The notes under the pieces: generated by a model
The model's input: only the letters and a program-made list of their open reading frames with translations
What the model was told of the DNA's origin: nothing
The model's database searches: none
Shown: positions 1-47,948 of the stretch, piece by piece
Position numbering within the stretch: the stretch's first letter is position 1
Layout of the letters: every line of letters starts with the position of its first letter
Made by a program: the position numbers and the translations under genes
From: Sphingomonadales bacterium
GTDB lineage: Bacteria; Pseudomonadota; Alphaproteobacteria; Sphingomonadales; Sphingomonadaceae
Direction of reading: 5' to 3'
DNA: 47,948 nt
Assembly: GCA_028870315.1 (NCBI GenBank)
Contig: JAGWPW010000107.1
Coordinates: forward strand, 1 to 47,948

Positions 1-1065
1 GCGCGCGGCAGCGGCGGCACCTTCCTGGTCATCGCCGACCAGCCTTGCAGCCGCGAGCGCTGGCAGCTTTTCGCCGAGCAGCTCGCCGAATGTGTCGCCC
101 GGCCGATCGCGCGCGGCCGCGAGGCGCTGCGCCTGTCGCCGCGGCTGGCGCTGCTGCGCGCGCTGGCCGGGGACAGCGCCGATTCGGTGCTCGATCGCCT
201 GGCGCATTCGCTCGATCTCGCCAGGCGCGGCGCTGCGCGGCGCACGGTCTGGGCCGATGGCGAGGTGACGCGCGTCGGGCGCAGCGCCGCGCAGCTCGAC
301 GCCGACCTGCTGCGCGCGATCGACGGCAACGAGATCGAAGTGGTGTTCCAGCCGCAATTCGCCTGCGGCCCGGCCGGTCGCTTCGACCGGCTGAGCGGCG
401 CCGAGGCGCTGGCGCGATGGAACCATCCGCGGCTCGGCCGGATCGGCGCGGGCGCGCTGTTCACCATCGCCGAGCGCTGCGATCATGTGCTGCCGCTGTC
501 GCGCCACATCGCCCGGCTGGCGCTGGCCGAGGCGGCGCGCTGGCCGCAGGACCTGCGCCTGTCGCTCAACGTCACTCCGCTCGATCTTGCCGCCGCGGGC
601 TTCGCCGCCGAACTCGGCGCGGCGCTGGCGCAAGCCGGTTTCGCCGCCGACCGGCTGACGCTGGAAGTGACCGAGCAGGCACTGCTGGCCGATCTGCCGC
701 AGGTCGCGCGGGCTCTGGGGGCGCTGGCCGAGGCCGGCATGCGGATCGCGCTCGACGATTTCGGCGCCGGCTTCTGCAACTTCCGCTATCTGAAGCTGCT
801 GCCGCTGCATACGCTCAAGCTCGACCGTTCGATGGTCGATAATATCGTCGAGGATGCGCGTGATCTCGCGGTGCTGCGCGCGATCCTCGCCATGGCCGGC
901 GCGCTCGACCTCGCGGTGATCGCAGAAGGGGTCGAGACCGAGGCACAGGCCGCGGTGCTGTCGCGCGAGGGCTGCGGGCTCATCCAGGGCTTCCTGCGCG
1001 CGCCGCCGCTCGATGCGCAGGATTTCCTGCACCTCGCGCAGGATCGCCCGATACCGGCGAACTGA
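1..1065 (+). CDS. GGDEF-EAL protein, C-terminal part (cyclic-di-GMP phosphodiesterase), 5' truncated by window edge
   Basis: The frame is open from base 1 and stops at TGA 1063-1065, so the start lies outside the window. The first residues read ARGSGGTFLVI, the position where a diguanylate cyclase has its GGDEF loop. The loop is not GGDEF, so this domain is probably inactive or a GTP sensor. The rest is a full EAL domain: the EAL signature in GAEALARWNHP, the metal-binding Asn in LSLNVTP, Glu in LEVTEQ, the DDFGAG loop, Lys in LKLDRS, Glu in IAEGVET and Gln in LIQGF. All residues needed for hydrolysis of cyclic di-GMP to pGpG appear present, so I expect an active phosphodiesterase. Sensor domains upstream cannot be seen. 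The next gene is convergent, 20 bases away. Confidence 0.93.
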   Translation, partial: ARGSGGTFLVIADQPCSRERWQLFAEQLAECVARPIARGREALRLSPRLALLRALAGDSADSVLDRLAHSLDLARRGAARRTVWADGEVTRVGRSAAQLDADLLRAIDGNEIEVVFQPQFACGPAGRFDRLSGAEALARWNHPRLGRIGAGALFTIAERCDHVLPLSRHIARLALAEAARWPQDLRLSLNVTPLDLAAAGFAAELGAALAQAGFAADRLTLEVTEQALLADLPQVARALGALAEAGMRIALDDFGAGFCNFRYLKLLPLHTLKLDRSMVDNIVEDARDLAVLRAILAMAGALDLAVIAEGVETEAQAAVLSREGCGLIQGFLRAPPLDAQDFLHLAQDRPIPAN

Positions 1066-1085
1066 CGCCGCCGGTCCGGCAGGGT

Positions 1086-2060
1086 TCAGATCAGCGCCTT
1101 CAGATCCGCCTCGGGCCGCGCGCCGTAATGGGCGATGATCTCGCCCGCGCAGACCGCGCCGCGCCGCAGGCATTCGTCAAGCGGCGCGCCCGCGACATGG
1201 CCATGCAGGAAACCGGCGGCGAAGAGATCGCCCGCGCCGGTGGTATCGACGACCCGCGCGACCGGCGCCGCTGGCACCTCGGCGCGTCCCCTGCCGGCGA
1301 GCGCCACCGCGCCTTCAGGGCCGCGGGTCACCACCAGCACCGGGACGCGCGGCGCCAGCCGGGCGATGCCCGCCTCGAAATCGTCGCAGCCGGTCATCGC
1401 CGCGAGCTCGGCCTGGTTGGCAAAGAGGATGTCGATCGCGCGATCGTCGACAAGCGCGTGGAAATCGCCGCCATGGCGGGCGATGACAAAGGCGTCGGAC
1501 AGGCTGAAGGCGACCTTGCGGCCAGCGCCGCGCGCTGCCGCGATCGCCTGGCGCATGGCATGGCGCGGCTCCTCGGGGTCCCAGAGATAGCCTTCGAGAT
1601 ACAGCACCGCGGCATCCGCGATCATCGCCGCATCGAGCGCAGCGGCGGGCAGGAATTGCGAGGCGCCGAGAAAGGTGTTCATCGTGCGCTGCCCGTCGGG
1701 GGTGACGAAGATCAGGCAGCGCGCGGTCGAAGGCCCGCCTTCGCGCGGCGGGGTGGCAAAGGTGATGCCGGCGGCGCGGATGTCATGCGCGAAAACCTCG
1801 CCGAGCTGGTCCTGCGCGACCTGGCCGATGAAGCCGCAGCCGCTGCCGAGCGCGGCGAGCCCGGCGAGCGTGTTCGCCGCCGATCCGCCCGAAATCTCGC
1901 GCGCCGGACCCATCGCATCATAGAGATGATGCGCGCGGTCCATGTCGATCAGCGTCATCGCCCCCTTGGCCATGGCAAGCTGCGCGATCAGCGCGTCTTC
2001 GCAAGGCGCCATGACATCGACGATGGCATTACCGATGGCGACGACATCATAGCGGGGCAT
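1086..2060 (-). CDS. PfkB-family sugar/nucleoside kinase (adenosine kinase-like)
   Basis: 324 residues, a normal length for the ribokinase/PfkB family. The N-terminus MPRYDVVAIGNAIVD is typical of the alphaproteobacterial adenosine kinase group. The substrate-site signature GGSAANTLAGLAALG lies near residue 56, and the C-terminal signature DTTGAGDLFAAGF carries the catalytic base Asp278 and the anion hole. The enzyme phosphorylates a sugar or nucleoside 5'-hydroxyl with ATP in the cytoplasm. Adenosine is the likely substrate by family resemblance, but the sequence does not prove it. The frame stays open upstream of 2060 for another 135 codons, but that part is antisense to the lipoprotein gene and unlike the family, so I place the start at ATG 2058-2060. 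It is divergent from the lipoprotein gene at 2205. Confidence 0.92.
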   Translation of the reverse strand: MPRYDVVAIGNAIVDVMAPCEDALIAQLAMAKGAMTLIDMDRAHHLYDAMGPAREISGGSAANTLAGLAALGSGCGFIGQVAQDQLGEVFAHDIRAAGITFATPPREGGPSTARCLIFVTPDGQRTMNTFLGASQFLPAAALDAAMIADAAVLYLEGYLWDPEEPRHAMRQAIAAARGAGRKVAFSLSDAFVIARHGGDFHALVDDRAIDILFANQAELAAMTGCDDFEAGIARLAPRVPVLVVTRGPEGAVALAGRGRAEVPAAPVARVVDTTGAGDLFAAGFLHGHVAGAPLDECLRRGAVCAGEIIAHYGARPEADLKALI

Positions 2061-2204
2061 GGCGAACCTTTTACCAGGGGGATGCGGCGGCGCCTCTAAA
2101 ACATCTCGCAAAAAAGGGGGAGAGGAGATTTGCGCGCGACAGGCCGCGCGGCTCGGGCGCGGGCTGGCGTTGACAGCGCGGGTGCGGGCGGGAAAGGCGG
2201 GCGC

Positions 2205-2612
2205 ATGCGTCGCCTCGCACTTCTCCTCCCCGGCCTGTGCGGCCTGCTTGCCGCCTGCGGCGGCCCCGCCGCCGTCACCTCCGCGCCGCCGCCGCGCCGC
2301 TATGCCGCGCCGCCGCCGCCGCTGCGCCGGCTGGCGCCGGGCACTGTCCATTTCCAGAACCTGCCCGGGCTCGAAGGCGTGATCGGCGCGACCGAACCGC
2401 GGCTCGTCGCGCAATTCGGCCCGCCGCGGCTCGATGTCATCGAAGGCGATGCGCGCAAGCTGCAATTCACCGGCGTGCCCTGCGTGCTCGACATCTATCT
2501 CTATCCCGCCGCGCCCGGCGCCGAGCCGCAGGCGGCCTATGTCGATGCCCGGCGCACCGACGGGCGCGACGTCGATCGCGCCGCCTGCGTCGCGGCGCTG
2601 AAGCGGCGCTGA
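2205..2612 (+). CDS. small predicted lipoprotein
   Basis: 135 residues starting MRRLALLLPGLCGLLAACGG. This is a short basic n-region, a hydrophobic stretch and a lipobox LAAC at residues 15-18, so I expect signal peptidase II cleavage and lipidation. A proline- and arginine-rich linker follows to about residue 45, then a compact domain (FQNLPGLEGV, then FGPPRLDVIEGD) with two further cysteines. Small lipoproteins with a similar layout are common in sphingomonads, and I do not recognise a named function. The frame is open 25 codons upstream, but the signal peptide defines the start at ATG 2205. The gene ends 15 bases before the predicted promoter of the SUF operon. Confidence 0.8.
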   Translation: MRRLALLLPGLCGLLAACGGPAAVTSAPPPRRYAAPPPPLRRLAPGTVHFQNLPGLEGVIGATEPRLVAQFGPPRLDVIEGDARKLQFTGVPCVLDIYLYPAAPGAEPQAAYVDARRTDGRDVDRAACVAALKRR

Positions 2613-2627
2613 CGCCCGCGGCGGGGG

Positions 2628-2656
2628 TTGCGCGGCTGGTCCTTCGCCCCTATCTG
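2628..2656 (+). promoter_or_regulatory. candidate sigma-70-type promoter of the SUF operon
   Basis: TTGCGC (2628-2633) and TATCTG (2651-2656) are separated by exactly 17 bases, 42 bases upstream of the Rrf2 regulator start. Each hexamer matches four of six consensus bases. A lower-GC stretch (2661-2684, with AACGAATCGCTCTGATTTAG) follows and is where an Rrf2 repressor could bind. No confident operator palindrome is visible. Confidence 0.45.
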
Positions 2657-2698
2657 CAAACCGGAACGAATCGCTCTGATTTAGGAACCCGCCCGCGC

Positions 2699-3111
2699 AT
2701 GCGCCTTTCGAGCATGGCCGATTACGCCGTCGTCGTCATGGCCGCCGCCGCGCGCCATTGCGGCGGCGCGCGGGTCAATGCCGGGCAGCTCGCCATCGAA
2801 ACCGGCGTGCCTGTGCCCACCGTGCAGAAGCTCGTCAGCCGGCTGGTCGCCGCGGGGCTGCTGCGTTCGGTGCGCGGGGTGGGCGGCGGGCTGAAGCTGG
2901 CGCGGCCGGCGGCGGCGATCACGCTGGCCGATATCGTCGAGGCGGTCGAAGGCCCGATCGCGCTTGCCAGCTGCGCCGAGCATGGCCGGCACGACTGCAC
3001 GCTGGAGGCGGCCTGCGCGGTGCGCCCGCAATGGCCGCAGGTCAATGCCGCGGTGCGTGGCGCGCTGGCGCAGGTCTCGCTGATGCAACTTTCGACGGCC
3101 GAGGTGGTGCC

Positions 3112-3115
<4 letters not shown>
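2699..3115 (+). CDS. Rrf2-family SUF operon regulator
   Basis: 138 residues starting [18 protein letters not shown], the winged-helix N-terminus of the Rrf2/IscR family. The recognition helix region reads [13 protein letters not shown] and the wing [11 protein letters not shown]. Three cysteines, C92, C100 and C106, lie where IscR-type proteins bind an iron-sulfur cluster. The spacing here is C-x7-C-x5-C, slightly longer than the first gap in E. coli IscR. As the first gene of the operon it probably senses cluster status and controls transcription of sufBCDSTA. The TGA overlaps the ATG of sufB (ATGA, 3112-3115), so the two are translationally coupled. It matches the family usually called the SUF system Fe-S cluster assembly regulator. 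Confidence 0.93.
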
Positions 3116-4593
<1,478 letters not shown>

Positions 4594-4696
4594 GGGTTGC
4601 CGCACTCATCGGCGTGACTTGCTTTTTTATTACTAATTTGTTTGGCAACGGCCATATTACTCTGACGGCGACCGAATTAACTTGTGGAACTGAATA
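4594..4696 (+). other. AT-rich spacer between sufB and sufC
   Basis: All other junctions in this operon overlap by one or four bases, but here 103 bases separate the genes. The stretch 4620-4690 is markedly AT-rich (GCTTTTTTATTACTAATTTG), unlike the flanking coding sequence. Short arms GTTGCC and GGCAAC at either side could pair weakly. I see no convincing promoter hexamers and no open frame. It may hold an internal regulatory or RNA-processing site, or be a remnant of inserted DNA. Confidence 0.4.
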
Positions 4697-5440
4697 ATGC
4701 TCAAAATTCATAATCTCCACGCCACCGTTGCCGACAAGCCCATCCTCAAGGGCCTGTCGCTCACGATCAACGCGGGCGAAATCCACGCGATCATGGGCCC
4801 CAATGGTGCGGGAAAATCGACGCTGGGCTATACGCTCGCCGGCCGGCCGGGCTATGAGGTGACCGAGGGAGCGGCGCAGCTGAACGGCGTCGATCTGCTT
4901 GCGCTTGCCCCGCACGAACGCGCCGCTGCCGGGCTGTTCCTCGGCTTTCAGTATCCGGTCGAGATTCCCGGGGTCTCCTTCCTGCAATTCCTGCGCGAGG
5001 CGGCGAATGCCCAGCGCCTGGGCCGGGGCGAGCCCACGCTTTCGGGCGGCGCGTTCCTCAAGCTTGCGCGCGAGAAGGCGGCGCTGCTCCAGATGGACAT
5101 GGAAATGCTCAAGCGGCCGGTGAACGTCGGCTTTTCGGGCGGCGAGAAGAAGCGCGCCGAGATGGTGCAGATGGGCATCCTCGATCCCGCGCTCGCCATC
5201 CTCGACGAGACCGACAGCGGGCTCGACATCGATGCGCTGCGCATCTGCGGCGAGGGCATCAACGCGATCATGCGGCGGCCCGACAAGGCGGTGCTGCTCA
5301 TCACCCATTACCAGCGGCTGCTCGATGTTGTGCGGCCCGATTTCGTCCATGTGCTGTCGGGCGGGCGGATCGTGCGCAGCGGCGGGCCGGAACTGGCGCT
5401 CGAACTCGAAGAGCAGGGCTATGAGGCGGTGGCCGCATGA
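4697..5440 (+). CDS. sufC: Fe-S cluster assembly ATPase SufC
   Basis: 247 residues, normal for SufC, the soluble ABC-type ATPase that drives conformational change in the SufBCD scaffold. Visible motifs are Walker A GPNGAGKST (34-42), the SufC-type Q-loop region FLGFQYPVEIPG, the signature FSGGEKKRAEM, Walker B AILDETDSGLD and the H-loop ITHYQRLL. The Glu-Thr-Asp-Ser-Gly-Leu sequence after Walker B is diagnostic of SufC against transport ABC proteins. It starts after the AT-rich spacer, and its stop overlaps the sufD start in an ATGA at 5437-5440. Confidence 0.98.
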   Translation: MLKIHNLHATVADKPILKGLSLTINAGEIHAIMGPNGAGKSTLGYTLAGRPGYEVTEGAAQLNGVDLLALAPHERAAAGLFLGFQYPVEIPGVSFLQFLREAANAQRLGRGEPTLSGGAFLKLAREKAALLQMDMEMLKRPVNVGFSGGEKKRAEMVQMGILDPALAILDETDSGLDIDALRICGEGINAIMRRPDKAVLLITHYQRLLDVVRPDFVHVLSGGRIVRSGGPELALELEEQGYEAVAA

Positions 5441-6171
5441 ACGCGCTCGCGCTCCCCACGCGGCATGACGAGGCGTACCGCTATTCGGACCTCGATGCGC
5501 TGGCGGGCGTGTGGCCGGTCGCGCGCGAGGTGCTGCGCGTGCCGGCGGGCGAGGCGGCGGCGCGCGCGATCGTGATTTCGGGCGAAGCGGCGGTCGCGCG
5601 GCATCTGCTCGTCGATCTTGCGCCCGGCGCCACCTGCGATCTCAGCCTGCTCAACCTTGCCGAACGCTTCGGACGCATCGCCGTCGAAGTGCGGCTCGAC
5701 GCCGGCGCCCGCTTCACGCTTGGGGCTGCGCAGATCGGCGGCGGGGAAGCGACGCTGGAGATCGTCACCGAGGTGACGCATGCCGCACCCGATGCGGTGA
5801 GCCGCCAGACGCTGCGCTCGGTCCTCGCCGGCGCCGCCACCGGCAGCTACCTCGGCAAGGTGGTGGTGGCGCGCGGGGCGAACGGCACCGATGCCGCGCA
5901 ATCGGTGCGCGCCATGCTGCTCTCCCGCGGCGCCACGGCGAACGCCAAGCCCGAGCTCGAGATCGAGGCCGACGATGTCAAATGCGCGCATGGCTGCGCG
6001 GTCGGCGAACTCGATGCGGGCGCGCTGTTCTATCTCGCCTCGCGCGGGCTGCCGCCGGCTTCGGCGAAGCGGCTGATGCTCCAGGCCTTCCTTGCCGAGG
6101 CTTTCGCCGGCGCGGCCGAGGAGGAGGCGCTGTCGGGCAAGGCGCTCGAACGGCTGGAGGCGCTGCTGTGA
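5437..6171 (+). CDS. sufD: Fe-S cluster assembly protein SufD
   Basis: 244 residues. SufD is the SufB paralogue that completes the SufB-SufC2-SufD complex and helps iron acquisition. The C-terminal half carries the family pattern: SYLGKVVVARGANGTDAAQ, a SRGATANAKPELEIEADDV stretch, then the conserved histidine in KCAHGCAVGELD and LFYLASRGLP. At 244 residues it is much shorter than E. coli SufD (about 420). The reduced N-terminal domain is common in alphaproteobacteria, so I do not read it as damage. It overlaps sufC by four bases, and its TGA overlaps the GTG start of sufS at 6168. Confidence 0.95.
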   Translation: MNALALPTRHDEAYRYSDLDALAGVWPVAREVLRVPAGEAAARAIVISGEAAVARHLLVDLAPGATCDLSLLNLAERFGRIAVEVRLDAGARFTLGAAQIGGGEATLEIVTEVTHAAPDAVSRQTLRSVLAGAATGSYLGKVVVARGANGTDAAQSVRAMLLSRGATANAKPELEIEADDVKCAHGCAVGELDAGALFYLASRGLPPASAKRLMLQAFLAEAFAGAAEEEALSGKALERLEALL

Positions 6172-7382
6172 GCACGGCAACGCTCAACCGGCTGCGCGGC
6201 GATTTCCCCGGCCTTGTCACCGCCGAGGGCAAGGTCTGGCACTATCTCGACAGCGGCGCCACCGCGCAGAAGCCGCGAAGCGTGATCGACGCGATGAGCC
6301 GCGCGCTCGGCCCCGATTACGCGACGGTGCATCGCGGCGTCTACGCGCGCTCGGCCGAGATGACGCTCGCCTATGAGGCGGCGCGGCGGCGGGTTGCCAC
6401 CTTCATCGGCGGCGCGGCGGACGAGCTGGTCTTCACCCGCGGCGCGACCGAGGCAATCAACCTTGTCGCGCAGAGCTGGGGCGCGGCCACCCTCGGGCCG
6501 GGCGATCGCATCCTGCTCTCGGTGCTCGAACATCACTCGAACATCGTCCCGTGGCAGCTTTTGCAGGCGCGCGCCGGCTTTGCCATCGACGTCTGCCCGC
6601 TGACCGCCGAGGGCTGCATCGACCTTGATGCCGCCGAAGCGATGCTGACGCGCGCGCACAAGCTTGTCGCCTTCGCGCATGTCTCGAATGTGCTGGGCTC
6701 GGTGCTCGATGCCGCGCGCGCGGCACGGCTGGCGCATGGCGTCGGCGCGAAGCTGCTGCTCGACGGCTGCCAGGCGGTGCCGCGGCTGCCGGTCGATGTT
6801 GCCGCGCTCGGCTGCGATTTCTACGCCTTTTCGGCGCACAAGCTCTATGGCCCGACCGGCATCGGCGCGCTGTGGGCGCGCGGTGAAATCCTCGATGCGA
6901 TGCCGCCCTGGCAGGGCGGCGGGGCGATGATCGACCGGGTCGATTTCGCCGGCACGAGCTATGCCCCGGCGCCGCAGCGCTTCGAGGCGGGAACCCCGGC
7001 GATCACCGAGGCGATCGCGCTTGCCGCCGCGATCGATTATGTCGAGGCGATCGGGCGCGAGGCGATCTGCGCGCATGAAGCGGCGCTGACCCGGCGCTTG
7101 CGCGATGGCCTGCGCGCGACCAACCGCATCACCCTGTTCGGCCCCGAGGATTCGGCGGGCATCGTCAGCTTCGCGATGGACGGGGTGCATCCGCACGACC
7201 TCGGCACCATATTGGACGAGGAGAATGTCGCGATCCGCGCCGGGCATCATTGCGCGCAGCCGCTGATGGCGCATCTCGGCGTGTCCGCGACCGCACGGGC
7301 GAGCTTCGGGCTCTACAATGACGAAAGCGACATCGCCGCGCTGCTGCGCGGGATCGAGCGCACCAGGAGAATATTCGGATGA
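6168..7382 (+). CDS. sufS: cysteine desulfurase SufS
   Basis: 404 residues of a class II cysteine desulfurase, a PLP enzyme that takes sulfur from cysteine and holds it as a persulfide for cluster assembly. Key sites are HRGVYARSAEMT, TEAINLVA, EHHSNIVPW, the cofactor-binding DGCQAVPR, the Schiff-base lysine in FSAHKLYGPTG, and the persulfide cysteine in RAGHHCAQPLM. I chose GTG 6168 as the start because it overlaps the sufD stop (GTGA), as at the other junctions, and gives the expected family N-terminus LRGDFPGL. No sufE or sufU partner gene follows in the operon. The sulfur acceptor is either encoded elsewhere or bypassed. Confidence 0.97.
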   Translation: MSTATLNRLRGDFPGLVTAEGKVWHYLDSGATAQKPRSVIDAMSRALGPDYATVHRGVYARSAEMTLAYEAARRRVATFIGGAADELVFTRGATEAINLVAQSWGAATLGPGDRILLSVLEHHSNIVPWQLLQARAGFAIDVCPLTAEGCIDLDAAEAMLTRAHKLVAFAHVSNVLGSVLDAARAARLAHGVGAKLLLDGCQAVPRLPVDVAALGCDFYAFSAHKLYGPTGIGALWARGEILDAMPPWQGGGAMIDRVDFAGTSYAPAPQRFEAGTPAITEAIALAAAIDYVEAIGREAICAHEAALTRRLRDGLRATNRITLFGPEDSAGIVSFAMDGVHPHDLGTILDEENVAIRAGHHCAQPLMAHLGVSATARASFGLYNDESDIAALLRGIERTRRIFG

Positions 7383-7858
7383 GCGAGGACAATCGCGCCT
7401 TTTCGGTTGAAGAGGTCGAAAGCGTCGCGGTGCCGCCGCGCGCGCGGGTCACGGATGCGGGTGAATCGCCAAGCGCCCGGCTGGAGCGCAAGAAGGACTA
7501 TCTCGAAGGCTTTCTGGCCGCGCAACCGCAGGGCATCGCGGCGGGCGAGCCGGGCGGGGCGCTCTATGAAGCGGTGATCGCGGCGCTGCGCGAGATCTTC
7601 GACCCGGAAATCCCGGTCAACATCTATGATCTCGGCCTGATCTATGGTGTCGAGGCGAGCGTGGACGGCGATGTCGTCATCACCATGACGCTGACCACCC
7701 CGCATTGCCCGGTTGCCGAATCGATGCCGGGCGAGGTCGAGCTGCGCGTCGGCAGCGTGCCGGGGGTGCGCGATGCCGAGGTCAACCTCGTCTGGGATCC
7801 GCCCTGGGATCCCGCCAGGATGAGCGATGAAGCCCGGCTCGAACTGGGGATGCTGTGA
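7379..7858 (+). CDS. sufT: SufT family Fe-S assembly protein (MIP18/DUF59)
   Basis: 159 residues. The C-terminal two thirds is a MIP18/DUF59 domain with EIFDPEIPVNIYDLGLIYG and the conserved cysteine in TTPHCPVAESMPGEVE, then VWDPPWDPARMSDEAR. The N-terminal 60 residues are charged and low in complexity, as in other alphaproteobacterial SufT proteins. SufT is an accessory factor for cluster maturation or delivery, mainly under iron limitation or high demand. Its ATG overlaps the sufS stop (ATGA), and its own TGA touches the sufA ATG. The placement between sufS and sufA supports the call. Confidence 0.92.
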   Translation: MSEDNRAFSVEEVESVAVPPRARVTDAGESPSARLERKKDYLEGFLAAQPQGIAAGEPGGALYEAVIAALREIFDPEIPVNIYDLGLIYGVEASVDGDVVITMTLTTPHCPVAESMPGEVELRVGSVPGVRDAEVNLVWDPPWDPARMSDEARLELGML

Positions 7859-8217
7859 TGGCGACGACCACCACGCGCCGTCCCCGCCCCGCGGCGGTGA
7901 CGCTCACCACCCAAGCCGAGGCGCGCATCGCCGCGCTGATGGCCGATGCCCCCGCCGGCACGATCGGCGTCAGGCTCTCGACCCCGCGGCGCGGCTGCTC
8001 GGGGCTTGCCTATTCGGTCGATTACGTCGCCACCGCCGATCCGCGCGACGAGCGCATCGAGACCCCGGGCGGCAGCTTCTTCATCGACGCGGCCTCGGTG
8101 CTCTATCTCGTCGGCAGCACGATGGACTGGCGCGAGGATGATTTCACCGCCGGCTTCGTCTTCGCCAACCCCAATGCCAAGGGCAGCTGCGGCTGCGGGG
8201 AAAGCTTCACGGTGTGA
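7858..8217 (+). CDS. sufA: A-type Fe-S carrier SufA/IscA
   Basis: 119 residues. A-type carriers accept clusters from the SUF scaffold and deliver them to target enzymes. The three cluster-ligand cysteines are present: C47 in RRGCSGLAY, and C111 and C113 in SCGCGESF close to the C-terminus. Two adjacent start codons are possible, GTG 7855 and ATG 7858. I prefer ATG, which overlaps the sufT stop as TGATG. It is the last gene of the operon and is followed at once by a strong hairpin. Confidence 0.94.
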   Translation: MATTTTRRPRPAAVTLTTQAEARIAALMADAPAGTIGVRLSTPRRGCSGLAYSVDYVATADPRDERIETPGGSFFIDAASVLYLVGSTMDWREDDFTAGFVFANPNAKGSCGCGESFTV

Positions 8218-8222
8218 CGCAG

Positions 8223-8262
8223 CGCGGGTGACGATCCCGATTCATCGGGGCCGTCACCCGCG
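8223..8262 (+). terminator. hairpin at the end of the SUF operon
   Basis: A perfect 11-bp inverted repeat, CGCGGGTGACG (8223-8233) and CGTCACCCGCG (8252-8262), encloses a second nested stem (CCCGA 8236-8240 with TCGGG 8245-8249). It lies 5 bases after the sufA stop and 23 bases before the stop of the convergent gene at 8286, so it can serve both strands. There is no U-tract on either side, so termination may be inefficient or factor-assisted. Confidence 0.6.
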
Positions 8263-8285
8263 ATCATTCAAGGGTTCGGCCCGGT

Positions 8286-8999
8286 TCAGGCTATCGCGCG
8301 CAGCCCGACGCGGCGGTGTCGCAGCCCGGCGCCGACGGCGGCAAAACCGGCGATCAGCATCACCCAGCTCGCCGGTTCGGGCACGGCCGGTGCCGCGGTT
8401 TCAACCACCGCGACATTGTCGATCCCGATATAATTCTGTGCGAGATTGCCGAGCAGCGAAATCACCGTGCTGCTCCCGGTCGCGGTGAAGGCAAGCGATT
8501 CCTGCTGCCACAGGTTGGGCTGGTTGCCGGGGTTTGACGAAACGAACGACTGGCTGATTCCGCCCGCCGAGGCCAGCACGCCGTCCTGCACCCCGAAGGT
8601 GGTGGAGCTGCCAAGATCGAATGTCAGCAGATATTGCGCGCCGACGGTGGTGGCGATGGTCTGCTGAACCCCGCCGCCGCCACCCGGGGTGTAGCCGGTC
8701 AGATCGAGAAAGTAGGACCCGCCGCCGGGGTTGGGGCTGGCGGTCAGCCCGAAGGGGTTCAACGGCCCGATCCAGGCAATGGTTGTGTTGCCAATAACCG
8801 TCCAGCCCGGAATCGAGGTCGAATCGCCGGGGCTGACCGTCTCGGTGTTCTGGCCGGTATTGTCGATGAAAATGGTTGTATCCTCGAAGCTGCCATTGGC
8901 CAGCAGACTGGCGTGAGCGGCGGTCGCGCCGACGGCGCACAGCGCCGCGGTGCAAAGCGGTAGCATCAGCCGGGCAAGTTTTTTGGAAGAAATAGTCAT
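8286..8999 (-). CDS. exported protein with PEPxxW C-terminal sorting signal
   Basis: 237 residues. There is an N-terminal signal peptide (MTISSKKLARLMLPLC to about AHAS), then a beta-rich domain beginning LLANGSFEDT with IPGWTV, SYFLDLTGY, GVQQTIATTVG and YIGIDNVAVV. That is the general pattern of secreted carbohydrate-binding jelly-roll domains such as DUF642. The C-terminus is a full sorting tag: VPEPASW, a hydrophobic helix, then a basic RHRRVGLR cluster. Such tags are linked to exosortase-like sorting and exopolysaccharide in sphingomonads. A good SD (AAGGA) and promoter precede it. The start at 8999 fits the signal peptide, and the longer open frame upstream runs through AT-rich promoter DNA. 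The function is unknown beyond likely surface display. Confidence 0.85.
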   Translation of the reverse strand: MTISSKKLARLMLPLCTAALCAVGATAAHASLLANGSFEDTTIFIDNTGQNTETVSPGDSTSIPGWTVIGNTTIAWIGPLNPFGLTASPNPGGGSYFLDLTGYTPGGGGGVQQTIATTVGAQYLLTFDLGSSTTFGVQDGVLASAGGISQSFVSSNPGNQPNLWQQESLAFTATGSSTVISLLGNLAQNYIGIDNVAVVETAAPAVPEPASWVMLIAGFAAVGAGLRHRRVGLRAIA

Positions 9000-9057
9000 G
9001 CTACCATCCTTCGCGATTTCAATTATTTTCAATAAAGCAAAAATAGTGCCAATAAAA

Positions 9058-9086
9058 ATTAAAAAACGAATCCAGTAATTTGTCAA
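9058..9086 (-). promoter_or_regulatory. sigma-70-type promoter for the PEPxxW gene
   Basis: Reading the minus strand, TTGACA (9081-9086, a perfect -35) is followed after exactly 17 bases by TTTAAT (9058-9063), in a very AT-rich stretch. About 58 bases separate it from the start codon at 8999, and an AAGGA Shine-Dalgarno precedes the ATG. It is the clearest promoter in the window. Confidence 0.72.
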
Positions 9087-9146
9087 TACGGCTTTTTCGG
9101 ACTGTAAACGGGAGTGACAGTTTGCCGGGGGCACAGGCGTGCGGCT

Positions 9147-9407
9147 GGGGCTGACCTCGCGTGGATCGAAGCGTTGGCGGCGGAATGGGGACGATACGGC
9201 ATCCGCGCCAATGCGATCATGCCGGGCAGTATCGCTACCGGCGCCGGCGCGCCGCGCGCCGATGCCCCGCCCGCAGCGATGCTGGCACGCACCCCGCTCG
9301 GCCGGCTGGGTACCAGCGCCGAGGTTGCCGGGGCCGCGGTGTTCCTGCTGTCGGCCGAGGCAAGCTATGGCACTGGCCAGAATGTCAGCGTCAACGGCGG
9401 GCGAATC
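9147..9407 (+). pseudogene. C-terminal remnant of a short-chain dehydrogenase/reductase
   Basis: The open frame around 9114-9647 contains about 87 residues typical of the C-terminal third of classical SDR enzymes: EALAAEWGRYGIRANAIMPG, then TPLGRLGTSAEVAGAAVFL, then the final TGQNVSVNGG. The Rossmann glycine motif and the catalytic Ser-Tyr-Lys residues are absent, because the sequence upstream of 9147 is unrelated. The last residues are replaced by the palindromic repeat at 9409. It is therefore a decayed gene fragment, not a functional enzyme. The frame continuing to 9647 past the repeat is not SDR-like. Confidence 0.8.
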
Positions 9408-9408
9408 T

Positions 9409-9466
9409 GGAGCATCGCGCCGAAAAGTGGGCACCGGTTTTCGGCAATAAGCGATGCGACAACAAA
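9409..9466. repeat. palindromic repeat element, copy 1 (complete)
   Basis: Terminal inverted arms GCATCGC (9412-9418) and GCGATGC (9451-9457) flank a second pair, GCCGAAAA and TTTTCGGC, around an 11-base centre. Transcribed, it folds into one long hairpin. The 38 bases 9410-9447 recur identically at 9513-9550. It directly abuts the end of the SDR remnant. Confidence 0.75.
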
Positions 9467-9512
9467 GACCTGGAGCAGATTGGGGGTTTCAGAAATCACG
9501 CACTGTGCTCTT

Positions 9513-9557
9513 GAGCATCGCGCCGAAAAGTGGGCACCGGTTTTCGGCAAAGGGCGA
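9513..9557. repeat. palindromic repeat element, copy 2 (3' arm lost)
   Basis: The 38 bases at 9513-9550 match copy 1 exactly and include the inner inverted repeat GCCGAAAA / TTTTCGGC. The outer right arm GCGATGC is missing, and the sequence runs instead into the terminator of the minus-strand transcript at 9560. Confidence 0.72.
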
Positions 9558-9690
9558 CACAAAAAAGGCCCCCGTTCCGAAGAAACAGGGGCCTTCCGGG
9601 ATAATGCCACCGGCCGCTTGGACGGGAGGGGGGTCTCGGCGCGGTGACAAGGAGGAAATGCGCGAAGCGCAGGGCCGTTCCCGGTTGCCG
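9558..9690 (-). ncRNA. candidate small RNA with C/U-rich anti-Shine-Dalgarno loops
   Basis: No convincing protein is encoded here, but the minus strand shows an ordered set of RNA structures. A small hairpin TGCGC-TTC-GCGCA (9659-9671) is followed by an unpaired TTTCCTCCTT. Next is a stem of 11 pairs with one bulge (9637-9648 with 9606-9616), presenting a 20-base loop rich in C and U (ACCCCCCTCCC). Last is a strong terminator with a U-tract. One pair in the long stem is G-U on the minus strand but would be a C-A mismatch on the plus strand, which supports this direction. The two exposed CCUCC motifs resemble those of alphaproteobacterial anti-SD small RNAs. The 5' end is a guess. It could instead be the structured 3' UTR of the tldE/pmbA gene, which reads toward it from 9822. 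Confidence 0.5.
9560..9595 (-). terminator. Rho-independent terminator (minus strand)
   Basis: On the minus strand, AAGGCCCC (9588-9595) pairs with GGGGCCTT (9565-9572). The stem continues inward through GTT/AAC to a C(TTCG)G tetraloop and is followed by a run of T residues. It is a textbook intrinsic terminator, and the U-tract is present only in the minus direction. Confidence 0.9.
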
Positions 9691-9742
9691 CAAATTTTTT
9701 GGCGGGCTCATGAGGCCTGTGCGCCGACGGGTGTCGAGGGCT

Positions 9743-9820
9743 GGAGCATCGCGCAAAATGGGGAAACCGGGCTTTCATCTGCGATGGACTGCGCTTCGGC
9801 AAAAGCGATGCGACAACCAA
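9743..9820. repeat. palindromic repeat element, copy 3 (diverged, longer)
   Basis: It begins GGAGCATCGCGC like copies 1 and 2 and ends CTTCGGCAAAAGCGATGCGACAACC like copy 1, but the centre is replaced and about 20 bases longer. It stops two bases before the stop codon of the neighbouring tldE/pmbA gene. The outer arms GCATCGC / GCGATGC are kept. Confidence 0.6.
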
Positions 9821-9821
9821 A

Positions 9822-11168
9822 CTAATCCCCCGCGACCGTCATCGCGTCGATCCGCAGCGTCGGCACATTGACCGCGCGGTGCCATTCGAGATCGTCCGCC
9901 GGGCGCAGCGTCTTGAACATGGCGAGCAGATTGCCGGCGATGGTGAATTCAGCCACCGGCCCGGCGATCGCACCGCCGCTGATCCGGAAGCCCGCCGCCC
10001 CGCGGCTGTAATCGCCGGTGACGCCATTGACCCCGTGGCCGATCAGTTCGGTGACATAGACGCCGTCGGCGATATCGGCGATCAGCGCCCCGCGCGAGAG
10101 AGGGCCGGGGGCGAGATGGACATTGCTCGCCGAGACATGCGGCGCGCCGCCGCCACCGCGCGCGGCATGGCCGGTGGGCGATCGGCCGAGCTGGCGTGCG
10201 GCGGCGCTGTCCATCAGCCAGCCGGTGAGCCGGCCGTTCTCGACGAGATGGCGCCGGGCGGTGGGCAGCCCCTCGCCGTCGAAGGGGCGCGAACGCAGGC
10301 CGCGGCGCAGGTGCGGCTCGTCGGTGATGGTGACCGCGCTGTCGAAGATCTGCGCTTCCTCGTGGTCGAGCAGGAAGCTTGCCCGGCGGGCGATCGCACT
10401 GCCGCTCATCGCGCCGATGAGATGGCCGATCAGCGTGCTGCCGACCCTGGGGTCGAACACCACCGGCATCGGCCCGCTCTTCAGCCGTCCGGGATTGACC
10501 CGTGCCACCGCCCGTTCGGCGGCCAGCGCGCCGATCGCGGCGGGCGTGGGCAGATCGTCGCCATGCCGGGCCGAGCGCCACGCATAATCGCGCTGCATCG
10601 CCGATCCCTCGCCCGCGACCACGCTGACGCTGAGCGAATGGCTGGTCGCGGCATAGGCGCCTGCAAAGCCGTGGCTGGTGGCAAGCGCGACCAGCGCGCG
10701 GCCGGCACCGGCCGCGCCGCCCTCGCTGTTGGTGACCCCCGCGACCGCGCGCGCCGCCGCCTCGGCCGCTTCGGCTGCCTCGCGCAGCGCTTGCGGGCGG
10801 GGCTCGGTGCGATCCTCAAGGTCGAGCGCCGGCGCCGGCCCGCGCAGCAGCAGCGCTTCGGGGGCGAGCCCGGCATAGCGATCCTCGGGCGCGGCCCGTG
10901 CCATCGCCACCGCGCGCGCGGCCAGCTCGTCGAGCGCCGCCGCGTCGAAATCGGTCGAACCGATGCTGGCCGAGCGCTGGCCGACGAACACCCGCAGCGC
11001 AAGGCGCTCGCTTTCCGAGCGTTCGACGTCCTCGAGCCGCCCGAGGCGCACCGAAACACTCTCCGAGGCGTCGGCGGCATAGACCGCATCGGCGGCATCG
11101 GCGCCGGCCCGGCGCGCGCGCGCCACCAGCGCGCTGGCCCGATCGCGCGCATCATCGAGGTTCAGCAT
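9822..11168 (-). CDS. pmbA: TldE/PmbA, metalloprotease-complex subunit
   Basis: 448 residues, the normal length for PmbA/TldE. The family pattern is visible: VRLGRLEDVERSES early, then LRVFVGQRSAS, MPVVFDPRVGSTLIGHL, SFLLDHEEAQIFD, and the C-terminal GVNGVTGDYSRGAAGFRI, EFTIAGNLLAMF and RIDAMTVAG. TldE lacks the HExxxH zinc site of its partner TldD, as here. Together they form a heterodimeric protease that cleaves unfolded peptides and matures some modified peptides (microcin B17 in E. coli). The partner tldD is at 19399, on the other strand. The ORF upstream (11243-11653) is on the same strand and may share its transcript. Confidence 0.93.
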   Translation of the reverse strand: MLNLDDARDRASALVARARRAGADAADAVYAADASESVSVRLGRLEDVERSESERLALRVFVGQRSASIGSTDFDAAALDELAARAVAMARAAPEDRYAGLAPEALLLRGPAPALDLEDRTEPRPQALREAAEAAEAAARAVAGVTNSEGGAAGAGRALVALATSHGFAGAYAATSHSLSVSVVAGEGSAMQRDYAWRSARHGDDLPTPAAIGALAAERAVARVNPGRLKSGPMPVVFDPRVGSTLIGHLIGAMSGSAIARRASFLLDHEEAQIFDSAVTITDEPHLRRGLRSRPFDGEGLPTARRHLVENGRLTGWLMDSAAARQLGRSPTGHAARGGGGAPHVSASNVHLAPGPLSRGALIADIADGVYVTELIGHGVNGVTGDYSRGAAGFRISGGAIAGPVAEFTIAGNLLAMFKTLRPADDLEWHRAVNVPTLRIDAMTVAGD

Positions 11169-11242
11169 GGTGGCAACAAGACTCCCTTACCGCACGGCCG
11201 GCGCGCGCGGCACGTCATAAGCGCGGGCCGCGCGGGCGCAAC

Positions 11243-11653
11243 TCAGGAAAAAAGCGCGCCGAGCAGGCGGAAGGCGGCGGTGACCGCAAACGGCAGGCCG
11301 ATCGCCAGCAGCCACACCATCGCCGCATCGCGCCGGTACCAGCGGGCGAGCGCGGGGTCGCTCGCCTGATCGTCGCTCAGCCGGTTCCAGCGTCGCTCGA
11401 AGCGGCGGCACGACGGGATGATCGCGGCGACGAGGATGATGAGCGCGAGATAGGGCAGCAGCGAATCGCCCTCGTTCTTGAGCGCGCTCATCGTCACGAA
11501 AATCTGGAGCGCGGTATAGACCAGCAGCGCATAGGCGATGGTGTCGCTCATCCGCCGCCGCCAGTCGCGCGCCCGGCGCTGCGGTTCGATCATCGGCACG
11601 GGATCGGCGCGGGCACCGGCAGCGCGCCCGGCGTCCCGCCAGCCATTGACCAT
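11243..11653 (-). CDS. small integral membrane protein, unknown function
   Basis: 136 residues. A basic N-terminal part (about 35 residues, many Arg) is followed by hydrophobic segments TIAYALLVYTALQIFVTM, LLPYLALIILVAAIIP and VWLLAIGLPFAVTAAFRLL, so I predict three transmembrane helices in the inner membrane. A charged loop (CRRFERRWNRLSDDQ) lies between the second and third. I do not recognise the family. ATG 11653 has a good SD (AGGAG, about 10 bases upstream). An internal Met at MSDTIAYAL would also give a plausible membrane protein. It is divergent from lptB and lies 74 bases upstream of tldE/pmbA on the same strand. Confidence 0.7.
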   Translation of the reverse strand: MVNGWRDAGRAAGARADPVPMIEPQRRARDWRRRMSDTIAYALLVYTALQIFVTMSALKNEGDSLLPYLALIILVAAIIPSCRRFERRWNRLSDDQASDPALARWYRRDAAMVWLLAIGLPFAVTAAFRLLGALFS

Positions 11654-11816
11654 CGGCGCTCTCTCCTCTTCCCGTTTGTTCGCGAATAAAACACCAATGC
11701 CGGCCATAAGCAAGGCGCACGCGCGGCAGGGGACGAAGGTAGCCATGCAGGAAGCCTGCCAATTCGCGCCGCGCGCCGCTTGCCCTGACCGAATCACGGC
11801 TTTAGACAGCCACCAC

Positions 11817-12599
<783 letters not shown>

Positions 12600-12703
12600 G
12601 CCCGGACACCGGCACGCGACAAGCGACCACGGCTCGCGGTGCCCAAGGGCAGGGTGGTTTGCCCGGATTGCCCCCTGCACGGTCCCTGACAGGGCGGTAA
12701 CCG

Positions 12704-14221
12704 GTGGCGATGGGGCCGCGCCTCGATCTCCGCCAGACGCAGTCGCTGGTGATGACCCCGGCGCTGCAACAGGCGATCCGGCTGCTCGCGCTTTCCAACC
12801 TCGAAATCGAGGCCTTCATCGGCGAGGCGATCGAAAGCAATCCGCTGCTCGAAATGGCGAGCGTGCCGGCTGCCGAACCCGTCGCCGAGGACCACCGCCG
12901 CACCTCGCTCGAACGCTCGCCGGTCGATCAGCTGATCGGCGAGGGCCGCGCCGCCGAGGACCGCCCGCTCGACATCGATGACGCGATCGACCGCGACCGC
13001 GACACCGGCGAGGCGGCCGATCAAGCACCCTTCGCGCGCGCGGCCGAGCTCGCAGAAGCGGGCGGCGCCGACTTCAGCTCCGCCACGGCAGGCGAGCCCG
13101 GCCTCGATGCCGGCGAGCGCGGCAGTGGCCCGCCCACGCTTGCCGAGCATCTTCATGCCCAGATCGGCGCGGTGTGCCGCGATCCGCGCCAGACCTTTCT
13201 TGCCCGGGCGCTGATCGATAATCTCGACGAGGCGGGTTATCTCACCCAGAGCCTTTCGCAGTTCGCCGATGATCTCGCGGTGCCTTTCGCCGAGGCGGCA
13301 GCGGCGCTCGACCTCGTCCAGACGCTCGATCCGACCGGTATCGGCGCGCGCAGCCTTGCCGAATGCATCATGCTCCAGGCGCGCGAGGCCGATCGCTACG
13401 ATCCGGCGATGGCAAAGCTGATCGACAATCTGGAGCTTGTCGCGCGCGGCGACATCGCCCGGTTGCGCCGGATCTGCGGAGTCGATCACGAGGATCTGGC
13501 CGACATGCTCGCCGAGTTGCGCCGCTATGATCCCAAGCCCGGGCTCGCCTTCGGCGGCGGCGGCGGCGAGCCGGTGGTGCCCGACATCCTGCTGTCCGCC
13601 GCGCCCGGCGGCGGCTGGACGATCGCCATCAATCAGGCGACCCTGCCCAGGGTGCTGGTCAACCGCAGCTATTATCTCGAAATGCGCGGCGCCAGCAGCG
13701 ATCGCGTCGCGCGGGCGTGGCTTTCGGAAAAGCTTGCCGATGCGAACTGGCTGCTGAAGGCGCTCGACCAGCGCCAGAAGACGATCCTCAAGGTCGCCGG
13801 GGAAATCGTCCGCCAGCAGGATGGCTTCTTCCGCCACGGCATCGCGAAATTGAAGCCGCTGACGCTGCGCGCGGTTGCCGATACCATTGGCATGCACGAA
13901 TCGACGGTCAGCCGCGTGACCTCGAACAAATATCTGCATTGCGCGCGCGGCACCTTTGAACTCAAATATTTCTTCACCTCGGGCGTCGGCTCGACCGACG
14001 GCGAGGGTCAGGCCTCGGCGGCGGCGGTGAAGGCTGCGATCCGCGCGCTGATCGATGCCGAGGATCCGCGGGCGATCCTTTCCGACGACACGCTGGTCGA
14101 ACTGCTCGGGCAGAAGGGCTTCGAACTCGCGCGGCGCACCGTCGCCAAATATCGCGAGGCGATCGGGCTTGGCAGTTCGGTCCAGCGCCGGCGCGAAAAG
14201 CTGCTGTCGAGCATGGTGTAG
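12704..14221 (+). CDS. rpoN: RNA polymerase sigma-54 factor RpoN
   Basis: 505 residues, normal for sigma-54, which directs RNA polymerase to -24/-12 promoters under control of AAA+ activators. Region I begins LDLRQTQSLVMTPALQQA, followed by an acidic region II (about residues 70-140). The core-binding region has PDILLSAA and LVNRSYYLEM. The helix-turn-helix reads TLRAVADTIGMHESTVSRVT. The RpoN box near the C-terminus is ARRTVAKYRE, one variant of the consensus ARRTVAKYRE/D. The start is GTG 12704 (giving M-A-M-G-P-R) or ATG 12710, and I keep GTG because the extra residues look family-like. It follows lptB in the same direction. Confidence 0.97.
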   Translation: MAMGPRLDLRQTQSLVMTPALQQAIRLLALSNLEIEAFIGEAIESNPLLEMASVPAAEPVAEDHRRTSLERSPVDQLIGEGRAAEDRPLDIDDAIDRDRDTGEAADQAPFARAAELAEAGGADFSSATAGEPGLDAGERGSGPPTLAEHLHAQIGAVCRDPRQTFLARALIDNLDEAGYLTQSLSQFADDLAVPFAEAAAALDLVQTLDPTGIGARSLAECIMLQAREADRYDPAMAKLIDNLELVARGDIARLRRICGVDHEDLADMLAELRRYDPKPGLAFGGGGGEPVVPDILLSAAPGGGWTIAINQATLPRVLVNRSYYLEMRGASSDRVARAWLSEKLADANWLLKALDQRQKTILKVAGEIVRQQDGFFRHGIAKLKPLTLRAVADTIGMHESTVSRVTSNKYLHCARGTFELKYFFTSGVGSTDGEGQASAAAVKAAIRALIDAEDPRAILSDDTLVELLGQKGFELARRTVAKYREAIGLGSSVQRRREKLLSSMV

Positions 14222-14341
14222 CGCGGGCTTCCCCGGCCTGGCCCCCGCGAATCGATTCGACAGCCCCTGCACGCAAGCGTAGCATGGCGCCCGTGTCCGG
14301 CGTTGCCGGACCGGGGGAGAAAGGGTGCCGGAACACCCGCC

Positions 14342-15328
14342 ATGAAGCTGCTTGCCAGCCTTGGCCTCGGCCTTCTTGCCGCCAGTCTTGCCGTCGGCGC
14401 GCGCGCGCATGCGTTCATCGCGCTGCAACCGCCCGCTGCGCATCCGGCAACCGCGCCCGACGGCACGGCCGGCGCGCAGCAGGTGCCGGTCGCGCTCGAT
14501 GCCACCCGCCGGCTCAGCGTGCCGGTGCGGATCGATGGCGAGCAGCTCCATTTCCTGATCGACACCGCCTCCACCCGCTCGGTGATCGCCAGCGACGTCG
14601 CGACCCGGCTCGCGCTGGGCGCGGGCGGCAAGCTGGAGATCGTCCATATCGGCGGTGTCGATCAGGTGCCCTCGGTGATCATCCCGGCGCTGAGCTTTTC
14701 CGATATCGCGCTGAGCGATGTCGAGGCGCCTGCGCTGCTGCGCGGCAATCTCGGCAGCGACGGGCTGCTCGGGCTCGACGTGCTGCGCAATGACCGTCTT
14801 TCGATCGATTTCACCCATCAGGCGCGGCTGACGGTCACCCCCTCGCCGCGCCACCCGGAGCGCGAGCGGCTGACCGGCGACAGCGACCTGATCATCGTCA
14901 CCGCGCGCTCGCGGCTTGGCGAGCTCGTCGTCACCGATGCCGAGATCGACGGCACCCCGCTCGCGGTGATCCTCGATACCGGCGCCGAGGAAAGCATCGG
15001 CAACCCCGCGCTCGCCCGCCTGCTTGCGCGGCGCAGCGTCGAAATCGGTGGCCTGCACCCCACCGTGCTCACCAGCGTCACCGGTGCGGTGCTGAAGGCG
15101 AATTACACCTCGATCGCCAGCATGCGCATCGGCGGGGTCATCATCCACAACGTGCCGATGGCGTTCGGCGACCTGGAGACCTTCCGGCATTTCGGCCTCG
15201 TCAAGCGGCCGGCGCTGCTGCTCGGGATGAGCACGCTGAGCGCCTTTTCGCGGGTGACGATCGACTTTCCGCGGCGCGAGATCCATTTCGTGATGAGCCG
15301 GCATGCGGCGGTGGCGGACGGCGGTTAA
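14342..15328 (+). CDS. exported retropepsin-like aspartic protease, two domains
   Basis: 328 residues with a signal peptide (MKLLASLGLGLLAASLAVG, cleavage near residue 23), so it is probably periplasmic. Two pepsin-like half domains follow. The first has FLIDTASTRSVI with Asp74, then GLLGLDVLRNDRLSIDF. The second has VILDTGAEESIG with Asp212, then LLLGMSTLSAFSRVTIDF. The second half carries the classic DTG triad. The first has DTA, so its glycine is replaced. The two halves could still form one active site. The open frame begins 13 codons upstream, but the signal peptide sets the start at 14342. A short hairpin (14295-14311) lies in the 120-base gap after rpoN. Confidence 0.87.
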   Translation: MKLLASLGLGLLAASLAVGARAHAFIALQPPAAHPATAPDGTAGAQQVPVALDATRRLSVPVRIDGEQLHFLIDTASTRSVIASDVATRLALGAGGKLEIVHIGGVDQVPSVIIPALSFSDIALSDVEAPALLRGNLGSDGLLGLDVLRNDRLSIDFTHQARLTVTPSPRHPERERLTGDSDLIIVTARSRLGELVVTDAEIDGTPLAVILDTGAEESIGNPALARLLARRSVEIGGLHPTVLTSVTGAVLKANYTSIASMRIGGVIIHNVPMAFGDLETFRHFGLVKRPALLLGMSTLSAFSRVTIDFPRREIHFVMSRHAAVADGG

Positions 15329-15331
15329 GCC

Positions 15332-15351
15332 CGCGCTCTTTCGCGCGTTTT
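15332..15351 (+). terminator. short hairpin with T-run after the protease gene
   Basis: CGCGC (15332-15336) and GCGCG (15343-15347) with a 6-base loop, followed by TTTT. It lies 3 bases after the protease stop, in the short gap before the convergent nadB. The stem is only 5 bp, so the call is modest. Confidence 0.45.
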
Positions 15352-15364
15352 GAAACGGTGCGCC

Positions 15365-16963
15365 TTAAGGCTCCAGCACCGTGTCGCGCGCCTCGGGCAG
15401 CGTCGCCGGGTAATCGAGCGTGTAATGCAGGCCGCGGCTCTCGTGCCGCTTCAGCGCCGAGCGCACGATGAGATCGGCGCTCTGCAACAGGTTCCTCAGC
15501 TCGATGAGGTCGGTGGTGACGCGGAACTGGCCGTAATATTCCTCGACCTCGCCCGCCAGCATGGCGATGCGGTGCTGGGCGCGTTCGAGCCGCTTCGTCG
15601 TGCGCACGATGCCGACGTAATTCCACATGAAGCGGCGGATTTCGGTCCAGTTCTGCTTGATGATCACCTCCTCGTCCGAGGAGGTGACGCGGCTTGCGTC
15701 CCAGGCAAGAACCGGCGGCGGCGCCTCGTAGCTGTCCCAGCAATCGAGAATGTCGCAGGCCGCCGCCTCGCCGAAGACGAAGCATTCGAGCAGCGAATTG
15801 GAGGCGAGACGGTTGGCGCCGTGAAGTCCGCTCTCGGTGCATTCGCCCACCGCGTAGAGCCCGGGAAGGTCGGTCCGCCCGGCAAGGTCGATGATGATTC
15901 CGCCGCAGGTGTAATGCTGTGCGGGCACCACCGGGATCGGCTCCTTCGTCATGTCGATGCCGAGCGCGAGCAGCCTTTCATGAATCGTCGGGAAATGGCC
16001 GCGGACGAATTCCGGCGGTTTGTGGCTGATGTCGAGATGGACATAGTCGAGCCCCAGCCGCTTGATCTCATGGTCGATCGCGCGGGCGACGATGTCGCGC
16101 GGGGCAAGCTCGCCGCGCGGATCGAAATCGGGCATGAAGCGATGGCCGGCGCCGGGATGGCCCGGCGGGATGACGAGATGCCCGCCCTCGCCACGCACCG
16201 CCTCGGTGATAAGGAAGTTCTTGGTTTCAAGATTATAGAGGCAGGTCGGGTGGAACTGCATCATCTCCATGTTGGCAACGCGCGCGCCCGCGCGCCAGGC
16301 CATGGCGATGCCGTCGCCCGTCGCCCCGCGCGGCGCGGTCGAGAACTGGTAGACGCGGCCCGCGCCGCCGCTCGCCAGCACCGTCACATGCGCGCAATGC
16401 GCCTCGACGTGGCCCGTTGCCTCGTCGAGCGCATAGACCCCCCAGACCCGGCCCGAACCCGAATAGCGCAATTCGTGCCGCCCGGTGATGAGGTCGATGC
16501 AGGCCTGATGCGCGAGCATGGTGATGTTGGGGTGCGCGCGCGCCGCTTCGAGCAGCGCCTCCTGCACCGCGAGCCCGGTCGCGTCATGGACATGGGCGAT
16601 GCGGCGGTGCGAATGGCCGCCCTCGCGGGTCAGGTGCAGGGCATTGCCCCCGGACCCTTCGCGCATGTCGAAGGGCACGCCGAGCGCGGCGAGCCGGGCG
16701 ATCGCCTGCGGCGCGCGCTCGACGACGAATTCGACCGTTTCCAGCCGGTTGAGCCCGGCGCCGGCGATCATCGTGTCGCGGATATGATCCTCGAAGGTGT
16801 CGCTCTCGTCGAGCACCGCGGCGATCCCGCCCTGCGCCCAGGCGGTCGAGCCGGTGCCGAGCGCGCCCTTGGCCAGCACCAGCACCTTCAGCGTTTCGGC
16901 CAGCGCCAGCGCCGCGGTCAGTCCGGCGGCGCCCGAGCCGACGATGATGACGTCGGCTTTCAC
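15365..16963 (-). CDS. nadB: L-aspartate oxidase NadB
   Basis: 532 residues, normal for NadB, the FAD enzyme that oxidises L-aspartate to iminoaspartate in the first step of de novo NAD synthesis. Motifs are the N-terminal FAD-binding VIIVGSGAAGLTAAL, the substrate region GSTAWAQGGIAAVL, GGHSHRRIAHVHDATG, EMMQFHPTCLY, HYTCGGIIIDLAGRTDLPG and LHGANRLASNSLLE. The C-terminal helical domain follows. The start is GTG 16961-16963, which overlaps the stop of the upstream ABC ATPase gene by four bases (GTGA), so the two are probably co-expressed. nadA and nadC are not in the window. Confidence 0.96.
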   Translation of the reverse strand: MKADVIIVGSGAAGLTAALALAETLKVLVLAKGALGTGSTAWAQGGIAAVLDESDTFEDHIRDTMIAGAGLNRLETVEFVVERAPQAIARLAALGVPFDMREGSGGNALHLTREGGHSHRRIAHVHDATGLAVQEALLEAARAHPNITMLAHQACIDLITGRHELRYSGSGRVWGVYALDEATGHVEAHCAHVTVLASGGAGRVYQFSTAPRGATGDGIAMAWRAGARVANMEMMQFHPTCLYNLETKNFLITEAVRGEGGHLVIPPGHPGAGHRFMPDFDPRGELAPRDIVARAIDHEIKRLGLDYVHLDISHKPPEFVRGHFPTIHERLLALGIDMTKEPIPVVPAQHYTCGGIIIDLAGRTDLPGLYAVGECTESGLHGANRLASNSLLECFVFGEAAACDILDCWDSYEAPPPVLAWDASRVTSSDEEVIIKQNWTEIRRFMWNYVGIVRTTKRLERAQHRIAMLAGEVEEYYGQFRVTTDLIELRNLLQSADLIVRSALKRHESRGLHYTLDYPATLPEARDTVLEP

Positions 16964-17898
16964 CCCCGCTCGCTCGTCAGGCTGACGAAGACATCCTCCA
17001 GATCGGCCTCGCGCGTCGTGACATCGAGGATGCCGTAGCCCTGCCCCTGCACCCGCGCCAGCACCTCGCCGGCGTTGCTGCGGTCCTTGTCGTAGGTGAT
17101 CTCGACCAGCCTTGGCCCCTTGAGCTCGCTCTTCAGGAAGGCGGGATCGTCGGGCGCTGCTGCCGCGTCGCGGTCGAGCGCCAGCACCACGACCTTCTCG
17201 CGGGCCATCTCCAGAAATTCATGCGTCGGCTTGTTGGCGACAAGCTTGCCGTGATTGATGATCGCGATGCGGTCGCACAGCTGCTCGGCTTCTTCGAGGT
17301 AATGGGTGGTGAGCACCACCGTGACCCCCTCGCCGTTGAGCCGCTTGACCAGTTCCCACAGCTGTCGGCGCAGCTCGACGTCCACCCCGGCGGTCGGCTC
17401 GTCGAGCACCAGCACCGGCGGCGAATGCACCATCGCCTTGGCAACGAGCAGCCGCCGCTTCATGCCCCCCGACAGCGTGCGCGCATAGGCGCGCGCCTTG
17501 TCGGAGAGATGCACCGCGGCAAGCAGTTCGGCCGAGCGCCGCTGCGCCCTGGGCACGCCATAGAGCCCCGCCTGGTTCTCCAGAACCTCGACGGGGGTGA
17601 AGAAGGGATCGAAGACGATTTCCTGCGGAACGATGCCGATCGAGCGCTTGGCGTTGCGGCTGTTGGCGTCAATGTCGAAACCCCAGATCGTGGCGCTGCC
17701 CGCGGTCTTCATGACGAGCCCGGCGAGGATGTTGATCAGCGTCGATTTGCCGGCGCCATTCGGGCCGAGCAGGCCGAAGATTTCGCCCTGCGGCACATCG
17801 AAGCTGACATCATCGAGCGCGAGCTTGCCTTCGGCGCCGCCGCTGCCGGCGTAACGCTTGACAAGATGGCGGATGGCGATCGCGGGAGGCATTGTCAT
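16960..17898 (-). CDS. ABC-2 type transporter ATP-binding protein
   Basis: 312 residues. An ABC domain occupies the first 230 residues: Walker A GLLGPNGAGKSTL, Q-loop region IVPQEIVFDPFF, signature TLSGGMKRRLL, Walker B VLVLDEPTAGVD and H-loop TTHYLEEAEQL. About 80 further residues (REKVVVLALDRDA onward) form the C-terminal domain seen in ABC-2 exporters. No membrane-permease gene is adjacent, so the partner must be encoded elsewhere and the substrate cannot be inferred. The stop overlaps the GTG start of nadB. The family resemblance is to the YadG-like group. Confidence 0.93.
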   Translation of the reverse strand: MTMPPAIAIRHLVKRYAGSGGAEGKLALDDVSFDVPQGEIFGLLGPNGAGKSTLINILAGLVMKTAGSATIWGFDIDANSRNAKRSIGIVPQEIVFDPFFTPVEVLENQAGLYGVPRAQRRSAELLAAVHLSDKARAYARTLSGGMKRRLLVAKAMVHSPPVLVLDEPTAGVDVELRRQLWELVKRLNGEGVTVVLTTHYLEEAEQLCDRIAIINHGKLVANKPTHEFLEMAREKVVVLALDRDAAAAPDDPAFLKSELKGPRLVEITYDKDRSNAGEVLARVQGQGYGILDVTTREADLEDVFVSLTSERG

Positions 17899-17955
17899 GC
17901 GCCCCCCTTATGCGCAGCAGGGCGAGCGGGTAAAGGGGCCGCGAAATCGCGCCGT

Positions 17956-19032
17956 TCAGCCGCGGCGACCTGCCGCGACGGTCAAGGCGCGCGCGGCTTC
18001 ACCGCGCAGCATCGCTCCGACGAGGCCGAAACCGAGGATGAGCAGCAGCCAGCTCGACGGTTCGGGCACCGCGCTTATCCCGAGCGCGCTCGCGAAGGCA
18101 CGGCCCCAGATCGCCTGCACCGGCGCGGTCGGATGGAAGCCGTTCCAATAGGCAAAGCTGGAGATGTTCTGCGCATTTGCGCCACAGGCCGTGCTTGTCA
18201 CCGCGCTGCCGGGAGCGTTGAGATAGCAGGGGTCGATCGTGTCGGTGAAGCCGTAAGCGGCGGGATTGGCAAGGATGCTCTGGTCTAGCGCGTAAAGGTT
18301 GAACTGGGTGATGTCGGTGCCCACAGGCACGGTCAGCGCTGAAAGCGCGCTGCCAAGCTCGCTGTCGTAAAGCTGGCTGAGCGCGGTCGCCGCCGCCGAG
18401 GCGGACGCGCCCGCCGCGAGGAAATCGGGGGTGGCGCCGATGTTCGGCACGTTGACGACGAGGAAATCGCGCGCGCCTTCGCCAAGCAGCGTCTGCACCG
18501 CCGCGACCTCGGCGGTAACGCCCGCGTTCACCGCGGCGGCGCCGGTCTGCTGCTCGACCGCCAGCGCCACGTCGTTGCCGCCGATGAACAGGACATAGAG
18601 CGCATTGGGATTGGCGCTGCCGCCGCTCATCGCGCCATAGGCGCCGACCTGCTGCGGCAGGTTGATCCCGGTGGCGCCGCCCACCGCCTGCGCTGCGGCG
18701 GTGGCGCCCGCGACCGCGTAATTGGTCCCCGGAACGAAGCTCGCGCCGCCGAAAAGATCATGCGGGTCGGCAAAGCCCGTGGCCCACAGCGAGGGGGTGA
18801 GCGCCGGCAGGCCGAGCGCCTGGTCGAGCACCGCCGCGGCGACCGGCCCGTTGGTGAAGCTGTCGTGATAGCTCGGCGGATTGGGGAAATTCGCGCCGAG
18901 GATTTCAGCGAGATTGCCGTTGTCGGACAGGCTGTCGCCGAACACATATTCGGCGGTGGGCGTCGTTGCGGCGAGCGCCGGGGCGCCGAGCGCCAGCGCC
19001 CAGGCGGCAAGCGGAGGCAGGATGCGGGCCAT
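17956..19032 (-). CDS. SGNH/GDSL-family esterase with PEPxxW sorting tail
   Basis: 358 residues. There is a signal peptide ending near residue 21 (ALGAPALAA), then SGNH hydrolase blocks: EYVFGDSLSDNGN with nucleophile Ser34, GTNYAVAGATA, and FIGGNDVALAV. Block V reads YWNGFHPTAP. In this family the catalytic Asp normally sits three residues before the His, and here that position is Asn297 with His300. The enzyme may therefore rely on a Ser-His dyad. The C-terminus is VPEPSSW plus a hydrophobic helix and a basic tail, a second exosortase-type sorting signal in this window. Likely a secreted or surface lipase/esterase. The start at 19032 fits the signal peptide and a GGAAGGGAAGG SD. Confidence 0.9.
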   Translation of the reverse strand: MARILPPLAAWALALGAPALAATTPTAEYVFGDSLSDNGNLAEILGANFPNPPSYHDSFTNGPVAAAVLDQALGLPALTPSLWATGFADPHDLFGGASFVPGTNYAVAGATAAAQAVGGATGINLPQQVGAYGAMSGGSANPNALYVLFIGGNDVALAVEQQTGAAAVNAGVTAEVAAVQTLLGEGARDFLVVNVPNIGATPDFLAAGASASAAATALSQLYDSELGSALSALTVPVGTDITQFNLYALDQSILANPAAYGFTDTIDPCYLNAPGSAVTSTACGANAQNISSFAYWNGFHPTAPVQAIWGRAFASALGISAVPEPSSWLLLILGFGLVGAMLRGEAARALTVAAGRRG

Positions 19033-19167
19033 GGCCTTCCCTTCCGATGGTGCAGGGTGATGCTGATTTCTTGCCCGGAAAGGATAGCATTGATCCTTTC
19101 CCCGGCAACCCCCGATCGGCGCCTTCGCCTCTGGAAATCGCGCCATGGCCCTGCTATCACGCGCGGC

Positions 19168-19368
19168 GTGACCGAACCGCCCGAAACCGTCGTCGCCTTG
19201 GCCCATCGCGTCTGCTGCGATGGCGCCAGCGCCATCCGCAGCACCGGCGCCTGGCGCCCCGCCGCGCTCGGCCATCCCCGGGTCTGGCTCGAAATCGACG
19301 GCAAGGGCTTCGTCGATTGTCCCTATTGTGACCGACGTTTCGTCTATGAGGGTGCCGCTGCGCATTGA
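19168..19368 (+). CDS. small zinc-finger protein (zf-CHCC type)
   Basis: 66 residues. The C-terminal half, LGHPRVWLEIDGKGFVDCPYC followed by DRRF, matches the CHCC zinc-binding domain found in small alphaproteobacterial proteins and in the mitochondrial complex I subunit NDUFS6. The visible ligands are a His and the CPYC cysteines, with further Cys in the N-terminal CCDG. The start is GTG 19168 (V-T-E-P-P-E-T), chosen because it gives the family's usual short N-terminus; the upstream part of the frame is antisense to the GDSL gene. tldD follows after 30 bases in the same direction, so they may share a transcript. The biochemical role in bacteria is unclear to me. Confidence 0.85.
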   Translation: MTEPPETVVALAHRVCCDGASAIRSTGAWRPAALGHPRVWLEIDGKGFVDCPYCDRRFVYEGAAAH

Positions 19369-19398
19369 GCCTGTCGCCTGCCGCCTCTATATGAGGGC

Positions 19399-20826
19399 AT
19401 GACCCGGCTTCCCGATCCCCGCGCGCTGCTCTACCGACCCGGCGCGCTCGACCCCGACGAGGCGCGTGCGCTGGTGCGGCGCACGCTGCGCTCCTGCGAC
19501 GATGGCGAGCTTTATCTCCAATATGTCGCCTCCGAAGCCTTCGGCTTCGACGACGGACGGCTGAAGACCGCCGATTATGCGCGCGATGCGGGTTTTGGCC
19601 TGCGCGGCGTTTCGGGCGAGATGACGGGCTTTGCCCATGCCAACGAGATTTCCGCCGCCGCCATCGCCCGCGCGGGCGAGACGCTGGCGCTGCTCGATCC
19701 CGCGACGGGGGGCCATGCCGCGCCGCCGCGCCGGTCCAACCGCCATCTCTATACCGATGCCTCGCCGCTCGATGCCATCGCCTTTGCCGAAAAGGTGGCG
19801 CTGCTCGAAGCGATCGATGCCGCCGCGCGCGCGCGCGATCCGCGGGTGGCGCAGGTCTCGGTCGGACTGTCGGCGAGCTGGTCGGTGGTCGAGATCGTGC
19901 GCGGCGATGCCGATCCCGTGCTCGACGTGCGTCCGCTTGTCCGGCTCAATGTCGCGATCGTCGCCGAACACAACGGGCGGCGCGAAACCGGAAGCTTCGG
20001 CATCGGCGGCCGCAGGCTGTATGGCGATCTGTTCGAACCCGCGACCTGGAACCGGGCGATCGATTCCGCGCTGGCGCAGGCGCTGACCAATCTCGAAAGC
20101 ATCGCCGCACCCGCGGGCGAAATGACCGTGCTGCTCGGCCCGGGCTGGCCCGGGGTGCTGCTGCACGAGGCGGTCGGGCACGGGCTCGAAGGCGATTTCA
20201 ACCGCAAGGGGACCAGCGCCTTTTCGGGCCGCATCGGCGAGCGCGTCGCCGCACCCGGCGTCACCGTGATCGACGACGGCTCGATCCCCGGCCGCCGCGG
20301 CTCGCTGACGATCGACGACGAGGGCACGCCGACGCAGGAGAATATCCTGATCGAGGACGGCATTTTGAAGGGCTATATCCAGGACCGGCTCAATGCGCGG
20401 CTGATGGGGGTTGCGCCCACCGGCAACGGACGGCGCGAATCCTATGCGCATGCGCCGATGCCGCGGATGACCAACACCTTCATGAAAGGCGGCGGCGATG
20501 ATCCCGCAGACCTGCTCGCGCGGGTGAAGAACGGGATTTTCGCCAAAAGCTTCGGCGGCGGCCAGGTCGATATCACCAGCGGCAAATTCGTCTTTTCCTG
20601 CACCGAGGCCTATCGCGTCGAGAACGGCCGGCTGGGCGCGCCGATCAAGGGCGCGACGCTGATCGGCGACGGGCCGAGCGTGCTGACCCGCGTCATCGGC
20701 ATCGGCAATGACATGGCCATGGACGAAGGCATCGGCGTGTGCGGCAAGGGCGGGCAAAGCGTGCCCGCGGGCGTCGGGCAGCCGACGCTGCTGATCGACG
20801 GGCTGACGGTCGGCGGCACCGGCTGA
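19399..20826 (+). CDS. tldD: metalloprotease TldD
   Basis: 475 residues, normal for TldD, the zinc-bearing half of the TldD-TldE protease. The zinc motif HEAVGHGLEGD lies at residues 256-266 (His256, Glu257, His261). Family sequences also include YVASEAFGFDDGRLKT, MTVLLGPGWPGVLLHEA, the stretch FNRKGTSAFSGRIGERV, RRESYAHAPMPRMTNTFM and FVFSCTEAYRVENGR, ending IGNDMAMDEGIGVCGKGGQS. The complex is cytoplasmic and degrades unfolded peptides. Its partner tldE/pmbA is at 9822-11168 on the opposite strand. The two are not in one operon, as in E. coli. Confidence 0.97.
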   Translation: MTRLPDPRALLYRPGALDPDEARALVRRTLRSCDDGELYLQYVASEAFGFDDGRLKTADYARDAGFGLRGVSGEMTGFAHANEISAAAIARAGETLALLDPATGGHAAPPRRSNRHLYTDASPLDAIAFAEKVALLEAIDAAARARDPRVAQVSVGLSASWSVVEIVRGDADPVLDVRPLVRLNVAIVAEHNGRRETGSFGIGGRRLYGDLFEPATWNRAIDSALAQALTNLESIAAPAGEMTVLLGPGWPGVLLHEAVGHGLEGDFNRKGTSAFSGRIGERVAAPGVTVIDDGSIPGRRGSLTIDDEGTPTQENILIEDGILKGYIQDRLNARLMGVAPTGNGRRESYAHAPMPRMTNTFMKGGGDDPADLLARVKNGIFAKSFGGGQVDITSGKFVFSCTEAYRVENGRLGAPIKGATLIGDGPSVLTRVIGIGNDMAMDEGIGVCGKGGQSVPAGVGQPTLLIDGLTVGGTG

Positions 20827-20896
20827 AACCTGTCCGGTCATGGCGCGTTAAGACGCCGTGGCGCAGGGTGCTGATTGCATGGAATGGAGTTTCGCC

Positions 20897-21301
20897 ATGG
20901 CCAGAATCGCAATCCTGCCGATTGCCGCGCTCATCGCGCTGGCGGCCAGTCCCGCGCTGGCGAAGGACACGCCCTCGGGCGAACAGCAGCTTGCCAGGCT
21001 GCTGGCCGGGCGGGTCGCGGGAAAGCCGATGGATTGCATCCCGCTGCTCACCGCGGACGAGAATGTCCAGGTGATCGACAAGACCGCGATCGTCTATGGC
21101 GGGGGTGACGTGATCTACGTCAACCGGCCGAGCGAGGCGGACCAGCTCAGTTCGGACGATATGCTCATCGACGAGCCGACCAATGATGAGGTGTGCAGCA
21201 TCGATACCATCACGCTGCGCGATCGCTACACCAATGTGTATGATGGCTTCGTCGGGCTGGGGCAGTTCGTTCCCTATACGCGCGTGCCGAAGAAGAGCTG
21301 A
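20897..21301 (+). CDS. small exported protein, unknown function
   Basis: 134 residues with a clear signal peptide (MARIAILPIAALIALAASPALA, cleavage before KD). The mature part has a CIP motif (KPMDCIPLL), a second cysteine in NDEVCSIDT, and the stretch AIVYGGGDVIYVNRP; the two cysteines could form a disulfide in the periplasm. Similar small proteins are widespread in sphingomonads without known function. ATG 20897 is preceded by GGAG at good spacing, while the ATG six codons earlier lacks an SD. The last 28 bases overlap the end of the convergent gene at 21274. Confidence 0.8.
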   Translation: MARIAILPIAALIALAASPALAKDTPSGEQQLARLLAGRVAGKPMDCIPLLTADENVQVIDKTAIVYGGGDVIYVNRPSEADQLSSDDMLIDEPTNDEVCSIDTITLRDRYTNVYDGFVGLGQFVPYTRVPKKS

Positions 21302-22386
21302 TCGAGCCCCAGGAGCGCGCTTGTCCCATGGTCGAGCATCGCCTGGGAGAAGCGCGCGGTATAGGCGGTGTTGATCGCCTCGGGCTGGAAATCGGCGGCA
21401 TTGACCAGAAAGATGCAATAGCCGACCGCGAGAAAGGCGCCGAACTGGCGCATCGCCTCGTCGAGGTCGGGCGGGCGGATGCCGTGGCGCGCGATCTCGG
21501 CGCAATAATGGGCAACGAGCGCGCGTTCATGCGCGCGCCGGTCGGCGGCATCGAGCGCGCCGGTGACGTGATAGGCGACCTCGGCGAGCGCCGGGCCATA
21601 ATGCGGCTGTGAATCGAAGAAGCCGGGGGTGCCGTCGATATCCTCGTAGCAATTGCCAAGATGGGTATCGCCGTGAAGCAGCACCCTTGGCACCTCGTGG
21701 CTGAGCGCCAGCATCGCGCCCAGCGCCGCCTTCATCCAGCCGAGTGCATGGAACCGGGTCGAGGCAGCAGCGCCGCGGGCGCTTTCGACATAGCCCTGCC
21801 ACACCTCTGCGGTCAGCAGCTCGCGACCATAGCGGTCGAACCCCTCGATCAGCCCGCTCGCCCAGGCGAAGGGCCGGCCGGGCGCGAACATATCCGCCCC
21901 CCAGCTCACCGCGTGGTGGCCGGCAAGCGCGCTCAGCCGCTGCGCCACCGCCTCGGGCGAAAGCGGGCGCTGCGGATGGCACCAGCGCACCCCGCGCGCG
22001 ACGAGGTCCTCCATGATGATGATGCCCTGCCGTGCGGCCTCGTCATAAGCGGCAAACCAGCTGCGCGGCACACGCAGCGGCGAGCGCGGCGCGACATCGG
22101 CATAGGCATGGACCTCATGGCCATGCATGTAATGCATCGCGCGGCTGTGCGGCTCGAAGCCGCCCTTGACAATGACAAGCTCGGGAATGCCGGCGGCGCG
22201 CCCCGCCGCGTTGAGGCCAAGGCGCAGCCTGAGCTTGGTGCAGGTTCCGTGCTGGATATCGACCTGCTCCGCCCGCTCGACCACCACCCCCGGATGCGCG
22301 GGCGCCAGCGCCGCGGTCAGCCATCGGGCGGTGATCGCATCGAGCGTGGTCGGCAAGGGAAGATATGGTTCGGCGGGTTGGGCCAT
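21274..22386 (-). CDS. phosphotransferase family protein (aminoglycoside/ecdysteroid kinase-like)
   Basis: 370 residues with the kinase-like APH fold. The nucleotide-binding lysine is probably in ELVIVKGGFEPHS, with IIIMEDLVARG as the hinge. The catalytic loop is VLLHGDTHLGNCYED and the metal-binding segment is PGFFDSQPHYG. In APH proteins the segment is usually DWQ; here it reads DSQ. Sequence features resemble the small-molecule kinases of the DUF1679/EcKinase group more than true antibiotic-resistance enzymes, so I would not infer resistance. The substrate is unknown. It overlaps the end of the convergent exported-protein gene by 28 bases, and it is divergent from the LLM oxidoreductase gene. 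Confidence 0.85.
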   Translation of the reverse strand: MAQPAEPYLPLPTTLDAITARWLTAALAPAHPGVVVERAEQVDIQHGTCTKLRLRLGLNAAGRAAGIPELVIVKGGFEPHSRAMHYMHGHEVHAYADVAPRSPLRVPRSWFAAYDEAARQGIIIMEDLVARGVRWCHPQRPLSPEAVAQRLSALAGHHAVSWGADMFAPGRPFAWASGLIEGFDRYGRELLTAEVWQGYVESARGAAASTRFHALGWMKAALGAMLALSHEVPRVLLHGDTHLGNCYEDIDGTPGFFDSQPHYGPALAEVAYHVTGALDAADRRAHERALVAHYCAEIARHGIRPPDLDEAMRQFGAFLAVGYCIFLVNAADFQPEAINTAYTARFSQAMLDHGTSALLGLDQLFFGTRV

Positions 22387-22549
22387 GCCCCTTGTCTCCT
22401 GTGGCAGGCGAGTGTGTCAGCCTCGCAGGCTACAGGCAATCCAGCCGCATCGGCCGGGCGATCAGGCGGTGGCGCGCTTGACCGCAGGGCGCGGGTTCGG
22501 GTCAATGCCGGACAGGCGGCACCGAGCCGCCCACAGGGAGTGGCGCGCC

Positions 22550-23476
22550 ATGAAGATCAATATTCCACTGCCCTTCGACATCATCGAGCCCGCCGACGAG
22601 TTCACGACGATGGCGGCGGTGCGCGAGATCGGCGCCGCGGTCGAGCGCGCGGGCTTTCATTCGGGGCTCGTCACCGATCATCCCTGCCCGACCGGGCGCT
22701 GGCTCGACAGCGGTGGCCATTATGCGCAAGGCCCCTTCGTCATGCTGGCGCTGCTCGCCGCCTGCACGACGAGGCTGCGGCTCCAGACCGGCATCCTTGT
22801 CCTGCCCTATCGCAATCCGTTCGGCGTCGCGCGCGACATCGCCACGCTCGACCGCTTCTCGGGCGGGCGGGTGACGCTCAGCGTCGGCGCGGGCTATCTC
22901 AAGGGCGAATATCGCGCGATGGGGGTCAACTTCGACGCGCGCAACGAATTGATGGACGAATATATCAGGGCGCTGCGCGTCTCGCTGACCGGCGAGGAAT
23001 TCACCTTCGAGGGCGATGGCTATGTCGCCTATGGCAACCGCATCCAGCCCGGCCCGGTGCAGAGCCGGGTGCCGATTCTGGTCGGCGGCAACGCCCGCCG
23101 CGCGATCCGCCGCGCGGTCGATCTGTGCGATGGCTGGAACCCCTTCTTCACCGGCCGCAGTGGCGATGACGCGGGCGTCAACACCCAGACCACCCGCACC
23201 CTGCCGCTGACCGGGCCGGACGATCTCAGGGCAGCGATCGACTATATGCGCGAATATGCGCAAGGCGTCGGCAAGCCGGTTCCCGAAGTGGTGCTGGGCG
23301 GGCTCAACTCGCCGGGCGAGGTGCTGTCGTCGCAGCAACTGCTCGACCGCGCCTCGATCTATCGCGAAATGGGCGTCCAGACCGGCGCGGTCAGCGCGCG
23401 CGGCCGGACCCGGGCGGAATGGTGCGACGATGTCGAGCGGATCGGCGCCGAAGTGATCGCCAGGCTGGACGCATAA
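22550..23476 (+). CDS. LLM-class flavin-dependent oxidoreductase
   Basis: 308 residues with the TIM-barrel pattern of luciferase-like monooxygenases: TDHPCPTGRW early, FVMLALLAACTTRLRLQTG, LVLPYRNPFGVARDIATLD, FSGGRVTLSVGAGYLKGEY, and RVPILVGGNARRAIRRAVD. The layout is that of the F420-dependent subgroup, though FMN cannot be excluded. The substrate is unknown. ATG 22550 follows GGGAG at good spacing. In the 163-base gap upstream, TTGACC (from about 22479) and GGTCAA form spaced inverted arms that could be a regulator site. It is divergent from the phosphotransferase gene and convergent with the dienelactone hydrolase. Confidence 0.9.
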   Translation: MKINIPLPFDIIEPADEFTTMAAVREIGAAVERAGFHSGLVTDHPCPTGRWLDSGGHYAQGPFVMLALLAACTTRLRLQTGILVLPYRNPFGVARDIATLDRFSGGRVTLSVGAGYLKGEYRAMGVNFDARNELMDEYIRALRVSLTGEEFTFEGDGYVAYGNRIQPGPVQSRVPILVGGNARRAIRRAVDLCDGWNPFFTGRSGDDAGVNTQTTRTLPLTGPDDLRAAIDYMREYAQGVGKPVPEVVLGGLNSPGEVLSSQQLLDRASIYREMGVQTGAVSARGRTRAEWCDDVERIGAEVIARLDA

Positions 23477-23499
23477 ACCCGCGCCCGCCGCCCACCGGC

Positions 23500-24216
23500 T
23501 CAGGCGCTGAACACCTCTGCCAGCAAGGCCAGCGTCCCTGCCCACGACACCTTGTCGGCGATCGCGTCATAGGCGATCCCCGGTGCGGTGAAGCTGTGCC
23601 AGCGGTCGGTTAAGCCATGCGCGGCATCGGCGAAGGTGGTGATCTGGTGGCGCGCACCGGCGGCGGTCAGTTCCTCGCCCAGCGCGGTGATCGTCTCGGG
23701 CGGGGCATAGGGGTCCTTGCCGCCGCACCAGGCCGCGACCACCCCCTTGATCGCCCCGGGCCGGGCCGGCGTCGTGGTCGTCAGGATGCCGTGATAGCTG
23801 ACCACCGCCCGCACCTCGGCGCCGCTGCGCGCAAGGTCGAGCACGCAGGCCCCGCCGAAGCAATAGCCGATCGCCGCGACCCGCGCCGAATCGACCCCGG
23901 GCAGCGCCGCCACCCGCGCGAACCAGGCAAGGACGCGCGCACGCAGCAGATCGGGCGAGGACATGACCGCCATGTAATCCTCGCCCGCCTTGCTCGGGTC
24001 GGCGAAGAAGGCGCCTTCGCCATACATGTCGGTCGCGACCGCGACATAGCCCTGCGCCGCCAGCGCGCGGGCGGCGTGGCGCGGCTGCGGGCCAAGCCCC
24101 AACGCGCTTGCCATCACCAGCACCGCAGGATGCGGCCCGGCGCCCGACGGGCGGGCGATCTCTCCCAGCAGGTGCTTGCCGGCGTGTTCGAGTTCCAGCC
24201 TTTCGAGTTCCGCCAT
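23500..24216 (-). CDS. dienelactone hydrolase family protein
   Basis: 238 residues, alpha/beta hydrolase fold. The catalytic triad of this family is visible: Cys119 in IGYCFGGACVLD, Asp168 in GGKDPYAP and His200 in DAAHGLTDRW. Members hydrolyse enol-lactones or related esters in aromatic degradation, but many have unknown substrates, and no other ring-cleavage genes are nearby. The Shine-Dalgarno GGGAGG lies within the last codons of the upstream NTF2-like gene, which ends 4 bases before this start. The two are thus very probably one transcription unit, on the minus strand. Confidence 0.92.
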   Translation of the reverse strand: MAELERLELEHAGKHLLGEIARPSGAGPHPAVLVMASALGLGPQPRHAARALAAQGYVAVATDMYGEGAFFADPSKAGEDYMAVMSSPDLLRARVLAWFARVAALPGVDSARVAAIGYCFGGACVLDLARSGAEVRAVVSYHGILTTTTPARPGAIKGVVAAWCGGKDPYAPPETITALGEELTAAGARHQITTFADAAHGLTDRWHSFTAPGIAYDAIADKVSWAGTLALLAEVFSA

Positions 24217-24220
24217 CGCG

Positions 24221-24634
24221 CTATTCCTCCCGTTCGCGAAAAATCGTGTACACCCGCGCGGCGAAGCGCCATTGCCCGCCCTCGCGACAGAAGCGGTCGG
24301 CATATTCGCCGATCACCTCGCCGCCTTGCGGCCAGAGCCGGCCCACCATCAGGCTGCTCGCGCGCGCCTCCTCGCCGGCGATCTCGATCATCAGATTGTG
24401 GATCATCGGCAGCATGCGCACCGCCGCGGTCGCGCTGGTGACATAGCGCGCCACCGCCTCGCGCCCCTCGGAAAGCGACAGCCGCCGGCTCGCTGCGGGA
24501 AAGCGCGGATCGACCTCGCGCGTTTCGAAGCTGCCCTCGCCGGCGAACAGCGCGGCGGCGGCGGCGGGGTCGCCGCGGCGGATCGCCAGCGCATAGCCAT
24601 GGACAAGCCCGGTAATGGTGTCGCGATCGGTCAT
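24221..24634 (-). CDS. SnoaL/NTF2-like protein
   Basis: 137 residues with the cone-like alpha+beta pattern of NTF2/SnoaL proteins: a helix with YALAIRRGDPAAAAALFAGEG, then GREAVARYV, then strands MIHNLMIEIAGEEARASSLM, GEVIGEYADRF and GQWRFAARVYTIFRE. Such proteins are often dehydratases, isomerases or ligand binders. Conserved acidic and His residues sit in the pocket, but the function cannot be read from the sequence. It is transcribed ahead of the dienelactone hydrolase with a 4-base gap, which suggests a shared pathway. It is divergent from the VOC gene at 24753. Confidence 0.85.
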   Translation of the reverse strand: MTDRDTITGLVHGYALAIRRGDPAAAAALFAGEGSFETREVDPRFPAASRRLSLSEGREAVARYVTSATAAVRMLPMIHNLMIEIAGEEARASSLMVGRLWPQGGEVIGEYADRFCREGGQWRFAARVYTIFREREE

Positions 24635-24698
24635 GGGCGCAGGCTGTCACATCGCGGCGGCCGGCGCGATTGGCGCGATGCAATCATCGCCGTCCCGA

Positions 24699-24727
24699 TT
24701 GACCGCCTTCACGGCACCTGCGACATG
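24699..24727 (+). promoter_or_regulatory. weak promoter candidate for the VOC gene pair
   Basis: TTGACC (24699-24704) and GACATG (24722-24727) are 17 bases apart in the 118-base divergent gap, 26 bases before the VOC start. The -35 is good and the -10 is poor. Confidence 0.25.
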
Positions 24728-24752
24728 CGGCGGATTGCGAAGGGAGAGCACA

Positions 24753-25136
24753 ATGTTCAGCCACGTCTTCGTCGGCAGCAACGACCTCGACCGATCGAAA
24801 ACCTTCTACGACGCGCTGTTCGCGGCGATGGGTGGGAAGCCCGGCTTTCACGATCCCAAGGGCCGGCTGATCTACAGCCACAAGGACGCGATGTTCATGG
24901 TCACCCGGCCGATCGACGGCAAGCCCGCAACCCATGCGAACGGCGGCACCATCGGCTTTGCCATGGACACACCCGCACAGGCCGATGCCTGGCACGCCGC
25001 GGGCGTCGCGCATGGCGGCAGCAGCTGCGAGGATCCGCCGGGCGTGCGCACGAACGAGATGTTCTCGCTCTATCTCGCCTATCTGCGCGATCCTGACGGC
25101 AACAAGCTGTGCGCGCTTTATCCGATGCCCAAGTGA
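24753..25136 (+). CDS. VOC (glyoxalase/bleomycin-resistance fold) family protein, first of a tandem pair
   Basis: 127 residues with the paired beta-alpha-beta-beta-beta modules of VOC metalloenzymes. His4 (SHVFVGSNDL) is in the usual first metal-ligand position. The C-terminal YLRDPDGNKLCALY is the classic second half. The inner sequence ATHANGGTIGFAMD and AWHAAGVAHGG is shared almost exactly with the next gene, so the two arose by duplication. Likely a small cytoplasmic dioxygenase, lyase or binding protein; the substrate is unknown. The SD AGGGAGA lies 8 bases before the ATG. The second gene follows after 10 bases. Confidence 0.9.
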   Translation: MFSHVFVGSNDLDRSKTFYDALFAAMGGKPGFHDPKGRLIYSHKDAMFMVTRPIDGKPATHANGGTIGFAMDTPAQADAWHAAGVAHGGSSCEDPPGVRTNEMFSLYLAYLRDPDGNKLCALYPMPK

Positions 25137-25146
25137 GGGTCTGACC

Positions 25147-25536
25147 ATGGCACTGCTTTCGATCCGGGTCGGCACCAATGATGTCGAAAAGGCGCGCGCC
25201 TTCTATGACGCAACCTTCGCGGCGCTCGATTATCCCGTCACCGCACCCGCCGCGGGGATGCCGGTGGCGCTGTATCGGCTTCCGGGCGGGATCAATTTCA
25301 TCGCCGGCGCCGCGCGCGACGGCCAGCCGGCGACGCATGCGAACGGCGGCACCATCCTGTTCAGCGCCGACAATGACGCGCAGGTCCGCGCCTGGCACGC
25401 CGCCGGCCTTGCCCACGGTGGCCGCAGCGAAGGCGAGCCCGAGCCAAAGCCGCAGGCGCGCGGCGCCTTTGGTGCCTATCTGCGCGATCCGGACGGCAAC
25501 AAGCTGGGCGTGTTCTGCGGACTGAAGTTCGGCTGA
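25147..25536 (+). CDS. VOC family protein, second of a tandem pair
   Basis: 129 residues, about as long as its upstream duplicate, sharing HANGGTI, AWHAAGLAHGG and YLRDPDGNKLGVF. At the position of the metal-ligand His4 of the first protein this one has Ser5 (LLSIRVGTND), so the usual first metal ligand is lost. It may bind a different metal arrangement or none. The pair could function as partners, one enzymatic and one binding, but this is inference. The gap to the first gene is only 10 bases, so they form one operon. Confidence 0.88.
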   Translation: MALLSIRVGTNDVEKARAFYDATFAALDYPVTAPAAGMPVALYRLPGGINFIAGAARDGQPATHANGGTILFSADNDAQVRAWHAAGLAHGGRSEGEPEPKPQARGAFGAYLRDPDGNKLGVFCGLKFG

Positions 25537-25602
25537 GCTTTTCCACGAGTTTCGCGCCCCGCGAAGGCAAGCGCCGGGTGGACGCCGCGCCGCGCGCTGG
25601 GC

Positions 25603-26286
25603 ATGAGGCAGCGCATGTGGCATCTTTATCAGTTCCCGCTCTGCCCGTTCAGCCGCAAGCTGCGCCTGGTGATGAGCGAAAAGGGCATCGCCTACGAACT
25701 GTGGCGCGAAAACCCCTGGGAACGGCGCGACGAATTCCTGGCGATGAACCCCGCCGGCCACACCCCGGTGCTGCACAATGCCGAGCGCGGCATCACGCTG
25801 TGCGACAGCCGCGCGATCTGCGAATATCTCGAAGAAACCCAGGACAAGGCGCCGATGATCAACGGCACCGCCGCCAATCGCGCCGAGATCCGCCGGCTGG
25901 TCGCGCTTTTCGACGAGAATTTCTATGACGACGTGACCGCGCCGCTGCTCAGCGAACGGATGAAGAAGCGGCTGGTGCTGCGCCAGGCCCCCGATTCGCG
26001 CGTGCTGCGCCAGGCACTGCGCCTTGCGCATGAGCACCTCGAATATATCGACTATCTCATCGACCATCGCCCCTGGCTCGCCGGCGCGACGATGAGCCTT
26101 GCCGACCTTGCCGCCGCGGCGCAGCTGTCGGTGGCCGATTACCTCGGCGGCATCGACTGGAACGGCCATGAGCAGGCGCGCGGCTGGTATACGGTGTTCA
26201 AGAGCCGGCCCAGCTTCCGCCCGCTGCTTGCCGAACGGATGGACGTGATCCAGCCGCCCGGCCACTACGCCGATGTGAACGCCTGA
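25603..26286 (+). CDS. glutathione S-transferase family protein, possibly FzlA-like
   Basis: 227 residues. The N-terminal thioredoxin-like domain reads WHLYQFPLCPFSRKLRLVM, with a CPF motif in place of CPYC, then NPAGHTPVL and the glutathione-site CDSRAICEYLEE. The C-terminal helical domain includes DYLIDHRPWLAGATMSLADLA. It ends with a short tail, PPGHYADVNA. The size, the YQFPLCPFSRK start and the charged C-terminal tail resemble the Caulobacter FtsZ-binding protein FzlA, which has a GST fold but a division role. The assignment is tentative. The start is ATG 25603, or ATG 25615 in the same frame. Confidence 0.85.
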   Translation: MRQRMWHLYQFPLCPFSRKLRLVMSEKGIAYELWRENPWERRDEFLAMNPAGHTPVLHNAERGITLCDSRAICEYLEETQDKAPMINGTAANRAEIRRLVALFDENFYDDVTAPLLSERMKKRLVLRQAPDSRVLRQALRLAHEHLEYIDYLIDHRPWLAGATMSLADLAAAAQLSVADYLGGIDWNGHEQARGWYTVFKSRPSFRPLLAERMDVIQPPGHYADVNA

Positions 26287-26349
26287 CAGCAACGGCAAGG
26301 CGGTTTGCCCCAGTTCTTTGTTTTCGCGTCGCTTTTTGGCGCAGCCTAA

Positions 26350-26373
26350 CCCCCTGCCGCAGGCAGATCGGGG
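26350..26373. terminator. weak bidirectional hairpin between convergent genes
   Basis: CCCC-CTGCC (26350-26358) pairs with GGCAG-atc-GGGG (26362-26373) around a GCA loop. It is in the 112-base gap between the GST gene and the end of the multiheme operon. No T-run follows on either strand, so the call is tentative. Confidence 0.4.
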
Positions 26374-26398
26374 AAGGCGGAAAGCGGCTTGTCCGCGC

Positions 26399-29300
26399 TT
26401 ACCGGTCCTTCAGCACCAGTGATCTTGCCCCGGGCGAGAGCGCCGGCCCGCGCCAGGCGCTCCAGTCGACCTCGTCCGACACCTTGTAGGGCAGCTTGCG
26501 GCTGTCGAGGAACAGCGCCTCCATCTCGGGCCGGGTGAAGGGGCGTGAGCCCAGCCGGCCGAAGACCGCGATCTGGCCGCCGGTCTCATCGACCGCGCGG
26601 TCGCGGTCGAGCCCCTTCGACATCGCCAGCGCCGGCGAGGGGGTGCGCGCCCAGGCGATCAGCTCGGGCACCGGCCGCGGCGAGAAGCCATAGTAATCGG
26701 GCTGGCTTTCGGGCGAGGTGAGCTGGATGACCTTCATCCCGTTGCGGCCATCGGCGACATAGGCGAACAGCGAGGCATTGGTCGAACCGACGATCACGTC
26801 CTCGGCATCGTTCATCTGCCCGCCGAAGGTGACCTTCTGATAGATGACCGGGCTCAGCGGCCGGGTGACGTTGACGATGACCAGCCCGTCCGCCTTGGCG
26901 GCGACATAGGCATAGGTGCGCGCGACATAGAGCTTGCGCGCGTTCGCGATCGGCACCGTCGCTTGCGGGATTGCCACCGGATTGCGCATGTCGGTCACGT
27001 CGAACAGCTTCAGCCCGTCGCGATCGGTCACCCACAGATAGCGGAACTGGAGCGCGCTCGCCCTTGCATCGGTCAACGGGCGCACCGCCGCGAGCCGCGG
27101 GTGCAGCGGATCGTGGAGATCAACCACGACCAGCCCGACATCGGCGGTGACATAGGCGATTTCGCCCGCGAGGATGACGTGGCGCGCGCCCTTCAGCACA
27201 TTGTCGGGGTTCCAGGTGACCGCGCGATGGAGGAAATTGTTCCGGAAATCGCCATCGGCCAGCGTGTCGACATTGACGAGGATGAGCCCCTCGGCGCTGT
27301 CGGTCACCGCCGCGTAGTGATAGATCGGCAGGAAGTCCTGCTCCTGGTTGATCTGGCGCAGCAGCGCGGTGTTGCGGGTGGGGGCGATCGACTGGTTGGT
27401 GGGCAGCGCGACGCAGGTGGCGTCGGGGCTCTTGACCGCGTCATGCTGGCCAAGCGGCGAGAATGGCGCCGAGACGATCGGCTCGGAGAAGCCCTTGTCG
27501 GCGATCGCGGCAATGTCATAGACGCGCAGACCGCCCTTGCCTTCGGCAACATAGAGATATTCGCCGCGCATCTGGATGCAGCCGACGCGATCGGCGGTGG
27601 CGTGCACCGGGTTGCGGAATTCCTCGATCGGATCGGTCTCGCCCGAAAGCTTCGCGTTGAAGGTCTTGCCGCGCACCCAGTTCCTGAGCTCGCGGTGGTT
27701 CTGCTCGACATGCAGGCGGTAATAGTCGGGATAGGCGTATTTCTGGAGATAGGAGCCGATCACCGCCTGCGGCTCCTTCCATTCGGTGACCCGCACCGCC
27801 TCGATGCCATGTTCAAGCCCGGTCCAGGCGTTCATGCCGACGAAATTGACGTAATTGGTGCCGAGCAGCAGCAGCTGCGCCATGATCGCGTTGTTGTCGT
27901 CCGCGCGGCTCAGATGGCAGTCGGTGCAGGTCTTGGTTTCCTGCGTGCGCACCGTATGCGGGAAGTGCGGCGCGAAGGCCTGGCTGGAGAAGCCGATCGC
28001 CGAGATCGGCGGCTGCTGCACATAGATGCGCTCGCGGTTGATGTTGGTGGAGGACAACACCAGTGCCGAGGTCGATCGCACCGGGGTGATCTCGGATCCC
28101 TTGGTGGTCATGTGCCGGCCGAGCTGGAACATGTCGTCGCGCGCCACCTGCGGATTATAGGTGGCGAAATTGCGGGTCGTCTCGCCCTCGAAATGATGCA
28201 TCGAGGTTTTCCAGTTGGCCTCGATCGGCAGATGGCAGCCCGCGCAGCTCGTCGTCCATGACAGATGGCAGGTGAAGCAGGCCATCTTGCTGTCGTCATG
28301 CGCGCGGTCGGTGCGGGCGATGCCGGGGCCGAAGGCGAAGCTGCCGTCCTGCGCCCCCGATCTGCTCATCAGCTTGGCGCGCGCCGACTTGGGATTGAAA
28401 TCGGGCGAGGCGGGATCGACGCTGTCCTTGACCAGATGGATGCGCCATTCGAGCTTGGGATCGACCACCGAACGCTGGATCAGGACCTGGTGGCCGGCGG
28501 CATCGGCCTGCCATTCGAAGCGGCGCTTGCCGTCGGGGTTGCGCAGCAGCGACAGATCGGTGCCATGCGGGGGCGCCGCCGGGCCGGAGGTGCGCAGGTT
28601 CGGATAGGCATCGACGGTGCCGTGGCAATCCTTGCAGCCGATCTCGATGGCGTTCGCCACCTCGCCATAGATGAAGCCGGTGCCGTGGCTGTCCTGCGCG
28701 TAATGGCAATCGGCGCATTGCAGGCCCTTTTCGGCATGGATGTCCATGAGATGGACGGCCTTGCCGGGGTTCACCCCCACCGGCGCGAACATGCCGACGC
28801 CGTTCCTGCGCCATTTCTCGGGATCGCTCCAGGCGATGATATGCTTCGTGTCGGTGCCGTAGCTTGCCATGTTGCCTTCGGCATCGAGCAGATTGCCCTC
28901 GCGATCGTGCTTGTAGACCGCGCGGAAATTCCAGCCATGCCCGTGATAATCGGCGAATTGCGTGTTCTTGAGCTTCGGGTTCAGCGAATAGACATTGCGC
29001 AGGAAGTCGAGGTCGGCCCATTTTCCGCGATCGGCCGCGCCCTCGGGATTGCGTTCGTTGGTGGCGCGGGTTTCGGCGGCGGTCGGATATTTCTGCTTTT
29101 CTGGCCACATGGCGGGCGCGTCGGACTCATAGTCCCACATCGTGTAGCCAAGATAGCTGTTCAGGAAGATATTGGGCTGATGCATGTGGCAGTTCATGCA
29201 TTGCGCGGTCGGGATCGAGCGGGTGAAGACATGCTGGAGCGGGTGGCCGCTTTCCCTGACCATCCCTCCGGCATCGGCCTCGTCCATCTGGCCGGGGCGC

Positions 29301-30475
29301 GCGGGCACGCGCTGGCTGGCGATCGTCGGGTCGCTGGTGATCGTCTGGCCGTCGCGACCGTATTGCGCATAGATCAGGCTGTGCCGCGGCTCGCGGTCGT
29401 TCGCATAGACCACATGGCACCCCGAACAGCCCGAGCTGCGATAGTCGCCCGGCTGGTCGTTGGTGCCAAGGAACCACATGAAGGGATCGTTGAGCCGGGT
29501 CTTGGTGATGTTGAGCACCGGGATCGCCACGCGCAGCCCGGTTCCGGGGCCGCGGTTCGACTGCTTGAGGTCGGGCCTGCCGGGTTCTTCGAGCCGCTGG
29601 ATGCTGCCGCTGTCGTTGGGCAGGCCGATCTCGGGGAACTGGGTGGCGATGTCGCGGCCGCCGCGCTCGAACACGCGGAACACGTCGGAAGGCGGGGTCA
29701 CCTGCCAGCTTGGCAGCGGATAGAGCGAGGCGAGCGCGCCGCGCTTGAGCTCGGCCTCGGTCAGCGTCCGGTTGCCGTCGAGCACGGTCGGCGGCGGGCA
29801 GGGATTGTGGGTTGCGGCAACGATGCTCGGCGAGCCGATGCAGGCCGACTTGCCGTCCCTCGTATAAGCCTCGCCGAAGACATAGCTTTTGAACGGCACG
29901 ATGCCGTTGTTATAGGCGCCGCCGCCCCACAGCATCGCCCCCGTTGCCATCAGCGAGCGTTCCGCCGCTTCGATGATCGGCAGGTGGCAGGCACCGCAGG
30001 CTTCGCGCGCGACGCGATAATCGCCCGGATTGACGAAGCGGATGAATTCGGGCGCCTCGCGATTGAGCAGCGTGTAGCTTTGCCGCGGATTGGCCGAGGA
30101 GGGGTAGTTCCACGCCCCGGGATAGCGCGGCAGCACATGCGCGCGCTCGCGCGCTGCGACATTGGCAGGTGCGGTAAAGGCGATCGCGGCATCGCCCCGC
30201 ACGCTGGCATCGCCGCCATGGCAATCGGTGCAGCCCAGCCTTACCGCGGGCGAGCTGTGCATCGTCGAGGCATCGGAACGGGTGTGGCAGCTGAGGCATC
30301 CGGCCGATTTCGCCGCCACCTGCTCCTCGCTCTGGCTGGCGGGCGCGTCGGGCGCCTTGACCCAGTGGCGGGCGACCGGGGCTTCCTGCTCCTGCGCGGC
30401 AAGGCCGGGCCAGCCGGCGCCAAACGCCGCGGCGAGAAGCGCGAACAGGGCGAAAAGGGAGCGCAGGTGTCGCAT
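26399..30475 (-). CDS. decaheme c-type cytochrome with C-terminal LVIVD-repeat region
   Basis: 1358 residues with a signal peptide (MRHLRSLFALFALLAAAFG, cleavage near residue 27). Ten CxxCH heme motifs begin at Cys60, 82, 160, 350, 426, 587, 614, 733, 744 and 850. From about residue 960 the sequence has repeats of the LVIVD type, such as GLVVVDLHDPLHPRL, GLKLFDVTDMRNPV, GLVIVNVTRPLSP and GMKVIQLTSPES, consistent with a beta-propeller. The cytochrome part may carry electrons while the propeller docks to a partner or the cell surface; this is inference. It is the last gene of a four-gene operon, its ATG overlapping the beta-barrel stop by one base (TGATG). Export beyond the periplasm is not shown by the sequence. 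No catalytic motif of known nitrite, tetrathionate or hydroxylamine enzymes is recognised. Confidence 0.92.
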   Translation of the reverse strand: MRHLRSLFALFALLAAAFGAGWPGLAAQEQEAPVARHWVKAPDAPASQSEEQVAAKSAGCLSCHTRSDASTMHSSPAVRLGCTDCHGGDASVRGDAAIAFTAPANVAARERAHVLPRYPGAWNYPSSANPRQSYTLLNREAPEFIRFVNPGDYRVAREACGACHLPIIEAAERSLMATGAMLWGGGAYNNGIVPFKSYVFGEAYTRDGKSACIGSPSIVAATHNPCPPPTVLDGNRTLTEAELKRGALASLYPLPSWQVTPPSDVFRVFERGGRDIATQFPEIGLPNDSGSIQRLEEPGRPDLKQSNRGPGTGLRVAIPVLNITKTRLNDPFMWFLGTNDQPGDYRSSGCSGCHVVYANDREPRHSLIYAQYGRDGQTITSDPTIASQRVPARPGQMDEADAGGMVRESGHPLQHVFTRSIPTAQCMNCHMHQPNIFLNSYLGYTMWDYESDAPAMWPEKQKYPTAAETRATNERNPEGAADRGKWADLDFLRNVYSLNPKLKNTQFADYHGHGWNFRAVYKHDREGNLLDAEGNMASYGTDTKHIIAWSDPEKWRRNGVGMFAPVGVNPGKAVHLMDIHAEKGLQCADCHYAQDSHGTGFIYGEVANAIEIGCKDCHGTVDAYPNLRTSGPAAPPHGTDLSLLRNPDGKRRFEWQADAAGHQVLIQRSVVDPKLEWRIHLVKDSVDPASPDFNPKSARAKLMSRSGAQDGSFAFGPGIARTDRAHDDSKMACFTCHLSWTTSCAGCHLPIEANWKTSMHHFEGETTRNFATYNPQVARDDMFQLGRHMTTKGSEITPVRSTSALVLSSTNINRERIYVQQPPISAIGFSSQAFAPHFPHTVRTQETKTCTDCHLSRADDNNAIMAQLLLLGTNYVNFVGMNAWTGLEHGIEAVRVTEWKEPQAVIGSYLQKYAYPDYYRLHVEQNHRELRNWVRGKTFNAKLSGETDPIEEFRNPVHATADRVGCIQMRGEYLYVAEGKGGLRVYDIAAIADKGFSEPIVSAPFSPLGQHDAVKSPDATCVALPTNQSIAPTRNTALLRQINQEQDFLPIYHYAAVTDSAEGLILVNVDTLADGDFRNNFLHRAVTWNPDNVLKGARHVILAGEIAYVTADVGLVVVDLHDPLHPRLAAVRPLTDARASALQFRYLWVTDRDGLKLFDVTDMRNPVAIPQATVPIANARKLYVARTYAYVAAKADGLVIVNVTRPLSPVIYQKVTFGGQMNDAEDVIVGSTNASLFAYVADGRNGMKVIQLTSPESQPDYYGFSPRPVPELIAWARTPSPALAMSKGLDRDRAVDETGGQIAVFGRLGSRPFTRPEMEALFLDSRKLPYKVSDEVDWSAWRGPALSPGARSLVLKDR

Positions 30476-32382
30476 CAGAAGTTGAAAATCACATTGCCGA
30501 GGATGGAGTAATAGTTCGAATCACCGCTGGAATTGCCGAACAGGTCGCGCATCCCCTGCCCGGCGACGAGCAGCGCCGCCGACAGGCGCAGGATGATGTT
30601 CTGCGTCGCCTTGGGCCGCCAGGTGACCGCGCTCGACAGATCCCAGCCGATGTCACGGGCGATGTTGCCCTGCTGGCGCAGCGTTTCGAGCACGCCGGTT
30701 TCGGCGAACCAGAGATGGTTGGCGTTGGTCGCGAGCCGCAGCGTCGGCAGCAGGTCGAAATCGGCGCCCACCCCGGTGAGTACCGTGCCGGGATTGACGA
30801 AATTGGACTGGCCGAGGTCCTTCGAGGTGCGCAGGTCGTTCAAGATGCCGTTGGGCTGGTTGAGCGCGATCGCCCGGCCGCCGGCGATGAAGGGGATGCT
30901 CTGGCGGATCCAGTAGCTGGTGTCGGCGCCGGCGAAGATCGGGTTCTCGTAGATCGCGTCGAAACCCGTCTCGGTCTTCGAATAGACGTTCGACTGGCCG
31001 CTGGAGTAAAGGCCCGAGACGCGCAGGCGCATCCAGTCGTGGTCGTAGCTCGCCTCGGCGGCAAGGAAATAGGCGCTGATGTCGGCCGCCTGGCCGGTGA
31101 ACTGGCTGACGCTGTCATGCCCGAACAGGTAATAGGCGGACGCGGTCAGGTTCATGCGGTGGATATGGCCATCGGCGTTGTAGCCGAGATAGAAGGCATC
31201 GTAATCGTGCCCTCTCAGATTGCCGATGAGCGCGGGGCGTTCGGGAAATCCGTTCTGGTCGTAGTAATATTCGTTGGCTTCGCGGTTGCGGTTGTAGACG
31301 AAGGTGAGCTGGCTGGTGAAGCCGGGGATCAGGAAATCCTGGCGATAGACATTGGCCAGGAACACCTGATCGTGCCGCGGCGCCTGGGTCACGTCGTTGA
31401 GCCCGGAATTGATGTTCTTTTCCAGCCGCCAGAACACCGCGAGATTATATTGCAGGCGGTTGTCGTCGCGATCGCCGAACAGGCGGATGCCGAGCTGCTC
31501 GTCGTTGAACAGGAAGCCGCGGAAATCAGCCTGGAAAGGCTGGATGCCCACCCGGATCGAATCGAAATCGTATCGCGCCGAGGTGTTGCGCAGGTGATAG
31601 TCGATATACGCTTCCTGGAGCGCGACATCGGTATCGAAGCGGTGCGGCGCACGGGCGGCATCGACGTTGAGGATCTGCCGTTCGGAGACCTGCGCGTAAT
31701 TGACGTTGAAGCCAAGGCTGATGTGATATTCGATCTCGGGCGGCTTGAAGGTGGTGCTGCCCTTGATCAGCGAGGCGCTGACCAGGAAGGTCTGCGACAG
31801 CGCGATGCTGCGGTCGCCGCCGAAGGTGCTGAGGTCATGGCCGTTCTGCCCGGCCGCGTTCGACACCGGCAGCGGCAGGCTGCGCGCCTCGACCACCGAA
31901 TCGCTGGTGAAATTGCCCTCGAAGAACCAGTCATCGCCATGGATCGGCAGCCAGGGAACCTTGGCGGGATCGAGCGGGATGTCGCCCTTCAGCGGGTTCT
32001 GGTGATAGGGATCGCTTTGGCCGTGGCAGACCTCGCGCTCGCCCGCGAAGGCTTCGAGGATGGTCTGGTCGCCGCCCTTCGCCGGGCACAGGCTCGACAT
32101 GATCCGCCAGCGGTCGGGCAGCGGCAGCGTATCGCCGGGGAAGGCCTGCGGCGGCGGCGCCGCCACCGCGCCCTGGTTGGTGGGCAGCACGAGCGGCGGG
32201 GGCAGCGCCTCGTTGTAGCCGGGCTTGCGCCGCCCGGCGATGATCCCCGCATCGGGCGGCGCCTTGTCGGGCTGGTCGTCGGCTGCCGGCGCGACCGCTA
32301 CCGTCGGTGCTGGCGCCGGCGGCGGTGCATCGGCGCTCGCCTGCGCGAGAATGCCGGCGAGGATGAGCGCCAGCCCCGCCAC
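30475..32382 (-). CDS. large outer-membrane beta-barrel protein
   Basis: 635 residues. A signal peptide (MAGLALILAGILAQA) precedes a proline-rich linker to about residue 90. Two cysteines follow (SSLCPAKGG, REVCHGQSD), then long alternating-polarity strands typical of an outer-membrane barrel, such as YHISLGFNVNYAQVSE, SQLTFVYNRNREANEYYYD and HRMNLTASAYYLFG. The chain ends GNVIFNF, with the terminal Phe recognised by the BAM complex. The size suits a large barrel like those that house cytochromes in porin-cytochrome conduits. I see no sequence signature proving homology to MtrB or PioB. The start is GTG 32382, sharing one base with the stop of the lipoprotein gene (TAGTG), and the stop overlaps the decaheme ATG, so the genes are tightly coupled. 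Confidence 0.88.
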   Translation of the reverse strand: MAGLALILAGILAQASADAPPPAPAPTVAVAPAADDQPDKAPPDAGIIAGRRKPGYNEALPPPLVLPTNQGAVAAPPPQAFPGDTLPLPDRWRIMSSLCPAKGGDQTILEAFAGEREVCHGQSDPYHQNPLKGDIPLDPAKVPWLPIHGDDWFFEGNFTSDSVVEARSLPLPVSNAAGQNGHDLSTFGGDRSIALSQTFLVSASLIKGSTTFKPPEIEYHISLGFNVNYAQVSERQILNVDAARAPHRFDTDVALQEAYIDYHLRNTSARYDFDSIRVGIQPFQADFRGFLFNDEQLGIRLFGDRDDNRLQYNLAVFWRLEKNINSGLNDVTQAPRHDQVFLANVYRQDFLIPGFTSQLTFVYNRNREANEYYYDQNGFPERPALIGNLRGHDYDAFYLGYNADGHIHRMNLTASAYYLFGHDSVSQFTGQAADISAYFLAAEASYDHDWMRLRVSGLYSSGQSNVYSKTETGFDAIYENPIFAGADTSYWIRQSIPFIAGGRAIALNQPNGILNDLRTSKDLGQSNFVNPGTVLTGVGADFDLLPTLRLATNANHLWFAETGVLETLRQQGNIARDIGWDLSSAVTWRPKATQNIILRLSAALLVAGQGMRDLFGNSSGDSNYYSILGNVIFNF

Positions 32383-34352
32383 TACAGCCCCTGGCAGACG
32401 TTCTGCGCGTTGGAATTGATGAACGGCGACTGCGGGCAGAGGACATAATCGAGATGCGCGCTGTTGCCGTTGCTCAGCGGCACGACGATCTGGTCGGCGC
32501 GGATGCCGACCGGCGCATTGCCGATCGTGCCGGTCTGCTGCCCGGCGTTGTTGAGCCCGAGGAAGGAGATCATGTCGTCCTGGCCGACGCCGTCGCCCGA
32601 AACCCCGAGCCCGCCGACCAGCGTGCCGCCGCGATAGATCGGCACCGAGCCCGGAAAGATCTGGATGCCGTTCTGCACGCGGTTCTGCCCCGGCACGACA
32701 TCGGGGCTGGTGGTGCAGCGTTGCGGGGTGTCGGTCGCCGCGGCGCCGGTGACATAGGCGAGATGCGCGGCGAGATTGTCGAGGATCAGCGCCGCCTGAA
32801 GCCCGGTGGCGAAGGGGTTGAACTGCGCGGCAGGCACCGAGAAGGGGCCATTGGGGCTACCCACCGTGCCGTCGGGGAAGGTCGGCCGGGACAGATCGCC
32901 GCCGGCGCGGTCGGTGAAGGCGTAACGGCCGGTGAGCGCGGCCGGATCCTTGAGGAAGGCGCGCACCGCGGCGACGAAGCTTGCGACCTTGGGACCGGGA
33001 AGCGCCGCGGTCGGCCCCGGGTTGGCGAGCAGATCGGCGGCGGCGCTGGCGTTCGAATTGAACGCGGCGGTGCGCGCCTTCTGCAAGGAGACGTCGATCC
33101 CGAAGATCGGCGCGTCGGGGCCGCGCACCAGCCCCAGCGGCACGCCATGCGTATCGACCACGCTGATCGACACCTGCGCCGGGCTGCTTATGGGGTTGCG
33201 GATCGCGGCGCGCGCCTCGCTCATCACCGCATAGGCCTGGGTGAGGATCGTCTGCACCTCGCTTGCGGTGAGCGGGCTCGCGACATCGGCGCCATCGGTG
33301 CCGGCGCGCGCCGGGTAGCGATTGTTGCCCGCGCCGTCGGACAGCACGAAGGCGCCGGCGGTGGCGAATTCGCCACCGGTCGCGGGCCGGATCCCCGACG
33401 CTTCGCTGCCATAGGTCGAACCGGCGATTATCGCGCCGGCGGTGTAGCCGGTCAGCGCCTCGAGCGTGCCCTGCGCCGCCGCGGTCGCGTAGTTCGCGCC
33501 GCCGAGCGCGGTCAGCTGGTTGGTCGCGACATCGGAATAGATGAGCTGCACCCCGGCGGCATAGATGGTGCTGGCGAGGATCGCGGCGGGAGCATCGTAA
33601 CCCACCGTGCCGGCAAGCGCGATGCGCTCGTCGGTGACGAGATTGGTGGCCTGGACATTGCTGTCGTAGCTGTATTGGCCATCGGCTTCGACGCCGATGC
33701 CGCCGACGACCACCCCGTTCTTGTACAGCGGAAAGCCGCCGGGGTCGGCCGACAGGCCGAGCGGCGAACGCTTCGGACCGATCAGCGCCGCCGCCCCCGC
33801 CGCGCCGAAGCGCTGCGACAGGTCCGAACAGGGCAACTGGCTGAACTGCACCCCGAACAGCGGGCCGCTGCCCAGCCCGACCGTGCCCGGCTCGGGCGGG
33901 AATTGCGGCTGGACGATCTCGCTCGCGGTGCGGGTCGAAAAGGCGTTGCCGCCGCTCGACAGATAGGCGCCGGTGATCGCCTTGGCGATCGCCGAGGCTT
34001 CGGCGGGCACGTTGAGCCCCTGCAACTGGATGTCGCTGCCGTTGGGGGCATCGGCGATATGCGCGGTGGCGGGCGCGCCGGTCATGCGGAACAGCGCCAG
34101 CACATTGCCCACCCGATCGACCACCGAGATCACCGCCGGCTGGCCATCGGCCTGTGCCTGGGTGATCGCCTGGGCAAGGATCTGCTGAACATCGCCCGTG
34201 GTCAGCGCCTCGGCCGCGGGGGCGGCGAGCGTCGCCGCCCCGCCCGCGCCGCCGACGCTGGCGTTGCTGCTTCCCGCGCCGCCGCCGCCGCCGCAGGCCG
34301 AAAGCAGCAGGCTGAGCCCGGCGACGAGCGAGACCGCGGCGCGCCCGATCAT
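32382..34352 (-). CDS. lipoprotein with two GlcG/HbpS-type domains
   Basis: 656 residues. The lipobox LLSAC gives a lipidated Cys20 followed by a Gly/Ser/Ala linker. Two copies of a GlcG/HbpS-like domain follow. The first starts LTTGDVQQILAQAITQAQ with ISVVDRVGNVLALFRM and ends around LYKNGVVVGGIGVEADG. The second starts LTASEVQTILTQAYAVM with SISVVDTHGVPLGLVRG and ends IYRGGTLVGGLGVSGDG. Each unit is about 250 residues, nearly twice the usual 130-140, with inserts. HbpS binds haem, so a role with the adjacent cytochromes is plausible, but no CxxCH is present. The ATG overlaps the stop of the pentaheme gene (ATGA), and the stop overlaps the barrel start. Membrane side unknown. Confidence 0.87.
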   Translation of the reverse strand: MIGRAAVSLVAGLSLLLSACGGGGGAGSSNASVGGAGGAATLAAPAAEALTTGDVQQILAQAITQAQADGQPAVISVVDRVGNVLALFRMTGAPATAHIADAPNGSDIQLQGLNVPAEASAIAKAITGAYLSSGGNAFSTRTASEIVQPQFPPEPGTVGLGSGPLFGVQFSQLPCSDLSQRFGAAGAAALIGPKRSPLGLSADPGGFPLYKNGVVVGGIGVEADGQYSYDSNVQATNLVTDERIALAGTVGYDAPAAILASTIYAAGVQLIYSDVATNQLTALGGANYATAAAQGTLEALTGYTAGAIIAGSTYGSEASGIRPATGGEFATAGAFVLSDGAGNNRYPARAGTDGADVASPLTASEVQTILTQAYAVMSEARAAIRNPISSPAQVSISVVDTHGVPLGLVRGPDAPIFGIDVSLQKARTAAFNSNASAAADLLANPGPTAALPGPKVASFVAAVRAFLKDPAALTGRYAFTDRAGGDLSRPTFPDGTVGSPNGPFSVPAAQFNPFATGLQAALILDNLAAHLAYVTGAAATDTPQRCTTSPDVVPGQNRVQNGIQIFPGSVPIYRGGTLVGGLGVSGDGVGQDDMISFLGLNNAGQQTGTIGNAPVGIRADQIVVPLSNGNSAHLDYVLCPQSPFINSNAQNVCQGL

Positions 34353-35704
34353 CTGAGCGTCCCGATCGCCTGCGCGGCATCGGCCAGCGCCGCGCGGAAG
34401 GCGGGAGGGTTGTAGGAATTGGGCGCGTGCACCGCGTCATAGGCGCGGTTGATGCTGGCGCGGATCCCCGCCGCCGCGCCGACCGTGATCCGGCCTTCGT
34501 GGACCAGCGCGTTGAGCAGCGTGTCGAGCGCCATCACCGCCTGGACCGAACCTTCGTAATCGGTGAAACGCGGCGCGCTGGCGCGGCCGGCGATCGCCGC
34601 GACGAGCGTGAAGGCGGCGTCAGGCCGCTCGGGCATGGCGGCGAACGCGCTTTCGAGCGACGCGGCGGCGCTGGCCAGATGCGCTGCCGCCGCCGCAGGT
34701 GCGCGGCCGCTGCCGATCGCCGCGTGGAAGGCGCGCGCCGCCTCGTCGAAGCCGGTCGCCGCGCCGGGAGCGAAGACATGCGCCGCCGCCGACAGCAGGA
34801 TCATGTTCTCATCGTTGTAGGGCGGCGTGCCGAAGGGGATCGGCCGTGCCGGATTGACCTCGAAGGCATGCGTGCGCGCCGGATTGTCCTCGATCTGGCG
34901 ATGGCAGCTGTGGCAGTCGAAGAAATAGAATTCGGGGAACAGCCCTTGCGAGCCGTAGCCGGGGGTCGCGAACAGGCTGACCGAGCGCCGCACCGCCTCG
35001 GCCTGGCCCACCGCCCAGAGCTTCACATGATCGCTCGGGCCCTTGCGCCGCGCATAGGCCGCATCCTCGTTCCAGTGCTGTTCGAGCGCGGAAAACAGGT
35101 CGAGCTCGAAGGAAATGCGCGGATGGCCGGCGGCCATCATGCGATGGGTGACGAAATGGCCGGGCTCGCTCGATCCGAAGTGGCACGAAAGACAGACGGC
35201 GGCGCGGATCTGCGGGCGGTCGAGCGCGACCATGCCATGCGCGACATTGGCGGCGTGCGTGGCGCCCACCGCGTAATGCCCGGCAAGCCAGGCCGAAGCC
35301 GGGCCATGGCAGGATTCGCAGCCCACCCCGTCGCTCGGCTGGAAGCGCGGCCCGACCGGCGCCCCGCCGGTCGCGTGGCAGCCAAGGCAGGCGGGCGCCG
35401 CGGTTGCCGGGCCCAGCGCCAATGCGTCGGCGATCCGCTTGCCGCGCGCGCTGGCTAGCGCCGCCCAGGCGCGGCTATGCGCGCCTTCGGGGCTCGACGG
35501 GTCCTGCCAATGGGCGATCTCGTCCTGCCGCACCACCGGCCCGTTGCCTTCGGCACGGCCGTGGCAGGTCGAGCCGGCGCAGCTTGCCACCCCTTCGAGC
35601 GTGCCGCCGGCCAACACCGGCGCGCCCGATCCGAACGCGGCAAGCGCCAGCGCCGCGAGCAGCAGGCGCAGCAGCGCCGGCGCGGGCAGCCCGCCTATGG
35701 GCAT
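34349..35704 (-). CDS. pentaheme cytochrome c, cytochrome c554-like
   Basis: 451 residues with a signal peptide (cleavage near residue 32, PVLAGG). Five covalent haem sites are visible: an unusual CAGSTCH (C42-H48, four residues between the cysteines), then CLGCH (106-110), CESCH (129-133), CLSCH (171-175) and CHSCH (264-268). The context SCAGSTCHG with DGVGCESCHGPASAWL is the pattern of the cytochrome c554-type family. A helical C-terminal part without haem sites follows from residue 290. It is the first gene of the multiheme operon and is probably periplasmic, where it could pass electrons to or from the barrel and decaheme partner. The start is ATG 35704; the upstream part of the frame is not conserved-looking. 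Confidence 0.92.
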   Translation of the reverse strand: MPIGGLPAPALLRLLLAALALAAFGSGAPVLAGGTLEGVASCAGSTCHGRAEGNGPVVRQDEIAHWQDPSSPEGAHSRAWAALASARGKRIADALALGPATAAPACLGCHATGGAPVGPRFQPSDGVGCESCHGPASAWLAGHYAVGATHAANVAHGMVALDRPQIRAAVCLSCHFGSSEPGHFVTHRMMAAGHPRISFELDLFSALEQHWNEDAAYARRKGPSDHVKLWAVGQAEAVRRSVSLFATPGYGSQGLFPEFYFFDCHSCHRQIEDNPARTHAFEVNPARPIPFGTPPYNDENMILLSAAAHVFAPGAATGFDEAARAFHAAIGSGRAPAAAAAHLASAAASLESAFAAMPERPDAAFTLVAAIAGRASAPRFTDYEGSVQAVMALDTLLNALVHEGRITVGAAAGIRASINRAYDAVHAPNSYNPPAFRAALADAAQAIGTLR

Positions 35705-36012
35705 GGGACGGCCTTTGCGGCGCGCGGTTCATTTCCGGCAAGCGCGGCGGGCGGGCGTGAGCGGCCGCTGCGCAGGCTCCCGGTATGAACAAGATCCCCC
35801 ATGTCGCGGCCCCCCAAGCGCGCGAAAACATAACCGAAGCGCGTGAAAGGGAAAGGTGAAATTCGCGCCGCCTGCCGCGCGGCGGGCGCCGTTGCGACCA
35901 TCGCCGGCCGGCCGCTGCGGTTTTCATCGCTTGCGCATGTTTCGCACTTGCAGCTTGCGTCAAAGTGGCGATGATCCGCGCCGGTTTGGGGCAGTTTGCG
36001 AAAGGGCGGGCG
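35705..36012. promoter_or_regulatory. divergent intergenic region (308 bases) between the multiheme operon and the ThDP enzyme
   Basis: It must hold promoters for both directions. CGCGCGAAAACATAACCGAAGCGCG (about 35820-35845) has spaced CGCGC/GCGCG arms around an AT-rich centre containing a minus-strand TATGTT (-10-like), but no good -35 lies 17 bases away. No recognisable FNR, ArcA or sigma-54 site is visible. GAAAGGGCGGGCG before ATG 36013 serves as SD for the plus-strand gene. I see no gene here. Confidence 0.4.
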
Positions 36013-37698
36013 ATGAGCGGACAGGCAGGGGGAAAGGGCGCGAAGAAGGCGTCGGACCTATTCGTCGAATGCCTTGAGGAGGAGGGCTGCGAATATGTCT
36101 TCGGCGTGCCGGGCGAGGAAAACCTCGATCTGCTCGATTCGCTGTCGCGCTCGACGAAGATCAGGCTGATCCTGACCCGGCACGAACAGGGCGCGGGCTT
36201 CATGGCCGCAACCTATGGCCGCCACACCGGCAAGACCGGGGTGTGCATGGCAACGCTGGGGCCGGGGGCGACCAATTTCGTCACCGCTGCTGCCTATGCG
36301 ACGCTGGGCGGCATGCCGATGCTGATGATCACCGGCCAGAAGCCAATCAAGAAATCGAAGCAGGGCCGCTTCCAGATCCTCGATGTCGTCTCGATGATGA
36401 CGCCGATCACCAAGACCGCGCATCAGATGGCGTCCGCCGACAATATCCCCAGTCGCCTTCGCGAGGCCTTCCGCCTTGCCGAGGAGGAGAAGCCCGGCGC
36501 CACCCATATCGAACTCCCCGAGGACATCGCCGACGAATATACCGATTCGGTCCCGCTCAGGCGCAGCAAGGTGCGCCGCCCGATCGCCGATGCCAAGTCG
36601 GTCGCGCTCGCCGCGCGCACGATCCAGGAGGCCAAGGCGCCGATCCTTGTCATCGGCGCGGGCGCCAACCGCAAGATGACCGGCAAGATGCTGCTCGAAT
36701 TCGTCGAGAAGACCGGCATCCCCTTCCTCACCACGCAGCTCGGCAAGGGGGTGATCGACGAGCGTCACCCCAAATTCGTCGGCTGCGCGGCGCTTTCGGC
36801 GGGCGATTTCGTCCATCGCGCGATCGAGGATTCGGACTGCATCCTCAATGTCGGCCATGACGTGATCGAAAAGCCGCCGTTCTTCATGAAGAACGCGGGC
36901 GAAGGACGCGATGCCGATGTCATCCATATCTCGACCAAGACCGCCGAGGTCGATCCGGTCTATTTCCCCGATATCGAGGTGATCGGCGACATCGCCAATT
37001 CGATCTGGCAGATCAACGAGGCGGTCGACGTCAATCCCGCCTGGAATTTCAGCAAGATGCTGAGCTACCGCGCGGCCGAGGTGAAGCACACCGCGGGGCT
37101 GGCCGCGGATGAACGCTTCCCCGTCTTCCCGCCGCATCTGGTGCAGGCGGTGCGCAAGGTGATGCCCGATGACGGGATCATCTGCCTCGACAACGGCGTC
37201 TACAAGATCTGGTTCGCGCGCGGCTATACCGCGACCGGCCCCAACACGGTGCTGCTCGACAATGCGCTGGCCACCATGGGCGCGGGGCTTCCCAGCGCGA
37301 TGATGAGCGCGATGCTCTATCCCGAGCGCAAGGTGTTCGCGATCTGCGGCGATGGCGGCTTCATGATGAACAGCCAGGAGATGGAAACCGCGGTCCGGCT
37401 GAAGCTGAACCTGACGGTCATCGTCCTGCGCGACGATGCCTATGGCATGATCCGCTGGAAGCAGGCGAACATGGGCTTCAAGGACTTCGGCCTGACCTAT
37501 GGCAACCCCGATTTCGTCGCCTATGCCAAAAGCTACGGCGCGCATGGCCATCGGGTGAACAGCGCGCATCACCTCGCGCAGCTTCTGGCGCATTGCCGCG
37601 ATACGCCAGGGGTGCATCTGGTGGAATGCGCGGTCGATTATTCGGAGAACGACCAGATCTTGAACCGGGACATCAAGACGCTGTCGAAGGCGCTTTGA
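36013..37698 (+). CDS. ThDP-dependent acetolactate synthase-type large subunit
   Basis: 561 residues. The catalytic Glu of the ThDP family is in VFGVPGEENLDLLDSL, with a RHEQGAGFMAATYGR block next. The ThDP/Mg site GDGGFMMNSQEMETAVRLKLN and the conserved NLTVIVLRDDAYGMIRW are present. The middle domain (ADAKSVALAARTIQEAKAP) has the acetolactate-synthase layout. No regulatory small subunit gene is adjacent, so it is probably the catabolic type that makes acetolactate from pyruvate. A related 2-oxoacid decarboxylase or carboligase cannot be excluded. The start is ATG 36013, chosen by SD; the open frame extends 16 codons upstream. The aldehyde dehydrogenase gene follows 153 bases later. Confidence 0.9.
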   Translation: MSGQAGGKGAKKASDLFVECLEEEGCEYVFGVPGEENLDLLDSLSRSTKIRLILTRHEQGAGFMAATYGRHTGKTGVCMATLGPGATNFVTAAAYATLGGMPMLMITGQKPIKKSKQGRFQILDVVSMMTPITKTAHQMASADNIPSRLREAFRLAEEEKPGATHIELPEDIADEYTDSVPLRRSKVRRPIADAKSVALAARTIQEAKAPILVIGAGANRKMTGKMLLEFVEKTGIPFLTTQLGKGVIDERHPKFVGCAALSAGDFVHRAIEDSDCILNVGHDVIEKPPFFMKNAGEGRDADVIHISTKTAEVDPVYFPDIEVIGDIANSIWQINEAVDVNPAWNFSKMLSYRAAEVKHTAGLAADERFPVFPPHLVQAVRKVMPDDGIICLDNGVYKIWFARGYTATGPNTVLLDNALATMGAGLPSAMMSAMLYPERKVFAICGDGGFMMNSQEMETAVRLKLNLTVIVLRDDAYGMIRWKQANMGFKDFGLTYGNPDFVAYAKSYGAHGHRVNSAHHLAQLLAHCRDTPGVHLVECAVDYSENDQILNRDIKTLSKAL

Positions 37699-37703
37699 TT
37701 CCC

Positions 37704-37733
37704 GGGGCAAAGGCCCCAGACCCCGTTTGGTCT
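37704..37733 (+). terminator. tandem small hairpins after the ThDP gene
   Basis: GGGGC-aaag-GCCCC (37704-37717) is followed directly by AGACC-ccgttt-GGTCT (37718-37733). Each has a 5-bp stem and they are stacked end to end. No T-run follows, so this may be an attenuator or a partial terminator between the ThDP and aldehyde dehydrogenase genes. Confidence 0.4.
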
Positions 37734-37851
37734 CCCGGTGCCGATGCAGCGGGTGATGGCGCTGCCGGACGCTGCCCGGGCGCCGCGAAATGGAACGGAA
37801 ATATGGGGGGCCACGGTCTCCCGCATTCCCCTCATTCTTCAGGAATCGCTT

Positions 37852-39291
37852 ATGCCGCAACTCCAGGCCTCCTACCCGCTCTATCTCAACAACAAGGCGG
37901 CGCAGCCCAATCTCGATCTCAAGGTGACCGACAAGTTCACCGGCGAGGTGGCCTTCCGCACCGCGCTCGCGACGCCTGATGTCATCGACGCGGCGATCGC
38001 CGGCGCGGTGCGCGCGGCCGAGCCCTTCGCCGGTATGGCGAGCTATGAGCGCCAGGCGGTGCTCGACCATTGCGTCAGGCGCTTCCGCGAGCGCTTCGAC
38101 GAGCTCGCCTGGGCGCTGTGCATCGAGGCGGGCAAGCCGATCGCCGATGCCGAAGGCGAGGTGACGCGGCTCATCGACACCTTCCGCCTCGCGGCCGAGG
38201 AGGCGACGCGCAATTACGGCGAGGTCCAGCCGCTGGACATCAGCGCGCGCTCGAAGGGCTACATGGGGATGTGGAAGCGGGTGCCGATCGGCCCGTGCAG
38301 CTTCATCTCGCCGTTCAATTTCCCGCTCAACCTCGCTGCGCACAAGATCGCGCCGGCCATCGCGGTCGGCTGCCCCTTCGTGATGAAGCCCGCCAGCCTG
38401 ACGCCGCTGGGCGCGATCATCATCGGCGAGATCCTTGCCGAGACCGACCTTCCCGAAGGCGCCTTCTCGATCCTGCCGGCCAGCCGCGACGGCGCCGATC
38501 TGTTCACCACCGACGACCGGCTGAAGCTCCTCTCCTTCACCGGTTCACCCGGTGTCGGCTGGGATCTGAAAGCGCGCGCGGGCAAGAAGAAGGTGGTGCT
38601 CGAACTCGGCGGCAATGCCGCGGTGGTGGTCGATGCCGATGCCGATCTCGACCATGCGCTCGAACGGATCATCTTCGGCGGCTATTACCAGTCGGGCCAG
38701 AGCTGCATCCATGTGCAGCGGGTGATCGTCCACGAGGCGGTCTATGACACCTTCCGCGACCGGCTGGCGGCGCGGGTCAGGACGCTGGTCTCGGGCGATC
38801 CCAAGGACCGCAGGACCTTCATCGGCCCGATGATCTCGGCCAGGGAGGCGGCGCGGCTCAAGGGCTGGATCGACAGCGCGGTTTCGGGCGGAGCAAGGCT
38901 GCTCGCCGGCGGCGGCTGCGACAGGGCGATGCTTGAGGCGACGCTGGTCGAGAATTGCGACCGCGCGGCCGATCTCTATCGCGAGGAGGCCTTCGGCCCG
39001 GCGGTGATCCTCTCGAAATTCTCAGCGTGGCAGGATGCGCTGGCCGAGGTCAACGACAGCAAGTTCGGGCTGCAGGCGGGAATCTTCACCCGCGATCTCC
39101 ACAAGGTGCTCGCCGCCTGGGACAAGCTCGAGGTCGGCGGGGTCGTGGTCAACGACGTCTCCTCCTTCCGCGTCGACAACATGCCCTATGGCGGGGTGCG
39201 CGATTCGGGGCTTGGCCGCGAGGGTGTGCGCTTCGCCATCGAGGACATGACCGAGATCAGGAATCTGGTGATCCGGCGCGCGCCGGTCTGA
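37852..39291 (+). CDS. NAD(P)-dependent aldehyde dehydrogenase
   Basis: 479 residues, normal for the aldehyde dehydrogenase superfamily. Visible sites are the oxyanion Asn in SPFNFPLNLAAHK, the cofactor stretch SFTGSPGVGWDLK, the general base Glu in VVLELGGNAAVV, the nucleophile Cys in YYQSGQSCIHVQR, and the C-terminal EEAFGPAVILSKF with LQAGIFTRD. It oxidises an aldehyde to the acid in the cytoplasm; the substrate cannot be told. The long open frame extends upstream, but ATG 37852 (giving MPQLQASYPLYL) fits the family. It follows the ThDP gene in the same direction. A link to the PQQ dehydrogenase 0.7 kb downstream (alcohol, then aldehyde, then acid) is an inference only. Confidence 0.94.
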   Translation: MPQLQASYPLYLNNKAAQPNLDLKVTDKFTGEVAFRTALATPDVIDAAIAGAVRAAEPFAGMASYERQAVLDHCVRRFRERFDELAWALCIEAGKPIADAEGEVTRLIDTFRLAAEEATRNYGEVQPLDISARSKGYMGMWKRVPIGPCSFISPFNFPLNLAAHKIAPAIAVGCPFVMKPASLTPLGAIIIGEILAETDLPEGAFSILPASRDGADLFTTDDRLKLLSFTGSPGVGWDLKARAGKKKVVLELGGNAAVVVDADADLDHALERIIFGGYYQSGQSCIHVQRVIVHEAVYDTFRDRLAARVRTLVSGDPKDRRTFIGPMISAREAARLKGWIDSAVSGGARLLAGGGCDRAMLEATLVENCDRAADLYREEAFGPAVILSKFSAWQDALAEVNDSKFGLQAGIFTRDLHKVLAAWDKLEVGGVVVNDVSSFRVDNMPYGGVRDSGLGREGVRFAIEDMTEIRNLVIRRAPV

Positions 39292-39304
39292 TGATCGGGG
39301 CCCA

Positions 39305-39568
39305 TCATTCGGGAACGACGCGCAGGATCGTCACCGTGGCCTCGTCGGTCAGCGCATAGGCAAGCGTGAAGCGCGGGTGACGTGCCGATTTCTCGTAAGT
39401 GCCGGGGACGCGCCCGCGATGCCCGGAGGCGGCGGCGGCGAGCGCATCGGCCATGGTTTCGATTCCTTCGGCCAGGCGTTCGGCCGCGTCGCGATCGTCG
39501 GCAGCGATCCGACCGAGAAGGAGCAGGTAATCGGTCCGCGCCGAACCCGCCCAGGCAAGCTGCCTCAT
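39305..39568 (-). CDS. RelE/ParE-family toxin
   Basis: 87 residues, the usual size. The pattern WAGSARTDYLLLLGRIA with AAERLAEGIETMAD, then the basic SGHRGRVPGTYEK and the C-terminal ATVTILRVVPE strand, is that of the ParE/RelE toxin fold. Toxins of this family inhibit gyrase or cleave ribosome-bound mRNA. The start is ATG 39568, which overlaps the antitoxin stop (ATGA), the classical arrangement with the antitoxin first. The gene ends 13 bases beyond the aldehyde dehydrogenase stop on the other strand. The assignment rests on fold pattern and context; the exact subfamily is uncertain. Confidence 0.82.
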   Translation of the reverse strand: MRQLAWAGSARTDYLLLLGRIAADDRDAAERLAEGIETMADALAAAASGHRGRVPGTYEKSARHPRFTLAYALTDEATVTILRVVPE

Positions 39569-39831
39569 GAACGCCCGGCGATGTCGCGCCGCACCTGTTC
39601 GATGATCGCGCGGGCTTCGGCCCGCACCTGCGCACGCGGCACCAGCCGCTCTGCGGCGGCATCGGCCAGCCCCTGCTCGATCCCCTCGATGATCGCCAGC
39701 TCGCGATCGACCCAGGCGGCCAGCGCCTCGGCGGCGAGGAACGAACGGCTGCGGCGGGTGCTGGCGGCGATCCGCGAGAGCTTGTCCGAGACCTCGACGG
39801 GAAGGCGGATCGAGAGCGTTGTGCTGGTCAT
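39565..39831 (-). CDS. ribbon-helix-helix (ParD/CopG-type) antitoxin
   Basis: 88 residues starting MTSTTLSIRLPVEVSDKLSRIA, the beta-strand and first helix of a ribbon-helix-helix DNA-binding domain, then STRRSRSFLAAEALAAWVD. The C-terminal half (EGIEQGLADAAAERLV) is the helical, disordered part that would wrap the toxin. It lies upstream of and overlaps the toxin gene by four bases, so the two are co-translated. A perfect inverted repeat 8 bases upstream of its start is the likely autoregulatory operator. An open frame extends upstream of 39831 but is not conserved-looking. Confidence 0.86.
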   Translation of the reverse strand: MTSTTLSIRLPVEVSDKLSRIAASTRRSRSFLAAEALAAWVDRELAIIEGIEQGLADAAAERLVPRAQVRAEARAIIEQVRRDIAGRS

Positions 39832-39838
39832 GCGTTTC

Positions 39839-39868
39839 TTGTGCTGATATGTACACAATTCAGCACAA
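39839..39868. promoter_or_regulatory. operator-like perfect inverted repeat upstream of the toxin-antitoxin genes
   Basis: TTGTGCTGA (39839-39847) and TCAGCACAA (39860-39868) are perfect 9-base arms separated by 12 bases that contain a TGTACA palindrome. It is just upstream of the antitoxin start and in a locally AT-rich stretch. Ribbon-helix-helix antitoxins usually bind such repeats. It also lies about 100 bases upstream of the PQQ-dehydrogenase start on the other strand. Confidence 0.72.
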
Positions 39869-39968
39869 ACGGCTATTTCCAGCAAGCCCCTGCGTTTCGC
39901 CGGGGCGATTGGCAAAATCCGCAAAAGCGCGGATGGCGGTGGCGCGAGAGATTGCCGGAGAGATCGGG

Positions 39969-42011
39969 ATGCAGATGCCACGCGCGTTGCTCGCGCTGCT
40001 GATGACGCCGCTGCTCGGGGCGAGCGGCCCCGCACCGGTCGGCGCGGGCGCCGATTGGCCGAGCCACAATGGCGATGCCGCCGAAACCGCCTTCAGCCGG
40101 CTCGACCAGATCACCACCGCCAATATTTCGCGGCTCGGGCTTGCCTGGTCGCTCGACCTGCCCGGTGAAGTGACGCTGGAGGCGACCCCGGTCGCGGTCG
40201 GCGGGGTGCTTTATTTCACCGGCAGCCATGCCGAGGTCTATGCGGTCGATGGCGCGAGCGGCCGCAGGCTGTGGACATATGATCCCGCAGTATGGCGCCA
40301 CGATCCGCTCATGCTGACGCGCAATTTCGCCGCCAATCGCGGGGTTGCCTATGCGCATGGCCGGGTGTTCGCCGCCGCGCTCGACGGGCGGCTGTTCGCG
40401 CTCGACGCGCATACCGGCGCGCTGCTGTGGAGCGTCGCGACGGTGCCGCCCGCCTCGCCGCAATATGTCACCGGCGCGCCGCGCACCTTCGACGGCATGG
40501 TCATCATCGGTCAGGCCGGGGCCGATTTCGGCGCGCGCGGCTATGTCACCGCCTATGACCAGAACACCGGACGGCAGGTCTGGCGCTTCTACGTCACGCC
40601 GGGTTCGCCCGCGCAGAACCGCGGCGATCGCGCGCAGGAAGCGGCGGCGTGGACGTGGAACGGGCAGTGGTGGAAGACCGGCACCGGCGGCGGGCCATGG
40701 AATGACATCACCTTCGATCCCGACCTCGACCGCATCTATGTCGGCACCGGCAATGCCGCGCCGATCGATCCCCGAACGCGGGGGACCGAGAAGGGCGATG
40801 ATCTTTATACCGCCTCGATCGTCGCGCTCGATGCCAGGACCGGGCGCTATCTGTGGCATTACCAGCTCAACCCGCGCGACAGCTGGGATTACGATGCGAC
40901 CTCGCAGATGACGCTCGCCGATCTCACGCTCGACGGGCACCGCCGCAAGGTGCTGATGCAGGCGCCCAAGAACGGCTTTCTCTATGTCATCGACCGCAGC
41001 GACGGACGGCTGCTGGCGGCGGACAAGATCGTCAAGGTCACCTGGGCGAGCCGGATCGATCTGGCCACCGGCCGCCCGGTCGAAGCGCCCGAGATCCGCT
41101 TCCAGAAGGGCGATGTCATCCTGTGGCCGAACCCGGCCGGCGCGCACAGCTGGCAGGCGCAGGCCTGGGACCCGCAGACCGGGCTGATGTATCTGCCGGT
41201 CACGCAGAACGGCGTCCATTACGGCAGCCATGGCCATCTGCCGGGCGGCTTCGACACCGGCGGGCTGTCGATCGCTTCCGAGCGGCGCGACCCGCACGAC
41301 GGCCATGGCGCGCTGCTCGCCTGGAACCCGGTGACGATGCAGCCCGCCTGGGAGGACTGGCATGCGCCCATGCTCAACGGCGGGGTCATGGCCAGCGCGG
41401 GCGGGCTGGTCTTCCAGGGAACCGGCGATGGCTGGTTCACCGCTTACGACGCGGCGGGCGGCAAGGTGTTGTGGCGCTTCGACGCGGGGCTGGGGATCAT
41501 CGCCGCGCCGATGAGCTATGCGGTGCGCGGCCGCCAGTATGTCGCGCTGCTGGTCGGCTGGGGCGGTTCGGCCGGGGCGGGCAGCGATGTGATGAACGTC
41601 GGCTGGAAATACGGGGCCAATCCGCGCCGCCTGCTCGCCTTCGCGCTCGACGGGCACGCGGTGCTGCCGCCCGGCGCGAAGCCGAGCCTTGCCATCCACC
41701 CGCTCGATGATCCCGCGCTGCGCATCGATCCCGCGGCCGCCGAGCGCGGGCGCAGCCTGTTCCTCGCCTGCGCGGTGTGCCATGGCCGCGATGCCGTCTC
41801 GGCGGGCGCGCCGGGGCCGGATCTGCGCGAATCGGCGCTGGCGCTCGATCCGCAGGCCTTCCTCGCGGTGGTGAAGGGCGGCGCGCTGCTGGCGCGGGGC
41901 ATGCCGCGCTACGACCAGCTCGGCGATGCGCAGGCGCTCGACATCTGGGCCTATGTGCGAAGCCGGGCGCGCGACGCGCTGGCGGGGCAGGCGGGGTCGG
42001 CGCCGCATTGA
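39969..42011 (+). CDS. PQQ-dependent dehydrogenase with C-terminal cytochrome c domain
   Basis: 680 residues. A short signal sequence (LLALLMTPLLGASG) precedes the quinoprotein propeller (WPSHNGDAAETAFSRLDQI, RLWTYDP, LRRP-type tryptophan-docking repeats through LLWSVATVPP, GRQVWRFYV and RYLWHYQL). The catalytic Asp region is PRDSWDYDATSQMTLADL. The last 90 residues are a c-type cytochrome: CAVCH (601-605) with a probable axial Met645 in RGMPRY. This is the layout of type II quinohaemoprotein alcohol dehydrogenases. The adjacent-cysteine pair found in typical enzymes is missing: the equivalent stretch (117-128) reads TRNFAANRGVAY. The SD GGAGAG precedes ATG 39969; ATG 39975 also fits. Likely periplasmic alcohol oxidation with electrons passed to cytochrome c. 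Confidence 0.92.
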   Translation: MQMPRALLALLMTPLLGASGPAPVGAGADWPSHNGDAAETAFSRLDQITTANISRLGLAWSLDLPGEVTLEATPVAVGGVLYFTGSHAEVYAVDGASGRRLWTYDPAVWRHDPLMLTRNFAANRGVAYAHGRVFAAALDGRLFALDAHTGALLWSVATVPPASPQYVTGAPRTFDGMVIIGQAGADFGARGYVTAYDQNTGRQVWRFYVTPGSPAQNRGDRAQEAAAWTWNGQWWKTGTGGGPWNDITFDPDLDRIYVGTGNAAPIDPRTRGTEKGDDLYTASIVALDARTGRYLWHYQLNPRDSWDYDATSQMTLADLTLDGHRRKVLMQAPKNGFLYVIDRSDGRLLAADKIVKVTWASRIDLATGRPVEAPEIRFQKGDVILWPNPAGAHSWQAQAWDPQTGLMYLPVTQNGVHYGSHGHLPGGFDTGGLSIASERRDPHDGHGALLAWNPVTMQPAWEDWHAPMLNGGVMASAGGLVFQGTGDGWFTAYDAAGGKVLWRFDAGLGIIAAPMSYAVRGRQYVALLVGWGGSAGAGSDVMNVGWKYGANPRRLLAFALDGHAVLPPGAKPSLAIHPLDDPALRIDPAAAERGRSLFLACAVCHGRDAVSAGAPGPDLRESALALDPQAFLAVVKGGALLARGMPRYDQLGDAQALDIWAYVRSRARDALAGQAGSAPH

Positions 42012-42036
42012 GCGGGCGCGGGTCGCCGCTGAAGCG

Positions 42037-42444
42037 TCAATCGGGTGCGAAGCGGCTGGCGGCAAGGAACCCCGCGCTTGCCGCCAGCGCGCTCAGCACC
42101 GTGCCCCAGGCCAGGTCGGCCAGCGTCACCGCCACCGGCCAGCCGCGCAGGCTGGCCTGGTTGGTGAGGTCATAGGTCGCATAGGCGACAAGGCCGAACA
42201 GCGCGCCGCGGCTTGTCGCATGGCGCGCGCTGCGCACGGCGAGCGCGGGCAGCTCGACCAGCACGACAAGCCCGAACACATAAAGCGCATAGAAGGCGAC
42301 CGCCGGGGCGAGGACGAAATGCGGGAGGAGGAGATCGCCGAGCCGGGCGCGGTACAGCGGCGTGGCGGTGAGCGTCAGCCAGATGCTGTCGAGCCCGAGC
42401 ATCACCAACGCGGTCGCGCAATAGGCCAGCACCGCGCGTTTCAT
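42037..42444 (-). CDS. DUF2177 family membrane protein
   Basis: 135 residues with four hydrophobic segments: AVLAYCATALVMLGLDSIWL, FVLAPAVAFYALYVFGLVVL, ALFGLVAYATYDLTNQASL and LADLAWGTVLSALAASAGFL. The conserved patterns LDSIWL near the N-terminus, GLVAYATYDLTNQASL and AWGTVL are those of DUF2177 proteins, inner-membrane proteins of unknown function. The start overlaps the stop of the upstream methyltransferase gene (ATGA at 42441-42444), so the two are coupled. It reads toward the PQQ dehydrogenase gene and ends 25 bases from its stop. Confidence 0.85.
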   Translation of the reverse strand: MKRAVLAYCATALVMLGLDSIWLTLTATPLYRARLGDLLLPHFVLAPAVAFYALYVFGLVVLVELPALAVRSARHATSRGALFGLVAYATYDLTNQASLRGWPVAVTLADLAWGTVLSALAASAGFLAASRFAPD

Positions 42445-43211
42445 CCCCCCGATCCCTGAGCGCGGGCGGGCTTGCGGAACTTGAGCACGAACTGGTCGGT
42501 GTGGCCCCTGATCGCCGGCGCGAAGATCGCAATGTCGCGCGGATCGGCGGGGTTGCGCAGCGCCGCGCTCTCGCCGACGAGCACGAATCCGGCCGCCTCC
42601 ACCTGCTCTTTCACCACCGCCTCGTCGATGCGATGCAGCGTGGTCGGGCTGGTGGCGCTGGTGCCGGGGAGCGCGCTGTGATCCTCGATCACGAAGATGC
42701 CGCCGGGCCGCAGCATGGCGTAAACCGCGCGATCGAAGGCCTGTGCGGCGTCGGCGCCCTGAAAGCCGTAGAGATCGTGGTAATTCTGCGCGGTCCAGGC
42801 GATGTCCACCGCCTGCGGCAGCGCCAGCACCGCGGCCGGCGTCGTCACCACCGCGACATTGCCATAGCCCGGTGTCGCGGCGATCGCCTGCACCGCCTCG
42901 GCGGCTTTCGGCATCCTGGCGAGAAATTCGCTCGGCACAACCGCATAGACCTTGCCGCGCGCGCCGACCGCGGTGCTGAACAGCCGCGTGAAATAGCCCC
43001 GGCCCGGCATGAGGTCGGCCACCACCGCGCCGCTTCGCACCCCGGCAAAGGCGAGCATCACCCCAGGCTTGCGATCGGCATCGCGGGCGGTGTCGGCGGC
43101 GGGGCGATCGGGCGGGGCGGGCGCGGCGCTGATCGCCGTGCCATACGACATCGCGAGCAGCGGCGCACCCGCCACCAGAACCAAACCTGCAACCGATGCA
43201 AATCCGCGCAT
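42441..43211 (-). CDS. exported class I SAM-dependent methyltransferase-like protein
   Basis: 256 residues. It starts with a hydrophobic signal-like segment (FASVAGLVLVAGAPLLAMSYG), then a Rossmann methyltransferase domain. Motif I is VVADLMPGRGYFTRLF (Asp and a GxG-like loop), motif II lies around KVYAVVPSEF, and there is a later MLRPGGIFVIEDHS. A secreted methyltransferase-type protein is odd because SAM is cytoplasmic; many such proteins in sphingomonads have unknown roles and may not methylate. The overlap with the DUF2177 gene indicates a two-gene operon. The frame ends DQFVLKFRKPARA. The substrate is unknown. Confidence 0.86.
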   Translation of the reverse strand: MRGFASVAGLVLVAGAPLLAMSYGTAISAAPAPPDRPAADTARDADRKPGVMLAFAGVRSGAVVADLMPGRGYFTRLFSTAVGARGKVYAVVPSEFLARMPKAAEAVQAIAATPGYGNVAVVTTPAAVLALPQAVDIAWTAQNYHDLYGFQGADAAQAFDRAVYAMLRPGGIFVIEDHSALPGTSATSPTTLHRIDEAVVKEQVEAAGFVLVGESAALRNPADPRDIAIFAPAIRGHTDQFVLKFRKPARAQGSGG

Positions 43212-43283
43212 CGCCCGTCTCTCCCCATCGCGCGCAAGGCGCTTGCTGGTATCCGTCTATCGACCTTTGACGTCCGCGCCGCG

Positions 43284-45326
43284 TCAGGCGGGCGCGGGTT
43301 CACGCCTTGCCCTTACCACGTCCTCGGCGTGCCGTCCGGCAAGTTCGGCAAGATGATCGAACGCGGTTTCGAACTGGGCAAGGCCCTGGCTCTGCGCGCG
43401 CAGCTCGGCATCGAGCCCTTCGAGCCCGGCCTCGGGGAGCAGCGCCTCGACGCGTTCCCAGCGCGGCCAGTCGGGATGCTGCGACAGGCCGAGAATCTGC
43501 CCGCGCCGCGCCGACAGCACCGATCCGGCCTTGGACGCGGTGCCTTCGGGGGTGTCGATGACGATCCGGCAGACCGGTTCGAGGACATAGGGCTCGGCCG
43601 CGGCCAGCGCTTCGCCCATCGCCATGCGCCCGGCGATGCGGAAGGCGAGTTCGGACGAATCGACCGAATGATACGAGCCGTCGGTCAGCACCACCTCGAC
43701 ATCGACCACCGGAAAGCCGAGCGGCCCCGCCGCCATCGCATCGCGCACCCCGGCCTCGACCGCGGGGATCCATTGCCGCGGCACCACCCCGCCGCTGATC
43801 CGCTCGCCGAACAGGAAGCCCTCGCCGCGCGCGCGGGGGGCGATTTCGATGATGACATCGCCATATTGGCCATGGCCGCCCGACTGCTTCTTGTGCCGGC
43901 CGCGCTGGCTGGCGCCGCGCCGGATCGATTCGCGATAGGCGATGCGCGGCGCCCGGGCATCGACCTTGACGCCATACTGGCGGGCGAGCCGATCGATCAC
44001 CACCGCGAGTTGCTCCTCGTTCACCCCGCGCAGCAGCGTGTCATGCGTCGCCTCCTCCTGCGACCAGCTGAGCGAGGGGTCTTCCTCGCAAAGCCGATGC
44101 AGCGCCGCCGAAAGCTTGACGTCGTCCTTGCGGTCATGCGCGGCGATGGCGAGCGCGGCGTTGCGCGGGGGATATTCGACCGCGACCACCCGGCCCGGCT
44201 CGCCCTTGCGGCCCAGCACCATGCCGGTGCGCGCGGCATCGAGCTTGCCGATGGCGATGATCTCGCCGGGCTGCGCCTGCGGCTGCTTGGCGGTCCGGTC
44301 GCCCTGCACCGCGAACAGCGCGCCGCAGCGCGCGCTTTCGCTCTCGCCGGTCAGTTCCTCGCCCTCGCTCAGCGGCTGGCCATGGACCCGCGCATAGGCG
44401 AGCCGGCCCATCGCCCCGCCCTGGGCGATCTTGAGGACATGGACCCCGCGCGGGTTGCCGATGCGCGCCGCCGCCGCGTCGGGTGCCGGGGTTTCATGGC
44501 GCAGCAGCTTCAGCAGCCGCTGGATACCGCCGCCGTTCGTCGCCGAGGTCAGGATGACCGGGACCAGGCGGTTGGTCGCGGTATCCTCGGCCAGATCGGC
44601 CATCACCACCGCAGGGTCGGCCGGCTCGTCCATCAGCAGCGCTTCGAGCAGCGCATCGTCGAAATCGGCGAGCGTCTCTAGCAGCCGGCCGCGGTCGGCG
44701 CGTTCGCGTTCGCTCACGCCTGCGGGAATGTCGATGCGCTGCGAAATGCCGTGCGGGCAGTAGCGATAGGCGCGTTCAAGCGCGAGATCGACATAGCCGG
44801 TCACCGCCTCGCCCTCGCGGATCGGGATCTGGCGCAGCGCCAGCGGCTCGCGGCTGAGCGGCTGCAATTCGCTGACCAGCGCATGCACCGCCCCGGCGCG
44901 CGCGCTTTCGATGCGGTTGATCACGATCGCATGGGGAATGCCCAGCCGGTCGAGCCGGCGCAGCCACGGCGCGGCGAGCAGCGCGCGATCGGGGGCGGGG
45001 TCGATCACCACCAGCGCCAGATCGACGCTCGGCAGCGCGGCCAGCCCGTCGGCCATGAACCCGACCGATCCGGGCACGTCGATCAGCCCGAAGCGATCGC
45101 CCATATAGTCGAAATGGAAAAGGTTGATCCGCGTCGAGCCGCCGCGCATCCGCGCCTCGGGGCTGGCATCGCCGAGCGAGGTGCCGGCAGCGACGCTGCC
45201 GACCCGGGTGACCGCCCCGCTGGCGAAAAGCAGCGCTTCGGCAAGGCTGGTCTTGCCCGTCCCGGCCGGTCCGAGAAGCGCGACGCAGCGCACCGCGCCA
45301 TGAAGCCTTTCGTTCGGTATGCCCAT
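43284..45326 (-). CDS. EF-G-like translational GTPase, divergent
   Basis: 680 residues with the full five-domain length of elongation factor G. The P-loop is GPAGTGKT (19-26). Where EF-G has the DTPGH motif this protein has DVPGS (83-87), so the catalytic His is replaced by Ser. The guanine-specificity motif NKMD is NRIE (137-140). The switch I stretch reads MRGGSTRINLFHFD instead of RGITI. Later domains look like EF-G (GGHGQYGDVIIEI, YHSVDSSELAFRIAGRMA, LEPVCRIVIDTPEGTASK). It is probably a paralogue with a specialised role, or with altered or lost GTPase activity, rather than the main EF-G. The start is ATG 45326 with a GGAGG SD; the frame upstream is noncoding-looking. It is divergent from the LexA-box gene. 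Confidence 0.88.
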   Translation of the reverse strand: MGIPNERLHGAVRCVALLGPAGTGKTSLAEALLFASGAVTRVGSVAAGTSLGDASPEARMRGGSTRINLFHFDYMGDRFGLIDVPGSVGFMADGLAALPSVDLALVVIDPAPDRALLAAPWLRRLDRLGIPHAIVINRIESARAGAVHALVSELQPLSREPLALRQIPIREGEAVTGYVDLALERAYRYCPHGISQRIDIPAGVSERERADRGRLLETLADFDDALLEALLMDEPADPAVVMADLAEDTATNRLVPVILTSATNGGGIQRLLKLLRHETPAPDAAAARIGNPRGVHVLKIAQGGAMGRLAYARVHGQPLSEGEELTGESESARCGALFAVQGDRTAKQPQAQPGEIIAIGKLDAARTGMVLGRKGEPGRVVAVEYPPRNAALAIAAHDRKDDVKLSAALHRLCEEDPSLSWSQEEATHDTLLRGVNEEQLAVVIDRLARQYGVKVDARAPRIAYRESIRRGASQRGRHKKQSGGHGQYGDVIIEIAPRARGEGFLFGERISGGVVPRQWIPAVEAGVRDAMAAGPLGFPVVDVEVVLTDGSYHSVDSSELAFRIAGRMAMGEALAAAEPYVLEPVCRIVIDTPEGTASKAGSVLSARRGQILGLSQHPDWPRWERVEALLPEAGLEGLDAELRAQSQGLAQFETAFDHLAELAGRHAEDVVRARREPAPA

Positions 45327-45556
45327 CCGGCCGCCTCCTTGCTTGCGAAGGCGCGTCGGGCGCTTGGCCTGCGTCGGACGCGCAAGGACAGGGACAAAGG
45401 CTGGTCCGCTTCGCGCCCCGACGCAAGCGAAAACTCGTGACGGGCGGGCGCTGCGGATCGGGTTTGCGCGCCGCGCGCGCCGCGCCATGGCGCCGCCCCG
45501 CGGTAACGCCAAATTCAGCTTGCGCGAACCGGAATGAGAACATATCAAAAACATAT

Positions 45557-45571
45557 GTTCTATATGTGTTC
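45557..45571. promoter_or_regulatory. LexA box (alphaproteobacterial SOS motif)
   Basis: GTTC (45557-45560), seven bases (TATATGT), GTTC (45568-45571) is an exact match to the GTTC-N7-GTTC direct repeat recognised by LexA in alphaproteobacteria. It lies in a locally AT-rich stretch just before the GTG start proposed for the next gene. An upstream inverted pair GAACATAT / ATATGTTC (45538-45560) extends the symmetry. A candidate promoter, TTGCGC (45520-45525) and TATCAA (45543-45548), is 17 bases apart and would be blocked by LexA. Confidence 0.75.
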
Positions 45572-45578
45572 AGATTCG

Positions 45579-45947
45579 GTGCTGACCGGCGGCAGGCGCA
45601 CGGCGGGCGTTGCCGCGCGATGCCCCGCCTCGTCGCGGTTCCTCGCGATCCGCCTTGGGGCGTCGCCGGCCAGCGGGCGCGCGCTCGGCGCGCTGGTGGG
45701 AATCGCGCGGCGCTGCGGGGCGCGGCTGCATGGGTGGACGGGGCATGGCGGCTGCGTGTTCGATCTCGACGATTGCCCGGTCGATCCCGCCGCGGTGCGT
45801 GTCCGGCTGCTGGGGACGATGCGGCTGGCGGGCTTTGCGGTGACCAGCGGGCTGGCGGACAGCGCACAGGCGGCCTGGGCAGGGGCTGCGCGCGGCGGTG
45901 CGATCGTCGGGCAGGGCCAACCCGGCGGCGGCGTTCTGGCGCGATAG
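45579..45947 (+). CDS. small SOS-regulated protein, possible ImuB-like relic
   Basis: From GTG 45579 the frame gives 122 residues; the frame is open back to 45534, but that would run through the LexA box. The codon pattern has strong third-position GC, supporting a real gene. FLAIRLGASPASGRALGALVG, then GHGGCVFDLDDCPVD, then LAGFAVTSGLADSAQAAWAGA vaguely resembles part of the N-terminal region of ImuB-type Y-family polymerase-like proteins, but no polymerase active site is present. No imuA or dnaE2 follows, although those are the genes LexA usually controls in this group. I do not recognise a function. It may be a relic or a new DNA-damage-induced protein. Confidence 0.6.
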   Translation: MLTGGRRTAGVAARCPASSRFLAIRLGASPASGRALGALVGIARRCGARLHGWTGHGGCVFDLDDCPVDPAAVRVRLLGTMRLAGFAVTSGLADSAQAAWAGAARGGAIVGQGQPGGGVLAR

Positions 45948-46173
45948 CCTGTTTCAGCCCCGCCATCTTGCCCGGCCCGTCAAGCCCATCGCGGCTTCCC
46001 GCTTGTCACCCTGCGCCATCCCCTGCTAACCGCGCGGAAAGTGCTTCCCGTATTGGTCGGGCGCAAGCCCTCGATGCCGACTCAGTGCGGCATTTCGGCC
46101 TGTGATAGTGTGGATCTAGGGGGGAAGATTTCCGAGGGTCGAGCCATATGGCTTCTAAAGCCCTTGAAATCGC

Positions 46174-46218
46174 TGGAGCGGGCGAAGGGATTCGAACCCT
46201 CGACCCCAACCTTGGCAA
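46174..46218 (-). tRNA. 3' fragment of tRNA-Gly(GCC), attachment-site core
   Basis: The minus strand reads TTGCCAAGGTTGGGGTCGAG and onward through a T-loop TTCGAAT to CGCCCGC-T-CCA. This is the anticodon loop (GCC), the variable region, the T-arm, the acceptor strand, the U discriminator and the CCA of tRNA-Gly. The 5' half is absent: beyond the anticodon loop the sequence turns to unrelated AT-rich DNA that cannot form the anticodon or acceptor stems. This is the classic footprint of tyrosine-recombinase integration into a tRNA gene. The orientation makes it the end farther from the intact tRNA. Confidence 0.88.
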
Positions 46219-46409
46219 TTTTGAAATTTCCTTACGCCATGACTCGATATGACACGATATAGCTCTATATTCAACATGTTATGTTACGCCACTTTCGCCG
46301 CACTATCCGATTTCCGCCGACTAAACGCCCTTTTCTGCTTACGTATTGCTTACTTTTGGTCTAGAAGCGATCCGCGTAAGCAAGCGGTAGACGCAGGATC
46401 GAAGCGGAC
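46219..46409 (+). promoter_or_regulatory. AT-rich region with inverted repeats upstream of the integrase
   Basis: Between the attachment core and the integrase the DNA is AT-rich with short symmetric sites: ATATAG-CT-CTATAT (46257-46270) and AACATGTT, plus a tandem CGATATGACACGATAT (46245-46260). These could be arm-type recombinase or excisionase binding sites, or the integrase promoter and operator. No ORF is seen. Confidence 0.45.
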
Positions 46410-47657
46410 ATGGCAAAACTCACCAAGAAGGCGATCGACGCCCTGCCGATCCCCCCGAAGGGACAAACCTTCCACTGGGATACTGAAACTCGGGGGTTTG
46501 GAATCCGCGTTGGGGCATCCGGGGCGAAAACCTTTGTCATCCAGTATCGCAACGTCGATGAGCGTTCTCGCCGGGTCAAGCTCGGGCGGTATGGCATTTT
46601 CACTGTCGAGCAAGCCCGCGATCTGGCCAAGATCAAGCTGGGTGAAGTTGCGGCGGGCGGCGACCCGGCCGAGGCAGTTGTCCAGGCTCGCAAAGATGTC
46701 ACCGTTGCGGAGCTATGCGATTGGTATCTGGAAGAGGCCCGCGCAGGCCGCATTCTTGGGCGACGCAACAGACCCATCAAGGCCTCGACCCTCAACATGG
46801 ACGAGAGCCGAATCAAGTCACACATCAAGCCCCTGGTTGGTCAGCGCAAGGCGCGCCATCTGTCCGTGGCTGATGTCGAGGCAATGCAGGCCGACGTTGT
46901 AAATGGAAAAACTGCGAAACCACGCACGGGCGGTCGCGGCGGCGTTAGCACTGGCGGCGCAGGCGTTGCCCCCCGCGTGGTGAGTACGCTTCAAAGCGTG
47001 CTTGGTCATGCGAAGCACAAGGGATTGCTGAAGGAACATCCCACCAAGGGGGCTCGCAAACTCGCGACCAACAAGAAGAAACGTCGTTTGAGTGTTACCG
47101 AGATCGAAGATCTGGGGGCGGCCATGGTGGTGGCAGAGCGTCATGGCGAAAACCCGGTGGGGATTGCCATCATCAAGCTGCTGTTGCTGACCGGCTTCCG
47201 GCGCCAGGAGGGGCAAGCCATGCGACGCGACTGGCTGAACGCCGGAGGGGGCTACGTGGCGTTCCCAGACACCAAAGGCGACGCTCAACTTCGTGCGATC
47301 GGCGCTCCCGCGATTTCGTTGATACAGGAGCAGCCCTCGGTCGCCACCAATCCCTACGTATTTCCGTCTGCGGGAACGGATCGCCCGATCACGACGGCCC
47401 GGGATTGCCTCGGTCGTCTGTGCGCCATCGCGAAAATTGCCAACGCAACTCCGCATACACTGCGGCATACCTTCGGCAGCGTCGCGGGCGACCTTGGCTT
47501 TTCCGAACTGACGATCGCCGCCATGCTTGGGCATGCCGCACAGACGGTGACGCAGGGCTATATCCATGTGGATGAGGCCCTGCGATTAGCAGTGGCGCGG
47601 ACATCGGAAGAGATTGCGGCGATCCTCGAGAGAGGTGCGTCTCGCGCAGGAATCTGA
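46410..47657 (+). CDS. tyrosine recombinase/integrase
   Basis: 415 residues. The N-terminal arm-binding domain (MAKLTKKAIDALPIPPKGQT, then WDTETRGFGIRVGASGAKTF) is the DUF4102 type found in P4-like and island integrases. The catalytic domain has Arg264 in LLLTGFRRQEG, Lys289 in PDTKGDAQ, His349-x-x-Arg352 in ATPHTLRHTFG, His375 in MLGHAAQTV, and the nucleophile Tyr384 in TQGYIHVDEA, so all core residues are present. The protein is probably active for integration and excision at tRNA-Gly. Its codon use is less GC-rich than the chromosome to the left. The next gene is convergent, 10 bases away. Confidence 0.96.
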   Translation: MAKLTKKAIDALPIPPKGQTFHWDTETRGFGIRVGASGAKTFVIQYRNVDERSRRVKLGRYGIFTVEQARDLAKIKLGEVAAGGDPAEAVVQARKDVTVAELCDWYLEEARAGRILGRRNRPIKASTLNMDESRIKSHIKPLVGQRKARHLSVADVEAMQADVVNGKTAKPRTGGRGGVSTGGAGVAPRVVSTLQSVLGHAKHKGLLKEHPTKGARKLATNKKKRRLSVTEIEDLGAAMVVAERHGENPVGIAIIKLLLLTGFRRQEGQAMRRDWLNAGGGYVAFPDTKGDAQLRAIGAPAISLIQEQPSVATNPYVFPSAGTDRPITTARDCLGRLCAIAKIANATPHTLRHTFGSVAGDLGFSELTIAAMLGHAAQTVTQGYIHVDEALRLAVARTSEEIAAILERGASRAGI

Positions 47658-47667
47658 GGATCTGGGA

Positions 47668-47948
47668 CTATTCACGCGCCTTGTCGATCGCGGCCACCAC
47701 ATCCACCAGTTGTTCTCTGAGCCCAAGGATACCCACGGCCAACACAAGATCCGGGCGGTCGGCCAATTCCAGCACGGCCTTGAGCACAATGTTGGAATGC
47801 CGCATCAGAACGACCAGATTATCCGAACTGGGGCCGTTTTTGCCGTCAAACCAGTTGCGCACCGCCCGCTCGTTTGAATGCGTAAGTCGGGCGACCGTCT
47901 TGACCGCCGACGGTGTTGCGCCGAATTCGGCCCGCAGTGCGGCCGCGA
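47668..47948 (-). CDS. helix-turn-helix DNA-binding protein, 5' truncated by window edge
   Basis: The open frame has its stop at 47668-47670 and runs off the right edge, giving 93 codons. Reading on the minus strand, LRAEFGATPSAVKTVARLTHSNERAVRNWFDG is a Cro/C1-like or XRE-type helix-turn-helix, followed by KNGPSSDNLVVLMRHSNIVL and a leucine- and valine-rich tail. Similar small regulators are common on proteobacterial genomic islands. A later GTG in the same frame (VRNWFDG) gives a shorter product but would lack the helix-turn-helix. Probably a regulator of the element's own genes. Confidence 0.75.
   Translation of the reverse strand, partial: AAALRAEFGATPSAVKTVARLTHSNERAVRNWFDGKNGPSSDNLVVLMRHSNIVLKAVLELADRPDLVLAVGILGLREQLVDVVAAIDKARE

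Follow-up and report, generated by a model that had tools for sequence, protein, structure and literature searches.

We find that four overlapping genes in a 47,948-nucleotide stretch of DNA from a Sphingomonadales bacterium (contig JAGWPW010000107.1; the whole stretch is called the window here) plausibly encode the outer half of a chain, driven by NAD(P)H, that would export electrons across the cell envelope, a reading to which we assign a probability of roughly 0.55. A second, inner module, carried in the same genome on another contig (C18), probably feeds this operon. On our best reading, the two modules together form a chain of about 27 predicted haems that would take electrons of NAD(P)H as far as the periplasm or the cell surface, with a putative crossing of the outer membrane. 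The genes of the operon and the two neighbours on the opposite strand are:

26399..30475, minus strand: decahaem c-type cytochrome with an LVIVD tail (10 CXXCH; PF08309)
30475..32382, minus strand: outer-membrane beta-barrel (AF2 model and structure matches)
32382..34352, minus strand: lipoprotein with two HbpS/GlcG domains (PF03928; lipobox)
34349..35704, minus strand: pentahaem c-type cytochrome (4 CXXCH and 1 CX4CH; PF13435)
35965..37698, plus strand: divergently oriented gene for a ThDP enzyme in the acetolactate-synthase family (PRK08322; NF006187, 871 bits, cut-off 509)
37738..39291, plus strand: aldehyde dehydrogenase (PDB sequence matches); its true start probably lies downstream of 37738

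The four minus-strand open reading frames of the window overlap by 4, 1, and 1 bases, and a motif scan counts 15 haem sites across the two exported cytochromes (10 + 5), beside one lipoprotein and one barrel ending in Phe, all as the initial annotation had it. The same order and strand are kept in 68 of 80 related loci, which we retained for comparison out of at least 589 stretches of genome_contigs that code for a relative. A contig end interrupts 11 of the other 12 loci; the remaining one, L004, is a true exception, retaining the barrel and LVIVD genes with the upstream GlcG and pentahaem genes missing. The titles of 77 of the 80 loci name sphingomonad taxa, in genera that we take to belong to Sphingomonadales, and the other three read just Alphaproteobacteria or Proteobacteria. 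Among 196 sampled Sphingomonadales genomes the set occurs in 39; the four genes are thus found together widely, and their description as unusual for a sphingomonad does not hold. Furthermore, the haem motifs of both cytochromes are invariant among full-length relatives (ten CXXCH in 77/77 and four CXXCH plus one CX4CH in 66/66). The surroundings of the operon were scanned for promoters and terminators, and such sites proved no commoner than in shuffled sequence.

The pentahaem cytochrome, which we propose as the periplasmic carrier, has a start resembling a signal peptide and a cytochrome c554-like N-terminal part (PF13435, E 6e-9), matches cytochrome c-554 in the PDB (1bvb, E 4.5e-6), and carries its CX4CH motif as CAGSTCH. 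The LVIVD protein joins a haem part (residues about 28-960) to a C-terminal repeat domain (PF08309, E 2.5e-13, 49.6 bits against a gathering cut-off of 20.2, three stretches), and each of its ten CXXCH motifs, as well as 12 non-motif histidines of the haem part, is invariant in all 78 aligned proteins, the window's included. No lipobox was seen at its start, its profile matched nothing among PDB sequences at E<=0.01, and a model of the haem domain (residues 28-962, 68 sequences) was discarded at pLDDT 45 and pTM 0.29. We propose this protein as the terminal cytochrome, which would be located at the outer membrane or the cell surface. The GlcG protein (PF03928, E 1.6e-24, 86.8 bits against a gathering cut-off of 25, four stretches) has its lipobox at Cys20, and the lipobox pattern recurs in 65 of 69 relatives. 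Against solved structures its profile is closest to EfgA (6bws, E 5e-9), and it also matches a putative haem-binding protein (4nkp, E 3e-4). We sought an invariant histidine in the GlcG alignment and found none, H530 being nearly invariant; the family name is the sole basis of the putative haem-handling role given to this protein initially.

The barrel domain is predicted to span residues 150-634 with about 18 strands, and is preceded by a conserved N-terminal extension. Its AF2 model (18 strands, pLDDT 58, pTM 0.58) matches AlgE by Foldseek (4afk, E 4.6e-17) and both OccK7 and AlgE by VIA (Z about 24), so that the predicted barrel appears closest to the 18-strand transport channels of the AlgE/OprD/Occ type; these head the structure lists, from which MtrB is missing, an outcome that excludes no MtrB-like fold. 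By sequence, hmmscan against Pfam-A returned zero families at E<=1, the MtrB/PioB sequence family included (Pfam presumably contains such a model), and the PDB gave a single match at E 0.55. The terminal Phe of the window is not the rule among relatives, which end in Tyr in 60 of 71 cases and in Phe in 11.

The inner module has three components. The entry protein combines an FAD/NAD(P) part with two cyclic-nucleotide-binding domains and four [4Fe-4S] motifs, and in an alignment of 71 rows from 69 sources (three loci covered at 90% or less were left out) its 16 Fe-S cysteines and the glycines of its FAD GxGxxG motif are invariant. Both cyclic-nucleotide pockets hold Glu and Arg, the motif of the cyclic-nucleotide phosphate-binding cassette, in all 71 rows, and PF00027 scores 105 bits over two stretches in the entry protein of S. 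herbicidovorans (cut-off 27.5). The second component is a small inner-membrane b protein with two H-X13-H pairs (H98/H112 and H265/H279), whose four histidines are invariant in 75/75 rows from 73 sources. It resembles Ferric_reduct (PF01794, E 0.006, 17.1 bits, gathering cut-off 28) and cytochrome b561 (E 1.4e-4) below their cut-offs, and had no PDB sequence match below E 0.26. The third, a decahaem cytochrome, is anchored in the membrane, has an FHA domain, and keeps ten haem sites in all 70 rows from 69 sources, as ten CXXCH in 68 of them and as nine CXXCH plus one CX4CH in genomes G344 and G228. In these same two genomes, which represent two species of one genus, the entry and b proteins are naturally fused into one open reading frame.

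The two modules are inherited jointly. The LVIVD protein and the inner decahaem cytochrome occur in an identical set of 39 genomes among the 196 sampled from the order, and the inner module accompanies every LVIVD-bearing genome of both the order sample (39/39) and the phylum sample (11/11). The modules lie <30 kb apart in 22 of the 39 genomes, on the same contig >100 kb apart in 6, and on separate contigs in 11, and are thus not visibly linked in 17; since they lie on separate contigs in the window's own genome, linkage implies no joint expression. In five genera of mixed content (g1, g3, g4, g6, g7), the genomes among the rows listed have both modules or neither. The inner decahaem gene was found on 12 plasmids, each of which has the LVIVD gene as well; Sphingopyxis pMC4 is the one of 13 LVIVD plasmids without the inner gene, the plasmid alone having been searched. 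In 9 of the 80 loci about 10 kb of downstream sequence is free of the inner decahaem gene. G545, from another class, has all seven genes together in a single collinear block. Of 197 genomes from the order to which G545 belongs, two gave matches, G545 itself and G690, the latter rejected as a second carrier as its match (E 2.5e-16) covers the propeller tail only. In the phylum sample (n=398) the LVIVD protein occurs in 11 genomes and the entry protein in those 11 plus 4. In G344, G228, and G196 the entry protein is present and neither of the two candidates scored in each genome matched the LVIVD protein at E<=1e-15 (the G344 genome is 76% complete), so that the inner module seems independent of the outer half, with the qualification that whole-genome first-pass searches score only a few candidates per genome and such absences are not absolute.

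Near the system we find recurrent neighbour families in 89 sources, namely a phosphodiesterase-like protein (67), a CcmH-type TPR protein (57), the NADP-glutamate dehydrogenase family (32), and a CHASE2 cyclase (24), which are raw counts with no background rate for cyclase, dehydrogenase, or phosphodiesterase adjacency. The 89 sources are fewer genomes, as G444 (L100, L113), G545 (L102, L112), and the window's genome (window, C18) each count twice; many are closely related, and many loci are too short for distant neighbours. Families of antisense open reading frames were judged spurious and left out. The cyclase is also present in Sphingobium (L119) and in G444, from another order. The phosphodiesterase-like protein scores below the NCBIfam cut-offs for SpdA (400 bits) and CpdA (225 bits), both in L082 (132.6 and 78 bits) and in the window's genome (124.5 and 82.4 bits), and is annotated cpdA in one record. 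The ThDP/aldehyde dehydrogenase pair adjoins the system in 12 of the 89 sources; these 12 include the window itself and one genome counted twice. The best PDB matches of the aldehyde dehydrogenase are three chains titled just aldehyde dehydrogenase (best E 1.4e-218), followed by ALDH21 (5mz5, E 3.6e-164). From what we take to be a likeness to a cyanobacterial gene pair, the ThDP enzyme is possibly a 2-oxoglutarate decarboxylase. The bypass is described in PMC10418658, the part consulted not tying this ThDP subfamily to it.

If the predicted cofactors are bound and flow is outward, electrons from cytosolic NAD(P)H would enter at the FAD domain of the entry protein and pass by its four [4Fe-4S] clusters to the two stacked b haems of the inner-membrane protein, then to the membrane-anchored FHA cytochrome and on to the pentahaem cytochrome. 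The latter would deliver them to the barrel, the GlcG lipoprotein, and the decahaem-LVIVD cytochrome, assembled at the outer membrane, and this assembly would pass them to a presumed acceptor at or beyond the outer membrane. The class III cyclase and the phosphodiesterase-like protein nearby may set the nucleotide level that would gate electron entry through the two cyclic-nucleotide domains, and NADPH, the presumably preferred donor, may come both from NADP-glutamate dehydrogenase and from the paired ThDP enzyme and aldehyde dehydrogenase. A bolder version, which we hold tentatively and at somewhat less than even odds, is that this is a quinone-independent exporter switched by cyclic nucleotides (one flavin, four Fe-S clusters, two b haems, and 25 c haems) that would vent electrons of NADPH through both membranes of aerobic alphaproteobacteria, the nucleotide being synthesised and broken down by enzymes encoded in the same neighbourhood.

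The strongest competitor, which we consider possible and less likely, has the same chain ending in a periplasmic reductase, such that the pentahaem and decahaem-LVIVD cytochromes stay in the periplasm, the substrate enters through the barrel, and electrons do not cross the outer membrane. The modelled 18-strand, AlgE/OprD-like barrel makes such a substrate channel conceivable, being nearest to transport channels and not evidently wide enough as a sheath for the pentahaem cytochrome. There is also a precedent in Geobacter ExtI, a porin encoded beside multihaem genes that, in the part of PMC5877670 consulted, alters selenite and tellurite conversion and not Fe(III) citrate reduction. The LVIVD protein itself is weakly similar to the NCBIfam models of ExtM, ExtN, and ExtO, with scores (68.7, 19.4, and 21 bits) far under the cut-offs (800, 200, and 200). 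Against a periplasmic end point stands the tight ordering of a decahaem protein and its long repeat tail with an outer-membrane lipoprotein and a barrel, which is the usual mark of outer-membrane export. Nor is a catalytic haem short of a histidine ligand evident: by number, with ligands not assigned, the 12 invariant non-motif histidines of the LVIVD protein suffice for its ten haems.

Inward flow, in which the outer cytochromes would oxidise external Fe(II), Mn(II), or an electrode, is suggested by the like parts of PioAB and MtoAB, which are Fe(II) oxidation systems. We regard it as improbable here: in place of a quinone reductase or bc-type acceptor, a pyridine-nucleotide flavoprotein bearing four [4Fe-4S] motifs sits at the inner end, the transfer of electrons from Fe(II) or Mn(II) to NAD(P)+ is thermodynamically steeply uphill, and the neighbouring glutamate and aldehyde dehydrogenases would yield NADPH in the degradative direction. 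That the operon is a chance neighbourhood or a peculiarity of one strain, with four exported genes that overlap though unrelated, might be read from the window's 47.9-kb contig, which holds only the ThDP/aldehyde dehydrogenase pair among the recognised recurrent neighbour families. The conserved order and strand, the invariant haem motifs, and the inner module in the identical 39 genomes already contradict chance, which is hardly credible.

As in MtrCAB, PioAB, and MtoAB, an outer-membrane barrel is encoded with exported multihaem cytochromes, and electrons are proposed to cross the outer membrane. The parts differ: instead of a DmsE-type decahaem MtrA we find a pentahaem c554-like protein (18.0 bits against TIGR03508, cut-off 192.2, hence not a member of the DmsE/MtrA family), together with an LVIVD-tailed outer cytochrome, a GlcG lipoprotein, a barrel with no Pfam match modelled with 18 strands (MtrB has 26), and an NAD(P)H flavoprotein as source in place of a quinol dehydrogenase. 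The redox complex proposed at the outset is supported in its pairing of barrel with multihaem cytochromes, and amended in that the operon is half of a machine and that the barrel, as modelled, does not look like a sheath of the MtrB type. The inner end recalls eukaryotic ferric reductases and NADPH oxidases and the bacterial MsrQ/Fre-type chains, in which cytosolic NAD(P)H and FAD feed two stacked bis-His b haems. In these systems the b haems, bound by two helices with two histidines each, about 14 apart, carry electrons across the membrane, and the b protein has this histidine pattern. Unlike them, the system inserts four [4Fe-4S] motifs, along with two cyclic-nucleotide domains, between flavin and haem, and its receiving side comprises 25 predicted c haems and the outer membrane. 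The Geobacter sulfurreducens extHIJKLMNOPQS cluster is similar in its porin-like gene, pentahaem ExtKL, ExtM (12 haems), ExtN (10 haems), and inner-membrane cytochrome b ExtP, and differs in having a Rieske and a rhodanese-like protein; the part of PMC5877670 consulted does not name a GlcG lipoprotein, an LVIVD tail, an FAD/cyclic-nucleotide/Fe-S protein, or an FHA cytochrome. Tellurite or selenite reduction was weighed as a function, given the ExtM similarity and the reduction of tellurite by aerobic phototrophs, and would be a possible one; the purified tellurite-reducing enzyme, for which the part of PMC5488091 consulted reports subunits of 62 and 55 kDa and a mass-spectrometry match to GroEL, leads to no gene.

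The system is apparently undescribed, no account having been found in the open-access literature searched; in three annotated plasmid records its parts bear names such as hypothetical protein, heme-binding protein, multiheme protein, or cytochrome c family protein. Extracellular electron transfer has been studied mostly in metal-respiring anaerobes, where it starts from the quinone pool. The chain considered here, with 27 predicted haems, is conserved and occurs in about one-fifth (39/196) of the sampled genomes of a mostly aerobic order. The part of PMC5488091 consulted describes a purified NADH-dependent membrane enzyme of aerobic phototrophs that reduces tellurite, with no known gene. If our reading is true, these bacteria would have a direct path by which electrons of NAD(P)H leave the cell, regulated through cyclic-nucleotide domains, which makes the fate of their surplus electrons testable and might be relevant to the way in which aerobic phototrophs reduce tellurite.

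The initial annotation had placed four ORFs at 26399-35704, and these are present as described, all on the minus strand and overlapping by 4, 1, and 1 bases. In most loci a second conserved set lies next to this operon and is encoded on the other strand.

Components of the four-gene operon (outer module; 26399-35704, minus strand) and of the second set (inner module)
Gene 1 (5' end), minus: pentahaem cytochrome with a c554-like core, four CXXCH motifs and one CX4CH
Gene 2, minus: lipoprotein with two HbpS/GlcG domains
Gene 3, minus: barrel, no Pfam family matched
Gene 4 (3' end), minus: 1,358-residue protein with ten CXXCH motifs, then an LVIVD repeat tail
Entry protein: TrxR/YpdA-like FAD and NAD(P) domains, two cyclic-nucleotide-binding domains, four [4Fe-4S] motifs
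Small membrane protein: H-X13-H in two predicted helices
Inner cytochrome: FHA and decahaem domains, one membrane span
Metallophosphoesterase: cyclic-nucleotide phosphodiesterase models score best, but below cut-off

Below threshold, the LVIVD protein's haem part resembles Geobacter ExtM, ExtN, and ExtO, and the barrel resembles a porin model of the Desulfovibrio type. All ten CXXCH motifs of the LVIVD protein are kept (78/78), with twelve other histidines of its haem part invariant, and the pentahaem cytochrome retains its 4+1 motif set in 66/66. Among the matches listed, titles and abstract openings of the open-access papers searched hold no description of this gene set, and none of the papers searched joins LVIVD with multiheme. 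The main text of a large-scale prediction of outer-membrane multihaem cytochromes (PMC11475568) lacks the terms Sphingo, Erythrobacter, Novosphingobium, Alphaproteobacteria, LVIVD, and cyclic nucleotide.

At least 589 stretches in a genome_contigs scan encode a relative, and the best 80 of these were compared. Sphingomonad taxa are named in the titles of 77 of these best 80, and 68 of them have the order cytochrome, GlcG, barrel, LVIVD on one strand, with gaps or overlaps of 50 bases or fewer at 65/68, 58/70, and 73/76 junctions. Eleven of the other 12 stop at a contig edge; the exception, L004, has barrel and LVIVD genes, with GlcG and cytochrome absent from 8 kb upstream. This locus (L004:1-8118), the only one with upstream room that lacks both genes, may represent a variant or a metagenome contig assigned to the wrong bin. 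The LVIVD gene occurs on 13 plasmids (12 Sphingobium, 1 Sphingopyxis), and the four-gene set was seen in all three plasmid regions examined. Two cyanobacterial plasmid matches were weak and covered the tail alone.

The two modules are inherited together. In a sample of 196 genomes of the order (E<=1e-20 for both proteins), the 39 genomes with the LVIVD protein are exactly the 39 with the inner decahaem protein. The two genes lie within 30 kb in 22 of them, share a contig at a distance of more than 100 kb in 6, and are on different contigs in 11, some of which may reflect assembly breaks. In five genera with mixed states among the matches listed, outside which 137 match-free genomes fall, both proteins switch together. 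Across 398 genomes of the phylum (LVIVD at E<=1e-15, entry protein at E<=1e-100), the LVIVD protein is found in 11 and the entry protein in those 11 plus four more; in one of the four, G345, the contig stops within the barrel gene, and its outer set may be complete. G344 and G228, two species of one genus, and G196 have no LVIVD match and no outer module in the stretches examined, and therefore the inner module can exist without this outer half; the outer half without the inner module was not seen in either genome sample (196 and 398).

Within the best 80 of at least 589 loci, the inner decahaem gene is found in 63 by tblastn and in 61 by ORF clustering, convergent with the operon in 60 of the 61; among the 19 loci without it, the remaining downstream sequence is shorter than 4 kb in ten and about 10 kb in nine. 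The window's own genome carries the inner module on contig C18, apart from the window's contig (C75), and there it adjoins a 481-residue porin-like ORF (L087:4085-5530) that matches no Pfam family and whose N-terminus resembles a coiled coil. G545, which belongs to another class, has a collinear block on one strand, made up in order of the genes for entry, b (the small membrane protein), decahaem, GlcG, barrel, LVIVD, and cytochrome; G553, from another family outside the order, has entry, b, decahaem, cytochrome, glutamate dehydrogenase, GlcG, barrel, and LVIVD. Genes at L102:416-7031, next to the G545 block, encode a FecR-domain protein, a TPR-like protein, and a third product of 1,352 residues that combines cadherin-like and beta-propeller domains.

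Sequence gives good support to a chain, with predicted cofactors, that runs from NAD(P)H to periplasmic haems. The four histidines of the small membrane protein are invariant (75/75 rows, 73 sources). They form H-X13-H pairs in two predicted helices, an arrangement that holds the two stacked b haems of ferric reductases and NADPH oxidases. Entry and small membrane proteins are one continuous ORF in G344 and G228 (L108:3052-6423 and L109:9850-13206; 1,123 or 1,118 residues; genomes in which no LVIVD outer module was seen), a natural fusion that argues for their direct contact. The 16 Fe-S cysteines and FAD glycines of the entry protein are invariant in 71/71 rows, and so is an arginine that follows the second nucleotide-binding strand, where it would fit NADPH. 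All ten haem sites of the inner cytochrome are kept in 70/70 rows, one being CX4CH in G344 and G228.

The outer-membrane crossing is the weak point of the proposed chain. We favor electron export across the envelope, at a probability of roughly 0.55. Less probable, and tentative, is a periplasmic reductase, in which substrate comes in and electrons stay inside the outer membrane. It is favored by the barrel model (18 strands, pLDDT 58), which aligns with the AlgE and OprD/Occ channels (Z about 24, 3.0-3.5 A, 320-370 residues in most top rows) and would give a pentahaem cytochrome little room. Structure prediction of the LVIVD protein's haem domain gave no usable model.

Electron entry would be gated by a cyclic nucleotide: Glu and Arg are kept in both pockets of the entry protein (71/71 rows). 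Over 89 sources, with some genomes counted more than once, a phosphodiesterase-like gene lies nearby in 67 and a CHASE2-cyclase in 24. The neighborhood case rests on recurrence across orders. In G444, from another order, a CHASE2-cyclase lies between phosphodiesterase-like and LVIVD genes, and Sphingobium L119 has a homologue upstream, 49-57% identical over full length to those of the 24 sources. A 52% identical cyclase is on another contig (C69) of the window's genome. Cyclase and operon in L119 are separated by a gene for a ShlB-type transporter and by a large ORF whose product looks exported; a CHAT protein, the CHASE2 cyclase, and a small ORF precede them. Upstream of the operon, Sphingobium plasmids (L119:1-10543 and L082:509-8662) carry a transporter of this type and an ORF of 1,900-2,100 residues that may encode its secreted partner; the ORF of L119 has no Pfam match. 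In G196, a 1,092-residue FIST-domain and class III cyclase protein (L111:4469-7747) adjoins a lone entry-protein copy; a second copy, on a different contig (L110), is accompanied by b and decahaem genes.

A possible electron source also recurs. A glutamate dehydrogenase family member is near the system, at several positions, in 32/89 sources, including G444 and G553, and that of S. indica matches an NADP-specific model (725 bits against a cut-off of 536). An ALS-like/ALDH pair adjoins the operon in the window and occurs in 12 sources, the window included; here it is divergent (35965-39291; ThDP enzyme, PRK08322, and aldehyde dehydrogenase), and G444 also has it. ALDH21 is the nearest specifically named solved relative of the window's aldehyde dehydrogenase, and the pair is a candidate 2-oxoglutarate decarboxylase/succinic-semialdehyde dehydrogenase bypass. 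Conversion of glutamate through 2-oxoglutarate to succinate, yielding NADPH, would fit as the source.
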